A stretch of 64,000 nt of DNA from Arthrobacter ruber. GTDB lineage: Bacteria; Actinomycetota; Actinomycetes; Actinomycetales; Micrococcaceae. Position numbers and translations under genes: made by a program. Location: the NCBI RefSeq assembly GCF_002954225.1, contig NZ_PPTH01000016.1:191114-255113 (forward strand), written 5' to 3'. Position 1 is the stretch's first letter; the number at the start of each line of letters is the position of its first letter. Under the pieces are notes generated by a model that saw only the letters and a list, made by a program, of their open reading frames with translations, was not told the origin of the DNA and searched no databases. Positions 1 to 64,000 of this stretch are shown here, one piece after another.

Positions 1-812
1 TCCAGCTGTACCTCTGGACGGACCGTGATCGCTCCATGGAACTGATCGCGCGGGCCGCCGCCGCCGGGAACGACACCCTCATGGTCACGGTGGACACCGC
101 CGTCGCCGGCGCCCGCCTCCGCGACGTCCGCAACGGCATGACCATCCCGCCCGCGCTGACCCTGAAGACCGTCGTCGACGCCTCCTACCGGCCGGCCTGG
201 TGGTTCAACTTCCTCACACACGAGCCGCTCGCGTTCGCCTCGCTCTCGCGCTACTCGGGCACGGTCGCGGACCTCATCAATTCGATGTTCGACCCCACCC
301 TCACGTTCGAGGACCTCGACTGGCTGCGCGGCGTCTGGAAGGGCAACCTCGTGGTCAAGGGCATCCAGACCCTCGACGACGCGAAGAAGGCCGTGGACCA
401 CGGCGCGGACGGCATCATCCTGTCCAATCACGGCGGGCGGCAGCTCGACCGTGCACCGGTCCCCCTGCACCTCCTGCCGCACGTCGCCGCGGAGCTGAAG
501 GGCAAGACGGACATCATCCTCGACACGGGCATCATGAGCGGCGGGGACATCGTCGCGGCCCTGGCCCTCGGCGCCGACTTCACGCTGATCGGGCGCGCCT
601 ACCTCTACGGCCTCATGGCAGGCGGTCGCGCGGGGGTGGACCGCACCATCGCGATCCTCGGCGCCCAGACCGTCCGTACCATGCAGCTGCTCGGCGTCAA
701 CCGGATCGCCGATCTCACCCCGGACCACGTCCGGCTGCTCGGCAGCGCGACCGCCGGTCCGACGGGCACCGCGACGGGCACCGACCTCCCCGGCGCCGCC
801 ATCACCCTCTGA
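1..812 (+). CDS. lldD: L-lactate dehydrogenase, FMN-dependent (3' part)
   Basis: This is the C-terminal part of a cytosolic or membrane-associated FMN alpha-hydroxy-acid dehydrogenase that oxidises L-lactate to pyruvate. The frame already runs in at base 3 ([11 protein letters not shown]), so the N-terminal third lies outside the window. SNHGGRQLD carries the catalytic His and the substrate-binding Arg of the family. [20 protein letters not shown] and [12 protein letters not shown] are the FMN-phosphate loops. The actinobacterial lldD signature [13 protein letters not shown] near the left edge favours lactate over glycolate or mandelate as substrate. The frame ends with TGA at 810-812, followed by a hairpin. 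Substrate is inferred from family resemblance. Confidence 0.9.
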
Positions 813-822
813 GCAGCCCTCT

Positions 823-849
823 TCCGCCCTGCCCCGTCGGGAGGGCGGA
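823..849 (+). terminator. Hairpin downstream of lldD
   Basis: An 8-base perfect stem (TCCGCCCT / AGGGCGGA) with an 11-base loop lies 10 bases after the lldD stop. It has no T-run, as is common for GC-rich actinobacterial terminators. Confidence 0.45.
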
Positions 850-1051
850 CACGCCCTTCCTGACGCCGTCGGAGAGGTGTTCCCGCCCTCCCGACGCATC
901 GCTCCCCGGCGGCACCGGTGCTGCGCACCGCCCGCTGGCGACCATCACGTCTCGATCCGGTCCCGGACACAAGAAAAGCCTTGTCAGGGGACTATTATTC
1001 ATCCAGTGGCATCGCCTGGGGGCGGGCCCGGATAAGTCTGGGGAGACGAAT

Positions 1052-1372
1052 ATGGAGCGTAGGCGGAGGCACTTTCCGTTGCGTTACAGGCGCGCGAGGT
1101 CACTGCTCTACGTGATCGGCCTGTTCTGGCTGTGGCTGTGGCTGGGCAGCGCCGCACTGATGGCCGGGCTCTATCATTCGCCCGTCCATGCGGCCCTCGC
1201 GATGTACGCCATCGCCGTCGTCGTGCTGGTCTCGATTCCCGCCGCCCTGCTCGCGGCCATCCGGATGCTCATGACCCGCCCGCACCGCGAGGCGGCCGTG
1301 GTGCCCCTGAGGCGCCGGCCCCAGCAGCCCCTCGAACCCGCCGAATGGTGGTACGACGAGCGGGTCTCCTGA
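1052..1372 (+). CDS. Small two-helix membrane protein, unknown function
   Basis: A 106-residue protein of unknown function. The start ATG is preceded by GGGGAGA at a good distance, which is why it is chosen over the longer open frame upstream. The N terminus is very basic (MERRRRHFPLRYRR). Two hydrophobic segments follow (about residues 17-40 and 48-75), then a basic cytoplasmic tail ending EPAEWWYDERVS. The positive-inside pattern suggests both termini are cytoplasmic. A TATTAT box at 993-998 could be the -10 of its promoter, but no good -35 is visible. I do not recognise a family. Confidence 0.7.
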   Translation: MERRRRHFPLRYRRARSLLYVIGLFWLWLWLGSAALMAGLYHSPVHAALAMYAIAVVVLVSIPAALLAAIRMLMTRPHREAAVVPLRRRPQQPLEPAEWWYDERVS

Positions 1373-1605
1373 CCTGACCGCTGCGCCGGACCAGGAAGCC
1401 GGAGGCGCAGGTGGACCGGTCACGCTGCGGCGGGATCACCTGGATGAGGAGTTCTCCGCCGGAGAGGTCAGCACCCGGCAGGTCGATGCCCTCGGCGGTG
1501 TCCGCGTCCTCGAAGCCGACGGACGAGGACTGCCCTGCTGCCGCGGTTCGCGTGGAACGCCTCCCGAAAGTAGTGGACGCTGCGGGCGCTGCGCTGGCAC
1601 GCTGA
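1373..1605. other. Gene-poor stretch before the DUF2243 gene
   Basis: No convincing gene is visible. One forward frame from about 1396 to 1500 reads as plausible protein (containing LRRDHLDEEFSAGEV and ALGGVRVLEADG) but has no start site and no recognised family, so it may be a decayed remnant. No repeat or clear terminator is seen. Confidence 0.3.
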
Positions 1606-1713
1606 AGGCGTCCACACCCTCCGACGACGGGCACTCCCATCGCATCGTCCATTCCTCCCGCTGCCCGTGACCGACAGGACGACGGCGCCCTGCTGCAGCG
1701 TCGCAACGTCCTC

Positions 1714-2133
1714 GTGGGATTCCTGTTCGGCTGCGGCATCATCGCCTTCGTCGACGAGGCCGTGTTCCACCAGCTCCTCCACTGGCACCACTTCTACGAC
1801 CGGTCCACCCCGGCCGCAGGACTGGTGTCCGACGGCGTCTTCCACGCCTTCAGCTGGTTCGCCACCGTGGCCTCACTCTTCCTCTTCGCGGACCTGAGAC
1901 GGCGGGGTGCCCTCTCCACGCGCCGATGGGTGGCCGGGATCCTGATGGGCATCGGGGCCTTCCAGCTGTTCGACGGCGTGGTGCAGCACAAGCTCCTCGA
2001 CCTCCATGAGATCCGCTACGGGGTGGAGCTGCTCCCCTACGACCTCGCCTGGAACGGCGCGGCCCTGGCTTTCCTGGTGGCGGGGGTGCTCCTGGTCCGC
2101 CGCACCGCGCACCGGAGCGTCGGCGATGCGTGA
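1714..2133 (+). CDS. DUF2243 membrane protein
   Basis: A four-helix membrane protein of the DUF2243 family; function is not established. Recognisable family words are FVDEAVFHQLLHWHHFYD, GVFHAFSW, FQLFDGVVQHKLLDLHEIR and DLAWNGAAL. The start is uncertain. GTG 1714 is the first usual start codon in frame, but family-like sequence (ALLQRRNVLVGFLFG) already begins about 10 codons earlier, and the frame is open from 1606 without an ATG or GTG. A GTG at 1667 reads MTDR in another frame, so a one-base slip near 1690 or a CTG start is possible. The 3' end overlaps the CtaG-like gene by 8 bases, implying translational coupling. Confidence 0.8.
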   Translation: MGFLFGCGIIAFVDEAVFHQLLHWHHFYDRSTPAAGLVSDGVFHAFSWFATVASLFLFADLRRRGALSTRRWVAGILMGIGAFQLFDGVVQHKLLDLHEIRYGVELLPYDLAWNGAALAFLVAGVLLVRRTAHRSVGDA

Positions 2134-2977
2134 GGGACCCCACCACCCCGGCCCGGCACCGGGCGGGGAAGCCCTCGGAGCCTTCGCACTGGACACCGCC
2201 GTCGTCCTCGTGTGGCTCGGGCTGGCCGCCCTCTATCTGGTCGCCGGGCGCGCCGGCGTCCTGCGGGGGCGGACCGGGTGGCCGCTACGCCGCACCACTG
2301 CCTGGCTCATCGGCACGGGATTCGGGGTCGTCGCCACGGCGGGCCCGCTCGCACAGGCGGCCGGCAGCAGCCTGACCGCGCACATGGCGGCCCATCTGCT
2401 GCTCGGCATGCTCGTGCCGCTGCTGCTCGTCCTCGGTGCTCCGGGGACCCTCTTCCTGCGGGCGGTCTCCGCGAGGACAGGACGGCACTACGCCCGATTG
2501 GCCGGTTCTGCGCCCGTCCGGCTGGCCGCACATCCGCTGATGGCCGGCCTTCTCGCCGCAGGCCCGACGGCCGTCCTCTACTGGGACCCGGCGGCATTCG
2601 CCCTGCTGCACCACCCCGTGTCCGGGCCCCTGCTGCACGTCCACTTCGTGGCGGCGGGAACGCTCTTCGCCTACGCGGTCGTCGGACCGGACCCGAACCC
2701 GCACAGGGCCGCTCCCTGGCTGAGGGGCGTCGCGATCCTCACGACGATCGCAGTGCACGCTGTGGTGGGGAAGCACCTCTACGCCGTCGCCGGTCAGGGC
2801 TCCTGGCCGTCCGACGCTGAGCAGGCGGCCCAGCTGATGTACTACGGCGGGGATGCCGTACATGTGCTGCTGCTCGTGGTGTTCTGCACGCAGGTCTACC
2901 GGACCGCCGGACGACGCCTGCGGCGCCGGGCGACGCCGTCGGCCCGGGGACGACTCGGCAGCGCCGGGGCCGCCTGA
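2126..2977 (+). CDS. Cytochrome c oxidase assembly protein, CtaG (caa3) family
   Basis: A 283-residue polytopic membrane protein of the caa3-type CtaG family, thought to help copper insertion or assembly of the terminal oxidase. At least seven hydrophobic helices can be traced. Family landmarks are the histidines in LTAHMAAHLLLGMLVPLLLV, the LGAPG turn, LHHPVSGPLLHVHFVAAG, and MYYGGDAVHVLLL near the C terminus. The ATG lies inside the end of the DUF2243 gene (8-base overlap), so the two proteins are probably made together. The DUF2243-CtaG pairing is a recurrent actinobacterial arrangement. No oxidase subunit genes are nearby, so the exact client is unknown. Confidence 0.85.
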   Translation: MREGPHHPGPAPGGEALGAFALDTAVVLVWLGLAALYLVAGRAGVLRGRTGWPLRRTTAWLIGTGFGVVATAGPLAQAAGSSLTAHMAAHLLLGMLVPLLLVLGAPGTLFLRAVSARTGRHYARLAGSAPVRLAAHPLMAGLLAAGPTAVLYWDPAAFALLHHPVSGPLLHVHFVAAGTLFAYAVVGPDPNPHRAAPWLRGVAILTTIAVHAVVGKHLYAVAGQGSWPSDAEQAAQLMYYGGDAVHVLLLVVFCTQVYRTAGRRLRRRATPSARGRLGSAGAA

Positions 2978-3055
2978 CACGGAGCGACGGGTGCCCGGTC
3001 TTGTAGGGTGATCGGCACAGGGGCCGCCGGGCCCCGTCATCCATGGGGGTCTTCG

Positions 3056-3106
3056 ATGTCGCGTGTCCTGTTCCTGCCCGTCCTCGCCGCCGTCGAGGAG
3101 GGCTAG
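3056..3106 (+). other. Possible 16-residue leader ORF
   Basis: ATG TCG CGT ... TAG encodes MSRVLFLPVLAAVEEG and stops 2 bases before the next ATG. A GGGGG tract precedes it, and its last codons contain the GAGGAGG ribosome site of the SHOCT gene. It could be a coupling leader or chance. Confidence 0.2.
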
Positions 3107-3108
3107 TC

Positions 3109-3369
3109 ATGCGCCTCGAAGGCTGGCACATCATCATCCTGCTCGGTCTCGTGGTGGCGCTGGCGGTGCTCGTGGGCATCGCCCTGCTGGTCACGGGGGC
3201 GCGCCGGGGCGCCGGCACCGGGGACGGAACCGCTACCCGACCGCCCGACACGGCAGCGGCACCGGCGGGCAAGGAGCAGCGCCTGCAGGAACTCGACGAC
3301 CTCCTCCGCCGACAGGTGATCCGGGAGGACGAGTACAGGGAGGCCCGGCAGCGGATCGTCGATTCCTAG
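3109..3369 (+). CDS. SHOCT-domain small membrane protein
   Basis: An 86-residue protein with one N-terminal membrane helix (GWHIIILLGLVVALAVLVG), a low-complexity linker rich in Thr, Pro and Ala, and a C-terminal SHOCT domain. The SHOCT signature is RLQELDDLLRRQVIREDEYREARQRI, read here as two short helices around residues 56-83 with the typical turn RQVI.EDEY. SHOCT domains are thought to mediate oligomerisation; the cellular role is unknown. The start is fixed by GAGGAGGGC eight bases upstream; an in-frame ATG at 3043 has no such site. Confidence 0.8.
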   Translation: MRLEGWHIIILLGLVVALAVLVGIALLVTGARRGAGTGDGTATRPPDTAAAPAGKEQRLQELDDLLRRQVIREDEYREARQRIVDS

Positions 3370-3393
3370 GTGCGGCCCCATCGCATCGCGGAG

Positions 3394-3441
3394 TGGACAC
3401 GAGTAGGTCAGTCCGCATATAACTAGTTTATAGAACTAGTT
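3394..3441 (+). promoter_or_regulatory. Promoter with paired AACTAGTT palindromes
   Basis: TGGACA (3394-3399), an 18-base spacer and TATAAC (3418-3423) form a good sigma-70-type promoter for the 3483 gene. The self-complementary octamer AACTAGTT occurs at 3421-3428 and again at 3434-3441, overlapping the -10 box and the expected start point. This looks like a repressor operator. The stretch is strikingly AT-rich compared with its surroundings. Confidence 0.6.
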
Positions 3442-3482
3442 AGCAGTATGGTTCGTATTCTTGACCCGAAAGTGAGAGAGCC

Positions 3483-3917
3483 ATGACGCAGACAATCGAT
3501 GACGCTGTCGGCGCAGACGACACCGCGGTAGGGGCTCCCCTGCACTGCGGTGACCCCATGACACTGCGCGAGACCTCCTACCGGGGGTCCTCCTACGGGA
3601 TGGTCCTGCAGCCGGTGCCGGCATCCGATGTCGAGCTCGTCTGGGCCTGCTCGTGCGGGTTCCAGCTCTCCCATGAGGAGCCCCGGGAACTCGCCCTTCC
3701 CCTGACCCCGGCCCTACGGCGGGTCGCCGCCGCGGCAGCGGACGTGGAGTCGCTGCAGTGGGACCTCGACCAGCGGACGGCCGAGCTCGAAGCAGCGGTG
3801 GTGCGGGCGGCCGAGAGCGGCGCGGCGATCATCGACATCGCCGAGGCTGCAGACCTCGAGCCCGCCGACGTGCGGCAGCTCGCCTGGGCTGATCCGCTGC
3901 TCGTCGACGTAGGCTAG
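3483..3917 (+). CDS. Hypothetical protein with CxG/CSCG cysteine pairs
   Basis: A 144-residue protein that I do not recognise. Residues 20-60 contain LHCGDPM and WACSCGFQ, spaced like a small zinc ribbon in which two of the usual four cysteines are present as C-x-C and one as H-C-G. Residues 75-144 are helical and Ala/Glu/Asp-rich, including a likely coiled segment (VESLQWDLDQRTAELEAAVV) and an HTH-like region (AAIIDIAEAADLEPADVRQLA). The ATG follows GAGAGAG. The promoter upstream carries two palindromes, suggesting repression by a dimeric regulator. Function is unknown; DNA binding is only a guess. Confidence 0.65.
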   Translation: MTQTIDDAVGADDTAVGAPLHCGDPMTLRETSYRGSSYGMVLQPVPASDVELVWACSCGFQLSHEEPRELALPLTPALRRVAAAAADVESLQWDLDQRTAELEAAVVRAAESGAAIIDIAEAADLEPADVRQLAWADPLLVDVG

Positions 3918-3987
3918 ACGCCAGGTCGCCCCTGCCGGGGCCGACGTCCAGCCCTCACGGGCCCGCCCGAGGGGAGCCACCGACGCC

Positions 3988-5304
3988 ATGAACGAGCCTG
4001 CCTGGATCGAGCACGCCATCTGGTGGCAGGTGTACCCGCTGGGCTTCACCGGCGCGGAGAAGACCGCCACCCCGGAGCCCGCGGCCGAGCACCGGCTGCT
4101 GGATCTGGTGCCCTGGCTGGACTACGCGCAGGGTCTCGGCGCATCGGGGCTGGCCCTCGGTCCCGTGTTCGCCGCCGAGACGCACGGCTACGACACCACC
4201 GACTATTTCCGGATCGATCCCCGCCTCGGGAGCCTCGAGGATTTCGACACGCTCGTCGCCGAGGCGCACCGGCGCGGCCTGCGGGTCCTGCTCGACGGCG
4301 TCTTCAACCACACGGGGAGATCGTTCACACCCTTCCAAGACGTCCTCGCCCAGGGACCCGGTGCCGCCACGGCTTCGTGGTTCTCCCTCGACTGGCCCGG
4401 GGACGCCGGTGCCGGCACGGAACCCGGATACCGGGACTTCGAGGGCCATCACCACCTGGTGGCGCTCAACCACGACGAACCCGCGGTCGCGGACTTCGTC
4501 GTCGACGTCATGGAGTACTGGCTTGCCCGGGGCGCCGACGGCTGGCGGCTGGACGCCGCCTACGCTGTCCCGTCCTCGTTCTGGGCCGCGGTGACGGCCC
4601 GCGTCCGCGCCGCACACCCCGAGGCGTACTTCGTCGGCGAGTACATCCACGGCGACTACGCCGGGCAGGTCCGGGCAGGAGGACTCGACTCGGCCACCCA
4701 GTACGAACTGTGGAAGGCCGTCTGGAGCTCCCTCAACGACACCAACTTCTTCGAGCTCGCCGCCGCACTCGAACGGCACAACGCACTCCTGGGATCCTTC
4801 GCGCCGCTGACCTTCATCGGCAACCACGACGTGACCCGGATCGCGAGCAGGCTCACCGATCCCGCACTGCTGGCACACGCCGTCGTCGTCCTGCTCACCG
4901 TCGGCGGCACGCCGTCCCTCTACTACGGGGACGAGCAGGGCTACCGCGGCATCAAGGAGGACAGGGCGGGGGGCGACGACGACGTGCGACCGCTCTTCCC
5001 ACCCTCACCGGCCGACCTCTCACCGCTCGGACGTCCCGTCTACGAGGTGCACCAGCAGCTCATCGGCCTCCGGCGCCGCCACCCGTGGCTGCACCGCGCC
5101 ACCACCGAGGTGATGCACCTCTCCAACGAGCTCCTGGCCTACCGCGTCGCGGACGGCCCGGACGCCCTCGTGGTCGCGTTGAACCTCTCGCCCGAGCCAC
5201 GCGCCGTCGACGCCGGCGCGGCCACCGTCCTCGCGGGCAGGGCCACGATCCGGGGCGGGACCTCCGTGCTCCTCCCGCCCCGGGGATGGGCCGTCCTCGC
5301 CTGA
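3988..5304 (+). CDS. Alpha-amylase family glycosyl hydrolase (GH13)
   Basis: A 438-residue cytoplasmic GH13 enzyme with no signal peptide. The four family regions are clear. Region I is DGVFNHTG (103-110). Region II is GWRLDAAY with the nucleophile Asp189. Region III is VGEY with acid/base Glu218. Region IV is FIGNHD with Asp281. The N terminus IWWQVYPLGFTGA resembles small maltodextrin or alpha-glucoside hydrolases rather than secreted amylases. A short C-terminal beta domain ends the protein. GAGGGGAG precedes the ATG. It probably acts on imported alpha-glucans or oligosaccharides; the precise substrate cannot be read from sequence. Confidence 0.88.
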   Translation: MNEPAWIEHAIWWQVYPLGFTGAEKTATPEPAAEHRLLDLVPWLDYAQGLGASGLALGPVFAAETHGYDTTDYFRIDPRLGSLEDFDTLVAEAHRRGLRVLLDGVFNHTGRSFTPFQDVLAQGPGAATASWFSLDWPGDAGAGTEPGYRDFEGHHHLVALNHDEPAVADFVVDVMEYWLARGADGWRLDAAYAVPSSFWAAVTARVRAAHPEAYFVGEYIHGDYAGQVRAGGLDSATQYELWKAVWSSLNDTNFFELAAALERHNALLGSFAPLTFIGNHDVTRIASRLTDPALLAHAVVVLLTVGGTPSLYYGDEQGYRGIKEDRAGGDDDVRPLFPPSPADLSPLGRPVYEVHQQLIGLRRRHPWLHRATTEVMHLSNELLAYRVADGPDALVVALNLSPEPRAVDAGAATVLAGRATIRGGTSVLLPPRGWAVLA

Positions 5305-5395
5305 GCCCTCGCCTGACCCGCGGCGGACGGCACTGCCCAGCAGGGCGGTTCCGAGTGGATAATGGAGCCGAGACCGCATCGCAGAGGAGAACGGC

Positions 5396-5662
5396 ATGAG
5401 CGCGGAGGACCAGCTCCGGGACATCGACACGGTCGACTTCACGCCCTGGCCGCGGCCGGTGCCGCTGCACGTACTCAACGCCGTCAAGAAACTGCTCCTC
5501 GTGGCGGCGATCCTCGTGGGGCTGCACCAGCTGTTCCCCGCCACGACCCTCGGCTCGTCCCTGAGCAGCACCTTCACTCTGCTCGTGGTGATGTCGTGGC
5601 TCGGTCCGCTCGTGCGGATCCTCGCGGCGCGACCCTGGGGCAAGAAGGCCGCCGAGGAGTAG
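5396..5662 (+). CDS. Small two-helix membrane protein, hypothetical
   Basis: An 88-residue protein preceded by AGAGGAGA. It has an acidic N terminus (MSAEDQLRDIDTVDF), then two hydrophobic segments (about 31-48 and 58-74) separated by a short loop, and a basic/acidic tail GKKAAEE. No family is recognised. It follows the GH13 gene by 91 bases on the same strand and could be cotranscribed, though nothing links their functions. Confidence 0.65.
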   Translation: MSAEDQLRDIDTVDFTPWPRPVPLHVLNAVKKLLLVAAILVGLHQLFPATTLGSSLSSTFTLLVVMSWLGPLVRILAARPWGKKAAEE

Positions 5663-5761
5663 TCCGTCCGTGGAGATCACCGCAGCGGCCGGATGACCAG
5701 TGAATTCTCGGAGGCTGTCCGCAGTGCCCGGATGTCACGTCGTGGTGGTCCACTCGGTGGC

Positions 5762-5974
5762 ATGACACCTACCGACGGGCCACTGCCCGACAGCTCGCAC
5801 CTGCGCCAGGACATCAACATCCCCGAGGAAGCCGTGATCGACGAACCGGGCACATCCCCGGTCGGCGACACGTCCCTGCTCAACGCCGGTCAGCAGACGG
5901 CGGGCATGAGTCCTCTCGACGCGAGAGGCGGGCCCGGGTCGGATCCGGCACAACCGGACGCCGAGGAGAGTTAG
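5762..5974 (+). CDS. Small acidic, probably disordered protein
   Basis: A 70-residue hypothetical protein rich in Pro, Asp, Gly and Ser (MTPTDGPLPDSSHLRQDINIP...). It has no hydrophobic segment and is probably disordered. The word LRQDINIPEEAVIDEPG looks conserved in style, which supports coding. Two earlier in-frame ATGs (5693, 5732) exist without good ribosome sites; 5762 is chosen for its sequence character, but the start is uncertain. Confidence 0.5.
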   Translation: MTPTDGPLPDSSHLRQDINIPEEAVIDEPGTSPVGDTSLLNAGQQTAGMSPLDARGGPGSDPAQPDAEES

Positions 5975-6057
5975 GCCCCGCGGTCTCCGGCCGCCCGCTA
6001 CCCGCTCGGCCGGGCAGGACCAGTCCTGACTCCCGGCCGCACCGGCCACCGACGGAA

Positions 6058-6091
6058 GAAGCGAGGCTCCTGGTGACAGGAGCCTCGCTTC
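6058..6091. terminator. Bidirectional terminator hairpin
   Basis: A 13-base perfect stem (6058-6070 with 6079-6091, arm GAAGCGAGGCTCC) around an 8-base loop lies just beyond the 3' end of the minus-strand tRNA gene. It also follows the plus-strand 5762-5974 gene, so it can serve both. Confidence 0.8.
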
Positions 6092-6105
6092 GTCTTCCGG
6101 AACAG

Positions 6106-6178
6106 TGGAGCTTAGGGGAATCGAACCCCTGACCTTTTCATTGCGAACGAAACGCTCTACCAACTGAGCTAAAGCCCC
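6106..6178 (-). tRNA. tRNA-Ala (anticodon CGC)
   Basis: On the minus strand the sequence starts GGGGCTTTAGCTCAGTTGG and folds into a cloverleaf. The acceptor stem is GGGGCTT with AAGCTCC and one G-U pair. The D stem is GCTC/GAGC. The anticodon stem TTTCG/TGAAA closes the loop TTCGCAA, whose anticodon CGC reads GCG (Ala). The T arm is AGGGG-TTCGATT-CCCCT. The discriminator base is A at 6106 and CCA is not encoded. A strong terminator lies 15 bases beyond. Confidence 0.96.
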
Positions 6179-6290
6179 GGACACCACTTCCGAACACCAA
6201 CACTGTACCTGCGAGGAGCGGCTTAGCCCAAAGTCGCCCGGCGCCGGTACCGGGCCCGGCACCGTCGGACGCCGGGCGTAGTCTTCTTCC

Positions 6291-7853
6291 ATGCCCAGCA
6301 CCCCCTCCCAGGCAACGCCTGCGCCGCCCCGGAACGACGACGTCAGGCCCTGGCCCGCCCTGTGGTCGCTCGTCATCGGCTTCTTCATGATCCTCGTCGA
6401 TTCGACGATCGTGTCCGTCGCCACCCCGGCCATCATGGAGGGGCTGGACGCCGGTATCGACAGCGTCATCTGGGTGACCAGCGCGTACCTGCTGGCCTAC
6501 GCCGTGCCGCTGCTCGTGGCCGGTCGGCTCGGGGACCGCTTCGGGCCGAAGCGCGTCTACCTCGTGGGGCTCGTGGTCTTCACCCTCTCCAGCGCCTGGT
6601 GCGGCCTGTCCGGCTCGGTGGAGGCCCTCATTCTCGCGCGCGTGCTGCAGGGCCTGGGCGCCGCCCTCATGACCCCGCAGACCATGTCCGTCATCACCCG
6701 CATCTTCCCGCCGGAACGCCGCGGAGCCGCCATGGGCCTGTGGGGCTCGGTCGCAGGCATCGCCACCCTCGTCGGCCCGATCATGGGCGGGGTGCTCGTG
6801 GATTCCGCCGGCTGGGAATGGATCTTCTTCATCAACGTGCCCGTCGGCGTCGTCGGGTTCATCCTCGCGGCCCGCCTCGTACCCACCCTGCCCACGACGT
6901 CGCACCGATTCGACATGCTCGGCGTGTTCCTCAGCGCCGCGGGGCTGTTCTGCCTGGTGTTCGGCATCCAGGAGGGCGAGAGCTACGACTGGGGCACGAT
7001 CGCCGGACCCGTGTCCGTGTGGTCGCTCATCATCACGGGCATCGTGCTGCTCGTCGGCTTCGTGGTCTGGCAGAAGCTCAACCGCGGGGAGCCGCTGGTC
7101 CCGCTCAGGCTGTTCGGTGACCGCAACTTCTCCCTGGCCAACACCTCGATCACCGCCATGGGCTTCGCGATCACCACCATGTCGCTGCCGCTGATGCTCT
7201 ACGCGCAGACCGTGCGCGGTCTCTCCCCCACCCAGGCCGCGCTCCTGCTCACCCCCATGGCCGTCATCTCGGGCGTCCTCGCCCCGTTCGTCGGCAAGTA
7301 CGTCCAGCGCAGCAACCCCAAGTACATCGCCATCGCGGGGTTCGCCGGCATGTCGGCCGCCCTGTTCTGGATGGGTTCCATCCTCACGCCGGACGTCCCG
7401 ATCTGGCAGCTCCTGCTGCCGGTGTCGCTGCTGGGCCTGGCGAGCGCCGGGATCTGGGCGCCGGTGTCCCTGACGGCCACCCGCAACCTCGCGCCGTCGC
7501 TCGCGGGTGCCGGCTCGGGGGTGTACAACACCACGCGGCAGATGGGCGCGGTCCTCGGGAGCGCGGCCATCGCGGCCATGATGCAGTCGCGCCTGACGTC
7601 GAACCTCGGCGGCGGCGGGATGAGCGCCACCCCGGGCGCGGCCCTGCCAGACGAGGCCAGGGCAGGCTACGCCCTGTCGATGGGCCAGTCGCTCTACCTG
7701 CCCGCGACCGTCATCATCCTCGGGTTCGCCGCGGCCCTGTTCTTCGCCAGGCCCCAGCAGAACCGCGTGTGGGACGGCGATGCGGGTGCCGCCGGACCGG
7801 CCGCCGACGCATCGGGGCACCGGCCGCGGGAAGCGACGCGCGCCGACTCCTGA
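6291..7853 (+). CDS. DHA2-family MFS drug exporter (EmrB/QacA type)
   Basis: A 520-residue proton-driven efflux pump with about 14 hydrophobic helices. Family marks are motif D1 in helix 1 (MILVDSTIVSVATPAIM), motif A after helix 2 (GRLGDRFGPKRVYLVG), motif B in helix 4 (LILARVLQGLGAALMTP) and motif C in helix 5 (GLWGSVAGIATLVGPIMGG). The C-terminal tail is hydrophilic. It likely exports drugs, dyes or similar toxic compounds; the substrate is not readable. It is monocistronic and starts about 110 bases from the divergent tRNA gene. No adjacent TetR/MarR regulator is present, unlike many relatives. Confidence 0.92.
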   Translation: MPSTPSQATPAPPRNDDVRPWPALWSLVIGFFMILVDSTIVSVATPAIMEGLDAGIDSVIWVTSAYLLAYAVPLLVAGRLGDRFGPKRVYLVGLVVFTLSSAWCGLSGSVEALILARVLQGLGAALMTPQTMSVITRIFPPERRGAAMGLWGSVAGIATLVGPIMGGVLVDSAGWEWIFFINVPVGVVGFILAARLVPTLPTTSHRFDMLGVFLSAAGLFCLVFGIQEGESYDWGTIAGPVSVWSLIITGIVLLVGFVVWQKLNRGEPLVPLRLFGDRNFSLANTSITAMGFAITTMSLPLMLYAQTVRGLSPTQAALLLTPMAVISGVLAPFVGKYVQRSNPKYIAIAGFAGMSAALFWMGSILTPDVPIWQLLLPVSLLGLASAGIWAPVSLTATRNLAPSLAGAGSGVYNTTRQMGAVLGSAAIAAMMQSRLTSNLGGGGMSATPGAALPDEARAGYALSMGQSLYLPATVIILGFAAALFFARPQQNRVWDGDAGAAGPAADASGHRPREATRADS

Positions 7854-7889
7854 GCCGTTGCCTCGGAGAACTACCGGTAGGCTCGTACC

Positions 7890-9374
7890 ATGGCTGACGA
7901 GACGCAGGACACACCCAAGGACGCCCCTCGCGACGCAGGGAAGGACGAGGCGAAGGAGGTCTCGGACGACTTCACCGTCCGGGAGCACACCGCGCCCTCC
8001 GGCCTGAGGTACACCACCACCACCGGGCGCCTCGTGCTCCGGCGCGAGGAGACCACCGACGGCAAGGCGGGCGGCTTCAAGCCGAAGGCCGAGATCTTCG
8101 TCGTCGCGTACACGAAGCAGGACGCCGAGCCGGACCGCCCCGTCACGTTCGCGTTCAACGGCGGCCCGGGCTCGGCCTCGGTCTGGCTGCACCTGGGCCT
8201 GCTCGGTCCGCGCCTGGTCGACTCCGGTGACGTCGGCGCCATGACCCCAGCGCCCTTCGGGCTCGTCGACAACCCCGAGTCGCTGCTCGAGTCCAGCGAC
8301 CTGGTCATGATCGATCCCGTGAGCACGGGGTACTCCCGCGTGGTGGAGGGCGAGAAAGCGGACGAGTTCCACGCCTTCGTGCAGGACAGGGACCTCGTGG
8401 CCGAGGTCATCCGCCTCTGGACCACCCGCAACAACCGCTGGCTCTCCCCCAAGTACCTCGTCGGGGAGTCCTACGGGACGCTCCGCGCCGTCGCGGTGGC
8501 CGGGCGCCTGTTCGACGCGTACGGGATGGCGGTCAACGGGCTGGGGCTCATCTCCACGGTGCTCAACATGTCCACCCTGCGCTTCTTCCCGGGCAGCGAC
8601 CTGCCCTACGCCCTGCACCTGCCCACCTATGCTGCGATCGCCCACTTCCACGGACTGCACGGGGACCGGGAGCTCGCCGACGTGGTCCGCGAGGCGGAGG
8701 AGTATGCAGCCCGGGACTTCGGCTACGCCCTCACGCAGGGCACCCGGCTGACACCCGAGGAGCACGACGACGTCGTCGCGCGGCTGCACGCCATCACGAG
8801 GCTCGACGAGGACTTCATCCGCCGCACGAACCTCCGCTGGGCGTACCACGAGTTCGCCGCGGAGCTCCTGCGCTCCGAGGGGCTCGCGGTCGGCCGCATC
8901 GATGCGCGCTTCACGGCGCGGCCGGAGAACCTGCAGGCCTCGGACTCCATGGACGATCCCAGCATCCGGGCGATCACGGGCCCCTACTCGGCCGCGATGA
9001 ACCACTACGTCCGCGCCGAACTCGGCTACGAGAACGACCTCCCCTACGAGATCCTCACCGCCCGCGTGCAGCCCTGGAGCTACCGCACCTTCGAGGGTGC
9101 ACCCGTGGACGTCTCCGGGGTCCTCGAGCGACTCCTCGTGCACAACCCGACCCTGCGGGTGCACGTCGACTACGGCTACCACGACGGCGCCACACCGCAC
9201 TTCGCGGCCGAGTACGTCTGGGCCCACATGAACCTCGACGACGACGCGCGCGCCCGCTTCACGCACCACTACCACGAGGCCGGCCACATGATGTACCTGA
9301 ACCCGGTAGCACGCCGGGCGCAGCTGCGGGCGCTGAGGGCCTTCGTCACCGGGGGCCGGGACGGCCAGGAATAG
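7890..9374 (+). CDS. S10-family serine carboxypeptidase-like protein
   Basis: A 494-residue alpha/beta-hydrolase of peptidase family S10. FAFNGGPGSASVW (88-100) is the oxyanion/NGGPG motif of carboxypeptidases. The nucleophile is Ser194 in VGESYGT. The catalytic Asp is probably in VDYGYHDGATP and the His in HYHEAGHMMY near the C terminus. The N terminus is charged and hydrophilic (MADETQDTPKDAP), without a signal peptide, so the enzyme is probably cytoplasmic, unlike the eukaryotic vacuolar members. Bacterial relatives are widespread but poorly characterised. It starts 36 bases after the DHA2 exporter. Confidence 0.88.
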   Translation: MADETQDTPKDAPRDAGKDEAKEVSDDFTVREHTAPSGLRYTTTTGRLVLRREETTDGKAGGFKPKAEIFVVAYTKQDAEPDRPVTFAFNGGPGSASVWLHLGLLGPRLVDSGDVGAMTPAPFGLVDNPESLLESSDLVMIDPVSTGYSRVVEGEKADEFHAFVQDRDLVAEVIRLWTTRNNRWLSPKYLVGESYGTLRAVAVAGRLFDAYGMAVNGLGLISTVLNMSTLRFFPGSDLPYALHLPTYAAIAHFHGLHGDRELADVVREAEEYAARDFGYALTQGTRLTPEEHDDVVARLHAITRLDEDFIRRTNLRWAYHEFAAELLRSEGLAVGRIDARFTARPENLQASDSMDDPSIRAITGPYSAAMNHYVRAELGYENDLPYEILTARVQPWSYRTFEGAPVDVSGVLERLLVHNPTLRVHVDYGYHDGATPHFAAEYVWAHMNLDDDARARFTHHYHEAGHMMYLNPVARRAQLRALRAFVTGGRDGQE

Positions 9375-9442
9375 TAAGTAGGATGATCGATAGGCCCGGC
9401 GCTGACCGTCATCGCCGGCCACCCCGACCGTAAGGACGCATC

Positions 9443-9565
9443 ATGCTGAAGAGAATCCTCTGGGCCCTCGTGCCCGTCATCGCCTCCCGCGTGCTGAACA
9501 GCCGCCGCTCCGGGCAGCAGCCCCGCGCCAACAAGACGCGCTACAACGGCAGGTTCGGCAGGTAG
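9443..9565 (+). CDS. Tiny basic protein, 40 residues
   Basis: A short ORF starting with ATG after TAAGGACG and ending TAG at 9563-9565. It begins MLKRILWALVPVIASRVLNS, one short hydrophobic helix, followed by a very basic tail (RRSGQQPRANKTRYNGRFGR). The good ribosome site, codon-position GC bias and short gaps to both neighbours support translation. It may sit at the membrane with the tail on nucleic acid or lipid heads; function is unknown. Confidence 0.6.
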   Translation: MLKRILWALVPVIASRVLNSRRSGQQPRANKTRYNGRFGR

Positions 9566-9588
9566 CAGTCGGCGGGGGCCGGTCGGCC

Positions 9589-11364
9589 GTGACGGACGCG
9601 TTGAGGGACGAGGACGGCTTCGCCGACATCCGCTCCTACGCCGCTATCGGCGACGGGCGGACCGTGGCCCTGGTGGCGCTGGACGGCTCGATCGACTGGT
9701 ACCCCACCCCGGACCTCGACTCGACGCCGTCCTTCGCCCGGCTCCTGGACGCGGACGAGGGCTTCATGGCCCTGGCACCCGCAGGGGAGTTCTCGGTGGA
9801 ACGGCGCTACGTGGACGGCACCAACGTCCTCGAGACGACCTACACCACGGCCACGGGCACCGCGCGCGTGACGGACTCCCTCAACACCGGCGTGGCCGGT
9901 CGGCTGCCGTGGGGTGAACTCGCCCGCCGCGTGGACGGACTCACCGGAGCCGTCGACATGGCATGGTCCGTCACCCCCGGCAGCTGCTTCGGCTCGGCGT
10001 CGCCCTGGCTCGACGGTGATGCTGACGATCCCGTCCTGCGCATCGACGCCGTGGGCCTCGGCATCCGTGGGATCGACCACGGGCTGCGGACACCCTCGGG
10101 ACAGACCGTCGACGGCGCCTTCACCACCTCGGCCGGGTCGCGCCACCTCGTCGCCGTCGTCTCGACCCATGGTGAACCACTGCCCCTACCCGATCCGCAG
10201 ACCATCGACGACGGCGTGGACCGCACCATCCGCAACTGGCAGTCGTGGTCGGACGACTTCGCCTACGACGGCGACTACCGGCACGCGGTGCTCCGCAGTG
10301 CCCTCACCCTGAAACTGCTGCTCCACAGCCCGTCCGGATCGATCGCGGCCGCGGCGACCACCTCGCTTCCCGAGAGCGCCGCAGGGGGCAAGAACTGGGA
10401 CTACCGCTACGCCTGGGTGCGGGATACGGCCTACACGCTGCACTCGCTGACGCGTGCCGGGCTCCGGGAGGAGGTACACGCCGCGGTGTCGTGGATGCTC
10501 AAGAATCTTCGCTCGCAGGGATCCGACCTGGAGGTGTTCACCCACCTGAACGGGGACATGCCGCAGGGGACCCACCGCCCGGACCTCACGGGCTGGCGCA
10601 ACAACGGACCGGTCGTGGACGGCAATCCCGCTGCAGGACAGCTTCAGCTGGGTGTCTTCGGTGACGTGTTCGACATCGTCTGGCAGTACGTCCAGGCCGG
10701 TCACGTCCTCGATCCCGCGACCATGCGGCAGCTCGCGGACCTCGCCGACCTCACGTGCGACATCTGGCAGCGTCGTGACGCCGGGATGTGGGAACTGCCG
10801 GAGGAACGGCACTACGTCACCTCGAAGCTCGGGTGCTGGAACGCCCTGCGCTGCGCAGTGGCGCTCGCCGAGCGCGGGCAGCTGCAGGGACCGGTGGAGC
10901 GGTGGGCGGCCGAGCGGGACCGCATCCGCGACTGGGTGCACGAGCACGGCTGGTCCGAGGAGCGGCAGAGCTACATCTGGTATCCCGGGTCCACCGAACT
11001 GGACGCCTCGATCCTGCTGCACGCCATCAGCGGCTTCGACACGGGACCTCGCATGTCGTCCACGATCGACGCCCTCCGCGACGAGCTCGGAGCAGGCCCC
11101 CTCCTGTACCGCTACAGCGGCATGCGGGAGGAGGAGGCCACGTTCGTCGCCTGCGCGTACTGGATGGTGTCGGCGCTCGTGTCCGTGGGCCGGCGTGACG
11201 AAGCGGTGGACCTCATGGAGGAACTGCTGCCCCTCGCGAATGACGTCGGCATCATGTCCGAGATGGTCGAGCCGTCGGACAACTCGTTCATGGGCAACAT
11301 CCCGCAGGGTCTGAGCCATCTGGCGCTGATCGTCGCGGCCCTGTCCATCGCAGGCAAGGAGTAG
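9589..11364 (+). CDS. GH15 glucoamylase/trehalase-like glycoside hydrolase
   Basis: A 591-residue cytoplasmic protein of the GH15 family with the trehalase-like N-terminal domain. The opening FADIRSYAAIGDGRTVALVALDGSIDWYP is typical of the N-terminal beta domain (about residues 10-230). The (alpha/alpha)6 catalytic barrel follows, with GGKNWDYRYAWVRDTAYTLHSL as the signature. Later marks are MWELPEERHYVTSK and the likely catalytic-base region near the C terminus (FMGNIPQGLSHLALI). Actinobacterial relatives hydrolyse trehalose or related alpha-glucosides. The start is GTG 24 bases after the preceding tiny gene. Trehalase activity is inferred, not certain. Confidence 0.87.
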   Translation: MTDALRDEDGFADIRSYAAIGDGRTVALVALDGSIDWYPTPDLDSTPSFARLLDADEGFMALAPAGEFSVERRYVDGTNVLETTYTTATGTARVTDSLNTGVAGRLPWGELARRVDGLTGAVDMAWSVTPGSCFGSASPWLDGDADDPVLRIDAVGLGIRGIDHGLRTPSGQTVDGAFTTSAGSRHLVAVVSTHGEPLPLPDPQTIDDGVDRTIRNWQSWSDDFAYDGDYRHAVLRSALTLKLLLHSPSGSIAAAATTSLPESAAGGKNWDYRYAWVRDTAYTLHSLTRAGLREEVHAAVSWMLKNLRSQGSDLEVFTHLNGDMPQGTHRPDLTGWRNNGPVVDGNPAAGQLQLGVFGDVFDIVWQYVQAGHVLDPATMRQLADLADLTCDIWQRRDAGMWELPEERHYVTSKLGCWNALRCAVALAERGQLQGPVERWAAERDRIRDWVHEHGWSEERQSYIWYPGSTELDASILLHAISGFDTGPRMSSTIDALRDELGAGPLLYRYSGMREEEATFVACAYWMVSALVSVGRRDEAVDLMEELLPLANDVGIMSEMVEPSDNSFMGNIPQGLSHLALIVAALSIAGKE

Positions 11365-11397
11365 GGCCCAGGCGGGGCTCCGGGCTCGGGCAGGGCT

Positions 11398-11898
11398 TCA
11401 GGCCGTCGCGAAGTAGACCCATACACCGATGACCCAGGTGGTCCCGGCCAGGCAGGCCAGGACCAGCTCGGCGAGGATGCCGAGGCCTGTGGCCTTCAGC
11501 GCGTGCAGGCTCGAGGTCAGTGCCGCACGGGCATCCCGCTGCCGTGCGTACTCGCTCGTGAACAGCCCGAGCGCGAAACCCACGAACAGTCCGACGACGG
11601 GGATGACGAACATCCCCGCGATGCCTGCGAGCACGCCGATGGTCACGGAGCGGCCGGGGATCCGGCGCTGCTTGAGAGTCCGGCCCGTCAGGACGATCCC
11701 GGCGGTGAGCCCGGCGCCGGCCAGCGTGGTGCCGATCGCGAAGACCACCCACCCCTCGGTACTGGTCACGGTGAGCGCCCACATCAGCAGCGACACGATG
11801 ATCAGGATGCTGCCCGGCAGCACCGGGACCACCACCCCCGCGATACCCACGGCGATGAGCGCACCGCACACCACCGTCATGAAGACCTGTAGATCCAT
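11398..11898 (-). CDS. DUF456 membrane protein
   Basis: A 166-residue membrane protein of the DUF456 family, function unknown. It starts MDLQVFMTVVCGALIAVGIAGVVVP, the usual opening of the family, with the conserved VPVLPGSILI turn. A second pair of helices contains GRSVTIGVLAGIAGMFVIPVVGLFVGF, with the typical G-x(3)-G packing, and a last helix ends VWVYFATA. The first Met of this family-like segment is taken as the start in preference to a longer frame. It is divergent from the 12025 gene and shares a 126-base intergenic region with it. Confidence 0.85.
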   Translation of the reverse strand: MDLQVFMTVVCGALIAVGIAGVVVPVLPGSILIIVSLLMWALTVTSTEGWVVFAIGTTLAGAGLTAGIVLTGRTLKQRRIPGRSVTIGVLAGIAGMFVIPVVGLFVGFALGLFTSEYARQRDARAALTSSLHALKATGLGILAELVLACLAGTTWVIGVWVYFATA

Positions 11899-11978
11899 GG
11901 CCCCAGTCTTGCACCCCCGGCGCGACGCGGTGCCACAGACGGTCCCGCGCGGACCGGCGTGGAATACTGGTCGCAATA

Positions 11979-11992
11979 CTAAGCCACCTTAG
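11979..11992. promoter_or_regulatory. CTAAG-N4-CTTAG palindrome
   Basis: CTAAGCCACCTTAG, a perfect 5-base inverted repeat with a 4-base centre, sits 32 bases before the ATG at 12025 and overlaps a TACTAA -10-like box. The same palindrome with one changed centre base pair lies in front of the 14063 dehydrogenase gene, so it may be a shared regulator site. Confidence 0.5.
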
Positions 11993-12024
11993 CGAGCCCG
12001 CGGGCCCGAAGATCAGGAGGACCG

Positions 12025-13062
12025 ATGAGCACCTCGGCAACAGGCAACACGGACGGCGACGGGTCGCGGCGTCCCCACGAACCCGAGAACCCGACGGAGC
12101 TGATGGACACCGACCGGTCGGGTGCGGGCGCCAGCAGCGTGGGGCGGGCCGACACCGGCACGAGCGCGAGCACCACCGCGGGAGCCTCCCGGGCGGGCGC
12201 GGACGAGGGCGGGCACGGCGACTACGTCCCCGGCGGCTACTTGGCCGATGACGACTCCAGCGGCGACTACGTACCGGGCATGTACTCGGACAGCTCCGAC
12301 ACGACCCCCACCCGCCAGCAGGCGCAGGCCCCCGTCTCCGCCTCCCGTGAGCGGGAGGCGGAGACCCGGGCGCACACGCAGGTGGCGCCCGTGACGGCCA
12401 CCAGGTCCAATGCCCGGACCGACGAGGACCAGGGCCGTGAACGCCACCTGCCCCGGACGGCGGCCGTCGGCTCCGGCGTACCGAGCCCCGAGGACCGCAA
12501 GCTGCTCCACCGGCGCGAGAAGGAGCACTTCGGCGGCATGAAGTTCGGTGCCGGGTTCTTCGGCTGGCTGACCGCCACCGGGTTGTTCGTCCTGCTCTCG
12601 GCCCTCGTGGGCGCCGTGGCCGCGCTGTTCGGCGCCGGCGCGAACCTGTCGGCCGCGGACATCACGAGCGGCTCGGGCGAGGCACAGACCACGGGCCTCA
12701 CGGCGGCCATCATCCTCGGCGTCATCCTGCTCATCTCCTACTTCGCCGGAGGGTACGTCGCCGGGCGCATGGCCCGCTTCAGCGGCGTCAAGCAGGGCGT
12801 CGCCGTCTGGCTGTGGGCCGTCATCGTCGCCGTCGTGCTCGCCGTCATCGGCCTGATCGTGGGGAACCAGGCCAATGTCACCGAGCAGTTCCAGGGGATC
12901 GGCGTCCCCTCCGCCCAGGACCTCACCGGCCCCGGCCTCATCGGCCTGCTCGTGGTCGCCGCCATCGCGCTGGTCGGCGCGATCCTCGGCGGCCTGGCGG
13001 GCATGCGCTACCACCGCAGGATCGACCGCACCGATTTCGACGCCCTCGAGGGGACCGCGTAG
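12025..13062 (+). CDS. Large hypothetical membrane protein with disordered N terminus
   Basis: A 345-residue protein. Residues 1-160 are hydrophilic and Thr/Ser/Asp-rich, with an imperfect internal repeat (GDYVPGGYLADD and GDYVPGMYSDSS). Residues 175-330 hold five hydrophobic segments, including FFGWLTATGLFVLLSALVGA, ILGVILLISYFAGGYVAGRMARFSG and GLIGLLVVAAIALVGAILGG. The glycine-rich SYFAGGYVAGRMAR word resembles small YrzE-type membrane proteins. The start ATG follows CAGGAGGACC. Function is unknown; the palindrome in its promoter suggests stress-type control. Confidence 0.75.
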   Translation: MSTSATGNTDGDGSRRPHEPENPTELMDTDRSGAGASSVGRADTGTSASTTAGASRAGADEGGHGDYVPGGYLADDDSSGDYVPGMYSDSSDTTPTRQQAQAPVSASREREAETRAHTQVAPVTATRSNARTDEDQGRERHLPRTAAVGSGVPSPEDRKLLHRREKEHFGGMKFGAGFFGWLTATGLFVLLSALVGAVAALFGAGANLSAADITSGSGEAQTTGLTAAIILGVILLISYFAGGYVAGRMARFSGVKQGVAVWLWAVIVAVVLAVIGLIVGNQANVTEQFQGIGVPSAQDLTGPGLIGLLVVAAIALVGAILGGLAGMRYHRRIDRTDFDALEGTA

Positions 13063-13082
13063 CCGACGACCCTCGAGCACCC

Positions 13083-13132
13083 CGGACCACGGCAGCCCCG
13101 GACTCGCAGGAGTCCGGGGCTGCCGTGGTCCG
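13083..13132. terminator. Long bidirectional terminator
   Basis: A 23-base perfect stem with a GCAG tetraloop sits between two convergent genes (ends 13062 and 13146). The left arm is 13083-13105 and the right arm is 13110-13132. It should stop transcription from both sides. Confidence 0.88.
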
Positions 13133-13145
13133 ACGGGACGGTGGA

Positions 13146-14063
13146 TCAGGGCGAGGGCATACCGCCGTTGACGTTCAGTGTCTCGCCGAGGACGTAGCTC
13201 GACTCCGAGGACGCCAGGAAGACGTACGCCGGAGCCAGCTCGGTAGGCTGCCCGGCACGACCCAGCGGGGTGTCCTTGCCGAATTCGGGCAGCGCCTCCG
13301 CAGGCTGGCCGCCCGATGGCTGCAGCGGGGTCCAGATGGGACCCGGCGCCACGGCGTTGACGCGGATGCCCTTCGGCGCGAGCTGCTGCGCGAGACCCTT
13401 CGTGAAGTTGTTGATCGCGGCCTTGGTGCTCGCGTAGTCCACGAGGGTCGGCGAAGGCTCGTACGCCTGGATGGACGTCGAGTTGATGATCGCCGATCCG
13501 GGCTGGAGGTGCTTGAGGGCTTCCTTCGTCACCCGGAAGAACGAATAGATGTTCGTCTTGTAGGTGTGATCGAGCTGCTCGTCGCTCAGGTCCTCGAGCG
13601 ACTCGACGGCCACCTGCTTGCCGGCATTGTTGACGAGGGTGTCGAGGCCGCCCAGGCCGTCGACGGCCTGCTGCACCAGCGAGGTGCAGTACGCCGGATC
13701 CTTCAGGTCGCCCGGGATGCAGACGGCCGTGCGGCCCTCCGCCTCGATGATGCCCTTGACGACCTGGGCGTCCTCCTCCTCCTCGGGAAGATAGGACAGG
13801 GCGACGTCGGCGCCTTCGCGGGCGAAGGCGATGGCGACGGCCGCGCCGATACCGGAATCGGCACCCGTGATGAGGGCCTTGCGTCCCACGAGCCGACCCG
13901 TGCCGCGGTACGAGGTCTCGCCCCGGTCGGCCTTGATGTCGAGGTCCGCCTCGAGGCCGGGCTCGGCCGTGTGCTCGGCGGCCGGCGTGATGCTCTCGAA
14001 CCTCGTCACGGGGTTCTGAAAGGTGTACTGGTCGGTCGATCCTGTCATGCTGTCGGAGGTCAT
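13146..14063 (-). CDS. SDR-family oxidoreductase, general-stress type
   Basis: A 305-residue classical short-chain dehydrogenase with an N-terminal extension of about 45 residues (TDQYTFQNPVTRFESI), typical of the YdaD/YhdG stress-associated branch. The Rossmann motif is TGADSGIG. The acidic word LSYLPEEEEDAQ follows the second strand. NNAGKQ, the catalytic Ser in INSTSIQAYEP and YASTK (Tyr/Lys) complete the active site. The C terminus is VLGETLNVNGGMPSP. Cofactor is NAD(P); the substrate is unknown. GGGAGAA precedes the ATG. Three stacked palindromes occupy its leader and promoter, implying tight control. Confidence 0.9.
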   Translation of the reverse strand: MTSDSMTGSTDQYTFQNPVTRFESITPAAEHTAEPGLEADLDIKADRGETSYRGTGRLVGRKALITGADSGIGAAVAIAFAREGADVALSYLPEEEEDAQVVKGIIEAEGRTAVCIPGDLKDPAYCTSLVQQAVDGLGGLDTLVNNAGKQVAVESLEDLSDEQLDHTYKTNIYSFFRVTKEALKHLQPGSAIINSTSIQAYEPSPTLVDYASTKAAINNFTKGLAQQLAPKGIRVNAVAPGPIWTPLQPSGGQPAEALPEFGKDTPLGRAGQPTELAPAYVFLASSESSYVLGETLNVNGGMPSP

Positions 14064-14085
14064 AGGTGTTCTCCCTGTACAGAGG

Positions 14086-14123
14086 GTGTGTCGTACCGGC
14101 TGCATGCAGCCCGTACGACACAC
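14086..14123 (-). repeat. 38-base near-perfect palindrome in the SDR leader
   Basis: Arms GTGTGTCGTAC / GTACGACACAC enclose the self-complementary core GGCTGCATGCAGCC, with a single C-C mismatch on each side of the core. It lies 23-60 bases upstream of the dehydrogenase ATG. In RNA it would form a long hairpin; as DNA it could bind a dimeric regulator. Confidence 0.75.
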
Positions 14124-14130
14124 GGGTGAA

Positions 14131-14149
14131 TTATCGGCAGGGCCGATAA
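14131..14149 (-). promoter_or_regulatory. TTATCGGC-AGG-GCCGATAA palindrome
   Basis: A perfect 8-base inverted repeat with a 3-base centre lies between the 38-base palindrome and the CTAAG box. It has the shape of a TetR-type operator. On the minus strand TTATCG could also contribute a -10 element. Confidence 0.55.
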
Positions 14150-14151
14150 AG

Positions 14152-14165
14152 CTAAGCCTACTTAG
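14152..14165 (-). promoter_or_regulatory. CTAAG-N4-CTTAG palindrome (second copy)
   Basis: CTAAGCCTACTTAG has the same arms as the site at 11979-11992. It sits about 90 bases upstream of the dehydrogenase ATG. Confidence 0.5.
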
Positions 14166-14317
14166 GATCTCCGGTCGGGGGAAGTCCGTTCCGCGCGGCC
14201 CCGACTGAAGGAGGGGGTGGCGTAGCATCACGGGGACAGGTAGGGCCACGCGCATCACATGCGATGGCCGAAAGCCCGGCGGCGCTCGATCGCCGCATGA
14301 GGACCGGGGAAGAACGG

Positions 14318-14416
14318 TCAGAAGACGACGGAGAAGAACCCGGCGCCGACGCTGAGGACCATCGCGGCGACGAGGAGCCAGACGATCGGGGTGCGGAGCT
14401 TACGCATGTGTTCCAT
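14318..14416 (-). CDS. Very small membrane protein (29-32 residues)
   Basis: A tiny ORF with two possible starts (14416, giving MEHMRKLRTP; or 14407, giving MRKLRTPIVWLLVAAMVLSV). It encodes a short basic N terminus and one hydrophobic helix with a GAGFF turn, ending VVF. If 14407 is used, the GGAAC inside the first codons can act as the ribosome site. The single-helix design and basic leader are typical of real small actinobacterial membrane proteins. Function is unknown. Confidence 0.5.
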   Translation of the reverse strand: MEHMRKLRTPIVWLLVAAMVLSVGAGFFSVVF

Positions 14417-14446
14417 AGTCCGCCCAGTCTATCGGCCGGGCAGGAC

Positions 14447-15250
14447 TCAGACCGTCCCTGCCTGCCGCACACGTGCCAGGCGTTTCAGCCCGTCGGCGGG
14501 GCGGACGGGCACGGGCCAGCGGGGCTGCAGGTCGTCGCCGAGCGTGACCTTCCGCAGGCGCCGCCCGAACATCGGCACCACCCACTCCCCCAGCCAGGTG
14601 GTCTCCCGGCGGAGGCCCGCCACGAGCCCGGCATAGCCCTCGCGTTCGGGCAGCCGGGGCACCAGCGAATGGTCCACGCCGAGGATCCGCAGCACGTGGG
14701 CCGCGAGGTTCCGGTGCCCGGCCGGTGACATGTGCAGCCGGTCGGCGTCCCACAGGCCCGGATCCGAGTACTCCTCGAAGCACCAGTAGTCCACGAGGAC
14801 GGCGTCGTACACGCCGGCGATGCGCCGCACGTGGTCGTTGTACAGCCAGTTGCGGCGCTTCATCGGCTCGAACACGGGGCTGAGTGGGATGTCGAAGCCG
14901 GTGAAGAGAAGCGGACGCGCACCGGAGGCGGCGATCCGCGCCACCACCGCCTCGTACTCGCGCATGAGGGTGCCCATGTCCGCGCGGAGCTCCAGGATGT
15001 CGTTGCCGCCCGCGTAGAGGCTGACGAGGGTGGGCTTCAGGGCCAGCGCCCGTTCCACCTGCTCGTCGCGGATGTGGTGGAGCCGCTTGCTGCGGATGGC
15101 GAGATTCGCGTACTCCCACGCGGGGTCCTGCCGCCCCAGCTGCTTGGCCACGCGGTCCGCCCACCCGCGCACCCCGTTCGGGTACCGCGCGTTCCAGTCA
15201 CCCACCCCCTCGGTGAAGGAGTCTCCGATCGCCACGAACCGTCCGGCCAT
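14447..15250 (-). CDS. SGNH/GDSL-family hydrolase
   Basis: A 267-residue lipase/esterase-type hydrolase of the SGNH fold. Block I is FVAIGDSFTEG near the N terminus with the nucleophile Ser. Block II Gly is in YANLAIRSK. Block III is YAGGNDI with the oxyanion Asn. Block V is DRLHMSPAGHRNLA with catalytic Asp and His. There is no signal peptide, so it is probably cytoplasmic. It may remove acyl or acetyl groups from lipids or sugars; the natural substrate is not evident. The start MAGRFVAIGDS is chosen because block I lies directly behind it. Confidence 0.9.
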   Translation of the reverse strand: MAGRFVAIGDSFTEGVGDWNARYPNGVRGWADRVAKQLGRQDPAWEYANLAIRSKRLHHIRDEQVERALALKPTLVSLYAGGNDILELRADMGTLMREYEAVVARIAASGARPLLFTGFDIPLSPVFEPMKRRNWLYNDHVRRIAGVYDAVLVDYWCFEEYSDPGLWDADRLHMSPAGHRNLAAHVLRILGVDHSLVPRLPEREGYAGLVAGLRRETTWLGEWVVPMFGRRLRKVTLGDDLQPRWPVPVRPADGLKRLARVRQAGTV

Positions 15251-15367
15251 TCGTGGAAGCCTAGCCCGACGGGGCAACCCGGGGGCGACGCCGGGGCCAA
15301 CACCCGATGAACCCTGTTCTCCCGACGCGATGGAAATAAACCGCGCATCCCCGTGGCTGACACGGGC

Positions 15368-16225
15368 ATGGAGCACCGCATCGCAGTCACAGGGTCCACC
15401 GGCATCGTGGGCGGCAGTACCGCCAGGATCCTCGCCGGTGAGGGGTTGCCGCTCATCCTGCCGGTCCGATCCCCGGACCGGGCACAGCACCTGCCGGAGT
15501 CGGAGGTGCGGCAGGCCTCCTACGAGGACTCCGCCGCGGCCCTCGATGCCCTCGCCGGCGTCGACGTCCTGTTCATGGTGTCCGCCGCCGAGGCGCAGGA
15601 CCGCCTCGAGAGCCACCGCACGTTCGTCGACGCGGCTGCCAGGGCGGGCGTCCGGCACATCGTCTACACCTCGTTCCTCGGCGCAGGCCCCGAGGCGGCC
15701 TTCCTCCTCGCCCGGGACCACTGGTACACCGAGGAGCACATCCGCCGGTCAGGACTCACCTGGACGTTCCTCCGCGACAACCTGTACCTCGATGTCGTGC
15801 CGGCGCTCGCGGAGGACGGCGTCATCCGCGGCCCCGCAGGGGACGGCCGGCTCTCCGCCGTCGCGCAGGCCGACGTCGCGCGGTCGGCGGCCGCCGTCCT
15901 GCGCGCACCCGACGAGCACGCCGGGAAGACCTACCACCTCACCGGACCCGAGGCCTTCACCCTCGCCGAGGCCGCAGCAGTAATCAGCGACCTCACTCCC
16001 GCGTCCGTGCGGTTCGAGGACCAGACGCACTCGGAGGCCCTGGCATCGCGCGCCCATCATGGCGCGCCGCCCTGGCAGGTGGATGCGTGGGTCAGCACCT
16101 ACACGGCCATCGCCCGCGGCGAGATGGCCGAGGTGTCGCAGGACGTCGAACGCCTCACCGGCCGCGCGCCGCTCGGCCTCCGCGACCTCCTCACCACGCC
16201 GGGCCCGGGTGGCAGGCATGCGTAG
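15368..16225 (+). CDS. NmrA-like NAD(P)-binding protein (atypical SDR)
   Basis: A 285-residue Rossmann protein of the NmrA/QorB branch. The nucleotide motif is VTGSTGIVGG. LPVRSPDRAQHLP is the Arg-containing loop that often reads NADP. VYTSFLGAGPEAAF lies in the place of the SDR active site, without the usual YxxxK. HLTGPEAFTLAEAAAVISDL is the typical C-terminal word. Members act as quinone reductases or redox sensors. A GTG at 15353 could extend it by five residues. Its end overlaps the flavin reductase start by 8 bases (ATGCGTAG), so the two are coupled and may form a flavin/quinone redox pair. Confidence 0.82.
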   Translation: MEHRIAVTGSTGIVGGSTARILAGEGLPLILPVRSPDRAQHLPESEVRQASYEDSAAALDALAGVDVLFMVSAAEAQDRLESHRTFVDAAARAGVRHIVYTSFLGAGPEAAFLLARDHWYTEEHIRRSGLTWTFLRDNLYLDVVPALAEDGVIRGPAGDGRLSAVAQADVARSAAAVLRAPDEHAGKTYHLTGPEAFTLAEAAAVISDLTPASVRFEDQTHSEALASRAHHGAPPWQVDAWVSTYTAIARGEMAEVSQDVERLTGRAPLGLRDLLTTPGPGGRHA

Positions 16226-16847
16226 GGACGTCGTCCCCGATCCGGCGAACAGCCGAGCGTTCTACCGCTTCCTCACCTCGGTGGTCGTGCCGCGCCCCAT
16301 CGCGTGGATCTCGTCCACGTCCGCGGACGGCGTGGACAACCTCGCGCCCCATTCGTTCTTCACGATCGCCTCCGTGAACCCGCCGATCATCCAGTTCACC
16401 TCGGTGGGCCGCAAGGACTCGGTCCGGAACATCGAGGCCACGGGCGAGTTCGTGGTCGGCTTCACCCCCGAGAGCCTCTTCGAGGCCGTCAACGCCACCG
16501 GCACCGCGTTCCCCCCGGAGGTCAGCGAGTTCGACGCCGCCGGCCTGACGCGGGAGCCGAGCACCACGGTGCGGCCGCCCCGTGTCCTCGAATCCCCCGT
16601 GGCCCTCGAGTGCCGGCTCCACCTGATCCAGGAGATGGGCGACTGCACGCTGGTCTTCGGCGAGGTGCTGCACGCGGTGGTGTCCGAGGACGTGCTCGAC
16701 GGCGACCTCCCGGCGATCGGCGCCCTCGAGCCGCTCTCACGGCTCGGCAGGAACGAGTGGGGAAGCGCGGGGACCATCCGCGACATCCCACGGATCCCGC
16801 TCGGGGAGTGGCCGGGGCACTATCGCGGACCGCACAGAACGCCCTGA
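16218..16847 (+). CDS. Flavin reductase-like FMN-binding split-barrel protein
   Basis: A 209-residue member of the flavin reductase-like family that binds FMN in a split beta-barrel. Marks are FYRFLTSVVVPRPIAWISS, NLAPHSFFTIASVNPP, RKDSVRNIEATGEFVVGF, FVGRLGRNEW-like LSRLGRNEWGS, and the C-terminal IPRIPLGEWP. Relatives are NADH:flavin reductases or stand-alone flavoproteins of the DIM6/NTAB group. It is translationally coupled to the NmrA-like gene upstream. No two-component monooxygenase is adjacent, so its partner is unknown. Confidence 0.87.
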   Translation: MRRDVVPDPANSRAFYRFLTSVVVPRPIAWISSTSADGVDNLAPHSFFTIASVNPPIIQFTSVGRKDSVRNIEATGEFVVGFTPESLFEAVNATGTAFPPEVSEFDAAGLTREPSTTVRPPRVLESPVALECRLHLIQEMGDCTLVFGEVLHAVVSEDVLDGDLPAIGALEPLSRLGRNEWGSAGTIRDIPRIPLGEWPGHYRGPHRTP

Positions 16848-16961
16848 TGCAACCATGCACCCCGCGCGGGGACCACTCGATCGGTTGCCGTACAGTGCGA
16901 GTATCTGCGGGTTAGCACCCCACCCCTGGCTGGGAAGCCATTCGCTACCCCAGGGACCCCC

Positions 16962-18041
16962 ATGAGCATCGCCGCCCCGCGCACCGTCCGTATCTCCCGG
17001 CCCAACGACGTCGTCGCCTCCTACTCGGTGCTGCTGAAGCAGGTCCGCAAGGAAGGCCTGCTGAACCGGCGTCGCCGCTTCTACGTCACGGTCTTCGCGC
17101 TCCTCGTGCTCGCCATGGGTGCGGCATGGACGGGATTCGCCCTGCTCGGGGACACCTGGTTCCAGCTCCTCATCGCCGCCGTGCTCGGCGTCGTGCTGAC
17201 GCAGGTCGCCTTCCTCGCGCACGAGGCCTCGCACCGCCAGATCTTCGAGAGCCGCGGCGCGAACGACTGGTCGGGGCGTATCCTCGCCGCCGGGGTCGTC
17301 GGGATCAGCTACGCGTGGTGGATGGACAAGCACACGCGTCACCACAACGACCCGAACACCAAGGGCAAGGACCCGGACATCGAGGTGGACACCATCTCCT
17401 TCCTCGAGGAGGACGCCGCGAAGGCCACGGGGATCCGCGCGTGGATCACGCGCCGCCAGGGCTACCTCTTCTTCCCCCTCCTGACCATGGAGGGCATCAA
17501 CCTGCACGCCCGCTCCATCAGCACACTGTTCGCCCGCCGCACCATCAAGGGCCGCTGGGTGGAACTGGCGCTGCTGGGCACACGCTTCGGTGCGTATCTC
17601 GGCATCTTGTTCTGGTTCCTGCCGGTCGGCATGGCGTTCGCGTTCCTCGGCGTGCAGCTCGCCGTCTTCGGCGTGTACATGGGCGCGAGCTTCGCCCCCA
17701 ACCACAAGGGCATGCCCGTGGTGCCCAGGGACAGCAAGCTCGACTTCTTCCAGAAGCAGGTACTCACCTCACGCAACATCCGCGGCGGATCGTTCGTCAA
17801 CAACGCCTTCGGCGGACTGAACTTCCAGATCGAGCACCACCTCTTCCCGGACATGCCGCGTCCGCACCTGCGCCGCGCCGCCGTGATCGTCAGGGAACAC
17901 TGCGAGCGCCTCCGCGTGCCGTACACCGAGGTGGGCGTGGCGGCGTCGTACGGCGCGGTGGTGTCCTATCTCAACCGCGTGGGCCTCGCCGCCCGCGACC
18001 CCTTCGACTGCCCGATGGTCAACCGGTTCCGCCGCCAGTGA
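16962..18041 (+). CDS. Fatty acid (acyl-lipid/acyl-CoA) desaturase
   Basis: A 359-residue membrane di-iron desaturase. The three histidine boxes are HEASHR (87-92), HTRHHNDPN (124-132) and QIEHHLFP near residue 290. Four hydrophobic segments place the boxes on the cytoplasmic face. The layout matches the Mycobacterium/Arthrobacter desaturases that introduce double bonds into fatty acids to keep membranes fluid in the cold. Regiospecificity cannot be read from sequence. A leader of about 100 bases precedes the ATG and contains a weak CCCTGG/CCAGGG hairpin. A terminator follows directly. Confidence 0.92.
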   Translation: MSIAAPRTVRISRPNDVVASYSVLLKQVRKEGLLNRRRRFYVTVFALLVLAMGAAWTGFALLGDTWFQLLIAAVLGVVLTQVAFLAHEASHRQIFESRGANDWSGRILAAGVVGISYAWWMDKHTRHHNDPNTKGKDPDIEVDTISFLEEDAAKATGIRAWITRRQGYLFFPLLTMEGINLHARSISTLFARRTIKGRWVELALLGTRFGAYLGILFWFLPVGMAFAFLGVQLAVFGVYMGASFAPNHKGMPVVPRDSKLDFFQKQVLTSRNIRGGSFVNNAFGGLNFQIEHHLFPDMPRPHLRRAAVIVREHCERLRVPYTEVGVAASYGAVVSYLNRVGLAARDPFDCPMVNRFRRQ

Positions 18042-18046
18042 CCCGC

Positions 18047-18075
18047 AGCGCCGCCGGTCCGCGGACGGCGGCGCT
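18047..18075. terminator. Terminator between convergent genes
   Basis: A 10-base perfect stem (AGCGCCGCCG / CGGCGGCGCT) with a 9-base loop begins 6 bases after the desaturase stop and also follows the convergent anti-sigma gene. Confidence 0.75.
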
Positions 18076-18098
18076 TCAGCCCTCGACGGCGATCGGCG

Positions 18099-18887
18099 CT
18101 ATGCGCCGGGGACGTCGAGCTGGCCCCTGACCATGCTCACGCCCGAGTGGGTAGGGTCCCCGTCCGGAGGCTCGTCCGAGACGTCGACCACGGGGAACTG
18201 CTCGAGATCGATCCCGGAAGGCACCGCGAAGGTGCCCTCGTCGCCGTCCATCAGGCCCAGGCTGTACATCCGGCCGGCATCCGGTGCGAGCAGCCACACT
18301 TCCCGGTAGCCGCTGGGCGAGGGGCCGGTGAGGGCCACATCGAGACTGCGCGCTCCGTCGTCGGATCCCGAGAGCGTCGCCCGGCCCGATCCCGGGTAGT
18401 CCGGCAGCGGCGTCAGCTCAGCCCGCGCCAGGACACTTCCGCTGCCCTCGTCCGCGGACTGGAACCCCCACATCGCGCCTCCCCCGGCCGCGATCCCGAC
18501 GACGGCGGCCGCGGCGAGCCACCACGCCGGGACCCTCCGGCCCGTCGTGGCGCTCCCACCCGTCCGGCCGGGATCAGCCCGGCCCTGATCGGCCCTGTCC
18601 CCGTCCGACCGGCGGATCGGCATGACGACGGCGCCCTGAGCGTCGGCATCGCGCACCGCCGTACTCTCGGACAACCCCAGTTCCCCGGCGACCGCGGTCC
18701 ACACGGAGGGATCGGGCGCCTCGATGCGGCCCTGGTATCCGCCGGAGCGTGCGAGCATGACGACCCCCTGCAGCTCCGAGACCTCCTCGCCGCAGGCACC
18801 GCACTCGAGGAGGTGCTCGGTGGACCACCGGTCCAGCGGCTCGTCCAGCGCGGCGATCCCGAGGATGTCCGGATCAAGGTGTCGCAT
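18099..18887 (-). CDS. Anti-sigma factor, RskA type
   Basis: A 262-residue single-pass membrane anti-sigma factor. Residues 1-90 form the cytoplasmic zinc-finger-like sigma-binding domain with HLLECGACGEEV. The helix VPAWWLAAAAVVGIAAGGGAMWG (about 140-160) crosses the membrane. The external RskA domain follows, with VWLLAPDAGRMYSLGLMDGDEG and VDVSDEPPDGDPTHSGVSMVRGQL. Its start overlaps the end of the sigma gene by 14 bases, which couples their synthesis. It should hold the sigma factor inactive until regulated proteolysis. ATG 18887 is preferred over an upstream in-frame Met because the HLDPDIL opening is family-like. Confidence 0.88.
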   Translation of the reverse strand: MRHLDPDILGIAALDEPLDRWSTEHLLECGACGEEVSELQGVVMLARSGGYQGRIEAPDPSVWTAVAGELGLSESTAVRDADAQGAVVMPIRRSDGDRADQGRADPGRTGGSATTGRRVPAWWLAAAAVVGIAAGGGAMWGFQSADEGSGSVLARAELTPLPDYPGSGRATLSGSDDGARSLDVALTGPSPSGYREVWLLAPDAGRMYSLGLMDGDEGTFAVPSGIDLEQFPVVDVSDEPPDGDPTHSGVSMVRGQLDVPGA

Positions 18888-19443
18888 TCCATTCCCCCAA
18901 TCGACTGCGCAGGTGTGCAAGGCTCCTTCGGATGTGACTCTTGACGGTACCCAGCGGCAGCTCGAGCCGCTGCGCGATCTGCTGGTGTGTCAGGTCCTCG
19001 TAGAAGGCGAGCCGGAGGATGGACCGCTGCGGTTCGCCCAGCAGGTCGAGCTCGGAGTCCAGGACCACCCGGTCCGTCACGGCGTCCACCTCCCGGGCGT
19101 GGCCCCGAGGGCCCTCCGGTTCCACGACCGCTCCGGATCGTGCCACCACCTGATTCTGCCTGCTCCGTGCCGCGAGGTTGTCCAGGATGACGTTCCTGCT
19201 GATGCCGAGGATCCAGGCCGGGACGGTGCCGAACCGGGGGTCGAAGCTGTCCCGGAAGCGCCACGCCCGCACGAACACGTCCTGGGTGATGTCGGCGGCC
19301 ACGGCCCTGTCGTCCATGGATCGCAGGGCCACGGTGAACACCAGGGGGGAAAGACGCCTGTACGCGACGGCCAGTGCGGCCTCGTCACCGGCGGAGAACT
19401 CCGCGTCGAGCTGGCTCGTCCACTCGGTGCTCGGAGGTGTCAC
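18874..19443 (-). CDS. ECF RNA polymerase sigma factor (SigK-like)
   Basis: A 189-residue extracytoplasmic-function sigma factor. Region 2 carries ALAVAYRRLSPLVFTVALRSM, then DITQDVFVRAWRF and the DNA-melting part VPAWILGISRNVILDNL. Region 4 contains QRSILRLAFYEDLTHQQIAQRLELPLGTVKSHIRRSL, the -35-binding helix-turn-helix. GTG 19443 is preceded by AAGGAGT at ideal distance; the frame stays open to 19605 but without such a site. The RskA-type partner downstream places it near the SigK group. Likely targets are the DUF4397 and sortase genes immediately upstream; this is inference from context. Confidence 0.9.
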   Translation of the reverse strand: MTPPSTEWTSQLDAEFSAGDEAALAVAYRRLSPLVFTVALRSMDDRAVAADITQDVFVRAWRFRDSFDPRFGTVPAWILGISRNVILDNLAARSRQNQVVARSGAVVEPEGPRGHAREVDAVTDRVVLDSELDLLGEPQRSILRLAFYEDLTHQQIAQRLELPLGTVKSHIRRSLAHLRSRLGEWNATP

Positions 19444-19576
19444 GCCCCACTCCTTCAGCGCGGTGCCGTGCCCGGTACCGCGCTGGAACTCCCGGCGGCC
19501 CTCCACCGGGACCTCCCGACGTCGAAGCGTCCGGATCTCGGGTGAGCGGAGCAGGCGGACCACGGGCAACGTGCAC

Positions 19577-20287
19577 TCAGAGCGGTGAGGCTGTGAGGAC
19601 AACATTATCCTCGTAGTCCCCCTTGTCCAGCAGCCATTCGCCGCCGCAGGTGATGATCTTGAGTTGATGGGGGCCGTCGCGCCGGAAGACCTCCGACCCG
19701 TCCAGGGTGGCCTTGGGCACGTTCTGCACGCCGTCCACGCGGTACCGCACCGACGATCCGTCCGCCAGGCCCACCGTCACGATGCTGCCCGGGTCGGTGT
19801 CCTTGAGCCGGGCGAAGGGCATCACCTCCGTCTGGCTGTCCACGTGGGCGGCGATCACGGCGTGGCCGGCGTCCTCGCCGGGCGCCGGCCCGTACCGGTA
19901 CCACCCTGCCTCCCAGAAACTGTCCGGGATCTCCATGGCGTCGTTCTCCGCGATCCCCACGTCGACCACGCGCACGGTGATGCCGGGGTCCTCGATCTCC
20001 AGGGACACGGGTGCGGGAGGCGGGGGCTTGGACGCGTCGTTCGCAGGCCTCACGGGGACGCCGCCTGCTCCGATCCCGGCCGCAGCCGGAGGCGGCGCAT
20101 CGGACGCCGCGGCTTCCAGTTCCGGGAGTTCCGGTATCCCCTCCGGCGCCGGGGTGGGCGCCGGGGTGGGCGCGAGGATGGGCGCTGCAGGCGGTGCAGG
20201 CAGGGCGGTGGTCGTCGAGCAGCCGCTGAGGACTGCGGCGGTGATCGACAGCGCCGCCAGGCCGGCTGCTACGCGGGGAGTGTGCAC
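19577..20287 (-). CDS. Class F-like sortase lipoprotein
   Basis: A 236-residue sortase. The N terminus is a lipoprotein signal (AALSITAAVLSGC, lipidated Cys23). A Pro/Ala-rich spacer follows (residues 29-95), with three PTPAP-like repeats. The sortase domain begins at about 100. The catalytic His148 is in VIAAHVDS and Cys214 in LKIITCGGEW. The family's late Arg position reads YEDNVVLTA here, without an obvious Arg. It should cleave and attach a surface protein on the cell envelope. It lies between the DUF4397 gene and the sigma gene, all on one strand. Confidence 0.86.
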   Translation of the reverse strand: MHTPRVAAGLAALSITAAVLSGCSTTTALPAPPAAPILAPTPAPTPAPEGIPELPELEAAASDAPPPAAAGIGAGGVPVRPANDASKPPPPAPVSLEIEDPGITVRVVDVGIAENDAMEIPDSFWEAGWYRYGPAPGEDAGHAVIAAHVDSQTEVMPFARLKDTDPGSIVTVGLADGSSVRYRVDGVQNVPKATLDGSEVFRRDGPHQLKIITCGGEWLLDKGDYEDNVVLTASPL

Positions 20288-20315
20288 AGGATCATCCTCG
20301 TCGAAGGGAGGTCGG

Positions 20316-20357
20316 GGCGGGGTGCGCGGACCCCGGGCACTGTCCGCGCACCCCGCC
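20316..20357 (-). terminator. Intercistronic hairpin between DUF4397 and sortase genes
   Basis: A 16-base perfect stem (20316-20331 with 20342-20357, arm GGCGGGGTGCGCGGAC) with a 10-base loop sits 5 bases after the DUF4397 stop. It probably ends or thins transcription before the sortase gene. Confidence 0.75.
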
Positions 20358-20362
20358 GGCTT

Positions 20363-21181
20363 TCACACCCGGGCCGTGCGCCTGCGGGAGACCGCCACAG
20401 CGACTCCCAGCAGGGCGAGGACGGCGGCACCGAGCCCGAGCGCCGCTCCGTTGCCGTCATCCGTCGCCAGTCCCGACCGTCCGCCGGGAACAGAGCCGGG
20501 CGCCGAGTGGAGACCGTCGATCACCTGGGTGGCCAGTGCGAGGTTGCCCGCCTCGAGGCTGCCCCACGCGTAGACGATCGTCGAGGTCCCTTCGCCGAGG
20601 GTCAGGTCCGCCGGGCCGATGACGGGCTCGGTGGTGCCCGCCGCGGCGACCGCCGCTGACACGGTACCCGCGTCCGTCACCAGAGACGCCTCGCCCGGGT
20701 TGCTGAGGTTCGGCACGATCGCCGTACCGCCCGCGAGGACGTCCACCGCCGGTGCCGCGGCCACGTGCCGCACGGTGAGCCGCGACTTGCCTGCCTCCAC
20801 CGGGGAGACGTCGTTGGTGTAGAAGTTGGCCGTCGGGGCCCCCGTGGCGTCGAGGTTGGCCGTGGCGGTGTAGTTCCCCCCGGCCGCGAGGGTGACGTCC
20901 ACGGGGCCGATGACCGGCGCGCTGGCGTCGGCCGCATCGGCGGCCGTCACGGCGAGCTGGTAGCTGCCGGCGGGCAGGGAGAGCGGGCCGGCGAGCTGCC
21001 CCGGCGCGAAATCGTCCAGAGTGAGCGCTCCGTTGACGTAGACGTCCACCGTGAGGTCGGGGACTCCGTGCAGCACGGACAGCGATGCTGTGGATCCCGA
21101 TCCGGCGGCTGTTGCCGGGGCGGCCGCGGCGGCGGCTCCTACGACCAGCACGGTTCCGACGGCGTACAAGCTTCTTCGCAT
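20363..21181 (-). CDS. Secreted DUF4397 surface protein
   Basis: A 272-residue exported protein. A signal peptide (MRRSLYAVGTVLVVGAAAAAAP) leads into two DUF4397 beta-domains, recognisable in LSVLHGVPDLTVDVYVNGALTLDDFAPGQ and in SRLTVRHVAAAPAVDVLAGG. The C terminus is a hydrophobic helix (AALGLGAAVLALLGVAVAVS) and a basic RRR tail, the layout of a cell-wall sorting signal. No canonical LPxTG precedes the helix; the nearest stretch is VPGGRSGLATDDGNG. GAAGGAGT precedes the ATG. The adjacent sortase is its likely processing enzyme. Function may be adhesion or envelope structure. Confidence 0.85.
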   Translation of the reverse strand: MRRSLYAVGTVLVVGAAAAAAPATAAGSGSTASLSVLHGVPDLTVDVYVNGALTLDDFAPGQLAGPLSLPAGSYQLAVTAADAADASAPVIGPVDVTLAAGGNYTATANLDATGAPTANFYTNDVSPVEAGKSRLTVRHVAAAPAVDVLAGGTAIVPNLSNPGEASLVTDAGTVSAAVAAAGTTEPVIGPADLTLGEGTSTIVYAWGSLEAGNLALATQVIDGLHSAPGSVPGGRSGLATDDGNGAALGLGAAVLALLGVAVAVSRRRTARV

Positions 21182-21301
21182 GACAACTCCTTCGTGTCGT
21201 CCCTTCGGGGACGCTTTTCGCTGACATCCGGTACTACCGACGGCGGGGTCCCGCTGGATGCAGGAATTCGGAAAATTCCCGGATGATGTCAGAGAAGACC
21301 G

Positions 21302-22693
21302 TTACAACGCCGAGGCAGGGGTGCGGAGGATGTGCGCCAGCACCGGGCGCGTGGCCCGCAGCCCCAGCACCACGAGCCCTACTCCTCCCGCCAGGCAGCC
21401 GAGGATCACGGCCACGGACAGCGGCGCGAAGATCAGGGCGAGTCCTGCCAGCGGAAGGACCACGACGACGGCGGCCAGTGCGCTGCCCACGGACACCACC
21501 AGGAGCGGAACCATCACGGCCCGGCTCCGTGCCGCGTTCACCGTGCCGACGGGCATCCCGAGCCGGTCCAGGCTGACGTAGAGGTCGCGCCGGTCGAGCA
21601 GCAGTGACGACTGGGTGACGCCCACCGAACAGGCCACCATCAGGAAGGACGCGACGATGGTGATGAGGACGCCGGTCCGGACGTCGTCACCCAGGAAACG
21701 CTCGCTGCCCTCGAGGGGACCCGCCGCGCTCATGAGCGCGGCTCCCGTCCCACCGAACACTGCCACGAAGCTCGTCATGGCCACGCCACTGACCTGCCGC
21801 CACGCATCCTTCGGCGAATCGAGGACCTGGCGGGCCGCGAGGAGGCGCTCCGGCGTCCCTGCCGAGCGCACCTGACGCCGGGCGACGACACCGATGAGCC
21901 AGGGACCGGCCAGGTTGAGCACGCCGAGCGCTCCCGCGAACCCGACCCCGAGGACCACCACCACGACGGCGAAGTCCCCGGCAGAACCTAGGGTGCCCAT
22001 GACCATCGCCACCCCGGAGACGACGGCCACCGCGACGACGGCGCGCAGCCAGTGCAGCTTCGGCGCCTCCTGCCGCGTCCTCACGCCCAGCGGCGAGATG
22101 ACGATCTTCCGGAGGCCGAGCGCCGCGCTCACGGCGGCCAGGACCACGACACCGGTGGCCACCAGCGCCACGGTCGCCGGACCCATCCATACCGAGCCAC
22201 CCAGCGGTTCGCCGCGGAACGGGATCAGCTGAACGAGGGGCATGAGCAGCAGGTGACCGAGGATCCCCACGAGTGCGCCGACGGCGGCGAGCATCATGGA
22301 TTCCGCGACGGTCATCACGGCGACCGTCGAGGCCGGGGCGCCGAGGAGGCGGAGCGTCGCGAGCCTCTCGTCCCGGCGTCGCGCCGACAGCCGGGCAGCG
22401 GACCCGCCGAGGGTGATGAGGGGCACCACCAGGAGCGCCGTCGCGATTGCGGCGAGCGCCAGGTAGAGCTGTCCCGTCTCGTCCTGCCAGCGGAGGAAGG
22501 AGAGACCGCCGGCGACGACCGTGAGCAGCAGGGCCGTCACGAGGGCGAAGGCCGTGATCGGGAGCGCCACCGCCGAGAGGCCGGTCGCGGTGGGACGCGC
22601 GAGCATCCAGGCGAGCCGCAGCGGTACACGCAGCGACACGCGCGACGGCGTCGCGACCGCCGACGGCGCGGGGATCACCGGAGCGGCGCTCAT
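21302..22693 (-). CDS. ABC transporter permease, FtsX/MacB-like
   Basis: A 463-residue permease with about eight hydrophobic helices arranged as two FtsX-type halves. Helix 1 is preceded by the cytoplasmic stretch VPLRLAWMLARPTATGLS. Cytoplasmic couplings include SARRRDERLATLRLLGAPASTVAVMTVAESMMLAAVGAL and the ERLLAARQVLDSPKDAWRQVSG region. It pairs with the ATPase gene whose stop overlaps its start by four bases (ATGA). Such pairs export lipoproteins, peptides or antibiotics; the substrate is unknown. No sensor kinase is adjacent. Confidence 0.86.
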   Translation of the reverse strand: MSAAPVIPAPSAVATPSRVSLRVPLRLAWMLARPTATGLSAVALPITAFALVTALLLTVVAGGLSFLRWQDETGQLYLALAAIATALLVVPLITLGGSAARLSARRRDERLATLRLLGAPASTVAVMTVAESMMLAAVGALVGILGHLLLMPLVQLIPFRGEPLGGSVWMGPATVALVATGVVVLAAVSAALGLRKIVISPLGVRTRQEAPKLHWLRAVVAVAVVSGVAMVMGTLGSAGDFAVVVVVLGVGFAGALGVLNLAGPWLIGVVARRQVRSAGTPERLLAARQVLDSPKDAWRQVSGVAMTSFVAVFGGTGAALMSAAGPLEGSERFLGDDVRTGVLITIVASFLMVACSVGVTQSSLLLDRRDLYVSLDRLGMPVGTVNAARSRAVMVPLLVVSVGSALAAVVVVLPLAGLALIFAPLSVAVILGCLAGGVGLVVLGLRATRPVLAHILRTPASAL

Positions 22694-23439
22694 GCTGCTG
22701 CCCCGGCGTGGAGCGAGTCGCTCACGATCCGGCCGTCACGCAGCCTCACGGTGCGCGCGCACCGGCGGGCGACGTCGTCGTCGTGCGTGACGACGACGAG
22801 CGTCTTGCCCGTGCCGGTGGTGGACCGGAGCAGGAGATCCATGACCTCGGCGGAAGTGCCCGAGTCGAGGGCGCCGGTGGGTTCGTCGGCGAAGATCACC
22901 GCTGCACCGGTCACCTGCGCGCGGGCGATGGCCACGCGCTGCGCCTGTCCGCCGGACAGTTGGCCGGTGCGGCGGTCCTCCATGCCGCCGAGCCCGAGGG
23001 CGGCGAGCCACTGGGCGGCGGAGTGCTCTGCGCCGGCGCGGTCGACGCCGAGCAGCATGAGCGCCACCGCGACGTTCTCGAGGGCCGTGAGTTCCGGGAT
23101 GAGCAGGCCCTGCTGGAAGACGAAGCCGAAGGTCGAGCGGCGCAACGCGGAGCGTTCGCCGTCGGAGAGACGCGCGATATCGGTGGTGCCACGGCCGGTG
23201 TGCAGGACGACCTGACCGGCGTCGGGCGTGATGATGCCCGCGAGGCAGTGCAGGAGCGTGGTCTTGCCCCCGCCCGAGGGCCCCATGACGGCGACGGACT
23301 CGCCGGCGCGGAGGTCGAGGCTCAGATCGGCGAGGGCGTGGGTGGCGTCGTAGGTCTTCGTCAGACCGCGCGCGCTGAGGACCACGGGCACGGTGGCATG
23401 GTCGCGTGGCAGCAGGGGATCGGGCGGGGTGGTTGTCAT
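22690..23439 (-). CDS. ABC transporter ATP-binding protein, LolD/MacB-like
   Basis: A 249-residue ATPase. Walker A is GPSGGGKTT, the Q-loop is FVFQQGLLIPELTALENV, the signature is LSGGQAQRVAIARA, Walker B is VIFADEPTGALDS, and the H-loop is VVVTHDDDVA. The LDS/GALD wording after Walker B is typical of the MacB/LolD group that drives FtsX-type permeases. The ATG is preceded by GGAGG, which selects it over the longer frame. It forms a two-gene operon with the permease. Confidence 0.92.
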   Translation of the reverse strand: MTTTPPDPLLPRDHATVPVVLSARGLTKTYDATHALADLSLDLRAGESVAVMGPSGGGKTTLLHCLAGIITPDAGQVVLHTGRGTTDIARLSDGERSALRRSTFGFVFQQGLLIPELTALENVAVALMLLGVDRAGAEHSAAQWLAALGLGGMEDRRTGQLSGGQAQRVAIARAQVTGAAVIFADEPTGALDSGTSAEVMDLLLRSTTGTGKTLVVVTHDDDVARRCARTVRLRDGRIVSDSLHAGAAA

Positions 23440-23675
23440 GCCTCCATGCTTCCGGCGACGGCCCGGCCGGTGCGTCGGGCCGCGGACTGACATGCGCGGG
23501 CCCGTCTCATCCCGTGGGAGGAGCAGGGCGCCGTCCGTGGCCGCAGCCTGCGGCACGATGCCGGACTCCCGCCACGGGACAGGTCCTGGTACGGCACCCC
23601 CGGCGGCGGAACGCAAGCCCTGCGGGATGGCACCGCCGCAGCCCCGGCCCGCTCCGGACTGGCTACGGTGGGAGG

Positions 23676-23906
23676 ATGTTCTTCCTCTTCGGCCTCACCA
23701 CGCGTGAGCACCTGCAGTTCACCCGCTCAGCCAACTGCCGCTACTGCGGCCAGCACGCCCCGCAACAGGTGATCCAGCGGAGGACCAAGCTGTCGGTCTT
23801 CTTCATCCCGCTCATCACCCTGAAGAAGACCCGCCTGCAGGTCTGCACCAACTGCGGCGGCACCTCGAGCATCAGCGGCTCCGAGCAGCGGGCCCTCGCG
23901 TACTAG
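23676..23906 (+). CDS. Small zinc-ribbon protein
   Basis: A 76-residue protein with two CxxC knuckles, CRYC (about residues 21-24) and CTNC (about 57-60), that would bind one zinc. The middle is hydrophobic and basic (KLSVFFIPLITLKKTRLQV). The opening MFFLFGLTTREH is typical of actinobacterial zinc_ribbon_15 proteins of unknown function. GGGAGG precedes the ATG. It is convergent with the lyase gene, 15 bases apart. Confidence 0.82.
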   Translation: MFFLFGLTTREHLQFTRSANCRYCGQHAPQQVIQRRTKLSVFFIPLITLKKTRLQVCTNCGGTSSISGSEQRALAY

Positions 23907-23921
23907 TCGTCCCGCCGGGGA

Positions 23922-24770
23922 CTACGCGTTCCAGAGCCCGTAGGAATCGGCGAGCGAGGAGATCTTCTGGGCGCGCGCCAGGCGCGGCAGATACGAGCCG
24001 TCACCCACCACGGCCCCGGCGGCGTGCTCACGCAGGAGCTCGGCGGCCCAGTTGATCTCGGACTCGCTCGGCGACAGGCCCCGGTTGATGGTGTCGGTGG
24101 CGTCGGTCAGCAGGCACAGCTTGCCGGTCATGCCCATGGACGCCGTGACCTTGCAGGCCTCCAGCAGCTCGTCCCCCAGGGCGCCGACGGTGGGGCCGTC
24201 GATCGGCCCGGGGAGCTGTCCCACGCGCGACGCCACGACGAGCTTCGAGCGCGCGTAAGCCAGCGCCATCGGGTCGTCGGAAGCTCCGGTGTCGCGTCGG
24301 AAGTCGCCGACGCCGAAGGCGAGCCGGAACGTGCCCGGTGCGCTGGCGATCGCCGTCGCGTTCTCGATGCCCAGTGCCGATTCGATCAGTGCGAGCACCG
24401 GCGTGCCCGCCTGCAGGCGCATGGCGGTGTGCGTCACCTGCTCGGGCTTCTCCGTCATGGCGAGCATGACGCCGCGCAGTCCGGGCGCCTTGGACAGGGC
24501 GGCGAGGTCGTCGGCCCAGTACTCGGTCTCGATGCCGTTGACCCGCACCCATGCCGTCATGCCGGTGGACAGGGCCTCGACCACGCGCTCGCGCGCCTCG
24601 GCCTTGCCCGCCGCGGGGACGGCGTCCTCCATGTCGAACACCACGGAATCGGCCTCGGAGGTGAGGGCGGGGATGAACGTGTCCTCGGTAGCAGCGGAGG
24701 CCAGCAACCAGGATCGTGAGAGCTTCGCGGGAAGTGCTGCGGCGCGGCTGTTTCTGAGGAAGGTGGCCAT
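23922..24770 (-). CDS. HpcH/HpaI aldolase/citrate lyase beta-like protein
   Basis: A 282-residue TIM-barrel enzyme of the CitE-like branch. These enzymes cleave or form C-C bonds of CoA thioesters or free 2-oxoacids with Mg2+. Marks are SRSWLLASAA, DSVVFDMEDAVPAAGKAEAR, WVRVNGIET, VLALIESALGIENA (metal Glu) and FGVGDFRRDTGASDDPMALAYARSKLVVASR (metal Asp). Malyl- or citramalyl-CoA lyase-like activity is possible. ATG 24770 is chosen over an upstream TTG. It diverges from the MHS transporter gene, whose promoter carries the TCGTATACGA operator, so both might answer to the same regulator. Confidence 0.82.
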   Translation of the reverse strand: MATFLRNSRAAALPAKLSRSWLLASAATEDTFIPALTSEADSVVFDMEDAVPAAGKAEARERVVEALSTGMTAWVRVNGIETEYWADDLAALSKAPGLRGVMLAMTEKPEQVTHTAMRLQAGTPVLALIESALGIENATAIASAPGTFRLAFGVGDFRRDTGASDDPMALAYARSKLVVASRVGQLPGPIDGPTVGALGDELLEACKVTASMGMTGKLCLLTDATDTINRGLSPSESEINWAAELLREHAAGAVVGDGSYLPRLARAQKISSLADSYGLWNA

Positions 24771-24870
24771 GCCCAAACACTACTGAGGATCGCCGCGGGT
24801 TATCCAACGGACATCCGAGCCGACGCGTGAACACTACGACCAAAAGCCCCTGATGGACGCGCCGGAACCC

Positions 24871-24910
24871 TTGACCGTCCACGTACGCGCGGCCTAGCAT
24901 TCGTATACGA
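24871..24910 (+). promoter_or_regulatory. Promoter with TCGTATACGA operator (MHS transporter)
   Basis: TTGACC (24871-24876), an 18-base spacer, TAGCAT (24895-24900), then the perfect 10-base palindrome TCGTATACGA at 24901-24910, where transcription should start. The same arrangement with identical spacing occurs at 40932-40971 before the homoprotocatechuate operon, whose second gene encodes a GntR regulator. Confidence 0.72.
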
Positions 24911-24998
24911 TTTTGTGCTCGGCGGTGGGGACTGCGGCGTCCCCGCCCGTGGCCGTGCACGTCACGAACCTCGCACTGCAAAAACAAGGGAGTTTTTC

Positions 24999-26366
24999 AT
25001 GGCACTAGCCTCAGAGCGTCCGGACGCCCGGTCCCGGAACGGCATGAGCGCCGCGGACCGCAAGGTCCTCGCGGGAACGATGGTCGGCACCACGATCGAG
25101 TGGTACGACTTCTTCATCTTCGCCCAGGCCGCGGGCATCGTCTTCGCCACGCTGTACTTCGGGCCGCTCGAGGGCGAGAGTCCGGGCCTCGCCCAGCTCG
25201 TCGCGTGGGCCACGATCGGCATCAGCTTCTTCTTCCGGCCCCTCGGCGCGGTCATCGCCGGGCGGCTCGGCGACAAGATCGGCCGGAAGGCCATGCTCGT
25301 CTTCACGCTCGTGATGATGGGCTCCGCCACCGCGCTGATCGGCCTGCTGCCCACCTACGCGCAGATCGGCGTCTGGGCACCCATCCTGCTCATGCTCCTG
25401 CGCATCCTCCAGGGCTTCTCCGCCGGTGGCGAGTGGGGCGGCGCCGCACTCATGGCCGTCGAGCACGCCCCGGTGAACAAGCGTGGCTTCTGGGGCGCCT
25501 ACCCGCAGATCGGCGTCCCGGTCGGCATGATCCTGGCCACCCTCGTGCTGTTCCTGCTGCGCAGTTCCATGTCCCCGGAGGACTTCCTGGCCTGGGGCTG
25601 GCGCATCCCGTTCCTGCTCTCCGTGGTGCTGATCGTCGTCGGCTACTTCATCCGCGCCGCCGTGGCCGAGAGCCCCGTGTTCAAGCGCATGATCGAGCGC
25701 AAGCGCGACACCGCCACTCCCCTGCGCAACCTCCTGAAGACGAACAAGAAGCAGGTCGTCCTCGCCGCGCTCATCTTCATCGGCAACAACGCCGCCGGCT
25801 ACCTGGTCATCGCGTTCCTCTCCTCCTACGCCCAGCGGACCCTCGGCATGCCGGCCGCCCCCGTGCTCCTCGCGACACTCCTGGCGTCCTTCGGCTGGCT
25901 CATCTTCACGCTCTACGGCGGCATCCTGTCCGACCGCATCGGCCGCGTGCGGACCTTCCAGATCGGCTACGCACTCATCTTCGTCTGGATGATCCCGATG
26001 TTCATGCTCATCGACACCCGCAGCATCTGGGCCTACGGGATCGCCATCTTCGTCCTCACCATCGGACTCGGGCTGTCCTACGGCCCCATGTCCGCGATGT
26101 ATGCCGAGATGTTCCCAGCCAACGTCCGCTACTCAGGCATCGGCATCGGCTACGCCCTCGGCGCGATCCTCGGTGGCGCGTTCGCCCCGCTGATCGCCGA
26201 GGCCCTCCTGAGGGGCACCGGATGGTCCGGTTCGATCGGCCTCTACATCATGGGCCTGTGCGTCATCTCCTTCATCGGCGTCACCCTGGCCAAGGAGACC
26301 AAGGGGGCGCCCCTGGAGGCGGAGAAGGACGCCGTGGGCGTCGACGCCGGGCGTTCCTCCCAGTAA
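24999..26366 (+). CDS. MHS-family metabolite:H+ symporter (MFS)
   Basis: A 455-residue, 12-helix uptake transporter of the metabolite:H+ symporter branch. The opening GTMVGTTIEWYDFFIFAQAA is diagnostic. Motif A after helix 2 is GRLGDKIGRKAMLVFTL. FSAGGEWGGAALMAVEHAP is the helix-4 region, and the second-half motif A is GGILSDRIGRVRTFQIG. MHS proteins import organic acids such as aromatic acids, ketoglutarate or shikimate. The operator shared with the hpa operon suggests a hydroxyphenylacetate-type substrate. A leader of about 90 bases separates operator and ATG. Confidence 0.92.
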   Translation: MALASERPDARSRNGMSAADRKVLAGTMVGTTIEWYDFFIFAQAAGIVFATLYFGPLEGESPGLAQLVAWATIGISFFFRPLGAVIAGRLGDKIGRKAMLVFTLVMMGSATALIGLLPTYAQIGVWAPILLMLLRILQGFSAGGEWGGAALMAVEHAPVNKRGFWGAYPQIGVPVGMILATLVLFLLRSSMSPEDFLAWGWRIPFLLSVVLIVVGYFIRAAVAESPVFKRMIERKRDTATPLRNLLKTNKKQVVLAALIFIGNNAAGYLVIAFLSSYAQRTLGMPAAPVLLATLLASFGWLIFTLYGGILSDRIGRVRTFQIGYALIFVWMIPMFMLIDTRSIWAYGIAIFVLTIGLGLSYGPMSAMYAEMFPANVRYSGIGIGYALGAILGGAFAPLIAEALLRGTGWSGSIGLYIMGLCVISFIGVTLAKETKGAPLEAEKDAVGVDAGRSSQ

Positions 26367-26398
26367 CGCGCTCCCGCCTGACCGTTCGAATCATCGAG

Positions 26399-26432
26399 GA
26401 TGCCCACCGGCTGCACCACGCCGGTGGGCATC
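26399..26432 (+). terminator. Terminator after the MHS transporter gene
   Basis: A 12-base perfect stem (GATGCCCACCGG / CCGGTGGGCATC) with a 10-base loop lies 32 bases after the stop. Confidence 0.75.
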
Positions 26433-26550
26433 GTCGTCTCCCCCTGACCGGGTCGGCCTGCTGGGCGACGACGGCCCGGCCACCGGTCCCGGACACCTGG
26501 CAACGACGCCGTGGTGCGGCCTCGGGCCGCCGCGCCGATACCGCGCCCGC

Positions 26551-26700
26551 TATAGTGACTGACGTCGGGCGCCGTGGCGCCGTGCCTGAAAAAGAGGCAA
26601 TAAGGGCGTCGCCCGAGGCACATACGGAACCCACCCATCAAGTCCTCCGGGTCGACCGTGTGCCGCTCGTTGTAGCCCCGGGGACTTCGCGCTGAAGGAA
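26551..26700 (+). promoter_or_regulatory. -10 box and structured leader of the ThDP-enzyme gene
   Basis: TATAGT (26551-26556) is a good -10 box, though no clear -35 is seen. The leader of about 145 bases contains competing helices. TCGGGCG near 26564 can pair with CGCCCGA near 26616. GTGCCT can pair with AGGCAC over about 40 bases or with the nearby AGGC. A GTG ORF of 37 codons, starting about 26582, ends at 26695 just before the gene. The stretch 26433-26550 holds nothing I recognise. I could not match a known riboswitch class. Confidence 0.35.
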
Positions 26701-26706
26701 TTCCCG

Positions 26707-28353
26707 ATGCCCACCGTCTCCTCCCGGATCGTCTCCGCCCTCCTGCCCGCCACCACCAAGGTCTTCGGGGTCATGGGCAACGGCAACGCGCACTTCCTCG
26801 ACGCCGTCATGGCGGCACCGTCCTTGCACTTCACCGCCGTGCGGCACGAAGCCGGTGCGGTCGCCGCCGCCGACGCCTACCACCGGGCCAGCGGCCGCCT
26901 CGCCGTAGCCACCACCACGTACGGCGCCGGATTCACGAACGCCCTGACGCCGCTGGCCGAAGCCGTGCAGGCGGGCATCCCGCTGGTGCTCGTGGTCGGC
27001 GATGCCCCCACCACCGGGGTGCGCGCGTGGGACGTGGATCAGGCCCTCGTCGCGAAGGGGCTCGGCGCCACGACCTTCACCGTGTCCGCCGCGCGCCCCC
27101 AGGCGACGACGACGGCGGCGATCGAGCACGCACTCCACCATCGGGAGGCCGTGGTGCTCGCGATCCCCTACAATCTCGCCGCCGCCGAGGCCGCGGACGA
27201 GGTATTCGCCGCTCCACCCGCCGCAGCACCCCTCGAGGAACCGGCCGCCGGGGACATCGCGCGCGCCGCCGCGCTGCTCTCCGCCGCCGAGAGGCCCCTG
27301 ATCCTGGCGGGTCGCGGCGCCTGGGTCAGTGGTGCCGGTGAGGCAGCAGCCCGCCTCGCCGACCGCCTCGGCGCCCTCACCGCCACCTCCGGCCTCGGTG
27401 CGGGGCTCTTCGGGGACGATCCTGCAGCCCTCGGGATCGCCGGCGGCTGGGCCTCCGAGCGCACGGCGGAGCTCATCGAGCAGGCCGACGTCGTCCTGGT
27501 GCTCGGGGCGCGGCTCAACCAGTTCACGATGCGCTTCGGCCACTCCTTCGATCCGGACGCCCGGGTCATCCAGGCCGACATCGCCGCCGGCCCCACCTCG
27601 CCTGCCGTCACCGACTTCCTCCGCGCCGACGCGCGCCTCGCCGCCGAGGCGCTCCTCGCCGCCGTCGGGCCCCGCGAGGGAGCCCGCCGGTGGAGCACCA
27701 CCGCAGCCGATGCCGCCTTCAAGGCCCACGATGCGCGGGAGGACGGTGACGCCGCCGCACCGGACGGCCGCCTGGACCCGCGGAGCCTGTGTAGGGCGCT
27801 GGACCGGATGCTGCCCGCGGACCGGACGGTGGTGCAGGACGGCGGCCACTTCATCGGCTGGGCGCCCGGCTACCTCCGCGTCCCGGCGCCGAACCGCCTG
27901 ATCATGGTGGGCACCGCGTACCAGACCATCGGGCTCGGCTTCCCCAGCGCCGTGGGCGCAGCCCGAGCGCTGCCGGGATCCACCGTCGTCCTGTGCACTG
28001 GCGATGGCGGGGCGCTCATGGCCCTGGCCGACCTCGACACGTTCATCCGGGCCGCACGGCGTGCCGTCATCGTGGTCTTCAACGACGCCGCCTACGGTGC
28101 CGAGATCCACCAGTACGCGGTCCGCGGCATCCACTCCGGCCCCATGATGATCGACGAGGTGGACTTCGCCGCCGTCGCCGCCGCCTTCGGTGCCCGCTCC
28201 GCCACGATCGCTGCGCTCGAGGACCTCGCCGCCGTGGAGGGCTGGCTGGCGTCCGACGACGACGGCGTCCTGCTGCTCGACTGCAAGATCTCGCAGCAGG
28301 TCGTGGCCCCCTATATGCAGGAGATCGTGGCGGTGGCGACCGGCAAGCGCTGA
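26707..28353 (+). CDS. Thiamine diphosphate-dependent enzyme (decarboxylase/synthase type)
   Basis: A 548-residue ThDP enzyme of the acetolactate synthase/benzoylformate decarboxylase superfamily. The cofactor-activating Glu48 is in VRHEAGAVAAADAYHRA. The central domain (about 190-320) includes RPLILAGRGAWVSGA. The C-terminal ThDP/Mg motif begins CTGDGGALMALADLDT and ends NDAAYGAE, giving the GDG...N pattern. There is no FAD-type or obvious tungsten of acetolactate synthase specificity to read, so the keto acid is unknown; an aromatic 2-oxoacid is plausible in this catabolic neighbourhood. A structured leader precedes it. The PRISE-like reductase gene follows 150 bases later. Confidence 0.82.
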   Translation: MPTVSSRIVSALLPATTKVFGVMGNGNAHFLDAVMAAPSLHFTAVRHEAGAVAAADAYHRASGRLAVATTTYGAGFTNALTPLAEAVQAGIPLVLVVGDAPTTGVRAWDVDQALVAKGLGATTFTVSAARPQATTTAAIEHALHHREAVVLAIPYNLAAAEAADEVFAAPPAAAPLEEPAAGDIARAAALLSAAERPLILAGRGAWVSGAGEAAARLADRLGALTATSGLGAGLFGDDPAALGIAGGWASERTAELIEQADVVLVLGARLNQFTMRFGHSFDPDARVIQADIAAGPTSPAVTDFLRADARLAAEALLAAVGPREGARRWSTTAADAAFKAHDAREDGDAAAPDGRLDPRSLCRALDRMLPADRTVVQDGGHFIGWAPGYLRVPAPNRLIMVGTAYQTIGLGFPSAVGAARALPGSTVVLCTGDGGALMALADLDTFIRAARRAVIVVFNDAAYGAEIHQYAVRGIHSGPMMIDEVDFAAVAAAFGARSATIAALEDLAAVEGWLASDDDGVLLLDCKISQQVVAPYMQEIVAVATGKR

Positions 28354-28503
28354 GGCCGGCAGCGGTCCCCGTCAAGGAATCGTGCCTGCTCGAGGGAGCC
28401 GTCCGGCGGACCGCGGCGGCATCGCCCGAAAGTTATAGTGGCTGGACCGGGAGACGACAGCGGCTGCCCAGGCGCTGATGAACCGCTATCGCAGGAGCCC
28501 ATC

Positions 28504-29652
28504 GTGACCCACCAGAACACGCAGAGCACCGACGCGCCATCCGCCGCGGTGTCGTCGGAGTCCGTCGCCTCCGCAGCTGGTGCCGGGGCGGCCGTCGACG
28601 CGTCGACCACGGTGCTGGTCGCCGGCGCCGGCGGGGTCATCGGGCGGCACGTCGCGGACGAGTACGCCCGTCGCGGCGCGACGGTGCGGGGGCTGAGCCG
28701 CCGTCCCGTCAGCGGCGCCCGGTGGGAGCACCTGCCCGTGGACCTGCTCGCTCGGGACGCGGCCCGCACCGGCCTCGAGGCGGCCCGGGACACCACCCAC
28801 CTGGTGTTCGCGGCATACATCGAACGGGCCACGACCGCCGAGCAGATCGAGATCAACTCCGCCCTGCTGACCAACGCCCTGGACGGGCTCGAGGCGGCGG
28901 ATGCTCCGCTGCGCCACGTCACCCTCTACCAGGGCGGGAAGGCGTACGGGGGGCACCTGGGCTACTTCAACACCCCGGCGAAGGAGCGCGACGCGCGGCT
29001 GATCCAGCCGAACTTCTACTACGACCAGGAGGACATCCTCCGTGCCGTCGCCGCGGAACGCGGCTTCCGGGCCACCATGCTGCGTCCCGAGGGTGTCGTC
29101 GGCTACGCCGTCGGCAATCCCATGAACATCCTGATGGTCATCGCGGTCTATGCGAGCATCTGCCGGGAACTCGGTCAGCCGCTGCGCTTCCCGGGCACGC
29201 ACGCCGCCTATGACGCCCTGTACCAGGTGACCGATGCGTCACTGCTGGCACGCGCCACCGTCTGGGCCGGCTCTGAGCCGCGGGCCGCCGGGGAGGTCTA
29301 CAACATCACCAACGGGGACCAGATCCGCTGGCGTCACCTGTGGCCGGTCTTCGCCCGCCACTTCGGGATGGACTACGCCGAGCCGCAGCCGGTCCCGCTG
29401 GCCGAGGCGATGCCGCACCACGAGGATCTCTGGCAGGGCATGGTGACGAAGTACGATCTCGTGCCCACCCCCTTCGAGGACCTGGCCGGCTGGGCCTTCG
29501 GTGATTTCCTCTTCCGCTCGGGCTTCGACAACGTCACGTCCACCATCAAGGCCCGGCAGCACGGCTTCAGCGACTGCCTCGACACCGAGGACCGCTTCCT
29601 CGAGCTGTTCGACCAGCTCGCGGCCGGGAGGATCATCCCGCCGCTGGACTGA
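28504..29652 (+). CDS. PRISE-like NAD(P)H-dependent enone reductase (SDR superfamily)
   Basis: A 382-residue extended-SDR protein. After a low-complexity N terminus (residues 1-33) comes GAGGVIGRHV (41-50), then VRGLSRRP for the NADP phosphate. The standard YxxxK is missing. In its place are YQGGKAYGGHLG with Lys146 and PNFYYDQEDIL with Tyr172/173, the Lys and FYY-ED motifs of the progesterone 5-beta-reductase/iridoid synthase (PRISE) group. Such enzymes reduce activated C=C bonds. Bacterial members are rarely studied. The start is GTG after CAGGAGCC. TATAGT at 28434-28439 may be its -10 box. Confidence 0.82.
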   Translation: MTHQNTQSTDAPSAAVSSESVASAAGAGAAVDASTTVLVAGAGGVIGRHVADEYARRGATVRGLSRRPVSGARWEHLPVDLLARDAARTGLEAARDTTHLVFAAYIERATTAEQIEINSALLTNALDGLEAADAPLRHVTLYQGGKAYGGHLGYFNTPAKERDARLIQPNFYYDQEDILRAVAAERGFRATMLRPEGVVGYAVGNPMNILMVIAVYASICRELGQPLRFPGTHAAYDALYQVTDASLLARATVWAGSEPRAAGEVYNITNGDQIRWRHLWPVFARHFGMDYAEPQPVPLAEAMPHHEDLWQGMVTKYDLVPTPFEDLAGWAFGDFLFRSGFDNVTSTIKARQHGFSDCLDTEDRFLELFDQLAAGRIIPPLD

Positions 29653-29768
29653 ACGGCGACCGTCGGCGCCCCTGCGGGCGGCGGGGAGGCCGGGTCACTG
29701 GTCAACCACCTTCCGGGAATGGTTCACTGCAGGGACTGCCACCGTCTTCTCGAGGAAGCGAGCCCTGG

Positions 29769-31115
29769 GTGACCACCCTTCCCGTAAGCCCGGTTCCCGA
29801 CGACCTGGACGCCGCACGCGGTTCCGGTCCCGCGCGCGGTCCCCTCGGCCGGCTCGTGGCCGGGTCGCTGGTCGCCGGTCTCCTGGCCGCGCTCCTGCTG
29901 GCGGCGGCCCCTTTCATCCCGGCGACGGAGAGTGGCGTGACCGGGGGGCTCCTGCTGGGCTTCGCGCTGGGCTGGGCCCTCCTGGCGGTGCTGTCGGCGA
30001 GGTTCACGAGCCGGCCGCAGGGGTGGGCCGTGGCACCCGCCCTGTTCCTGGGCCTGAGCGGCCTGCTCCTGGTGGTGTTCGGAGCCCCGATACGGGAGGC
30101 GCTCGCCTGGGTGGGGCCTCCGGCCCTGCTGGTGCTGGGTGTGTGGATGGTCGGCAGGATCCGTCGGCGGCTTCCCGGCCGGGGCGCCCGCGCGCTGCTC
30201 TACCCCGTGATCGCGCTGTTCGTCGTCGCGTCACTGGCGGGCGGGTACGAGACGGTTCGGGGAGCGGTGCGGGCGGGGAGTCCCCCTGACCACGGCCGGT
30301 TGATCGACGTCGGCGGTCACCGCCTCCACCTGGACTGCACCGGCGCGGGCAGCCCTACCGTAGTGCTCGAACCCGGCGCGGGCCTGACGTCGTCGGACCT
30401 CGTCCTGATCGCGCCGGAGGTCGCGCAGGACACCCGGGTCTGCGTCTACGACCGTGCGGGGCGCGGCTGGAGCGAAGCGGCGACCGCGCCGCAGGACGCC
30501 GCGCAGCTCACCACCGACCTCCACACGCTGCTGCAACGCGGCGGCGAGCCAGGGCCCTACGTGCTGGCCGGTCATTCCTTCGGCGGCCTCTACGCCCTCA
30601 CCTTCGCCGCCCGGTACCCGGAGGAGGTGGCCGGGCTGGTGCTGGTGGACTCGACCGCACCCGATCCCGCTCCAGCACCGGAGCCGAGGCCCGGTTCCGG
30701 TGCTGGATCCGCGCGCCCCGATGACACCACGAACCGCATCTCCGCGCTGGTCGCCGCCGCAGGTCGGCTCGGCGTCGGGCCGCTCCTGGGTGTGGAATCG
30801 GGGGACCATCTGCGGAGCACGGTGGACGAATACCTCGTCGCCGGGTCCTCGATGGATCAGGCCGCCGCGCTGAGGACCTTTGCCGACAAGCCCCTGGTCG
30901 TCCTGACAGCCGGTAGCGGGACCAGGCCGGGATGGAGCGGGTCCCAGGACGCACTGGCCGCCCTGTCGACCAACACGCTGCACCGCGTCGTCGACGGGGC
31001 GACCCACGGATCGCTGCTCGGCGACGAACAGGATGCCGCCCGGACCGCCCGGGGGATCCTCGATGCCGTGGCCGCGGTACGATCCGGAACCCGGCTGACC
31101 CCCGACGGCCAGTGA
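29769..31115 (+). CDS. Membrane-anchored alpha/beta hydrolase
   Basis: A 448-residue protein with an N-terminal membrane domain of about five helices (residues 26-165, e.g. LVAGSLVAGLLAALLLAAAP and LIAPALFLGL-like VAPALFLGLSGLLLVVFG), then an external or cytoplasmic alpha/beta hydrolase (180-440). The hydrolase has HRLHLDCTGAGSPTVVLEPG (oxyanion region), VYDRAGRGWSE, the nucleophile elbow GHSFGG and a late His in VVDGATHGSLL. It resembles proline-iminopeptidase/lactonase-type hydrolases. The substrate is unknown. The start is GTG. Confidence 0.82.
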   Translation: MTTLPVSPVPDDLDAARGSGPARGPLGRLVAGSLVAGLLAALLLAAAPFIPATESGVTGGLLLGFALGWALLAVLSARFTSRPQGWAVAPALFLGLSGLLLVVFGAPIREALAWVGPPALLVLGVWMVGRIRRRLPGRGARALLYPVIALFVVASLAGGYETVRGAVRAGSPPDHGRLIDVGGHRLHLDCTGAGSPTVVLEPGAGLTSSDLVLIAPEVAQDTRVCVYDRAGRGWSEAATAPQDAAQLTTDLHTLLQRGGEPGPYVLAGHSFGGLYALTFAARYPEEVAGLVLVDSTAPDPAPAPEPRPGSGAGSARPDDTTNRISALVAAAGRLGVGPLLGVESGDHLRSTVDEYLVAGSSMDQAAALRTFADKPLVVLTAGSGTRPGWSGSQDALAALSTNTLHRVVDGATHGSLLGDEQDAARTARGILDAVAAVRSGTRLTPDGQ

Positions 31116-31134
31116 ATCCCTCCGCCCGTCGGCC

Positions 31135-32085
31135 CTAGCTCCGGCTCGCCGCCCCGAGGCGGGTGCCGAGGTCCCTGGCGGCAGCACAGAGGGGCTCCGG
31201 ACCCATGATGGTGAAGGGGGCACCGAACCTGACGGCGGATGCGAGCACACCGTCCCAGGACCAGGAACCGAGGCCCACCCGGCAGGAACCCTCCGTGAGC
31301 TCCTCGACGGTCCCGTCCCCGACGAACGGTGCGACCTCGTGCAGCGGGAGGTCGATGACGATCTCCCCGGTGCACGGCCACCGGTCCACGGCATCCGAAC
31401 CCTTCAGGCGGGCGGACAGGTAGGTGCGGGCATCGGGGGCCGGGAGCGCGCGGGGCGGGAACACCGCACCGGTCGGGGTCCGGGGAGACATCCGGTCGAG
31501 GCGGTAGATGCGCCAGTCGTCACGGTCCAGGTCCCAGCCGATCAGGTACCAGCGACCGTTCCGGGCCACGATCGCGTGCGGCTGGGTCCGCCGCGGCAGC
31601 TCGTCCTCGTGGTAGTCGAAGCGCAGCGTGGTGCGGTTCCGGACGGCGGCGCTGACCGTTTCGAGGACGGTGGGCGCGACGCGGGCCGTCGCGGTGTCCG
31701 CCCCGATGAACCGGATGCCGTCGATGCGGTGCCGGAGCCGGGACGGCATGACCTGCCGGATGGTGGCCAGCGCCCGCTGCGCCGCATCGTCCAGGTCGAC
31801 GCCGGAGGACGGCGCGTTCTGCAGGGCGACGGCGACCGCCACGGCCTGGTCCTCGTCGAACAGCAGGGGCGGCAGATCCGAGCCTGCTGCCATCCGGTAG
31901 CCGCCGTCCGGGCCCTTGACCGCGCGGATGCGGTAGCCGAGCTCCCGGAGCCGATCGATGTCCCGGCGGACCGTCCGCGGTGTCACACCCAGTCGCTCGG
32001 CCAGCATCTCTCCGGGCCATACCCGCTGGGCCTGCAGGATCGAGAGCAGCGCCAGCATCCGTGCGGGACTTCCGGTCATGGTCAT
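31135..32085 (-). CDS. YafY-type HTH/WYL transcriptional regulator
   Basis: A 316-residue DNA-binding regulator. The N-terminal winged helix is MLALLSILQAQRVWPGEMLAERLGVTPRTVRRDIDRLRELGYRI. The GYRMAAGSDLPPLLFDEDQAVAV linker is characteristic. The WYL domain (about 130-230) includes ATRRTQPHAI-like RRTQPHAIVARNGRWYLIGWDLDRDDWRIYRLDRM. WYL domains sense ligands or nucleic acids. It is divergent from the VOC-protein gene and an inverted repeat lies between them, so it probably controls that gene and itself. ATG 32085 or 32079 may be used. Confidence 0.9.
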   Translation of the reverse strand: MTMTGSPARMLALLSILQAQRVWPGEMLAERLGVTPRTVRRDIDRLRELGYRIRAVKGPDGGYRMAAGSDLPPLLFDEDQAVAVAVALQNAPSSGVDLDDAAQRALATIRQVMPSRLRHRIDGIRFIGADTATARVAPTVLETVSAAVRNRTTLRFDYHEDELPRRTQPHAIVARNGRWYLIGWDLDRDDWRIYRLDRMSPRTPTGAVFPPRALPAPDARTYLSARLKGSDAVDRWPCTGEIVIDLPLHEVAPFVGDGTVEELTEGSCRVGLGSWSWDGVLASAVRFGAPFTIMGPEPLCAAARDLGTRLGAASRS

Positions 32086-32096
32086 CAGTATGGCTG

Positions 32097-32137
32097 CAGT
32101 AGAGGACTCCTTCTGACCTCTACTGACGCCACAGTAG
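32097..32137. promoter_or_regulatory. Operator in the YafY-VOC divergent region
   Basis: A perfect 9-base inverted repeat CAGTAGAGG / CCTCTACTG (32097-32105 and 32117-32125) with an 11-base centre, followed by a third half-site CAGTAG at 32132-32137. It lies 11 bases from the regulator start and 60 from the VOC start. It probably binds the YafY-type regulator. Confidence 0.55.
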
Positions 32138-32184
32138 TCTCATACGGCGCTCCTGCCGATCAGTCACAGAGGAAAGAGCACACC

Positions 32185-32649
32185 ATGAGCATCAGGACCA
32201 CCACGCACCTGAACTTCCGCGGCACGGCACGGCAGGCCCTCGGCTTCTACCAGGGCGTGTTCGGCGGTCGGGTCACCCTGGCCACCTACGGGGACCTCGG
32301 GATGCCGCAGGATGCACCCGGAGCCGACGGGATCGTCTTCGGGCAGCTCGAGAACGAGGACGGGTTCCGCCTCATGGCGTACGACGTCCCGGAGCACGAC
32401 ACCATCCCGGCTCCGGTCCCCGGCACCACCCTTCGCGAGAACGGGACCACCATCACCGACGGCACCTTCTTCCAGTCCGTGCGGACCGAGAACCTCGAGG
32501 AGCTCACCGGCTACTGGGACGGCCTCGCGAAGGGCGCCACCGTCGTCGAGCCCCTCGCCGCCTCCGCCTGGACCTCCGGGTTCGGCATGCTGACCGACCG
32601 CTTCGGCGTCACGTGGGTCCTCGATGTCGAGCAGGCCTACACGGGGTGA
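32185..32649 (+). CDS. VOC-family protein, PhnB/3-demethylubiquinone-like
   Basis: A 154-residue vicinal-oxygen-chelate protein of the PhnB-like group. It opens MSIRTTTHLNFRGTARQALGFYQGVFGG, the conserved start of this group. Later words are LMAYDVPEHD, FFQSVRTENLEELTGYWDGLAKG and GFGMLTDRFGVTWVLDV. These proteins usually lack a proven enzyme activity. AGAGGAAAGAG precedes the ATG. It is divergently arranged with, and probably regulated by, the YafY/WYL protein; this pairing is common in actinobacteria. Confidence 0.88.
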   Translation: MSIRTTTHLNFRGTARQALGFYQGVFGGRVTLATYGDLGMPQDAPGADGIVFGQLENEDGFRLMAYDVPEHDTIPAPVPGTTLRENGTTITDGTFFQSVRTENLEELTGYWDGLAKGATVVEPLAASAWTSGFGMLTDRFGVTWVLDVEQAYTG

Positions 32650-32731
32650 CCGCGGGGCTCCTGACGGGCAGGGCCCCCCGACTGGTCCTCCGGCGGGGTC
32701 CCTGCGGATGCCGATGCGTGATCCCGGGTGG

Positions 32732-33577
32732 TCACGGCTTCCGGGCGATGATCGTGTAGGTGCACGGGACGAGATCCCGCTCGACATCGGGCCACGCGAA
32801 TCCGTCCGGCACCTCGACCATGCGGGGCGAGAACCGCCACGGCAGGGTAGCTCCCTCGTCGACGCGGAGGATGTGCAGACCTGCCCCGATGAGCGCATTG
32901 ATGATGTCGGACAGGGGATGCGCCCATTGGTATGTGCGGGAGTGGTTCACCGTGCCGTCCCCTGCATACGTCGATTCCTCGTCCCAGACCTGCGGCTCGC
33001 CGTGGCCGAAATAGGGGTGCCGGAGCCGCAGCCCGTCCGCATGCTCATCGAGGGCGTAGAGGACCGGGTGCCCGTCGCGGATGTGGAAGGTGCCTCCTGC
33101 CCGGAGGAGGCCCGCGATCTGCCCGGCCCAGCGGCCCAGGTCCGGCAGCCAGTTGATGGTGCCGATGCTCGTGTAGACGAGATCGAAGTCGCCGCTGACG
33201 GCGGCGCGGGCATCGAGGACATCGGTCTCCACCCACGTCGCCTCCAGGCCCAGACGCTTCGCCAGTCCTGCAGCGGACGCCAGGGCCGCCGGGGAGAAGC
33301 CCACGCCTGTCACCCGGGCTCCTGCCCTGACCAGCGAGAGGGTGTCGGTGCCGATGTGACATTGAAGGTGGCATACGTCCAGACCCGCCACCGTGCCGTT
33401 CGGGAGGAAGGGTGCCAAGGCTGCCAGATCGGCGCGGACGACCGAGCTCAGGTGCTCGGGGGCGTAGAAGTCGTCGATCCCGTAGGCGGCTTCATGGAGG
33501 GGCACCCGGTCCTCCCAGTTCTCACGGTTACTCCTGCGTGCAGCAGCCCACCCGATCGCATCCCGGTCATTACCCAT
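32732..33577 (-). CDS. Class I SAM-dependent methyltransferase
   Basis: A 281-residue methyltransferase with a Rossmann-type fold. Motif I is LDVCHLQCHIGTDTLSLVRAG with HIGTDT in place of the usual GxGxG. The motif IV region is DFDLVYTSIGTINWLPDLGRWA. The C-terminal half has HPYFGHGEPQVWDEESTYAGDG and a typical SDIINALIGAGLHILRVDE. This CHLQCHIGTDT group of actinobacterial proteins has no assigned substrate. Monocistronic on the minus strand, convergent with the VOC gene. Confidence 0.85.
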   Translation of the reverse strand: MGNDRDAIGWAAARRSNRENWEDRVPLHEAAYGIDDFYAPEHLSSVVRADLAALAPFLPNGTVAGLDVCHLQCHIGTDTLSLVRAGARVTGVGFSPAALASAAGLAKRLGLEATWVETDVLDARAAVSGDFDLVYTSIGTINWLPDLGRWAGQIAGLLRAGGTFHIRDGHPVLYALDEHADGLRLRHPYFGHGEPQVWDEESTYAGDGTVNHSRTYQWAHPLSDIINALIGAGLHILRVDEGATLPWRFSPRMVEVPDGFAWPDVERDLVPCTYTIIARKP

Positions 33578-33693
33578 GGAACGAGCTTACGAGCCGGACA
33601 CAGGGACCCGGACGGAACTCCCGCAGACTGCCGAGACCGAGGCCCTGACCAGCCAGGGCGCGAAGACCCGGCAGTCCGCCTCGAAGGGCGCCA

Positions 33694-34380
33694 TCAGGAA
33701 CCCAGCCGGACGTCCTCGCCCCGCAGGTTGGCGCGGAAGCCGTTCCCCTGCACGGTCACGTCCTGGAGCACGAGGCCCTCCGGCAGCCCCTCGATGTCGT
33801 GCTCGATGGTGACGAGCCCGCGGACGACGGCGGCGGTGGCACCGGAGAGGAGACCCGGTCCACCGAGATCGATGGAGGTCGGCTCCATCACGAGCCTGCC
33901 GTCCTCGACGTCGACCGTGCCCGTGGCGGTGACGCGCACACCCCGCCCCAGGACGTCGACGGTGCGCACCACGGTGGCCTGACCGTCGTCGCCGGGGCGC
34001 ACCTCGCTCCCGCCACCGAGTTCCCGGGCGACGGCGTCGAACGGCACGGTGGCATCGACGGTGAGTCGGGCCGCGACCAGGCCGTCCGGCCCGCTCACGA
34101 CGTCCTGGCCGACGGCCCGGACGTCGCGGAGCGTGGAACCCGCGGTCACCACCGTTCCTGCATCGAAGTCCAGGTCATCCAGCCACACCTCGTCCTCACG
34201 CAGGTCCGCCGGCGGTTCCGCAGCCGGTGCGCCGTCCGCCGTCCACGACGGCGCAGGCCCTGCCTCGACCTCACCCGCCGGCTCACTCACCACCCACCAG
34301 AGGATCACCACCGCGACCACCAGGAGGACGAGCATCGCAACAGCACCGATCAGCCAGTCCCTCGCACGCGTCCGCTCCAT
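33694..34380 (-). CDS. DUF2993 (LmeA-like) lipid-binding protein
   Basis: A 228-residue membrane-anchored protein. One N-terminal helix (WLIGAVAMLVLLVVAVVILWWV) follows MERTRARD. A hydrophilic linker leads to the DUF2993 domain (about 80-228), which begins DEVWLDDLDFDAGTVVTAGSTLRDVRAVGQDV and ends GLPEGLVLQDVTVQGNGFRANLRGEDVRLGS. In mycobacteria the relative LmeA binds phosphatidylinositol and supports lipomannan elongation outside the membrane. That role here is inference. ATG 34380 is chosen because the basic MERTRARD directly precedes the anchor. Confidence 0.78.
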   Translation of the reverse strand: MERTRARDWLIGAVAMLVLLVVAVVILWWVVSEPAGEVEAGPAPSWTADGAPAAEPPADLREDEVWLDDLDFDAGTVVTAGSTLRDVRAVGQDVVSGPDGLVAARLTVDATVPFDAVARELGGGSEVRPGDDGQATVVRTVDVLGRGVRVTATGTVDVEDGRLVMEPTSIDLGGPGLLSGATAAVVRGLVTIEHDIEGLPEGLVLQDVTVQGNGFRANLRGEDVRLGS

Positions 34381-34527
34381 CAGGTCAGTCTGATGGCTCG
34401 CCGCCCCGGGGCGGTGCTGCGACACCGGTTCGACCGCCGGGCGCCGCCCGCCACGGACGGCTGACAGCACACCGCCGGCGGCCCGCGCGGCACGCCTGGC
34501 GTCGTCGGGGAGCGGGGTGAGTACCTG

Positions 34528-35859
34528 TCAGCCGCGGGGCCGCAGGTCGTAGATCCGCTTGAGCTTGCCGCTGGAGCGCACGAGTGAACCCTGCTCGACG
34601 AGCGTGACGGCGCATGTGGAGCCGATGTGCGTCTTGATCTGGTGGCGGAGCTCCTCGGCGGCCGCGAGGGCGTCGACCGCGCTGACGCCCTCGCGCGGTT
34701 CCACCCGGACGGTCAGCTGGTCCATCCGCTGCCCCTCGGGACGCGTGAGTTCGAGCTGGAAATGCGGGCTCAGGGCCGGGATGCGCAGCGCCAGCTCCTC
34801 CACCTGCGTGGGGAAGAGGTTCACGCCGCGCACGATCACCATGTCGTCGCTGCGGCCGGTGATGCGCTCCATCCGGCGCATGCCGGGACGGGCGGTGCCG
34901 GGCAGCAGGCGCGTGAGGTCGTGCGTGCGGTACCTGATGATGGGCAGCGCCTCCTTCGTCAGGGACGTGAAGACGAGCTCGCCCGCGGTACCGTCGCCCT
35001 GCACCTTCTCCGTGAACGGATCGATGATCTCGGGCCGGAAGTGGTCCTCCCAGACATGGGAGCCGTCCTTGGACTCCACACACTCCCCCGCGACACCCGG
35101 GCCCATGACCTCGGACAGTCCGTAGATGTCGCACGCGTCGAAGCCCATGCGCCCCTCGAGTTCCTGCCGCATGCCCTCGGTCCACGGCTCGGCGCCCAGC
35201 ACCCCGGCCTTTAGCGTGGTCGACGACGGGTCGATCCCCGCCGCGGCCATGGCGTCGAGGATGGTCAGCAGGTACGTGGGGGTGGCGAGGATGGCGTCGG
35301 GCTCAAAGTCGCGGATCAGCTGGACCTGCCGCTCGGTCTGGCCGCCGGAGATCGGGATGACGGTACACCCGAGGCGCTCGGCGCCGGCATGCGCCCCCAG
35401 GCCGCCCGTGAACAGCCCGTACCCGTAGGCGTTGTGGACCTTCCAGCCGGCCTTCACGCCCGAGGCGCGCAGCGAGCGCGCCACGAGCGACGCCCACCGG
35501 TCGAGGTCGCCGGCGGTGTACCCGACGACGGTCGGCTGGCCCGTGGTGCCCGACGACGCATGGACGCGCGCTACCTGCGCCTGCGGCACCGCGAACATCC
35601 CGAACGGGTAGGTGCTGCGCAGGTCCTCCTTGGTGGTGAAGGGGAACTTCGCCAGGTCCGTCAGCTCCCGGAGATCGTCCGGGTGCACGCCGGCGTCGTC
35701 GAACTTCCGCCGGTAGAGGGGCACGTTCGCGTAGGCGTGCGTCAGCGTGGCCCGGAGGCGCTCCAGCTGCACCGCCTCGAGGTGGTCGCGCGACCAGGTC
35801 TCCTCCACGTCGAGCGTGGCGGGATCCGCGGCCGAAGCCCGGAGGGGAAGGGTGGTCAT
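34528..35859 (-). CDS. paaK: Phenylacetate-CoA ligase-like enzyme
   Basis: A 443-residue AMP-forming aryl-CoA ligase. The AMP motif is RVHASSGTTGQPTVVGYT. Later marks are GYGLFTGGLGAHAGAERLGCTVIP, IYGLSEVMGPGVAGEC (A5-like), GELVFTSLTKEALPIIRYRTHDLTRLLPG and the C-terminal GKLKRIYDLRPRG with the catalytic Lys. These match PaaK, which activates phenylacetate to phenylacetyl-CoA. No paaABCDE oxygenase genes are in the window. It is the last gene of an operon with a flavin hydroxylase and an IclR regulator, so a hydroxylated aryl acid may be the real substrate. Confidence 0.88.
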   Translation of the reverse strand: MTTLPLRASAADPATLDVEETWSRDHLEAVQLERLRATLTHAYANVPLYRRKFDDAGVHPDDLRELTDLAKFPFTTKEDLRSTYPFGMFAVPQAQVARVHASSGTTGQPTVVGYTAGDLDRWASLVARSLRASGVKAGWKVHNAYGYGLFTGGLGAHAGAERLGCTVIPISGGQTERQVQLIRDFEPDAILATPTYLLTILDAMAAAGIDPSSTTLKAGVLGAEPWTEGMRQELEGRMGFDACDIYGLSEVMGPGVAGECVESKDGSHVWEDHFRPEIIDPFTEKVQGDGTAGELVFTSLTKEALPIIRYRTHDLTRLLPGTARPGMRRMERITGRSDDMVIVRGVNLFPTQVEELALRIPALSPHFQLELTRPEGQRMDQLTVRVEPREGVSAVDALAAAEELRHQIKTHIGSTCAVTLVEQGSLVRSSGKLKRIYDLRPRG

Positions 35860-35908
35860 GGCTGCTCCTTCGCAGGGTGGGGCGGGGGTTCGTGTCGGTG
35901 TGCGGGCA

Positions 35909-36622
35909 TCAGAGGACGGACCCGACGGCGCGGGCCGCCTCGGCCAGGCGGGCGCCGATCTCCTCGACCGGCCGGTCGCTGCGGAGATAGACGACGGCGA
36001 GCGCGGCGGGGAGCTGGCCGCGGACCAGGATGGGGGCGGCGACGGAGCTGACGCCGGGGATCACCTCGTCGCGGCTCACCGCGTATCCGGTGGCCGCGGC
36101 GATCCTCGACTCCTCCCGGTAGGGCTCCCCCGGCGCGAGGTGCTCCCATCGCGCCTCGGTCAACGCGGACTGGATGGCGATGCCGGGCGCACCGGCGTCG
36201 AACCTGTGGCGTGAGCCGGGCCGCTGCACCAGTGCCCCCTCGCCGTGGGGCGGCTCCACGGCCACGAGCGTGACGCAGTGACGCCTGTCCCGGACGGCGA
36301 TGAAGGCCGTCATCTGCAGCTCGGCCGCCACCGCCGTGAGTTCCGGCAGGGCTGCGGTCTGCAGCCTGGGCGCCACTCCCCGGGCGAGGATCGCCAGGCC
36401 GGGTCCGGCCTGGAACCTCCCGCCCGCGTCCCGCACCACGAGGGAATGCTCCTCGAGGGTGCGCAGGATGCGATAGGCGATGGACCGGTGGACACCCAGC
36501 TCGTCGGCGATCTCCGCCGTCGTCCGCCCGTCCGGCTCCTCGGCGAGGATCTCCAGGGTACGGAGTCCGCGCGACAGGGTCTGGGAGGCCGGGGCCGCCG
36601 TCGGACTGTCCGCCGTGCGCAT
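35909..36622 (-). CDS. IclR-family transcriptional regulator
   Basis: A 237-residue regulator. The winged helix-turn-helix is TLEILAEEPDGRTTAEIADELGVHRSIAYRILRTLEEHSLVV. The ligand-binding domain follows, with LTAVAAELQMTAFIAVRDRRHCVTLVAVEPP, GSRHRFDAGAPGIAIQSAL and the late EVIPGVSSVAAPILV. Its ATG is one base after the stop of the hydroxylase gene, and the paaK-like gene follows 49 bases on, so it is embedded in the operon. The 27-base perfect palindrome before the hydroxylase gene fits the GTTCGAT-type site of PcaR/PobR-like IclR proteins. Confidence 0.9.
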   Translation of the reverse strand: MRTADSPTAAPASQTLSRGLRTLEILAEEPDGRTTAEIADELGVHRSIAYRILRTLEEHSLVVRDAGGRFQAGPGLAILARGVAPRLQTAALPELTAVAAELQMTAFIAVRDRRHCVTLVAVEPPHGEGALVQRPGSRHRFDAGAPGIAIQSALTEARWEHLAPGEPYREESRIAAATGYAVSRDEVIPGVSSVAAPILVRGQLPAALAVVYLRSDRPVEEIGARLAEAARAVGSVL

Positions 36623-36623
36623 G

Positions 36624-38552
36624 TCAGGCGAACGCCCGGCCCGCGTGCCCGTCCGACGCCGCACCGGCCCGCACGTCGAGGAGCGGGGCGAAGAAGGCGG
36701 CGAGGCCCGCGGTGTCGTCGACGGGCAGCACGTGCGCCACGTACTGGTCGGGGCGGACGACGACGACGGCGCCGGCGCGGTCGATGCCGCGCAGGTCGAA
36801 GATGTCCGCGGAGGGGTCCGCGGCGTACACCTTCTCGTAATCGGTGAGTCCGAAAGGCCCGGTGGCCGGCTTGAACTCCGGAGGGACCCGCCCGATGTCC
36901 ACCCGTGTGTGGTCCTGCTGGTAGACCACCTTGACGTCGAACCAGGCGTCGCGGTCCGCGCCCTCCGGTGTCGCGGCGAGCGGCGAGTCCGGGGAACTCC
37001 CCACCCATGCGGCGAGATCAGCCACCTTCGCCGCCGCACCCGGCTCGGCGGGGTCGGCGAAGACGTAGATGCGCCAGCGTCCGTCCGCCGTCGCGTGGTG
37101 CCCGAGGTGCATCGGGACGCCGTCGCACACCCGCACCACCGGCGCCGACTTGAAGCGTTTTCCGATCGGGAATCCCGTGGCGAGGTCCTGGTGCGCGGGC
37201 TCCGCGACGAGGAGGGAGGGCGCGTACTGGGTCCGGAAGCCCGCCGGGAACTCGGCGGTGCTGACGTAGAAGTCCTCGAGCTCGGACGGGTCGGCGAAGT
37301 CCTCGGGCTTGCGCGCCATGAGCGCGGACCACTCCTTGTCGAACTCGATGAGGTCCTTCGCGACCACCTGACGCTCGGCGGAGTACGTGGCGAGCAGGGC
37401 CTCGGGGCTGCGCCCCTCGAGCACGTGCCCGAGTTTCCAGCCGAGGTTGAAGCCGTCCTGCATGGAGACGTTCATGCCCTGGCCAGCCTTCGCGCTGTGC
37501 GTGTGGCAGGCGTCGCCGGTGATGAAGACCCGCGGCGTGCGGGTGCCCGCCTCCTCCGGCAGGACGTCGTCGAACCTGTCGGTCAGGCGGTGGCCCACCT
37601 CGTACACGCTGTGCCAGGCGACGTTGCGCACGTCGAGGGTGTAGGGGCTGAGGATGGTGTTGGCCTTCGCGATGATCTGCTCGATCGTGGTGCTGCGGAT
37701 GGCACCCTTGGTCGCCGGGTCCACCTCGCCGAGGTCCACGTACATGCGGAACAAGTGCCCGCCCTCGCGCGGGATGAGGAGGATGCTGCCGCCGGAGCCC
37801 GACTGGATGGCACACTTGCGGCGGATGTCGGGGAAGTCGGTCACGGCGACGGCGTCCATGACGCCCCACGCGTGGTTGGCCTGGTCCCCGGCGAGGCTGC
37901 AGCCGATGGCCTGGCGGACCCTGCTGCGGGCGCCGTCGGCCCCCACCACGTACCTGGCCCGGACCGTGCGCTCCTCGCCCTCGCGTTCCCCCGCGGTGTG
38001 CACCAGGGTGACCGTGACCGGGTACTCCGGGGCGTCGTCGACCTCCAGCCCGGCGAACTCGAAGCCGTAGTCGGGCTCCATGCGCGTGGGCGCGTTCCGC
38101 ATGAATTCGGCGAAGTAGTCGAGGACGCGCGCCTGGTTGACGATCAGGTGGGGGAACTCGCTGATGCCGGTCTCGTCGTCCTCCGGGCGGGCCGTGCGGA
38201 TGATGCGGGAGGGGTCCGCCGGATCCGGCTTCCAGAAGGCCATCTCGACGATCCGGTAGGCCTCGTCGGTGATGCGCTGGGCGAAGCCGAACGCCTGGAA
38301 GGTCTCGACGCTGCGGGCCTGGATGCCGTCGGCCTGGCCGATGGCGAGCCTGCCCGGGCGCCGTTCCACGATCCGCGTGGTGATGCCGGGGAACTGCGAG
38401 AGCTGTGCGGCGGTGATCATGCCGGCGGGGCCGGTGCCGATGATCAGGACGTCGACCTCGTCGGGCAGCTCCTGGGGGCGGTCGAGACCGACCCCGGCTG
38501 CAGGCCGGACCCGGGGGTCACCCGAGACGTAACCGTGGTGGTGGAATTGCAC
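36624..38552 (-). CDS. FAD-dependent aromatic hydroxylase (phenol/3-hydroxybenzoate monooxygenase type)
   Basis: A 642-residue class A flavoprotein monooxygenase. The FAD Rossmann motif is VDVLIIGTGPAGMITAAQL. The DG motif is VVGADGARSRVRQ. The GD motif is FITGDACHTHSAKAGQGMN. The C-terminal thioredoxin-like domain (about 470-640) is the one of phenol hydroxylase and MobA 3-hydroxybenzoate 4-hydroxylase. It should ortho-hydroxylate a phenolic acid with NAD(P)H and O2. The start is GTG 38552 (MQFHHHGYVSGDPRV), preceded by GAGGA; a GTG four codons earlier lacks a site. A perfect palindrome lies 35 bases upstream. The true substrate is not certain. Confidence 0.88.
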   Translation of the reverse strand: MQFHHHGYVSGDPRVRPAAGVGLDRPQELPDEVDVLIIGTGPAGMITAAQLSQFPGITTRIVERRPGRLAIGQADGIQARSVETFQAFGFAQRITDEAYRIVEMAFWKPDPADPSRIIRTARPEDDETGISEFPHLIVNQARVLDYFAEFMRNAPTRMEPDYGFEFAGLEVDDAPEYPVTVTLVHTAGEREGEERTVRARYVVGADGARSRVRQAIGCSLAGDQANHAWGVMDAVAVTDFPDIRRKCAIQSGSGGSILLIPREGGHLFRMYVDLGEVDPATKGAIRSTTIEQIIAKANTILSPYTLDVRNVAWHSVYEVGHRLTDRFDDVLPEEAGTRTPRVFITGDACHTHSAKAGQGMNVSMQDGFNLGWKLGHVLEGRSPEALLATYSAERQVVAKDLIEFDKEWSALMARKPEDFADPSELEDFYVSTAEFPAGFRTQYAPSLLVAEPAHQDLATGFPIGKRFKSAPVVRVCDGVPMHLGHHATADGRWRIYVFADPAEPGAAAKVADLAAWVGSSPDSPLAATPEGADRDAWFDVKVVYQQDHTRVDIGRVPPEFKPATGPFGLTDYEKVYAADPSADIFDLRGIDRAGAVVVVRPDQYVAHVLPVDDTAGLAAFFAPLLDVRAGAASDGHAGRAFA

Positions 38553-38586
38553 GGGCTTCCTCACTTCGTCGTGGTCGTGCCGCTAC

Positions 38587-38613
38587 CGCTGTGTTCGATA
38601 ATCGAACACAGCG
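38587..38613 (-). promoter_or_regulatory. 27-base perfect palindrome, likely IclR operator
   Basis: Thirteen-base arms (CGCTGTGTTCGAT and its complement) flank a single central A at 38600. The inner part GTTCGATAATCGAAC matches the 15-base site known for PcaR/PobR-type IclR regulators. It lies 35 bases before the hydroxylase start, so the IclR protein of the same operon is the obvious ligand. Confidence 0.78.
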
Positions 38614-38786
38614 TTCTACTATCGTGACGCTGATGCTAGCCGGGGAGGACCCGGGACTCAAGGGTGCGGGTCCTGCACAGAACCTGCCGTTATCCTTCGC
38701 GCCACTGCCCGGCCCCGTCGACGGCCGTGGGGGATGATGGGAGGACCCCGACTCCACTCCTGATGATCGGGGCGTTCCGGGCGACC

Positions 38787-38868
38787 GCCCGGAAGCAAAG
38801 GCAAACCCGGTGCGAACCGGGGACGCAAAGCCACGGGACCCTCCGGGTCAGCCGGGCTACCGAATCCG
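38787..38868 (+). promoter_or_regulatory. Cyclic-di-GMP riboswitch (GEMM-I)
   Basis: The conserved GEMM-I core is present in order. GGCAAACC is followed by stem CCCGG/CCGGG closed by a GCGA GNRA tetraloop (38806-38821). Next is the tetraloop receptor GGACGCAAAGCC. A third stem GACCC-TCC-GGGTC precedes GCCGGGCTACCGA. P1 can form between CGGA (38790-38793) and TCCG (38865-38868). The P1 3' strand ends one base before the GAAGG ribosome site (38870-38874) of the secreted glycosidase gene. This spacing suggests translational control by c-di-GMP; the sign of the effect cannot be read from sequence alone. Confidence 0.87.
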
Positions 38869-38882
38869 TGAAGGCGTCAATC

Positions 38883-40166
38883 ATGGTCTCCCCCCTGCCC
38901 GTGTCCCTGTCCCTGTCCCTGTCCCGACCATCGTCAGCAGTCCCAGCCACGGCGGACCGGCACTCCGTCCTGCGCGTCCTCCTGCTGATCTGCGGTGTCA
39001 TCCTCTTCTCGGCAGGCGGTCCTCCCGCCGCGCAGGCTGCCGCGTCCATCAGCCTCAGCAGTACGACGGGACCGACGGGAACATCCGTGACCATCAACGG
39101 AGCGGGATTCCCGAAGAACACCAAGGGCTCGATCACGGACGGAGCAACAACCACCGCGATCAGCACCAACGGAAAGGGCTCCTTCCTGTCCTCGGTCGTC
39201 ATCTCACCCGGGCCCTCCGTCGTCACGATCACCGCGACCGCAGGTTCTGCATCGGCGTCGTCCGTGTTCACGGTCACCGCCCCCGCACCGACGCAGGATC
39301 CGGAGATGCGGGCGAAGGACATCAGGTTCGGTATCGGCACCAACGGTGGACCGGCAGCGGGAGCGGAGATCGATGAGGTGACGGCCCTCGCCGGAGAGGC
39401 ACCCTCCCTGGTGCTGTCGTACAAGGATTTCAACCAGGCCCCGCCCCTCGCCGAACTGGATGCCGCCCGGGCCCGGGGCGCACAGACCCTGCTGACCTGG
39501 GAGCCATGGTCCTGGGGAGGTGGCACCGACCAGCCTGCCTACTCCCTCGACCGCATCGCGGCCGGTGACTTCGACGCCTACCTCCGCCAGTGGGGGTCCG
39601 CCCTGGGGCAGTGGGGCCAGCCGGTGTACCTGCGCTTCGGACACGAGATGAACGGGGACTGGTACCCGTGGGCCGAAGGAGTCAACGGCAACGGTGCCGG
39701 CGACTACATCGCCGCGTACCGTCACGTCCACGACGTCGTCGCCTCGACCGGCGCTTCCAACATCCGCTGGGTGTGGAACCCGAACGTCCCCTACTGGGGT
39801 TCCACACCCCTTCCGGAGCTGTACCCGGGCGGCGACTACGTCGACGTCGCGGCACTCGACGGCTACAACTGGGGTACCTCGCAGACGTGGAGTGCCTGGC
39901 AGGAACCGCAGGCCCTGTTCGGGGAAGGATTGTCGCAGGTGAGGTTCCTCGCACCCGGCAAGCCGGTCATGATCGCCGAGACCGCGTCCTCGGAGGTCGG
40001 GGGGTCGAAGGCGGCATGGAATACCCGCCTCTTCGACTACCTCTCGGCGCAACCCGACGTCATGGCCGTGATCTGGTTCCACATCGACAAGGAAGCCGAC
40101 TGGCGTATCAACAGCAGCGACGCCTCGGCCGACGCTTTCAGGACGGCTCTGGCCAACCGGCGCTAG
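38883..40166 (+). CDS. Secreted GH26-like glycosidase with IPT/TIG-like domain
   Basis: A 427-residue exported protein. The signal region (1-53) is long and has a Ser-Leu repeat before the hydrophobic core VLRVLLLICGVILFSAGG. An Ig-like IPT/TIG domain spans about 54-132. The catalytic barrel follows, with acid/base Glu255 in RFGHEMNGDWYPW and nucleophile Glu366 in VMIAETASSEVGG, as in GH26 mannanases and related endo-glycanases. It may cut mannan or the cell's own exopolysaccharide. It is controlled by a cyclic-di-GMP riboswitch directly upstream, which fits a role in biofilm matrix turnover. A decayed homologue lies convergent downstream. Confidence 0.85.
   Translation: MVSPLPVSLSLSLSRPSSAVPATADRHSVLRVLLLICGVILFSAGGPPAAQAAASISLSSTTGPTGTSVTINGAGFPKNTKGSITDGATTTAISTNGKGSFLSSVVISPGPSVVTITATAGSASASSVFTVTAPAPTQDPEMRAKDIRFGIGTNGGPAAGAEIDEVTALAGEAPSLVLSYKDFNQAPPLAELDAARARGAQTLLTWEPWSWGGGTDQPAYSLDRIAAGDFDAYLRQWGSALGQWGQPVYLRFGHEMNGDWYPWAEGVNGNGAGDYIAAYRHVHDVVASTGASNIRWVWNPNVPYWGSTPLPELYPGGDYVDVAALDGYNWGTSQTWSAWQEPQALFGEGLSQVRFLAPGKPVMIAETASSEVGGSKAAWNTRLFDYLSAQPDVMAVIWFHIDKEADWRINSSDASADAFRTALANRR
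38902..38925 (+). repeat. Hexamer tandem repeat (TGTCCC)x4 in signal-peptide region
   Basis: Four exact copies of TGTCCC encode Ser-Leu pairs at residues 8-14 of the glycosidase. Because the unit is six bases, slippage would change signal-peptide length in steps of two residues without breaking the frame. Confidence 0.85.
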
Positions 40167-40214
40167 TCCCTTCCGCACCGGCCCGCGCCCGCCTCCGTGT
40201 GCTGGAGGCGGGCG

Positions 40215-40775
40215 CTGGTCTACGCCAGAGCCCCCCACAGGTCGGAGGCTCCCCGGCGAAGCGATACCAGTCGGGGAGCGCCGGGGTGAATTCGGACCGT
40301 GTGGCCGCATCCTCCACCGCCGCCCAGTCCTCGGAGTGGAAGACCTGGTCCCACCAGGCGCGTTTGATGTTCAGGGGTTGGTGCTGCCCCAGTGGTAGAG
40401 GGACATGCCCATCCAGTCGACGGCGTCGTCCCGCGGGTAATAGGGCGCGTAGGGATCGTCATCGGACGTCAGGACTCCGTCACCGGTGACGTCCAGGTCG
40501 GAGAACCGTGCCGCGCCGGGCAGCGCTTCGTGCGCACCGCCGGCGAAGGGGAAGTCCGCGAAGGTGACGGCCACTGCAGGGTGCCGGCCCAGCTCCTCTG
40601 CATACTGGGCGAGAGTCTCCCGACCCCACTCCAGGTTCACACCCATCAGCGTCCCGTCAGCCGGGGCAGGCCTGCTCCCGTCGGGAAGCTCACAGGGAGA
40701 CGCGGCGGCGTTCAGATTGCAGGCCGACAGGGAGAGGAGGAGCGCAGGAAGCATCCGCCTGACACGTGGGACCAC
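40215..40775 (-). pseudogene. Decayed GH26-like lipoprotein gene
   Basis: The open part (40371-40775) starts with a lipoprotein-like signal (MLPALLLSLSAC) and reads GVNLEWGRETLAQYAEELGRHPAVAVTFADFPF, a typical N terminus of glycanase-like proteins. It then jumps directly to GGAHEALPGAARFSDLDVTGDGVL, DDPYAPYYPRDDAVDWMGMSLYHWG and stops. In another frame the C-terminal words continue as NIKRAWWDQVFHSEDWAAVEDAA and FTPALPDWYRFAGEP down to about 40215. The catalytic Glu segments are missing. This indicates an internal in-frame deletion plus a second deletion or frameshift. The domain order is from memory of related proteins. Confidence 0.7.
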
Positions 40776-40931
40776 CCCCTCGATCTACTGGCGGCTTCCT
40801 GGTGCCACCCGCCGCCGGGCGGGTGTCGCCCGATCCCGGCAGTGTCGGTGTGGCCTGCGACAGGTCGACCGCCTGTCCGGTACTGACCGGACCCGAGCAG
40901 GGAACGACGCCGTGCGAAAAGCATCCGCCCC

Positions 40932-40971
40932 TTGACGCGCCCTCGACCGCCTGCCTACCCTTCGTATACGA
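40932..40971 (+). promoter_or_regulatory. Promoter with TCGTATACGA operator (hpa operon)
   Basis: TTGACG (40932-40937), an 18-base spacer, TACCCT (40956-40961), then TCGTATACGA (40962-40971). The layout is identical to that at 24871-24910. The palindrome covers the expected start point, so binding should repress. The GntR protein encoded two genes in is the likely ligand. Confidence 0.75.
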
Positions 40972-40996
40972 TTTGGTACTCGATGAGGAGTCGCGG

Positions 40997-42463
40997 GTGG
41001 AACTGGTTGACGATCGGCTTCTGGCCGCTGCCCGCAAGGTCATCGCGGTCCACATCAACTACCCCAGCCGGGCCGCCCAGCGCGGCCGCACCCCCGAGCA
41101 ACCGTCCTACTTCCTGAAGCCGTCGTCGTCGCTCGCCCTGTCCGGGTCCGCCGTCGAGCGACCGGCCGGCTGCGAGCTGCTTGGGTTCGAGGGCGAGATC
41201 GCGCTCGTCATCGGCACGTCCGCCCGCCGGGTATCCCCCGCCGATGCCTGGCGCCATGTCGGATGGGTCACCGCGAGCAACGATCTCGGCGTCTACGACC
41301 TGCGCTACGCCGACAAAGGCTCGAACCTGCGCTCGAAGGGCGGCGACGGCTTCACACCCGTCGGTCCCGGCCTCCTGCCCGCCGATGCCGTCGACCCCGG
41401 GGACCTCAGGATCCGCACCTGGCTCAACGGCACCCTCGTGCAGGACGACACGACGGCCGACCTCCTCTTCCCGTTCTCCCGGCTCGTCGCGGACCTGTCG
41501 CAGCTGCTGACCCTCGAACCCGGCGACATCATCCTCACCGGCACACCCGCCGGGGCCTCCGTCGCGGTCCCGGGTGACGTCCTCGAGGTCGAGGTCGGCG
41601 CGGGCGCTCTCTCCACCGGGCGGCTCAGTACCCGCGTGAGCGAGGGCGCGACGCCGCTGGCCGACTTCGGGGCCCGGCCCCGGGCCGACGACGTCCAGCG
41701 CGAGGAGGCCTACGGGTCGCGCGAGGCCGCAGGGCTGCCCGCGGCCGGGCCGCAGGTGGTGCTGACACCCGAGCTGAAGGCGACGCTCGAGAGCGTCTCC
41801 ACCGCCACGCTCTCCTCCCAGCTGCGCAAGCGCGGCCTGAACAACGTCAGCATCGACGGCCTGGCCTCCACCCGGCCCGGGCAGCGCGTCGTCGGCCTCG
41901 CCCGCACCCTGCGCTACGTCCCCAACCGCGAGGACCTCTTCAAGCAGCACGGCGCAGGCTACAACGCCCAGAAGAGGGCGATCGACACGGTGAACGAGGG
42001 CGAGATCCTCGTGATGGAGGCCCGCGGAGAGAAGGGCACCGGCACCGTCGGGGACATCCTCGCGCTGCGCGCCCAGGTGCGCGGAGCCGCGGCGATCATC
42101 ACCGACGGCGGCGTCCGGGACTTCGCGACGGTGGCCGCGATGGACATGCCCACCTTCTACGCCAACCCGCACCCTGCCGTGCTCGGCCGCCGCCACATCC
42201 CGTGGGACACCGACGTGACCATCGCCTGCGGCGGAACCACCGTCCAGCCCGGCGACATCATCGTGGCCGACGCCGACGGCATCCTCGTGATCCCGCCCGC
42301 CCTCGCCGTCGAGCTCGCGGAGGATTCGGTCGCGCAGGAACGCGAGGAGACGTTCATCGCCCTCATGGTCGCCAAGGGGCACGGCGTGGACGGCCTGTAT
42401 CCGCTGAACGCCGCCTGGCGGGCACGGTACGAGACATGGCACGCGGGCCGGTCCGGTGACTGA
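40997..42463 (+). CDS. Fusion: fumarylacetoacetate hydrolase domain + RraA/HMG-aldolase-like domain
   Basis: A 488-residue two-domain enzyme. Residues 1-225 are an FAH-family domain like HpaG (isomerase/decarboxylase of homoprotocatechuate cleavage): FEGEIALVIG, VGWVTASNDLGVYDLR, KGGDGFTPVGPGL and DIILTGTPAG. Residues 255-488 are RraA-like, the fold of 4-hydroxy-4-methyl-2-oxoglutarate aldolase: LSSQLRKRGLNNV, AAAIITDGGVRDF and GDIIVADADGILVIPP. E. coli HpaG instead has two FAH halves. GAGGAG six bases before GTG 40997 sets the start. First gene of the hpa operon; its end overlaps the GntR gene by 8 bases. Confidence 0.86.
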   Translation: MELVDDRLLAAARKVIAVHINYPSRAAQRGRTPEQPSYFLKPSSSLALSGSAVERPAGCELLGFEGEIALVIGTSARRVSPADAWRHVGWVTASNDLGVYDLRYADKGSNLRSKGGDGFTPVGPGLLPADAVDPGDLRIRTWLNGTLVQDDTTADLLFPFSRLVADLSQLLTLEPGDIILTGTPAGASVAVPGDVLEVEVGAGALSTGRLSTRVSEGATPLADFGARPRADDVQREEAYGSREAAGLPAAGPQVVLTPELKATLESVSTATLSSQLRKRGLNNVSIDGLASTRPGQRVVGLARTLRYVPNREDLFKQHGAGYNAQKRAIDTVNEGEILVMEARGEKGTGTVGDILALRAQVRGAAAIITDGGVRDFATVAAMDMPTFYANPHPAVLGRRHIPWDTDVTIACGGTTVQPGDIIVADADGILVIPPALAVELAEDSVAQEREETFIALMVAKGHGVDGLYPLNAAWRARYETWHAGRSGD

Positions 42464-43142
42464 GGTGGCCGGGACCCCGCAGGACACCGCGGAAGGCAGC
42501 AAGTCACAGCGGGCCTACACCGCCGTGACGGCGCGGATCGTGGACGGCACCTACCCGCCCGGGCACCGCCTCGTCCTCGCGGCGATCGCGCAGGACCTCG
42601 GCGTGAGCGTCGTGCCCGTCCGGGAGGCCATCCGCCGCCTCGAGGCGGAGGGCCTGGTGACCTTCCAGCGCAATGTGGGAGCCACCGTCGCGGGCATCGA
42701 TCCCACCGAGTACCTCTACACGATGCAGACCCTGAGCCTCGTCGAAGGTGCCGCGACGGCCCTGTCCGCCCCGCTCATCGGGCCGGAGGACATCGTCCGT
42801 GCCCGCGCCGTCAACGAGGAGATGCGCACCTGCCTGGAGCACTTCGACCCGGTGCGGTTCACGCGGCTGAACCAGGACTTCCACGCCATCCTCTTCGAGC
42901 ACTGCCCGAACCCGCACATCCTCGACCTCGTGCACCGCGGCTGGAACCGGCTGGCGTCCCTGCGGTCCTCGACCTTCCGCTTCGTCCCGGGCCGTGCCCG
43001 CGCATCGGTCGAGGAGCACGACGCCCTGCTCGTGCTCATCGAGGCGGGCGCCGACGCCGACGCCATCGAGCGCTCGGCCCGCGCCCATCGCAGCGCCACC
43101 CTCGACGCCTACCTGGCGCACGCCCAGGACACCCGCCCTTGA
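42456..43142 (+). CDS. GntR-family (FadR/FCD) transcriptional regulator
   Basis: A 228-residue regulator. The winged helix is YTAVTARIVDGTYPPGHRLVLAAIAQDLGVSVVPVREAIRRLEAEGLVTFQRNVGATV. The C-terminal FCD domain is all-helical and includes LNQDFHAILFEHCPNPHILDLVHRGWNRL and EEHDALLVLIEAGADADAIERSARAH, with the metal/ligand His and Asp positions of the family. It is cotranscribed with the genes it probably controls. Its likely operator is TCGTATACGA, found at the operon promoter and at the MHS transporter promoter. Start GTG inside the end of the fusion gene. Confidence 0.9.
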   Translation: MTEVAGTPQDTAEGSKSQRAYTAVTARIVDGTYPPGHRLVLAAIAQDLGVSVVPVREAIRRLEAEGLVTFQRNVGATVAGIDPTEYLYTMQTLSLVEGAATALSAPLIGPEDIVRARAVNEEMRTCLEHFDPVRFTRLNQDFHAILFEHCPNPHILDLVHRGWNRLASLRSSTFRFVPGRARASVEEHDALLVLIEAGADADAIERSARAHRSATLDAYLAHAQDTRP

Positions 43143-43191
43143 CCGCACGCACGCCCAGACCACCGTCCAGAACCACCGTGAGGACCCACCG

Positions 43192-44730
43192 ATGACCACC
43201 ACCGGCACCGCGACCGAGCAGTACATCCCCGAGGGGCTGCCCTCCTCCATCCAGCACTACATCGGCGGCCGTTTCGTGGACTCCGTGAACGGGGCCACGT
43301 TCGACGTCCTCGACCCCGTGTCCAACACCCCCTACGCCACGGCGGCCGCCGGGCAGCAGGAGGACATCGACCTCGCCGTCGCCGCCGCCCGCGAGGCGTT
43401 CACGAACGGCCCGTGGCCGCGGATGAAGCCCCGGGAGCGTGCCCGGGTGCTGAACCGGATCGCCGATGCCGTGGAGGCCCAGGAGTCACGGCTCGCCGAG
43501 CTGGAGACGTTCGACACGGGCCTGCCCATCACCCAGGCGAAGGGCCAGGCGTTGCGGGCGGCCGAGAACTTCCGGTTCTTCGCGGACCTGATCGTGGCGC
43601 AGTTCGACGACGCGATGAAGGTCCCCGGTTCGCAGATCAACTACGTGAACCGCAAGCCCATCGGCGTCGCCGGGCTCATCACCCCGTGGAACACGCCCTT
43701 CATGCTGGAGTCCTGGAAACTTGCCCCCGCCCTGGCCACGGGTAACACGGTGGTCCTCAAGCCCGCCGAGTTCACCCCCCTCTCCGCGTCGCTCTGGGCG
43801 CAGATCTTCAAGGACGCCGGGCTGCCCGACGGCGTGTTCAACCTCGTCAACGGGCTCGGGGAGGAAGCCGGGGACGCTCTCGTGAAGCACCCCGACGTGC
43901 CCCTGATCTCCTTCACGGGCGAGACCACCACGGGTCAGACGATCTTCCGGAATGCGGCGGCCAACCTCAAGGGACTCTCGATGGAGCTCGGAGGGAAGTC
44001 GCCCTGCGTCGTGTTCGCGGACGCCGACATCGACGCCGCGATCGATTCCGCCCTGTTCGGGGTGTTCTCCCTCAATGGGGAGCGCTGCACCGCGGGATCC
44101 CGCATCCTCGTGGAGCGTCCCGTGTACGAGGAGTTCTGCCAGAAGTACGCCGCGCGGGCGAGGACCATCGTGGTCGGCGACCCGCACGACCCCAAGACAG
44201 AGGTCGGTGCTCTGGTGCACCCCGAGCACTTCGAGAAGGTCGCCTCCTACGTGGAGATCGGCAAGACCGAGGGCCGCCTGCTCGCCGGCGGCGGACGCCC
44301 GGAGCACCTCCCGCACGGCAACTACATCGCCCCCACGGTGTTCGCGGATGTCTCCCCCGATGCGCGGATCTTCCAGGAGGAGATCTTCGGCCCCGTCGTC
44401 GCCATCACCCCCTTCGACACCGACGAAGAGGCCCTGGAGCTGGCCAACAACACCCGCTACGGACTCGCGGCCTACGTGTGGACGAAGGACCTGACCCGCG
44501 CCCACACCTTCGCCCAGAGCGTCGAGGCCGGGATGGTGTGGCTGAACAGCCACAACGTCCGCGACCTCCGCACGCCCTTCGGCGGTGTCAAGGCCTCCGG
44601 GCTCGGCCACGAGGGCGGCTACCGTTCCATCGACTTCTACACCGACCAGCAGGCCGTGCACATCACCCTCGGCACCGTCCACACGCCGAAGTTCGGCAGC
44701 ATCGACGACTCCGCAGCCAACGAAGGCTGA
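43192..44730 (+). CDS. hpaE: 5-carboxymethyl-2-hydroxymuconate semialdehyde dehydrogenase
   Basis: A 512-residue NAD-dependent aldehyde dehydrogenase, cytoplasmic. The catalytic residues are Glu266 in LSMELGGKSP and Cys299 in NGERCTAGS. The NAD site is FTGETTTGQ and ITPWNTPFM. In the homoprotocatechuate pathway it oxidises the ring-cleavage semialdehyde (CHMS) to the dicarboxylic acid. Assignment to this substrate rests on its place between the FAH fusion and the dioxygenase gene and on HpaE-like wording (NYVNRKPIGVAGLITPWNTPFMLE in parts). Length is usual for the family. Confidence 0.92.
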   Translation: MTTTGTATEQYIPEGLPSSIQHYIGGRFVDSVNGATFDVLDPVSNTPYATAAAGQQEDIDLAVAAAREAFTNGPWPRMKPRERARVLNRIADAVEAQESRLAELETFDTGLPITQAKGQALRAAENFRFFADLIVAQFDDAMKVPGSQINYVNRKPIGVAGLITPWNTPFMLESWKLAPALATGNTVVLKPAEFTPLSASLWAQIFKDAGLPDGVFNLVNGLGEEAGDALVKHPDVPLISFTGETTTGQTIFRNAAANLKGLSMELGGKSPCVVFADADIDAAIDSALFGVFSLNGERCTAGSRILVERPVYEEFCQKYAARARTIVVGDPHDPKTEVGALVHPEHFEKVASYVEIGKTEGRLLAGGGRPEHLPHGNYIAPTVFADVSPDARIFQEEIFGPVVAITPFDTDEEALELANNTRYGLAAYVWTKDLTRAHTFAQSVEAGMVWLNSHNVRDLRTPFGGVKASGLGHEGGYRSIDFYTDQQAVHITLGTVHTPKFGSIDDSAANEG

Positions 44731-44763
44731 CCCACCCTTCCGCTCGACGAAGAGAGATTCCCC

Positions 44764-45846
44764 ATGGCCAACCCCATCCCCACGCCCTCGGTCCCCGCCC
44801 CGGACATCGTGCGCTGCGCGTACATGGAGATCGTGGTCACCGACCTCGCGACGTCCCGTGAGTTCTACGTCGACGTCCTCGGCCTGCACGTCACCGAGGA
44901 AGACGAGAACACCATCTACCTCCGCTCGCTCGAGGAGTTCATCCACCACAACCTCGTGCTGCGAAAAGGACCGGTCGCCGCCGTCGCCGCCTTCGCGTAC
45001 CGCGTGAAGTCACCCGCCGAGGTCGACGCCGCCGAGGCGTACTACCGCGAGCTCGGCTGCCGCACGGAGCGGCGCCGGGACGGCTTCACCAGGGGCGTGG
45101 GCGACTCGGTCCGCGTCGAGGACCCGCTGGGCTTCCCGTACGAGTTCTTCTACGACGTCGAGCACGTGGAGCGCCTCACCCAGCGCTACGACCTCTACTC
45201 GGCCGGCGAGCTGGTACGCCTGGACCACTTCAACCAGGTCACCCCCGATGTGCCGCGGGGACGTGCCTACCTGGAGGACCTCGGTTTCCGCGTCTCCGAG
45301 GACATCCAGGACTCCGACGGCGTCACCTATGCCGTGTGGATGCACCGCAAGCAGACCGTGCACGACACCGCCCTGACCGGCGGCAACGGTCCCCGCATGC
45401 ACCACGTCGCGTTCGCCACCCACGAGAAGCACAACATCATCCAGATCTGCGACAAGATGGGCGCCCTGCGGATCAGCGACCGCATCGAGCGCGGACCCGG
45501 CCGGCACGGCGTCTCCAACGCGTTCTACCTGTACATCCTGGACCCCGACGGTCACCGCATCGAGATCTACTGCCAGGACTACTACACGGGCGACCCGGAC
45601 AACCCCACCATCACCTGGGACGTCCATGACAACCAGCGCCGCGACTGGTGGGGCAACGCCGTCGTCCCGTCCTGGTACTCGGAGGCGTCCCTCGTGCTCG
45701 ATCTCGACGGCAATCCGCAGCCCGTCGTCGAACGCGAGGACAGGAGCGAGATGGCGGTCACGGTCGGCGCGGACGGTTTCTCCTACACGCGCAGGGATGA
45801 CGGCGGCACCCCTGCCGAGGGCTTCAAGCTCGGCTCCCAACTCTGA
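44764..45846 (+). CDS. hpaD: 3,4-dihydroxyphenylacetate 2,3-dioxygenase (type I extradiol)
   Basis: A 360-residue VOC-fold ring-cleaving dioxygenase. The metal ligands fall at His155 (VRLDHFNQ), His214 (RMHHVAFATH) and Glu267 (HRIEIYCQD). These are exactly the positions known for the homoprotocatechuate dioxygenases of Brevibacterium fuscum (Fe) and Arthrobacter globiformis (Mn, MndD). The His200 acid/base is present in KQTVHDT. It opens homoprotocatechuate to CHMS, feeding HpaE. Whether Fe or Mn is used cannot be read from sequence. It starts 33 bases after hpaE. Confidence 0.95.
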   Translation: MANPIPTPSVPAPDIVRCAYMEIVVTDLATSREFYVDVLGLHVTEEDENTIYLRSLEEFIHHNLVLRKGPVAAVAAFAYRVKSPAEVDAAEAYYRELGCRTERRRDGFTRGVGDSVRVEDPLGFPYEFFYDVEHVERLTQRYDLYSAGELVRLDHFNQVTPDVPRGRAYLEDLGFRVSEDIQDSDGVTYAVWMHRKQTVHDTALTGGNGPRMHHVAFATHEKHNIIQICDKMGALRISDRIERGPGRHGVSNAFYLYILDPDGHRIEIYCQDYYTGDPDNPTITWDVHDNQRRDWWGNAVVPSWYSEASLVLDLDGNPQPVVEREDRSEMAVTVGADGFSYTRRDDGGTPAEGFKLGSQL

Positions 45847-45875
45847 CCAGTCCCCCACCGACGGAAAGGACGCCG

Positions 45876-46661
45876 ATGCTCGATCCCCAGGCCATCAGTG
45901 CCATCGCCGACGAACTGCTCGACGCCGCCCGTACACGCACGCCGGTGCCGCTGCTGACCGCCCGCTACCCCGACATGACGGTGGAGGACTCCTACGCCGT
46001 GCAGCGGCTTTGGCGGCAGCGCAACGAGGACGCCGGCCGCACGCTCGTGGGCCGGAAGATCGGGCTGACCAGCAGGGCGATGCAGGCGGCCACGGGCATC
46101 ACCGAGCCGGACTACGGGGCGATCTTCGACGACATGGTCCTCGAGACCGGCTGCTCCGTGGCGTGGGAGCGCTACACGAAGCCGCGGGTCGAGGTGGAGC
46201 TCGCGTTCGTGCTGAAGAACGACCTCGCCGGGCCCGGCTGCACGATCTTCGACGTCCTCAACGCCACCGACTACGTGGTGCCGGCCCTGGAGATCCTCGA
46301 CTCGCGCATCGAGATGGAGGGCCGCACCATCGTGGACACCATCTCCGACAACGCCGCCATGGGCGCCATGGTGGTCGGCGGCAGGCCCGTACGGCCCGAC
46401 GCCGTCGACCTCCGCTGGGTCTCCGCGATCCTCTACAAGAACCAGGTGGTGGAGGAAACCGGGGTGGCCGCGGGGGTCCTGGATCACCCGGCCGCCGGTG
46501 TGCACTGGTTGGCCAACAAGATCGCCGCCCACGGTGACGGGCTGACGGCGGGCGAGATCATCCTCGCCGGGTCCTTCACGCGCCCGCTCTGGGTGGAGAA
46601 GGGCGATACCGTGCACGCCGACTACGGACCCCTGGGAGCTGTGACATGCCGCTTCGCCTAG
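45876..46661 (+). CDS. hpaH: 2-oxo-hept-4-ene-1,7-dioate hydratase
   Basis: A 261-residue enzyme of the FAH-like hydratase/decarboxylase family. Marks are DSYAVQRLWRQRNEDAGRTLVGRKIGLTSRAMQ, the metal-binding RVEVELAFVL, PALEILDSRI and GAMVVGGRPV, and the late HGDGLTAGEIILAGSFTRP. It hydrates 2-oxo-hept-4-ene-1,7-dioate to 4-hydroxy-2-oxoheptanedioate with Mg2+. It starts 29 bases after hpaD and its end overlaps hpaI by 16 bases, an unusually deep coupling that fits consecutive pathway steps. Confidence 0.93.
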   Translation: MLDPQAISAIADELLDAARTRTPVPLLTARYPDMTVEDSYAVQRLWRQRNEDAGRTLVGRKIGLTSRAMQAATGITEPDYGAIFDDMVLETGCSVAWERYTKPRVEVELAFVLKNDLAGPGCTIFDVLNATDYVVPALEILDSRIEMEGRTIVDTISDNAAMGAMVVGGRPVRPDAVDLRWVSAILYKNQVVEETGVAAGVLDHPAAGVHWLANKIAAHGDGLTAGEIILAGSFTRPLWVEKGDTVHADYGPLGAVTCRFA

Positions 46662-47449
46662 GCCCCACCTTCGCCGGCGCACTGGCCGCCGCCGACCGGC
46701 CGCTCGCCGGCATGTGGGTCTGCTCGGGCAGCCCGCTCGTCGCCGAGATCTGCGCCGGCGCCGGACTGGACTGGTTGCTCGTCGACGCGGAGCACAGCCC
46801 CAACGGCCTCGAGTCGATCCTCGCCCAACTGCAGGCCGTCCACGGCTACCCGGTGCACACGCTCGTCCGGCCGCCCGTCAATGACACCGTGCTCATCAAG
46901 CAGTACCTGGACCTGGGCGTCCAGAACCTCCTGATTCCGATGGTCAACTCCGTCGCGGACGCCGAGGCCGCCGTCGCTGCCACCCGCTACCCGCCCGGAG
47001 GTGTCCGCGGCGTCGGTTCCGCCCTGGCGCGCGCCGCCCGCTGGAACCGTGTCCCCGAGTACCTGATGGGTGCGTCCGCGACGATCAGTGTCACCGTGCA
47101 GATCGAGTCGACGGCAGCCGTCGAGGCGGTGGAGGGCATCCTCGCGGTCGACGGTGTCGACGCGATCTTCGTCGGCCCCTCCGACCTCGCCGCGTCCATG
47201 GGACTGCTCGGCCAGCAGGAACACCCGCAGATCCGCGCCGCCGTCGAGCACTGCCTCGCTGCAGCCGCCCGGTCCGGAAAGCCGTCCGGCGTCAACGCCT
47301 TCAACCCCACGACGGCGCGCCACTACCTCGACGGCGGGGCGTCCTTCATCCTGGTCGGCGCCGACGTCGCCCTCCTCGCCCGCGGCTCCGAGGCCCTGGC
47401 CGCCGCGTTCATCCCGGCCTCCGACGACGGCGCACCGGGGAGTTACTGA
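46646..47449 (+). CDS. hpaI: 4-hydroxy-2-oxoheptanedioate aldolase
   Basis: A 267-residue class II (metal) aldolase of the HpcH/HpaI family. Marks are WVCSGSPLVAEICAGAGLDWLLVDAEHSPN, HTLVRPPVND with the substrate Arg, VTVQIESTAAVEAVEGI with the metal Glu, and DAIFVGPSDLAASMG with the metal Asp. It splits the hydroxy-oxo-diacid to pyruvate and succinate semialdehyde, the last step of homoprotocatechuate breakdown. It is the last gene of the operon and overlaps the convergent lyase gene by 7 bases at the 3' end. Confidence 0.93.
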   Translation: MPLRLGPTFAGALAAADRPLAGMWVCSGSPLVAEICAGAGLDWLLVDAEHSPNGLESILAQLQAVHGYPVHTLVRPPVNDTVLIKQYLDLGVQNLLIPMVNSVADAEAAVAATRYPPGGVRGVGSALARAARWNRVPEYLMGASATISVTVQIESTAAVEAVEGILAVDGVDAIFVGPSDLAASMGLLGQQEHPQIRAAVEHCLAAAARSGKPSGVNAFNPTTARHYLDGGASFILVGADVALLARGSEALAAAFIPASDDGAPGSY

Positions 47450-48975
47450 TGCGCCGGGATGCTCTCCCTCAGCCTGCGGTGGACCTCCGCCGCTGATGCA
47501 GCTCCCACGGCCGAGCCGTGGGCCAGTTCCGCCGCCCGGGTGGCCCCGACGCCGAGGCGGGTGGGAATCGACAGGTCGAGCAGGTCGACCGCCAGCAGCA
47601 CCTCGACCGCGAGGAGGTCCGCGAGGAGTCCGACGGCTTCCTCGGTCCTCCTGACCGTCAGGACCGCGCCCGTGGCGTGATCCTCGATGCCCCGGTCCAG
47701 GACGGTCGAGTCCAGCGTCGCGGGAGCGGCCGACTGCCTGAGGGCCGTGAAGGAGGCCGACGCCGCGTACCGGAGCTGGATGCCCGGCAGGGACGCCGGG
47801 CCCATCGGCAGCGGTGGAGCGCCGTGGTCCAGGACGTCCATGACCGCGTCCCACAGGTGGCTCATGCGCCGTTCGCTGAGCTGCCCTACATGGACGAGGG
47901 CCACGCGCAGGGCGTCGAAGGACACCGCCATGACCATCGGGTGGAAATTGCCGTTGCTGATCACGGTACCGGTGTCGACGTCGGCCAGGGGGTTGTCGCT
48001 CGCGGAGTTCAGCTCCACGTCCACGGCCCGCTGGGTGGTGCCGAGGAATTCCCGCAGAGCGCCGTGGACCTGCGGGACCACCCGGAACGAGAGCGGGTCC
48101 TGGACGGACCGTGGTCCCGTGGCGTCCATCAGCGCGCCGCCCTGCAGGAGGTCCAGGATGTGCGCCGCAGCAGCGATCTGCCCGCGGTAGGGTTTGGCAC
48201 GGCCGACGGCCGGCAGCACGATGGACGGATTGCCGCCCGTCGCCTCGAGGGACAGGGCTGCGGCCTCGTCGGCGGCATCGGCGATCCGCGCGACCTGGGC
48301 GGTCACGAGGGCACCATGCCCGATGGAGACCCCGTTGGAGGAGATCAGCGCGAGGCCGTCCTTCCCGTTGAGCCGGAGCGGGGGGATCCCCGCACGGTGG
48401 AGCGCCTCCCCGCCCGGGAGGGTCTCGCCGTCGTACTCCGCCGTGCCGGTCCCCACGGCCACCTGCGCGATGCCTGCCATATGGCCGACGTCCGCAGCCC
48501 CGACGGACCCCGTCGAGGGCAGGACCGGATGGACTCCTGCGTTGAGCATGGACACCAGGGTCTCGGCTGCCGCGAGACCGGCCCCGGAGCCGCCCCGCGC
48601 CATGCCGTTGACGCGCACGATCATCGCCGCGCGGACGATGTCCGGTGCGAGCGGCGGACCGAACGCGCCTCCATGCGTGGCCACCAGCATGTGCTGCTGC
48701 CGTTCGCGTTCCTCGTGGCGGATCTGCTGGTCCTTGCCATGACCGACGTTCGTGGTGAGGCCGTAGATGGACGTCCCCGATGCCAGCGCCTCGTCGATCA
48801 GTGCGCGGCCGGCGGCGATCCGCGCCCGTGCGGCGTCGCCGATCCTCACCTCCGCGCCGGCCACGACGGACAGGACCTCGTCGATGGACAGGGGATGAGC
48901 GTCGACGATGACGTAGTCCACATCGCCTCCCGGGCTCTGGTCCGCTGGTGATTCCTCTGAACGTGGTGGCGACAC
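47443..48975 (-). CDS. Aromatic amino acid lyase-family protein lacking the MIO tripeptide
   Basis: A 510-residue homologue of histidine/phenylalanine ammonia-lyases. It keeps Tyr71 (SIYGLTTNVGHG), Asn214 (SSNGVSIGHGAL), PQVHGALRE, NSASDNPL and GNFHP. The segment that normally reads GSVGASGDLAPLAH reads GSVGAADVGHMA here (residues 156-167). The Ala-Ser-Gly that cyclises to the electrophilic MIO cofactor is therefore shortened to Ala-Ala-Asp. The usual QDxYS tyrosine is also Leu295. Ordinary ammonia-lyase chemistry is doubtful. It is convergent with the hpa operon. The start may be GTG 48975 or a later codon. Confidence 0.83.
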   Translation of the reverse strand: MSPPRSEESPADQSPGGDVDYVIVDAHPLSIDEVLSVVAGAEVRIGDAARARIAAGRALIDEALASGTSIYGLTTNVGHGKDQQIRHEERERQQHMLVATHGGAFGPPLAPDIVRAAMIVRVNGMARGGSGAGLAAAETLVSMLNAGVHPVLPSTGSVGAADVGHMAGIAQVAVGTGTAEYDGETLPGGEALHRAGIPPLRLNGKDGLALISSNGVSIGHGALVTAQVARIADAADEAAALSLEATGGNPSIVLPAVGRAKPYRGQIAAAAHILDLLQGGALMDATGPRSVQDPLSFRVVPQVHGALREFLGTTQRAVDVELNSASDNPLADVDTGTVISNGNFHPMVMAVSFDALRVALVHVGQLSERRMSHLWDAVMDVLDHGAPPLPMGPASLPGIQLRYAASASFTALRQSAAPATLDSTVLDRGIEDHATGAVLTVRRTEEAVGLLADLLAVEVLLAVDLLDLSIPTRLGVGATRAAELAHGSAVGAASAAEVHRRLRESIPAHQ

Positions 48976-49100
48976 TGTACTCCTGCCCGACCGCCGAGCG
49001 GGAGGCCCCCGGTTTCCCTCGGGTCGTCAGCAGCCGGCAGCAGATCCGCCCTCGGCAGCGCGCCATTGTCCGGGCAGGACACCGGGACGAGGGTGGGGTC

Positions 49101-49715
49101 ATGACTGAAGAACGCAGACCCACATCCCTCGACGACACCCTGACCCAGCAACTCATGGGCCACCGGATCCTGCTGCTCGGCACCGAGCTGGACCAGGAGG
49201 GTGGCAACCGGCTGTGCACGCAGCTGATGCTGCTCTCCGCCGAGGACCCGCAGCGCGACATCAGCCTGTGGATCAACTCCCCCGGCGGTTCGGTGCCCGC
49301 GATGCTCGCCATCCGCGACGTCATGCGCCTCATCCCGAACGACGTCTCCACCGTGGTGCTGGGCCTCGCGCTGAGCGCCGGGCAGTTCCTCCTGAGCGCC
49401 GGCACGCACGGCAAGCGGTTCGCCCTGCCGCACGCGCGTGTCCTGCTCCATCAGGGATCCGGAGGGATCGGCGGGACCGCGATGGACATCGCCATCCAGG
49501 CCGAGGACCTCCGCCACACGCGGGACACCGTGCTCGGGCTCATCGCCGCGGACACCGGACAGCCGGAGGCCCGGATCACCGCCGACTCGCAGCGCGACCG
49601 GTGGTTCACGGCGGCGCAGGCCCGCGACTACGGGTTCGTGGACCGGATCATCGACCATCTCGACGACATCCGGCCCGGCCGCCGCCCGGCCGTCAGTCTG
49701 GGGGCCGTGCGATGA
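49101..49715 (+). CDS. clpP: ClpP-like protease subunit (catalytically complete)
   Basis: A 204-residue Clp protease proteolytic subunit. The catalytic triad is present: Ser92 in VLGLALSAGQ, His117 in ARVLLHQ and Asp162 in ITADSQRDR. WINSPGGSVPAM is the handle-proximal glycine strand. The start ATG after GAGGGTGGGG is preferred over the longer open frame. The next gene, also ClpP-like, overlaps by four bases (ATGA), so a mixed 14-mer is likely. It is not beside clpX or tig, so this is probably a secondary pair. A ClgR-like regulator is convergent. Confidence 0.92.
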   Translation: MTEERRPTSLDDTLTQQLMGHRILLLGTELDQEGGNRLCTQLMLLSAEDPQRDISLWINSPGGSVPAMLAIRDVMRLIPNDVSTVVLGLALSAGQFLLSAGTHGKRFALPHARVLLHQGSGGIGGTAMDIAIQAEDLRHTRDTVLGLIAADTGQPEARITADSQRDRWFTAAQARDYGFVDRIIDHLDDIRPGRRPAVSLGAVR

Positions 49716-50323
49716 GCGCCTACACCATCCCCTACGTCACGGTGCGGCACGGCAACGGGTCGCAGCAGACCCTCGACATCTACAGCACCCTGCTGTCCGA
49801 GCGGATCATCTACCTCGGTACGCCACTGGACGACGGCGTGGCCAACGCGCTCATCGCGCAGCTGCTCCACCTGGAGTCCGTGAGCGCGTCGCTGCCGATC
49901 GACCTGTACATCAACTCACCGGGCGGGTCCATCAGCGCGATGCTGGCCGTGTACGACGCGATGCAGTACGTCACTCCGCCGGTCCGCACCACGTGCATCG
50001 GGCAGGCGACCTTCACCGCGGCGGTGCTGCTCGCCGGTGGTGAGCACGGTGCCCGCTCGATCCTGCCGCGGGGGCGTGTGGTGCTGCACCAGCCGACCAT
50101 CGAGACGGGACGGGGCACCATCCCGGACCTGATCCTCGAGGCCGACGAGGTGGAGCGGATCAAGGCCCTGCTCGACGAGCTCCTGGCCCGCCACACGGGC
50201 AGGACCGTGGAGGACATCAGGCAGGACACGGACCGGAACCTCGTCCTCGACGCCGGACAGGCGGTGCTCTACGGGGTGGTCGACCACGTGGTCGAGTACC
50301 GGAAGACGGAGCTGCTGGCGTAG
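49712..50323 (+). CDS. ClpP-like subunit lacking the catalytic serine
   Basis: A 203-residue ClpP homologue. The fold words are intact (YLGTPLDDGVANALIAQLLHLE, YINSPGGSISAML, RVVLHQPTIE). His126 and Asp172 of the triad are in place. The serine position reads CIGQATFTAAVLL instead of GQAASMG, so Phe101 replaces the nucleophile. It should be proteolytically dead and act as a structural or regulatory partner, like ClpR of plants and cyanobacteria. Tight coupling (ATGA) with the active subunit supports assembly into one complex. This reading assumes the standard ClpP alignment around GQA. Confidence 0.88.
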   Translation: MSAYTIPYVTVRHGNGSQQTLDIYSTLLSERIIYLGTPLDDGVANALIAQLLHLESVSASLPIDLYINSPGGSISAMLAVYDAMQYVTPPVRTTCIGQATFTAAVLLAGGEHGARSILPRGRVVLHQPTIETGRGTIPDLILEADEVERIKALLDELLARHTGRTVEDIRQDTDRNLVLDAGQAVLYGVVDHVVEYRKTELLA

Positions 50324-50356
50324 GGGCGGCTCAGGCGGCTCGCGGTGCGGGCGGGG

Positions 50357-50731
50357 TCAGGCGGCGAGGTTCACCCGGGGCGAGCCGCCCTGCGCCATCC
50401 GCGTCGTGGCATGCGAGCTGAGCGTCCGTACTGTGACGCCGAGCGACCGGGCGACGGCCGCGAGGATCTCCGAGGAGGCGTCCTTGCGTCCGCGTTCGAT
50501 CTCCGAGAGGTACTGCGGCGAGATGGCCGCGCGGGTTGCCACATCCGTCAGCCGCTCACCGCGGTTCTGGCGGAGCTCCCGCAGCACGTCGCCGTACGCC
50601 TCGCGCAGGAGCGGTTCGCGTCCCCGTCCGACGGCTTCCGGAGGCCCGGCCGGCCTGTGCTGCTCCCGCGGCGGGGTGTCCCGCCGTCGTGCGGTCGTTG
50701 CAGGTGTCGGGAAGTACAGGATCTCGCCCAT
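50357..50731 (-). CDS. XRE-family regulator, ClgR-like
   Basis: A 124-residue DNA-binding protein. The Cro/CI-type helix-turn-helix is YGDVLRELRQNRGERLTDVATRAAISPQYLSEIERGRKDASSEILAAVARSLGV. The word SPQYLSEIERGRKDASSEIL is very close to ClgR, the activator of clp genes in actinobacteria. The N terminus (1-40) is Pro/Arg-rich and not conserved. Its position convergent to the two clpP-like genes supports a role in their control, although ClgR sites were not found with confidence. A long inverted repeat lies just upstream of its start. Confidence 0.85.
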   Translation of the reverse strand: MGEILYFPTPATTARRRDTPPREQHRPAGPPEAVGRGREPLLREAYGDVLRELRQNRGERLTDVATRAAISPQYLSEIERGRKDASSEILAAVARSLGVTVRTLSSHATTRMAQGGSPRVNLAA

Positions 50732-50764
50732 GCAGTCGAACTGTAGTCCCGTCGACGCCGGATG

Positions 50765-50797
50765 GGGGACCGCTCTGCTCAGAGCAGAGCAGTCCCC
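50765..50797. repeat. Inverted repeat between ABC permease and ClgR-like gene
   Basis: GGGGAC and GCTCTGCT pair with AGCAGAGC and GTCCCC around a CAG centre, with one mismatch. It lies 34 bases before the XRE start and 53 bases after the permease stop, all minus strand. It may be a terminator for the ABC operon or an operator for the regulator. Confidence 0.55.
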
Positions 50798-50849
50798 GAG
50801 GCTCGACCCCGGTTCCGGGGCCGATGAGCGCCCCGACGACAGCCCGGGT

Positions 50850-51611
50850 TCAGGCGGTCCTGCGCCGGTAGGTGATGGTCGCCGCGGCGTAGGCCAGGAC
50901 CAGGAGGCCGAGGGTCCATGCCAGGGCGGTCCAGATGTCGCTGCTCACCGGCTGCTGTGCGAGCAGGTTCCGGATGGTGTCGACGATCGAGGTGACCGGC
51001 TGGTTCTCCGCGAACCAGCGCACCGGTCCGGGCATGGAGTCCGTGGGGGCGAAGGCCGAACTGACGAACGGGAGGAAGATCAGTGGGTAGGAGAACGCGC
51101 TCGCGCCGTCGACGGTCTTGGCGGACAGGCCCGCTATCACCGCCATCCAGGTCAGGGCCAGGGTGAAGAGCACCAGCATGCCCGCGACCCCGAGCCAGGC
51201 GCCGAGACCGGCCGACGAGCGGAAGCCCAGGAGGAGCGCGACGCCGATGACGATCGCCAGCGACACGAGATTCGCGGCGAGCGAGGTGAGGACGTGCGCC
51301 CACAGCATGCTGGAGCGGGCGATGGGCATGGACTGAAAGCGCTCGAAGATCCCGCTCTGCAGGTCGAGGAACAGCCGGTAGGCGGTGTACGCGACGCCGG
51401 AGGCGATCGTGATGAGCAGGACACCGGGCAGCAGGTAGTTCACGTAGGAGGTGGACCCGGTGTCGATCGCCCCTCCCAGCACGTAGACGAACAGGAGCAT
51501 GATCGCCACGGGCATGATCGCCGTCGTCACGATCGTGTCCATGCTGCGGGTGATGTGGCGCAGGGACCTGCCGGTCAGGGCTGCGGTGTCACCGACGAAG
51601 TGCGTGCTCAT
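50850..51611 (-). CDS. ABC-2 type transporter permease (DrrB-like)
   Basis: A 253-residue permease with six hydrophobic helices. It begins DTAALTGRSLRHITRSMDTIVTTAIMPVAIMLLFVYVLGG, the usual start of the DrrB daunorubicin-resistance group. The family motif GIFERFQSMPIARSSMLWAHV lies in the cytoplasmic loop. The C-terminal helix is LAWTLGLLVLAYAAATITYRR. It works with the ATPase encoded directly before it (1-base overlap, TGATG) to export a drug or lipid. The substrate is unknown. Last gene of the PadR operon. Confidence 0.88.
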   Translation of the reverse strand: MSTHFVGDTAALTGRSLRHITRSMDTIVTTAIMPVAIMLLFVYVLGGAIDTGSTSYVNYLLPGVLLITIASGVAYTAYRLFLDLQSGIFERFQSMPIARSSMLWAHVLTSLAANLVSLAIVIGVALLLGFRSSAGLGAWLGVAGMLVLFTLALTWMAVIAGLSAKTVDGASAFSYPLIFLPFVSSAFAPTDSMPGPVRWFAENQPVTSIVDTIRNLLAQQPVSSDIWTALAWTLGLLVLAYAAATITYRRRTA

Positions 51612-52405
51612 CAGGAGTCCTTCCGGGTCCGCTGGTCCGCCGCGGTGCCTGCGGTGCCGGTGATCGCGAGGAACACGTCCTCGAGGGTGGGCTGCTTCTC
51701 GACGTACTCGATGCGGGCGGGTGGAAGGAGCTGCCTGAGGTCGGCGAGTGTGCCATCGGCGATGATCCGGCCCTCGTGCAGGACCGCGATGCGGTCGGCG
51801 AGGTGCTCGGCCTCGTCGAGGTACTGGGTGGTCAGCAGCACCGTGGTGCCCTGCCCGGCCAGCTCACGGACCGCCCGCCACACCTCGAGCCTCGCCTCGG
51901 GGTCGAGGCCCGTGGTCGGCTCGTCGAGGAAGATGACCGGCGGGCGGCCGATCAGGCTCATGGCGATGTCCAGGCGGCGGCGCATGCCGCCCGAGTAGGT
52001 CGCCGCCTTGCGGCTACCCGCCTCGGTCAGCGCGAAGCGCTGCAGCAGGTCGTCGGCGATCGTGCCCGGGTCCTTCAGGTGCCGCAGCTTCGCGACGAGC
52101 ACGAGGTTCTCGCGTCCGCTGAGCACTTCGTCGACGGCCGCGAACTGTCCGGTGAGGCTGATCGACTCCCGGACCTCGGCCGCCTGCGCGGCGACGTCGA
52201 AGCCGTTGACGCCGGCGCTCCCGGCGTCCGCAGAGAGCAGCGTGGACAGGATCTTCACCACGGTGGTCTTGCCGGCGCCGTTGGAGCCGAGCAGCGCGAA
52301 GATACTGCCGCGTGCGACGGCGAAATCGACCCCGCGCAACACGTGGACCTCCCTGTACGACTTCTCGAGGCCCCGCACCTCGATGGCCGTGGCCGGCGTG
52401 CTCAT
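51611..52405 (-). CDS. ABC transporter ATP-binding protein (DrrA-like)
   Basis: A 264-residue ATPase. Walker A is GSNGAGKTT, the Q-loop is SLTGQFAAVDEVLSGRENL, the signature is YSGGMRRRLDIAMSL, Walker B is VIFLDEPTTGLDP and the H-loop is TTQYLDEAEHLADR. The YSGGMRRRLD and TGQFAAVDE words are characteristic of the DrrA group. Its start overlaps the DUF1048 stop by four bases. It powers the following permease. Expression should be controlled by the PadR protein at the operon head. Confidence 0.93.
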   Translation of the reverse strand: MSTPATAIEVRGLEKSYREVHVLRGVDFAVARGSIFALLGSNGAGKTTVVKILSTLLSADAGSAGVNGFDVAAQAAEVRESISLTGQFAAVDEVLSGRENLVLVAKLRHLKDPGTIADDLLQRFALTEAGSRKAATYSGGMRRRLDIAMSLIGRPPVIFLDEPTTGLDPEARLEVWRAVRELAGQGTTVLLTTQYLDEAEHLADRIAVLHEGRIIADGTLADLRQLLPPARIEYVEKQPTLEDVFLAITGTAGTAADQRTRKDS

Positions 52406-52767
52406 CGCGCGCCTCCCCGCTCCGCCTCGTCGATGGCCCTGGCGAGGCGGTTCCGTTCCTTGCGGATCCAGCTCCCGCCGTCGTAGTTCTCCATGAACGA
52501 ATCGGCGAACTCCGCCGGGTCCGCGCCGACGACGTCCCGGATCGGTGTTCCCGCCGCGACGCTCTGCTCGAGCAGGTCCGCGAGATCGGTGAGCATCGCG
52601 ATGAGGCTCTCCCCGTTGCCGCTCGGGCCGAGGTTCAGGAGATAGCGCTCGAGTGCGAGTGCGACCTCACGGTAGCCCTCGGGCAGCTGCCGGACGCGTT
52701 CCCTGTACTCCCTGTAGCGCTTCTTGTCGCCGAGGTCCCCTACGATCTTCTCTAGCCACATGGTCAT
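52402..52767 (-). CDS. DUF1048 protein
   Basis: A 121-residue, mostly helical soluble protein of the DUF1048 family. It contains KKRYREYRERVRQLPEGYREVALALERYLLNLG and GADPAEFADSFMENYDGGSWIRKERNRL, both typical. Members nearly always sit between a PadR regulator and an ABC exporter, as here. The function is unknown; a role in transporter or regulator modulation is likely from context only. It overlaps both neighbours by four bases, so the four genes are one tightly coupled operon. Confidence 0.88.
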   Translation of the reverse strand: MTMWLEKIVGDLGDKKRYREYRERVRQLPEGYREVALALERYLLNLGPSGNGESLIAMLTDLADLLEQSVAAGTPIRDVVGADPAEFADSFMENYDGGSWIRKERNRLARAIDEAERGGAR

Positions 52768-53093
52768 GCCCCTTCGTCGCGGAGCTGTTCGAGCCGGTCC
52801 GAGAGGAAGCTCCAGGTCCTCCAGAACTCATTGAGGTATTCCTGCCCCTGTGCGTTGAGCGAGTACACCTTCCGCGGCGGGCCCTTCTCGGACGGGACCT
52901 TCTCCACGTCCACGAGTCCCCGCTGTTCGATGCGGATGAGGAGCGCGTAGATGGTCCCCTCCGCGATGTCCGTGAACCCCTGATCCCGGAGCCACGTGGT
53001 GATCTCGTACCCGTAGGCCGACCGGCCGGCCAGGATGGCCAGGACGATCCCTTCGAGGGTGCCCTTGAGCATCTCCGTCGCCTGCTTGCTCAT
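52764..53093 (-). CDS. PadR-family transcriptional regulator
   Basis: A 109-residue regulator. The winged helix is LKGTLEGIVLAILAGRSAYGYEITTWLRDQGFTDIAEGTIYALLIRIEQRGLV, with the GTIYALL recognition helix typical of PadR. The C-terminal helix EYLNEFWRTWSFLSDRLEQL makes the dimer. It heads the PadR-DUF1048-ATPase-permease operon and probably represses it until a toxic substrate binds. GGTACC repeats just upstream are candidate operator sites. GGAGGGGC precedes the ATG. Confidence 0.92.
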   Translation of the reverse strand: MSKQATEMLKGTLEGIVLAILAGRSAYGYEITTWLRDQGFTDIAEGTIYALLIRIEQRGLVDVEKVPSEKGPPRKVYSLNAQGQEYLNEFWRTWSFLSDRLEQLRDEGA

Positions 53094-53122
53094 GGTGCCC
53101 CTCCAGCTACTCAGTGTCGCTT

Positions 53123-53156
53123 GGTACCGCTACAACGTAACACTAGGTACCGGTAC
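53123..53156 (-). promoter_or_regulatory. GGTACC repeats upstream of the padR operon
   Basis: The palindrome GGTACC occurs at 53123-53128 and 53146-53151, 23 bases apart (about two helical turns), followed by a further GGTAC at 53152. They lie 30-63 bases before the padR ATG, where promoter elements should be. Probably the PadR operator. Confidence 0.5.
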
Positions 53157-53181
53157 ATAGCAATAGGAGGTACTGTCGACG

Positions 53182-53564
53182 TCACCGCGCCGCGGGATGC
53201 CGGACGCCGCTGCAACGGCATGAGTCCGCTGCACGCATGCGGAGACAGAAGGCAGGGTGGGTCGGGCGGCGGACAGTGGCGGCTTCCCAGGATGACTCGT
53301 GCCGCGGTGATGTCGTGAGCGCCGCTATGTGCCGTGCAATCCAGGCGACTGCCTCGTCCTCGGAGGTGAAGCAGCCGGTCGGGTGCACCGCCGTCCGGGC
53401 CCCTCCGGAGAGGACCTCGTCGTGAGGCCATGGGCCGCGTCGTGGCCGGAGACCACGGATCCCTCCACCCACTGCAGGTGCTGGATGCCATCCGGACGCA
53501 GGCTCACCCACGCCTTGCCGCCGGCAGCCCGCACGCATCGAAGCTCACGGCCTCGCCCCATCAC
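53182..53564 (-). pseudogene. Possible frameshifted small gene
   Basis: On the minus strand one frame reads GGKAWVSLRPDGIQHLQWVEGSVVSGHDAAHG to about 53435. A second frame continues PHDEVLSGGARTAVHPTGCFTSEDEAVAWIARHIAAL from there to about 53290. Joined, they would give a plausible protein of about 90 residues, which suggests a one-base frameshift in a small hypothetical gene. No family is recognised, and the rest of 53094-53705 holds no other gene. Confidence 0.25.
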
Positions 53565-53705
53565 TGCGAAGACTACGTGTCGGGATCGGCAGGGACCGGT
53601 GACGACGCCCGTTTCCCCGCCGCCCCTGCGCTGGACCCCTGAAGCGGCCGCACCGCCGCGGTGGATGGCCCCGGGGGCGCGACGCCGATCAGGTGAAGGG
53701 GAGCC

Positions 53706-54032
53706 CTACAGCTGGTCCTCGAGGTGGAAGACCTCCTCGAGCCGCATGAAGCCCTCGTCCGGCCGGCCCTCCAGCGCCACGAAGAACGGGGACATCTCCG
53801 CCTGCCACCGCGCGTTGACCTCGGTACCCGCCATGGCGGCCTGGGAGGCGGCGAAGTCCTCGCACTCCACGTACCCGATCAGCAGCCCGTCCGGGCGCAG
53901 GAACAGCGAGTAGTTGTTCCACCCGGTGTCCTTCAGGGCCCGTGCCATGTCCGGCCAGATGGCCGCGTGGCGTTCGCGGTACTCGGGGATCCGCTCGGGG
54001 CGGACCTGCAGCTGGAAGCACACGCGTTCCAT
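53706..54032 (-). CDS. rhaM: L-rhamnose mutarotase
   Basis: A 108-residue ferredoxin-fold enzyme that interconverts alpha and beta L-rhamnose, speeding uptake into the catabolic pathway. Marks are CFQLQVRPERIPEYRERHAAIWPDMARALKDTGWNNYSLFL, with the catalytic His, DGLLIGYVECEDF and the late MRLEEVFHLEDQL. The length is standard. It lies 30 bases after the isomerase-like gene on the same strand and is probably the last gene of the transport operon. Confidence 0.93.
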   Translation of the reverse strand: MERVCFQLQVRPERIPEYRERHAAIWPDMARALKDTGWNNYSLFLRPDGLLIGYVECEDFAASQAAMAGTEVNARWQAEMSPFFVALEGRPDEGFMRLEEVFHLEDQL

Positions 54033-54062
54033 GGATCTCCGTTCTACGTCGGTCGAGAAAAG

Positions 54063-55532
54063 TCAGAGGGTCACGTGGCGGTGCTCGACGCCGAGGAGGG
54101 ACGCCGCAGCCCGGACGTCGCCTGCGCGGTGGCCCACGCACAGCGCCCAGTGGTGGCCGATGCCCGTCCGGCTCCACTCGTCCACCCACAGTCCGGGGTC
54201 CCCGCCGAAGTCCACGCGGGAGGTCGTGTTGCCGATCGCGAGCAGCGGGCCGGGCACCACGGTGCCCTCGGAGGTCACGAAGACGTAGGAGCCGTCCGGG
54301 TCCTGGCCGATTCCGAACGTGGTGACGGGCCCGTGGCGCACGTCGAACTCCACCGAGACGCCCCAGCCGCGCTTGCCGTGGTAGACCCCGAGCCCGCGCA
54401 GCAGGGGGTCGGCGGCGCTGACCGCGAGATGGGCCGGTCCGTCGTGGCCCATCTCCACCACGTTGTCGAAGAAGTTGAGCGCCTGGATCTCCGTGAAGGA
54501 GCCGCCGGCACCCATGGCCTGCGCCGCCAGCATGGCGATGGAGGTCCGCAGTTCGTACTCGCCCGCCATGGGGACGCCACGCGCGGTGAGGATCGAGGCA
54601 CCGAGGATCATTCCCGCCCCGAGGCGTTCGTGCTGCTCCCCCGCGAGGCCGCGGTGGTAGTAGGCGAGGGAGTCGAGGTCGAACTCCGTGACGAGCCGGT
54701 CGAGCCCCACCGAGACCTTCGCGCCCCACGCGAAGTCGTCGTCGTCCACCGACACGTCCACGGTGAAGAGGCTGCGGGCCAACGCCATGCGCTCGCGGAC
54801 CTGCCCGTCCGTCACCTCACCGACGAACTCGCGCAGGTCGTCGAACTCGACCACCTCCACGTGCGAGCCGAACGTCGTCGAGACGGTGGTGGAGTCGGTG
54901 GAGACGTCGAGCATGCCCGGGTACACGTGCCCCATGAGCCCGTGGCGGGCGTGCCGCAGCCTGCCGCGCACCGCTGCCGCGTGGACCCACTGGTCGATGC
55001 GCTCCCACGCGGACTCCTGCGTGAGGTACCCGGACACCGACCGGAACGGGATGCCGGCGCGCCTGAAGACGTTCGCGACCTCGGGCACCGGGCACTGGCC
55101 GCAGTACGCGAGCCACTTGCCGGTGTCGAAATTGGCGTGGTCCATGGCCTCGGTGGGCTGCAGGTCGATCACGAGGACCGGGGTCTGCGAGCGCTGCGCG
55201 ATCGGCAGCACCATCGACGACGTCAGGTAGGTGGTGAGGAAGATGACGATCAGGTCGCAGTCCGCGCGCCTCAGCTGCTCGGCGGCCACCGCCGCCTCGC
55301 GGGCGTCGGAGACGAAGCCGACGTCGGTCACTTCGGCGTCGAGCGCGGTGAACCGATCGGTGACGTAGCGGGCCGATTCCTGCAGCTGCGGCAGGAGATC
55401 AGGGAACTGCGGCCAGTACGCGCCGAGCCCGCCCGAGACGAGCCCGAGCCGGGTAGGACGGCGGCGGATCGGCTCGAGCAGTCCGGACAGCGCGAGCGGG
55501 GCGGAGGACGAGACCGGGAAGTCGCTGGTCAT
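54063..55532 (-). CDS. L-arabinose/L-fucose isomerase-family protein
   Basis: A 489-residue protein of the arabinose/fucose isomerase fold. Marks are LGLVSGGLGAYWPQFPDLLPQL, DCDLIVIFLTTYLTSSMVLPIAQ, GQCPVPEVANVFRRAGIP, ALAYYHRGL-like SLAYYHRGLAGEQHE, GAGGSFTEIQALNFFDNVVEMGHDGPAHLAV, and WSRTGIGHHWALCVGH. The Glu and His of the metal site are present. It lies in a rhamnose operon that already has a true L-rhamnose isomerase, so it may handle another sugar brought in by the same transporter or have a different role. An intercistronic hairpin separates it from the binding-protein gene. Confidence 0.83.
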   Translation of the reverse strand: MTSDFPVSSSAPLALSGLLEPIRRRPTRLGLVSGGLGAYWPQFPDLLPQLQESARYVTDRFTALDAEVTDVGFVSDAREAAVAAEQLRRADCDLIVIFLTTYLTSSMVLPIAQRSQTPVLVIDLQPTEAMDHANFDTGKWLAYCGQCPVPEVANVFRRAGIPFRSVSGYLTQESAWERIDQWVHAAAVRGRLRHARHGLMGHVYPGMLDVSTDSTTVSTTFGSHVEVVEFDDLREFVGEVTDGQVRERMALARSLFTVDVSVDDDDFAWGAKVSVGLDRLVTEFDLDSLAYYHRGLAGEQHERLGAGMILGASILTARGVPMAGEYELRTSIAMLAAQAMGAGGSFTEIQALNFFDNVVEMGHDGPAHLAVSAADPLLRGLGVYHGKRGWGVSVEFDVRHGPVTTFGIGQDPDGSYVFVTSEGTVVPGPLLAIGNTTSRVDFGGDPGLWVDEWSRTGIGHHWALCVGHRAGDVRAAASLLGVEHRHVTL

Positions 55533-55576
55533 GGGTGCTCCTGGGACGGGCGGGACGGGGGCAGGGGGACGGACGA

Positions 55577-55607
55577 GGGCGGGGCGCCCGGAAGGAGCGC
55601 CCCGCCC
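55577..55607 (-). terminator. Intercistronic hairpin after the binding-protein gene
   Basis: An 11-base perfect GC stem (GGGCGGGGCGC / GCGCCCCGCCC) with a 9-base loop lies between the substrate-binding-protein stop (55614) and the isomerase-like start (55532). It probably reduces read-through or stabilises the upstream mRNA. Confidence 0.7.
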
Positions 55608-55613
55608 GTGCGA

Positions 55614-56681
55614 CTAGAAGTCGTAGTCGTCGATGTTCTCCGCGTTGAACACGGTCGGCGGGCCCACCAGCACGATCCCGCCCTCGCCGACCTCGCGCTC
55701 GCCGAGCTCACCGGCCTCGAAGGAGTCGCCGACCTCGCCGGTGATCGAGCCGTCGGCCAGCGCCTTGCCCGCGAAGGCCGCCACGTAGCCGAGCTGTGCC
55801 GGGTCCCAGAGGGCGAACTCGGAGACCGTGCCGTCCTTGACGAACGGCCGCATCTCGTTCGGCAGTCCGAGCCCGGTCAGCGCCACCTTGCCCTTGTACT
55901 CCGACGTGGAGAGGTACCGCGCCGTCGCGGCGATGCCCACCGTCGTCGGCGAGATGATGCCCTTGAGGTCCGGGTAGGCCTGCAGCAGGCCCTGGGCCTC
56001 CTGAAAGGACTTGGTGTCGTCGTCGTCGCCGTACACCTTCGCCACGAGCTCGATGTTCGCGTAGTCGGGGTTGGCGGCGAGCTCCTCCTCCATGAACTTG
56101 ATCCATTCGTTCTGGTTGGTGGCGTTGGCGGTGGCCGAGAGGATCGCGATCTCGCCCTCGCCGCCGATCTGCTCCGAGATGAGCTCGAGCTGGATCAGGG
56201 CCACGTCCTTGGCGTTGACCTGGCTGACGAAGAGGTCGCGGTAATCGGGGTTGGTGTCGGAGTCGAACGCGACGATCTTGGCACCCGCGGTGCGGGCCTC
56301 CTCGAGGGCGGGCCCGACGGCGTCGGGATCGTTGGCGGCGATCACGATCACGTTGGTGCCGCGCTGCGTCTCGGCGTTGATGAAGGACACCTGGCTGGAG
56401 GCGCTGGCATCCAGCGGGCCGACCACCTCCGAGGAGACGAACCCGGCCTCCGTCGCGCCGTCCTCACCGCCGCCCAGCACCACGTCGGTGTAGGGGTTGT
56501 TGAGCTGCTTGGGGATGAACGTGATCGTCTGCTCGCCGTCCGACCCGCTGCCGCCTTCCGTGCCGCCGCCACCCTCGGTGGCCGCACCGCCACCGCAGGC
56601 ACTGAGGACCAGCGCGGCGCTCGTCGCGAGAGCCGCGAACGCCGCCCGGCGCCGGGTGGATCCGGAATGAATAGACCTCAT
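55614..56681 (-). CDS. rhaS: Rhamnose ABC transporter substrate-binding lipoprotein
   Basis: A 355-residue periplasmic-type binding protein anchored by lipid. The signal ends with the lipobox LVLSAC, followed by a Gly/Glu-rich linker. The type I fold starts TITFIPKQLNNPYTDVVLGG. Further words are NVIVIAANDPDAVGPALEEAR, DSDTNPDYRDLFVSQVN and WDPAQLGYVAAF, all typical of RhaS-like proteins. The ATG follows AAAGGAAAA. It delivers L-rhamnose to the two permeases encoded upstream. Confidence 0.9.
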   Translation of the reverse strand: MRSIHSGSTRRRAAFAALATSAALVLSACGGGAATEGGGGTEGGSGSDGEQTITFIPKQLNNPYTDVVLGGGEDGATEAGFVSSEVVGPLDASASSQVSFINAETQRGTNVIVIAANDPDAVGPALEEARTAGAKIVAFDSDTNPDYRDLFVSQVNAKDVALIQLELISEQIGGEGEIAILSATANATNQNEWIKFMEEELAANPDYANIELVAKVYGDDDDTKSFQEAQGLLQAYPDLKGIISPTTVGIAATARYLSTSEYKGKVALTGLGLPNEMRPFVKDGTVSEFALWDPAQLGYVAAFAGKALADGSITGEVGDSFEAGELGEREVGEGGIVLVGPPTVFNAENIDDYDF

Positions 56682-56741
56682 CGTTTTTCCTTTCGAAGGG
56701 CGCTGGGAACCAGACGCCGGGTGCAACCCCAGGGGGACGGC

Positions 56742-57908
56742 CTAGGGAAGTGGTGCTGCGCGGACCTGCCTGGCATGGCGTGCCCGCTGGACGGCGGCGG
56801 CGATGTTCGGCGCCACCACGGAGAGGATGAGAAGGGACCCCGTCACGATGATGAGGACCACCTCGGAGACGCGGTCCAGTTTGAGCGCGTAGTTGATGGT
56901 GCCGATCAGCAGCACACCGGCGAGCACGCCCGGGATGGACCCCTTGCCGCCGAAGATCGAGACGCCGCCCAGCAGCACGGCGGCGATGACCGCCAGCTCG
57001 AGTCCGCTCGCGTTGTCGCTGCGGGCGCTCGAGTAGCGGAGCGTCCAGTAGATGCCGGCGAGCGCCGAGACGGTCCCGGTGGCCAGGTAGAGCACGAACT
57101 TGGAGCGGGCCACGTCGATGCCCACGAAGGTCGCGGCCTCCCTGCTGTATCCGAGGGCGAAGAGCCCTCGGCCGAACGGCGTGAAGTGCAGGACGACGGC
57201 GAACGCGATGATCAGCACCACCACGCCGATCATCACCGTGGGGATCCCCGTGCCGCCGATCTTCGAGGTGAAGAACGACGTGAGCCCGGGCGGGAAGTTC
57301 GCCACCGCGTTGTCGCCGATCACCACGAGGGCGAGGCCGCGGAACAGGGCGAGCGTGCCGATCGTGACGGCGAGGGACGGCAGACCGAGATAGGCGATGA
57401 GCACCCCGTTGAACGCGCCGGCCACGAGGCCCGCGAGGACGCAGATCACCAGGACGAGCGCGATCGGCATGCCGCCCTGCCAGAGGACGCCCATGAGGGC
57501 GCTGGTGAGCCCGGCGATGCTCGCCACCGAGAGGTCGATCTCGCCGGAGATGATCACGAGCGTCATCGGCAGGGCGATGAGCAGCGTGGGGATCACGTCC
57601 AGGAGCAGGAAGCCGACGGTGACGGGCGAGGCGAAGCGCGGGATGGCGATGCTCGCGTAGAGCACGACGACGACGAGCACGTAGATCATGATCGCGTCGC
57701 GTCCGAGCAGGACCCGCGCGGCGCCCGTCCGGCCCTTGGGGACGGCGAGCACCTTGGTGGTGTCCGCCTTCCCCGCGGCGGGCCGGCGCGTGCTCTTCTC
57801 CTCGGAGGTCCTCGTACCTGGGGCGGCCATGCGCTTGCCTCTCACTGGTTTCTCCGTCGGGCCCTGCTCGGGATCGACGGCGGTCCGGGAACGCGACGGA
57901 TCAGACAT
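56742..57908 (-). CDS. Rhamnose ABC transporter permease (second)
   Basis: A 388-residue permease of the ribose/rhamnose (RbsC-like) family. An unusually long, basic, hydrophilic N terminus (about 65 residues, including KPVRGKRMAAPGTRTSEEKSTRRP-type sequence) precedes about ten helices. Family words are PMTLVIISGEIDLSVASIAGLTSALMG and AYLGLPSLAVTIGTLALFRGLALVV, then LAVIAAVLLGGVSIFGGKGS. It overlaps the first permease gene by 8 bases. The two probably form a heterodimer, equivalent to RhaP/RhaQ. Confidence 0.89.
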   Translation of the reverse strand: MSDPSRSRTAVDPEQGPTEKPVRGKRMAAPGTRTSEEKSTRRPAAGKADTTKVLAVPKGRTGAARVLLGRDAIMIYVLVVVVLYASIAIPRFASPVTVGFLLLDVIPTLLIALPMTLVIISGEIDLSVASIAGLTSALMGVLWQGGMPIALVLVICVLAGLVAGAFNGVLIAYLGLPSLAVTIGTLALFRGLALVVIGDNAVANFPPGLTSFFTSKIGGTGIPTVMIGVVVLIIAFAVVLHFTPFGRGLFALGYSREAATFVGIDVARSKFVLYLATGTVSALAGIYWTLRYSSARSDNASGLELAVIAAVLLGGVSIFGGKGSIPGVLAGVLLIGTINYALKLDRVSEVVLIIVTGSLLILSVVAPNIAAAVQRARHARQVRAAPLP

Positions 57909-58950
57909 TGCGGGCCTCCGCTATGCGCAGCTTGCGGGCCGACCGCACGCTGGCGATGCGGTCGATGACCACGGCCGCGAGGATGAGGATGCCCACGATG
58001 GCCTGCTGCCAGAACTTGTCCACCCGCAGGGCCGTCAGGGCGCTGGTGATGGTGGTCAGCAGGAGGGCGCCGATCGTGGCGCCCACCACGGTGCCGCTGC
58101 CGCCGAAGATCGCGACCCCGCCCACCACGGCCGCGGCGACGACGTCGAGCTCCAGTCCGGAGCCCGTCGTCGCGCCCACCGAGTTGAAGCGGCTGGCGTA
58201 CAGCACGCCCGCCAGGCCGGCCAGCAGGCCGTTCACCACGAAGGCGAGGAGGACCCGGCGGGTGACGGGGATGCCGAAGAGCCGGGCGGCGTCGGGGTCG
58301 GAGCCGATGGCGTAGAGGTCGCGGCCGGGTCTGGTCCCGAGCATGTACACCGCGACGATCGCGACGACGACGACGGCGATCAGGGTGATCACGGGGAACC
58401 CGAGGATCGTGTCCACGGACAGGTTGCCGAACGCCTCGGGGCGGTCGCCGGCGAAGTACTGGGTCCCGCCCGCCCAGGCGTTGTTGATGCCGCGGAAGAT
58501 GTACAGGGTGCCGAGCGTGATGACGAGGGCCGGGACCTTCGCGATGGTGATCAGCAGGCCGTTCAGGGCTCCGAGCACCGCGCCGAACAGCATGCCGAGC
58601 ACGAACACCGCGATGATCGGCAGGTTCGGGGCGGCCACGAAGATGCTGCCGGTGCCGAAGGCCACGAGTCCGAGGATGGAACCCACCGACAGGTCGATGT
58701 TCCGGGTGATGATCACGAGGGTCTGGCCGACGGCGAGGATCATCAGGATGGTCGCGTTGAGCAGGAGGTCCTTGATGCCCTGCTCGCTGAGGAACAGCGG
58801 GTTGAGGGCCGCGGTCACCGCCACGAGGATCACGAGGGCGAGGATCACCGGGAGTTCGCGGAGCCTGAGGAAGGAGGCGAGCGCCGAAGGACGGGAGTGC
58901 CCGGGGGTGGGGTGCGCGGGAGCCGCGCCTACCGTGCGGTCGAGGCTCAT
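57901..58950 (-). CDS. Rhamnose ABC transporter permease (first)
   Basis: A 349-residue permease of the same family. It starts [11 protein letters not shown] and has about nine helices. Marks are [52 protein letters not shown] and the late [23 protein letters not shown]. Its start overlaps the ATPase stop by four bases (ATGA) and its stop overlaps the second permease start. Together with RhaS and the ATPase it imports L-rhamnose. Confidence 0.91.
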
Positions 58951-60497
58951 CGCGAGGACTCCAGGGATGCGGTGGCTGCGTGCATGACGGTCTCGGCGGT
59001 GGCCTCGGACCGGTCGAGGTGGCCGGTGATCCGGCCCTCGCGCATGACCAGCACGCGGTCGGCCATGCCCAGCACCTCGGGGAGCTCGGAGGAGATCATG
59101 AGGATCGCGATCCCCCGCCCGGCGAGCTCGGACAGGAGCCGGTGCACCTCCGCCTTCGTGCCGACGTCGATCCCGCGGGTGGGTTCGTCGACGATGAGCA
59201 GCTTCGGATCCGTCGCGAGCCATTTCGCGAGGACCACCTTCTGCTGGTTGCCACCGGACAGGGTGGAGACGGCGTGCTCGGGCGAACCGGCCTTCACCTG
59301 CAGGCGCCTGCCCCACGTCTCGGCGGCCGCACGCTCGGCGCGGGCGCTGATCACGCCGAAGCGTGCGAGCGAGTGCCGGAGCGTCAGGGCGGTGTTGCGC
59401 TCGACGGACAGGTCCATGACGAGTCCTTGCTTGCGCCGGTCCTCCGGGACGAAGCCGATCCCGGCGTCGATCGCGGCGCGGGGGTCCCTGTGCCGCAGCG
59501 GCCGCCCGGACATCTCGACGGTGCCCGACTCGTAGCGGTCGATGCCGAAGACCGCCCGGGCCACCTCGGTGCGCCCGGCCCCCACGAGGCCCGAGAGTGC
59601 CACGATCTCGCCTGCGCGCACCTCGAAGTCGATGTCGTGGAAGACACCGGGCCGGGTCAGTCCGCGGACACGCAGGACGACCTCACCCGCCTGCGTCTCG
59701 GTCTTGGGGAACAGGGCGTCGATGTCGCGGCCCACCATCTCGCGGACGATCGCCTCGACCGACGTCGCATCCGTCTCGTGCGTGGCGATGTAGGTGCCGT
59801 CGCGCATGACGGTGATGCGGTCGCACAGTCCGAAGACCTCGTCGAAGCGGTGGGAGATGAAGAGGATGCCGCTGCCGGCGTCGCGCAGGCGGCGGGCGAC
59901 GGCGAACAGGCGCTCCACCTCGACGCCGCTGAGCGCCGCCGTGGGCTCGTCCATGACCAGCACGCGGGCGTCCAGGGAGATGGCCTTGGCGATCTCGATG
60001 ATCTGCTGGTCGGCGATGGACAGGCCTTCCGCCACGCGGTCCGGGTCGATCGGGACGCCGAGCTGGTCGAACAGCTCCTTGGCGCGCCGGCGCATCTCGA
60101 GGCGGCTGATGAGGCCGAAGCGGCCCTTCGGCTGGCGCCCGATGAAGATGTTCTCGGCCACCGTGAGATCGGGGAAGAGGGTGGGTTCCTGGTAGATGAC
60201 CGAGATGCCGGCGGCCTTGCTGTCGGCGACGTTGCGGAAGCTGACGGCCCGCCCCGCCACGAGGAACTCACCGGCGTCGGGCTGGTGCACCCCGGCGAGG
60301 ATCTTCACGAGCGTGGACTTGCCCGCCCCGTTCTCACCGACCAGCGCGTGGATCTCACCGGCGGCGAGGTCGATGGTGCCGTCAGCGAGGGCCACCACAG
60401 GCCCGAAGGTCTTCAGCGCTCCCCTGAGGCTCAGGACCGAGGCCCGCTCCGGAGCGGTCGGATCGGTGGCTTCGCTGCCACCGTCGAAGTGCGTCAC
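58947..60497 (-). CDS. rhaT: Rhamnose ABC transporter ATPase (two ABC domains)
   Basis: A 516-residue sugar-importer ATPase with two fused nucleotide-binding domains. The first has Walker [10 protein letters not shown], signature [15 protein letters not shown] and Walker [13 protein letters not shown]. The second has a degenerate Walker A ([11 protein letters not shown]), signature [15 protein letters not shown] and [14 protein letters not shown]. This asymmetry is normal for the RbsA/XylG family. The start is GTG after GAGGAG. First gene of the transport operon, with its promoter and LacI-type operator directly upstream. Confidence 0.93.
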
Positions 60498-60516
60498 TGC
60501 GACTCCTCAGGAAAAA

Positions 60517-60576
60517 TGAATCGTTTCAGAGCATCGGTTCACCTCGAATAGTAGGCGTGACCCACATCACCGTCAA
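60517..60576 (-). promoter_or_regulatory. Promoter and LacI-type operator of the rhamnose transport operon
   Basis: On the minus strand TTGACG (60576-60571), a 17-base spacer and TACTAT (60553-60548) form a good promoter. The operator TGAAACGATTCA (60528-60517) follows about 20 bases downstream. It is one base from the perfect LacI-family half-palindrome and is the same sequence as that at 61751-61762. Confidence 0.8.
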
Positions 60577-60614
60577 CAGCCCGAGACCGACCTGTGACCT
60601 CGGGTGCCGCGGAG

Positions 60615-61646
60615 TCAGCCGACGGCGCCGACCACCGCCCGGGTGCTGCCGCGCTCCACGAGCTCCGGGTCGAAGATGACCTGGCGGCGCCGCGATGCTG
60701 GGCCCTCGATCTCCTCGAGGAGGAGCTCCACGGCGGTTCTCCCCATGAGCGTGGTCGGCTTGCGGACGCTCGACAGCGGGACCACCGCGGAGGCCGAGAA
60801 GTCGATGTCGTCATACCCGATGAGGGCGATGTCCTCGGGGATCCGCAGGCCGTGGATCATCAGCACGGCCTGCATGACGCCGATCGCGAGGAGGTCGTTG
60901 GCGCAGAAGACGCCGTCGGGCAGTTCCCCCCTGGGTCGCTGGGCGATCCCGTCGCCGACGTCGCGGCCGGCGAGGACCGTCATGGCCTCGGCCTCGACGA
61001 CCTCGAGGACCGCGCCGTCGTGCTCCTCGACCGCCTGGCGCGCGCCGGCGAGCCGATCGGCCACCTGGCGGTAGTCGGCCCGGGTCCCCACGAACACGAT
61101 GCGCCGCCGCCCCGCGTCCAGGAGGTGGCGTACCGCCATGTAGCCTCCGGCGACGTCATCCACGGACACCGAGCTGCAGCGCCGCTGCGCATCGGTGCGG
61201 TCCACCAGCACCACCGGCATCCCGCGCGTGCGCAGGGCCTCGACGCGGGGCCCTACATCGCCGACCGGGGAGATGAGCATGCCCTGGACGCGCTGTTGCT
61301 CGAAGACGTCGATGTAGCGGGCCTCGCGATCGGCGTCCTGGCCGCTGTCGCCGAGCACCACGGTGCTGCCGTTCTCGGCCGCGCAGTCCTCCGCGGCGCG
61401 GGCGAGGGAGGAGAAGAACGGGTTGCCGACGTCGAGCACGACGAGCCCGATGGTGCGGCTCTGGCCCGCCCGGAGCTGCCGGGCGGCGTCGTTCCGCACG
61501 AAGCCGAGCGCGTCGATCGCGCCCTGGACACGCTCACGGGTGACGGACGAGACGCGTGCGGGATGGTTCAGCACGTTGGACACCGTGCCCACCGCCACCC
61601 CTGCCCGGTCGGCGACGTCCTTGATGCTGACGGGTCGGCTCTCCAT
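60615..61646 (-). CDS. LacI-family regulator of rhamnose genes
   Basis: A 343-residue repressor. The N-terminal HTH is SIKDVADRAGVAVGTVSNVLNHPARVSSVTRERV, followed by the hinge helix DAARQLRAGQS. The sugar-binding domain begins RTIGLVVLDVGNPFFSSLARAAED and has FVGTRADYRQVADRLAG, PDGVFCANDLLAIGVMQ and IALIGYDDIDF. It lies between the transport operon and the divergent rhamnose isomerase gene. The two identical TGAAACGATTCA sites on both sides are its likely operators. ATG 61646 is chosen because the HTH lies directly behind it. Confidence 0.93.
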   Translation of the reverse strand: MESRPVSIKDVADRAGVAVGTVSNVLNHPARVSSVTRERVQGAIDALGFVRNDAARQLRAGQSRTIGLVVLDVGNPFFSSLARAAEDCAAENGSTVVLGDSGQDADREARYIDVFEQQRVQGMLISPVGDVGPRVEALRTRGMPVVLVDRTDAQRRCSSVSVDDVAGGYMAVRHLLDAGRRRIVFVGTRADYRQVADRLAGARQAVEEHDGAVLEVVEAEAMTVLAGRDVGDGIAQRPRGELPDGVFCANDLLAIGVMQAVLMIHGLRIPEDIALIGYDDIDFSASAVVPLSSVRKPTTLMGRTAVELLLEEIEGPASRRRQVIFDPELVERGSTRAVVGAVG

Positions 61647-61707
61647 GGTTCCCTCGACTACCTCGACGCTCGGGTCCGGCCGTGGTTCGGCCGGACCCGC
61701 AGGACTG

Positions 61708-61762
61708 TTGACACTCGGTCTGGAGCAAGGATAACTTTGAAACGTGCTAATGAAACGATTCA
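61708..61762 (+). promoter_or_regulatory. Promoter and LacI-type operators of rhaI
   Basis: TTGACA (61708-61713) is followed after 16 bases by GATAAC (61730-61735). A half-site TGAAACGTGC (61738-61747) and the full operator TGAAACGATTCA (61751-61762) lie over and just beyond the expected start point, so the LacI protein should block this promoter. Confidence 0.78.
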
Positions 61763-61889
61763 AAAGCACGACGATCCTTTCGTCCCCTCCCGGCCCGTTC
61801 CGGGCAGGTGACGACACCCGAATATTCGCCGCCCGCGGTGCCACGGAGCATGCAGCGGCCGCTCACCCTTCCGACGCTGGAGAGAGTAC

Positions 61890-63056
61890 ATGACTGTCAT
61901 CGACGACATCGCTGCGGAGCTGGATCAGCTCGCCATCGAGGTTCCCTCCTGGGCCTACGGCAATTCCGGAACACGCTTCAAGGTGTTCGCTACCCCCGGC
62001 ACTCCCCGCACCGTCGAGGAGAAGATCGCCGACGCGGGCATGGTCAACAAGCTGACCGGTCTCGCCCCGAGCGTCGCACTGCACATCCCCTGGGACAAGG
62101 TGGACGACTACGGGATCCTGGCCTCCCACGCGGCTGACCACGGCGTGCGGCTGGGCACCATCAACAGCAACACCTTCCAGGACGACGACTACAAGTTCGG
62201 CAGCCTGACCCACAGCGACGCCGCCGTGCGGAACAAGGCGATCGACCACATGTACGAGTGCATCGAGGTCATGAACGTCACCGGTTCCCGGGACCTGAAG
62301 ATCTGGCTCGCCGACGGCTCGAACTACCCCGGCCAGGCGGACATGCGCTCCCGTCAGGACTGGCTCCAGGACTCGCTGCGGAAGGTCTACGACCGCCTCG
62401 GCGAGGACCAGCGGCTCGTGCTCGAGTACAAGTTCTTCGAGCCGGCGTTCTACCACACGGACGTCCCCGACTGGGGCACCTCCTACGCGCACTGCCTGCA
62501 GCTCGGCGAGAAGGCGCTCGTCTGCCTCGACACCGGCCACCACGCCCCGGGGACCAACATCGAGTTCATCGTGGCGCAGCTCATCCGCCTCGGGAAGCTC
62601 GGCTCCTTCGACTTCAACTCGCGCTTCTACGCCGACGACGACCTCATCGTGGGGGCCGCCGACCCGTTCCAGCTCTTCCGCATCATGGCCGAGGTGGTCC
62701 GCGGCGGAGGCCTCGACCCGTCGAGCGGGATCGCGCTGATGCTGGACCAGTGCCACAACCTCGAGGAGAAGATCCCCGGCCAGATCCGCTCGGTGCTGAA
62801 CGTGCAGGAGATGACGGCGCGCGCGCTGCTCGTCGACCGCCCCGCGCTCACCGCGGCGCAGCAGTCCGGCGACGTCCTGGGCGCCAACGCCATCCTGATG
62901 GACGCCTTCTACACGGATGTGCGGCCCGCCCTGGCGCAGTGGCGCGAGTCGAAGGGCCTGCCCGCCGACCCGATGGCGGCCTACCGGGAGACCGGCTACC
63001 AGGACAGGATCAACACCGAACGACAGGGCGGCCAGCAGGCCGGATGGGGAGCATGA
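61890..63056 (+). CDS. rhaI: L-rhamnose isomerase
   Basis: A 388-residue metal-dependent aldose-ketose isomerase of the Pseudomonas stutzeri RhaI type, turning L-rhamnose into L-rhamnulose. Marks are IEVPSWAYGNSGTRFKVFATPGTPRTVEEKI, ALHIPWDKVDDYGILASHAADHGVRLGTINSNTF, KIWLADGSNYPGQADMRSR, RLVLEYKFFEPAFYHTDVPDWGTSY (metal Glu), CLDTGHHAPGTNIEFIVAQL (Asp/His) and FDFNSRFYADDDLIVGAADP. GAGAGTAC precedes the ATG. Its stop overlaps the aldolase start by four bases (ATGA). Confidence 0.95.
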   Translation: MTVIDDIAAELDQLAIEVPSWAYGNSGTRFKVFATPGTPRTVEEKIADAGMVNKLTGLAPSVALHIPWDKVDDYGILASHAADHGVRLGTINSNTFQDDDYKFGSLTHSDAAVRNKAIDHMYECIEVMNVTGSRDLKIWLADGSNYPGQADMRSRQDWLQDSLRKVYDRLGEDQRLVLEYKFFEPAFYHTDVPDWGTSYAHCLQLGEKALVCLDTGHHAPGTNIEFIVAQLIRLGKLGSFDFNSRFYADDDLIVGAADPFQLFRIMAEVVRGGGLDPSSGIALMLDQCHNLEEKIPGQIRSVLNVQEMTARALLVDRPALTAAQQSGDVLGANAILMDAFYTDVRPALAQWRESKGLPADPMAAYRETGYQDRINTERQGGQQAGWGA

Positions 63057-64000
63057 CAGTGACGACGACGACGGGACCCATGACCACCTCGACCAACCCC
63101 ACGGTCGGTGAGCTCATCGAGCGCTCCAACCGGCTGGGCGCCGACAAGCGGAACACGAACTACGCCGGCGGCAACACCTCGGCAAAGGGCAGGGGGGTCG
63201 ACCCGGTGACCGGCGAGGACGTCGAGCTGCTCTGGGTCAAGGGCTCCGGCGGTGACCTCGGGACGCTAAAGGAGTCAGGACTCGCGGTCCTCCGCCTCGA
63301 CCGCATGCGCGCCCTCCAGAGCGTCTACCCGGGCGTGGAGCGCGAGGACGAGATGGTCGCCGCGTTCGACTACACCCTGCACGGCAAGGGCGGGGCGGCA
63401 CCCTCCATCGACACGGCCATGCACGGCCTCGTCGACGCAGCCCATGTGGACCACCTCCACCCCGACTCGGGCATCGCTGTCGCGACGGCCGCGGACGGTG
63501 AGGCGCTCACCTCCACCATCTTCGGGTCGAAGGTCGTCTGGGTGCCCTGGCGTCGTCCCGGTTTCCAGCTCGGGCTCGACATCGCCGCGATCAAGGCCGC
63601 GAACCCCGAGGCCATCGGCACGATCCTCGGCGGCCACGGCATCACCGCGTGGGGTGAGACCTCCGCGGAGGCCGAGGCGAACTCCCTGGAGATCATCGAG
63701 ACGGCCGAGCGGTACATCGCCGAGCACGGCCGGCCGGAGCCCTTCGGACCGGCCCTCGAGGGCTACGCCGCGCTGCCCGAGGCAGATCGCCGCGCGAAGG
63801 CCGCCGCCCTCGCCCCGACCATCCGAGGGCTCGTCTCCACGGACAGGGCGCAGGTGGGCCACTTCACCGACGACCCCCGCGTCCTGGACTTCCTCGCGTC
63901 GGCGAACCACCCCCGGCTGGGGGCGCTCGGCACGAGCTGCCCCGACCACTTCCTCCGCACCAAGGTCAAGCCGCTGATCCTCGACCTCCCGGCCGGCGCC
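63053..64000 (+). CDS. rhaEW: Bifunctional rhamnulose-1-phosphate aldolase/short-chain dehydrogenase (5' part)
   Basis: The first 316 residues of a protein that runs off the window. The aldolase domain reads LGADKRNTNYAGGNTSAKG, LLWVKGSGGDLGTLKESGLAVLRLDRM, the zinc-binding HVDHLHPDSGIAVA and ILGGHGITAWGE. This is the class II aldolase half of the RhaEW type, whose C-terminal SDR half should oxidise the lactaldehyde product; that half is outside. The ATG overlaps the rhaI stop (ATGA). An in-frame ATG nine codons later (MTTSTNPTVGEL) is an alternative start. A rhamnulokinase gene may follow beyond the window. Confidence 0.92.
   Translation, partial: MTVTTTTGPMTTSTNPTVGELIERSNRLGADKRNTNYAGGNTSAKGRGVDPVTGEDVELLWVKGSGGDLGTLKESGLAVLRLDRMRALQSVYPGVEREDEMVAAFDYTLHGKGGAAPSIDTAMHGLVDAAHVDHLHPDSGIAVATAADGEALTSTIFGSKVVWVPWRRPGFQLGLDIAAIKAANPEAIGTILGGHGITAWGETSAEAEANSLEIIETAERYIAEHGRPEPFGPALEGYAALPEADRRAKAAALAPTIRGLVSTDRAQVGHFTDDPRVLDFLASANHPRLGALGTSCPDHFLRTKVKPLILDLPAGA

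Follow-up and report, generated by a model that had tools for sequence, protein, structure and literature searches.

Arthrobacter ruber carries, on the forward strand of contig NZ_PPTH01000016.1, a riboswitch-type leader followed by the gene of a secreted GH26 enzyme. The window referred to throughout is the whole 64,000-nucleotide stretch of this contig that was analyzed. The leader and gene comprise the following features (window positions).

38733..38738, + strand: GATGAT, a possible -10 box for transcription of the GH26 gene, judged by eye alone from a GGACAATGG-like block shared upstream by GH26 and GH16-like leaders
38777..38792, + strand: hairpin P0, CCGGGC-GACC-GCCCGG, directly 5' of the aptamer and overlapping the 5' side of P1; 6 pairs, -11.6 kcal/mol; covariation
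38790..38865, + strand: c-di-GMP-I class aptamer (RF01051, 65.4 bits; RF03167, 62.9 bits)
38793..38794, + strand: AA, facing G38862 and C38861 without pairing in the alignment; 5' side of the inner two P1 pairs
38800, + strand: equivalent of ligand contact G20; G in 48/48 genus sequences
38806..38821, + strand: P2 hairpin with a GCGA (GNRA) tetraloop at 38812-38815, from the Rfam alignment
38826..38827, + strand: equivalents of ligand contacts C46 (48/48 in the genus) and A47 (47/48)
38830..38857, + strand: helix P3, which aligns to the model with its conserved internal region
38860, + strand: equivalent of ligand contact C92; C in 48/48 genus sequences
38871..38874, + strand: Shine-Dalgarno-like AAGG, 8 nt before the ATG at 38883
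38883..40166, + strand: secreted GH26 lichenase-like enzyme, 427 aa (Pfam GH26; CtLic26A E 5.5e-50; fold match TM 0.89 on the target)
39045..39275, + strand: predicted Ig-like beta-sandwich, residues 55-131 (structure model; sub-threshold TIG match)
39645..39647, + strand: E255 of an HE motif, likely the acid/base; invariant among 14 aligned relatives and aligned with CtLic26A
39978..39980, + strand: E366, likely nucleophile, invariant in 14 aligned relatives and aligned with CtLic26A

Between the riboswitch and a divergent gene of the FAD/phenol-hydroxylase type lies an inverted repeat, CTGTGTTCGAT-A-ATCGAACACAG (38589-38611). An IclR-type regulator gene stands downstream of the divergent gene, so an operator at this repeat is possible. 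Adjoining the GH26 gene, positions 40371-40775 of the minus strand hold a 134-aa open reading frame with a signal-like start and, by eye, a GH26-like stretch (VDWMGMSLYHWG); it has no match in Pfam and is possibly a GH26-like remnant.

The downstream gene encodes a lichenase-like enzyme

The reading frame at 38883-40166 matches Pfam GH26 with 35.1 bits (E 1.3e-8, cut-off 20.2), and its nearest named GH26 relative, from Arthrobacter sp. B0490, is 84% identical. The closest solved relatives are chains of CtLic26A, the GH26 lichenase of Clostridium thermocellum (2bv9, 2vi0), aligned over residues 181-423. The structure model of the enzyme (mean pLDDT 76.2) matches CtLic26A chains with TM scores of 0.86-0.89 on the target and 34-35% identity among the best six matches (34% to 2vi0), and both catalytic glutamates are aligned. 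Unlike CtLic26A, the window enzyme has an extra beta-sandwich at its N-terminus, and its lichenase-like activity is predicted. Residues 51-130 form a block with pLDDT of 83-95, and because residues 55-131 are modelled as a confident beta-sandwich, an Ig-like domain is likely there. The earlier note had described an exported glycanase with an IPT/TIG domain; the glycanase stands, whereas the IPT/TIG match falls below the Pfam cut-off (10.8 versus 20.9 bits, E 0.5), although the modelled sandwich is consistent with it. Sequence and model together suggest that the enzyme probably cuts beta-glucans. Its substrate could be the cell's own matrix, and a plant or lichen glucan is equally possible for a lichenase-like enzyme.

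The leader holds a c-di-GMP-I class aptamer with canonical contact bases

An Rfam scan of the whole 64-kb window returned two matches at gathering level, one to a tRNA and the other to a forward-strand riboswitch (38791-38865). The scan keeps one family per clan, here RF03167 (c-di-GMP-I-GGC), whose gathering score of 59 is exceeded with 62.9 bits (E 1.8e-12). RF01051 (c-di-GMP-I), searched alone in the window's genome, matches 38790-38864 well above its cut-off (65.4 versus 35 bits, E 2.0e-12), a score toward the upper end of the genus list; both families were absent from all 14 control genomes. By sequence homology the element is confirmed as a member of the c-di-GMP-I (GEMM-I) class, and the GEMM-I core proposed for it holds. 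Core sequence, P2 GNRA loop, P3 and the bases G20, C46, A47 and C92 are like those of RF01051 (Vc2, Vc1). Of the tertiary interaction previously proposed, the GNRA loop is present, whereas the contact with a tetraloop receptor is presumed from the match to the Rfam model.

We placed the contact-base numbering on the window through the Vc2 sequence, and we take the "GGC" in the name of RF03167 to denote the bases at positions 20, 47 and 92. In published descriptions, the ligand contacts of Vc2 are G20, A47 and C92, C46 and A47 are among the binding bases, and a G20A mutant binds cGAMP. The window has A at 38827, where the RF03167 consensus has G, and G at 38800, where the cGAMP-type switch (GEMM-Ib) has A. 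A47 is likewise found in all 30 loci fetched for RF03167 matches across the phylum (29 by script, 1 by eye). Since these loci read A47, the RF03167 label is uninformative on the ligand in this phylum, and we ruled out the GGC label as a sign of another ligand. Given that the contact bases are canonical, c-di-GMP is the likeliest ligand despite that label. Class and probable ligand therefore agree with what had been proposed: RF01051 is well over its cut-off, the contacts are canonical and the genome encodes 6 GGDEF and 6 EAL matches. Conserved contact bases are no guarantee of tight binding, for Vc1 is reported to keep them although its affinity for c-di-GMP is far below that of Vc2.

Both forms coexist in one genome (G016): L138 (C37), with G47 and thus "GGC"-like, is followed by a response-regulator gene, and L026 (C1), with A47, by a GH26 gene. 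In L138, moreover, one P1 pair is broken and P0 spans 8 bp. Standing ahead of two members of the same regulon, these copies could serve as a natural experiment on whether ligand choice depends on the "GGC" change.

Helix P1 is broken in the window

Each of the two inner P1 pairs is formed in 46 of the 48 genus sequences. L138 and L140 lack one each, and the window is the sole copy without both, with A.C and A.G in the place of pairs. Because P1 in the register of the family was tested and does not form here, we file the window element as a variant homologous to the RF01051 class rather than as a standard member. P1 covariation is not clear in the genus (42 of 500 shuffles are as high), and the RNAalifold prediction for the genus leaders lacks P1 while it contains the inner pairs of P0. 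A 4-bp P1 could form in the window between CGGA (38790-93) and UCCG (38865-68), in a clash with P0. We rejected it as a conserved helix, its column pairs forming in 10, 6, 38 and 18 of the 48 sequences. For a P1 that ends just before the ribosome site, as described in the earlier note, this unconserved helix was the only candidate found, and that description is not upheld.

A covarying hairpin precedes the aptamer in this lineage

P0 is paired in 86.1% of cells over 48 relatives. Its covariation reaches 0.428 against 0.224 in shuffles that leave the kinship of the sequences in place (0 of 500 as high), and at most 0.154 when the helix is slid along the alignment. Cells altered on both sides number 31 against 11.7 in shuffles, a count that 32 of 500 shuffles reached, and RNAalifold yields the three inner pairs unprompted. 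When a fixed ungapped register is imposed, P0 pairs in 83.3% of the genus cells, against 41.7% of those from 30 distantly related actinobacterial members. The complete set of four inner pairs is present in 35 of the 48 genus sequences and in none of the 30. Marking P0 by hairpin energy alone was tried and dropped, as energy separates the genus from others poorly: the median z is -0.93 in 48 genus leaders and -0.25 in 32 of 33 others, and a predicted 3' arm that reaches the P1 side occurs in 46 of 48 genus leaders, yet also in 23 of 32 others. Since energy does not single P0 out, the case for it rests on covariation and fixed register. On this comparative evidence P0 appears to be a lineage-specific covarying hairpin, newly described here. 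Unlike Vc2 and Vc1 of RF01051, the window copy combines broken inner P1 pairs with a 5' hairpin that its lineage conserves.

The 3' arm of P0 overlaps the outer 5' strand of P1, and in L018 and L138 it spans that strand entirely; in many members before response regulators the inner P1 pairs fall outside P0. The hairpin is kept where P1 is lost, as in the window, and where the aptamer has decayed. In Arthrobacter agilis DSM 20550 (L047, 5855-5968, before a GH26 relative) the same 16-nt P0 is still present, and the aptamer scores 36.2 bits with the genus model and has no Rfam match up to E 1. This locus represents a natural loss of the switch with P0 unchanged.

The switch precedes glucanase-type genes and a response regulator

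The genome has three RF01051 matches, before the GH26 gene, the gene of a secreted GH16-like protein and a response regulator (Response_reg and Trans_reg_C). In the genus, RF01051 finds 48 switches in 32 of 38 genomes, each locus forming one row of the alignment. The downstream gene encodes a response regulator in 22, a GH26 enzyme in 18, a GH16-like protein in 6 and a GH5 enzyme, by Pfam, in 1; these four classes account for 47 of the 48, the remaining gene (L033) being masked by N. Pfam searches of chosen frames assign families to two of seven near the response-regulator copy and to eight of ten near the GH16 copy, none pointing to a matrix operon.

The GH16-like protein has no match in Pfam or PDB sequence searches and a weak match to BglS alone in NCBIfam (E 0.022). 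All six copies carry E[IVM]DLCE, and a low-confidence model (mean pLDDT 52.9) resembles GH16 folds, with beta-1,3(4)-glucanases best and lectins and alginate lyases also found. That two unrelated lichenase-type families stand under one kind of switch suggests, from sequence, a mixed-linkage or similar beta-glucan as the target of the regulon. Sinorhizobium meliloti is reported to synthesize such a glucan in response to c-di-GMP (PMC5567048).

In a sample of the family, RF03167 (E <= 0.001) matches 25 of 295 genomes, 19 of these in the window's genus. Outside the genus, a switch precedes a GH26 relative in G113 (L206) and an RF03167 match precedes a GH16-like relative in G046 (L209); the other five of the seven family-level loci there have no regulon class downstream. 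Of 80 loci encoding GH26 relatives, 15 carry the switch according to the genus covariance model, the decayed A. agilis copy included; 14 of these records bear the name Arthrobacter, and the other (L053) that of Vibrio cholerae. The best genus-model match in the remaining 65 loci is 16 bits (E 0.13). The distribution looks like a gain of the switch within one lineage.

Record L053 (WNZI01000001.1), titled Vibrio cholerae 35D, holds a GH26 gene of the Arthrobacter type preceded by its switch (114.8 bits) and is probably mislabelled. Among distant Actinomycetota, RF03167-type elements occur in 157 of 396 genomes (E <= 0.001), up to 11 per genome; among the phylum matches listed, four (G000, G046, G437 and G678) lie in the window's own class.

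The genus encodes GGDEF proteins and lacks PilZ matches

None of the six GGDEF matches of the genome falls within the window, in agreement with the earlier observation that no diguanylate cyclase is encoded there. Four of the six GGDEF proteins have GG[DE]EF and two SGDEF or AGDEF. GGDEF is found in 38 of 38 genus genomes and PilZ in none of the 38, while 5 of 14 control genomes were positive for PilZ. The riboswitches are candidates for a main c-di-GMP output in the genus. A GT2 search of the genome, which is without PilZ, gave nine matches. One of them, an 860-aa frame (G000:C8:300362-301036), is partly like the cellulose synthase CelA, with 66.3 bits against a cut-off of 699.1, and is not diagnostic.

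Spacing to the start codon points to translational control

In all 48 genus members an ATG lies 15-23 nt past the aptamer (model position 77), before genes that are unrelated. The distance was taken to the first ATG 6-42 nt after that position, with a second ATG 7 nt on in L034 and L035; in shuffled leaders the first ATG falls at 15-23 nt in 8.5%. The plus strand of 38540-38900 holds no terminator-like site. Together, the fixed spacing in the sequences and the lack of such a site point to control at the first initiation site, that is, to translational control. The translational control proposed in the note is supported in this indirect way, by spacing and terminator search, whereas the geometry of P1 and ribosome site offered for it does not hold. 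In 20 of 22 response-regulator leaders the ATG opens a short reading frame whose stop overlaps a possible start of the regulator; in the remaining two this ATG is the start of the regulator itself. The short frames (for example L002 1594-1705) resemble translational coupling, and many of their peptides begin with MPRT.

Mean predicted openness of the ribosome site in the free, core and core-plus-P1 states is 0.47, 0.39 and 0.35 for GH26 (15 of 18 leaders), 0.40, 0.51 and 0.44 for GH16-like (6 of 6) and 0.41, 0.48 and 0.43 for response-regulator leaders (18 of 22). Over these 39 of 48 leaders there is no consistent change between states.

A sigma-70 promoter scan of 38540-38900 found none. By eye, the GGACAATGG-like block seems common to GH26 and GH16-like leaders, upstream of the P0 region. 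At position -35 relative to the GGC core, 18 of 22 response-regulator leaders have a TAnn[AT]T box, which is not found near P0 in the GH leaders; with the box in this position, the response-regulator RNAs would start at or near P0.

Discussion

The best explanation of the locus as a whole, to which we assign a probability of about 0.5, is a c-di-GMP-I aptamer leader in which competition between P0 and P1 sets initiation of the lichenase-like GH26 gene. c-di-GMP would bind the P2/P3 pocket and stabilize P1, or its replacement in the window, beside the ribosome site. Because the 3' arm of P0 overlaps the 5' strand of P1, P0 could take up that strand, such that the two helices compete for it, and the outcome would determine initiation at a start codon that lies some 20 nt further on. 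High c-di-GMP would tip the balance to P1 next to the ribosome site, and initiation would be lowered. Against this explanation stand the two broken inner P1 pairs of the window, a P1 that lacks clear covariation and is not predicted by RNAalifold, openness values without a consistent direction, and the persistence of P0 in A. agilis DSM 20550 without a working aptamer.

As to direction, we lean modestly toward a gene that is off at high c-di-GMP, since the end of P1 is near the ribosome site and since secreted beta-glucanases fit a low-c-di-GMP state of release or foraging. A study of Xanthomonas, in which mannanase transcription is lower when c-di-GMP is higher (PMC3528676), argues in the same direction, as does the fit of a secreted glucanase to matrix release or foraging; both are analogies. 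That the switch instead turns the gene on at high c-di-GMP is quite possible, if short of an even chance. Folding gives no consistent direction, and Vc1, a class-I switch before gbpA, is reported to exert positive control (PMC4744006). Like Vc1, the window switch stands before a gene for a secreted carbohydrate-active protein; what Vc1 regulates positively is GbpA, a binding protein, which differs from the window case.

P0 may also be a stabilizer rather than a switching partner, either as a hairpin capping the 5' end or through stacking on a short P1, a reading that we regard as tenable though not the probable one. The box that would start the RNA at or near P0 in 18 of 22 response-regulator leaders favors it, as do the survival of P0 beyond the aptamer in A. 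agilis and the inner P1 pairs that lie outside P0 in many response-regulator members. However, the GH classes have no such box near P0, and a hairpin that covers the whole 5' strand of P1, as in L018 and L138, speaks against it.

A serious alternative for the window, though a less likely one, is that its copy is a weakened or dying switch whose P1 cannot close properly, leaving the GH26 gene near-constitutive while most relatives still switch. The window copy may indeed be impaired, because its P1 is broken and because A. agilis DSM 20550 has, ahead of this gene, a decayed counterpart that scores with the genus model alone. It stands alone among the 48 in lacking both inner pairs, its near relative L140 lacks one, and its P0 is a strong 6-bp hairpin. 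On the other hand, core, contact bases, P2 and P3 are intact, the RF01051 score is high for the genus, and an alternative 4-bp P1 is possible.

Control by transcription elongation or RNA stability in place of translation is improbable; Rho-dependent ends or RNase sites would be invisible to the present analysis, but the forward strand of 38540-38900 holds no terminator-like site and the spacing to the start codon is kept before unrelated genes. A ligand other than c-di-GMP, that of an orphan "GGC" variant or cGAMP, is very improbable, for although RF03167 is the family kept by the window scan, RF01051 scores above it, the window has A47 and not G47 and G20 and not the A20 of the cGAMP change (G20A), and the 30 fetched RF03167 loci of the phylum also have A47.

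We return to competition between P0 and P1 as the preferred reading. In its widest form, this lineage would have a form of c-di-GMP-I with a 5' switching partner, in which P0 and P1 exchange a strand and drive translation of a regulon in PilZ-free bacteria, the regulon consisting of two unrelated lichenase-type glucanases and, via a coupled leader reading frame, a response regulator. We consider this extended form distinctly doubtful. A search of the open literature found no paper on a c-di-GMP riboswitch with Arthrobacter and, among the matches listed, no report of a GH26, GH16-like and response-regulator regulon.

The locus offers a concrete, testable c-di-GMP output for Arthrobacter-type soil actinobacteria, in which all 38 genus genomes have GGDEF and none has PilZ, and it belongs to a small coherent regulon of beta-glucanase-type enzymes and one response regulator. 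Should P0 indeed compete with P1, this well-studied riboswitch class would gain an expression platform located 5' of the aptamer.
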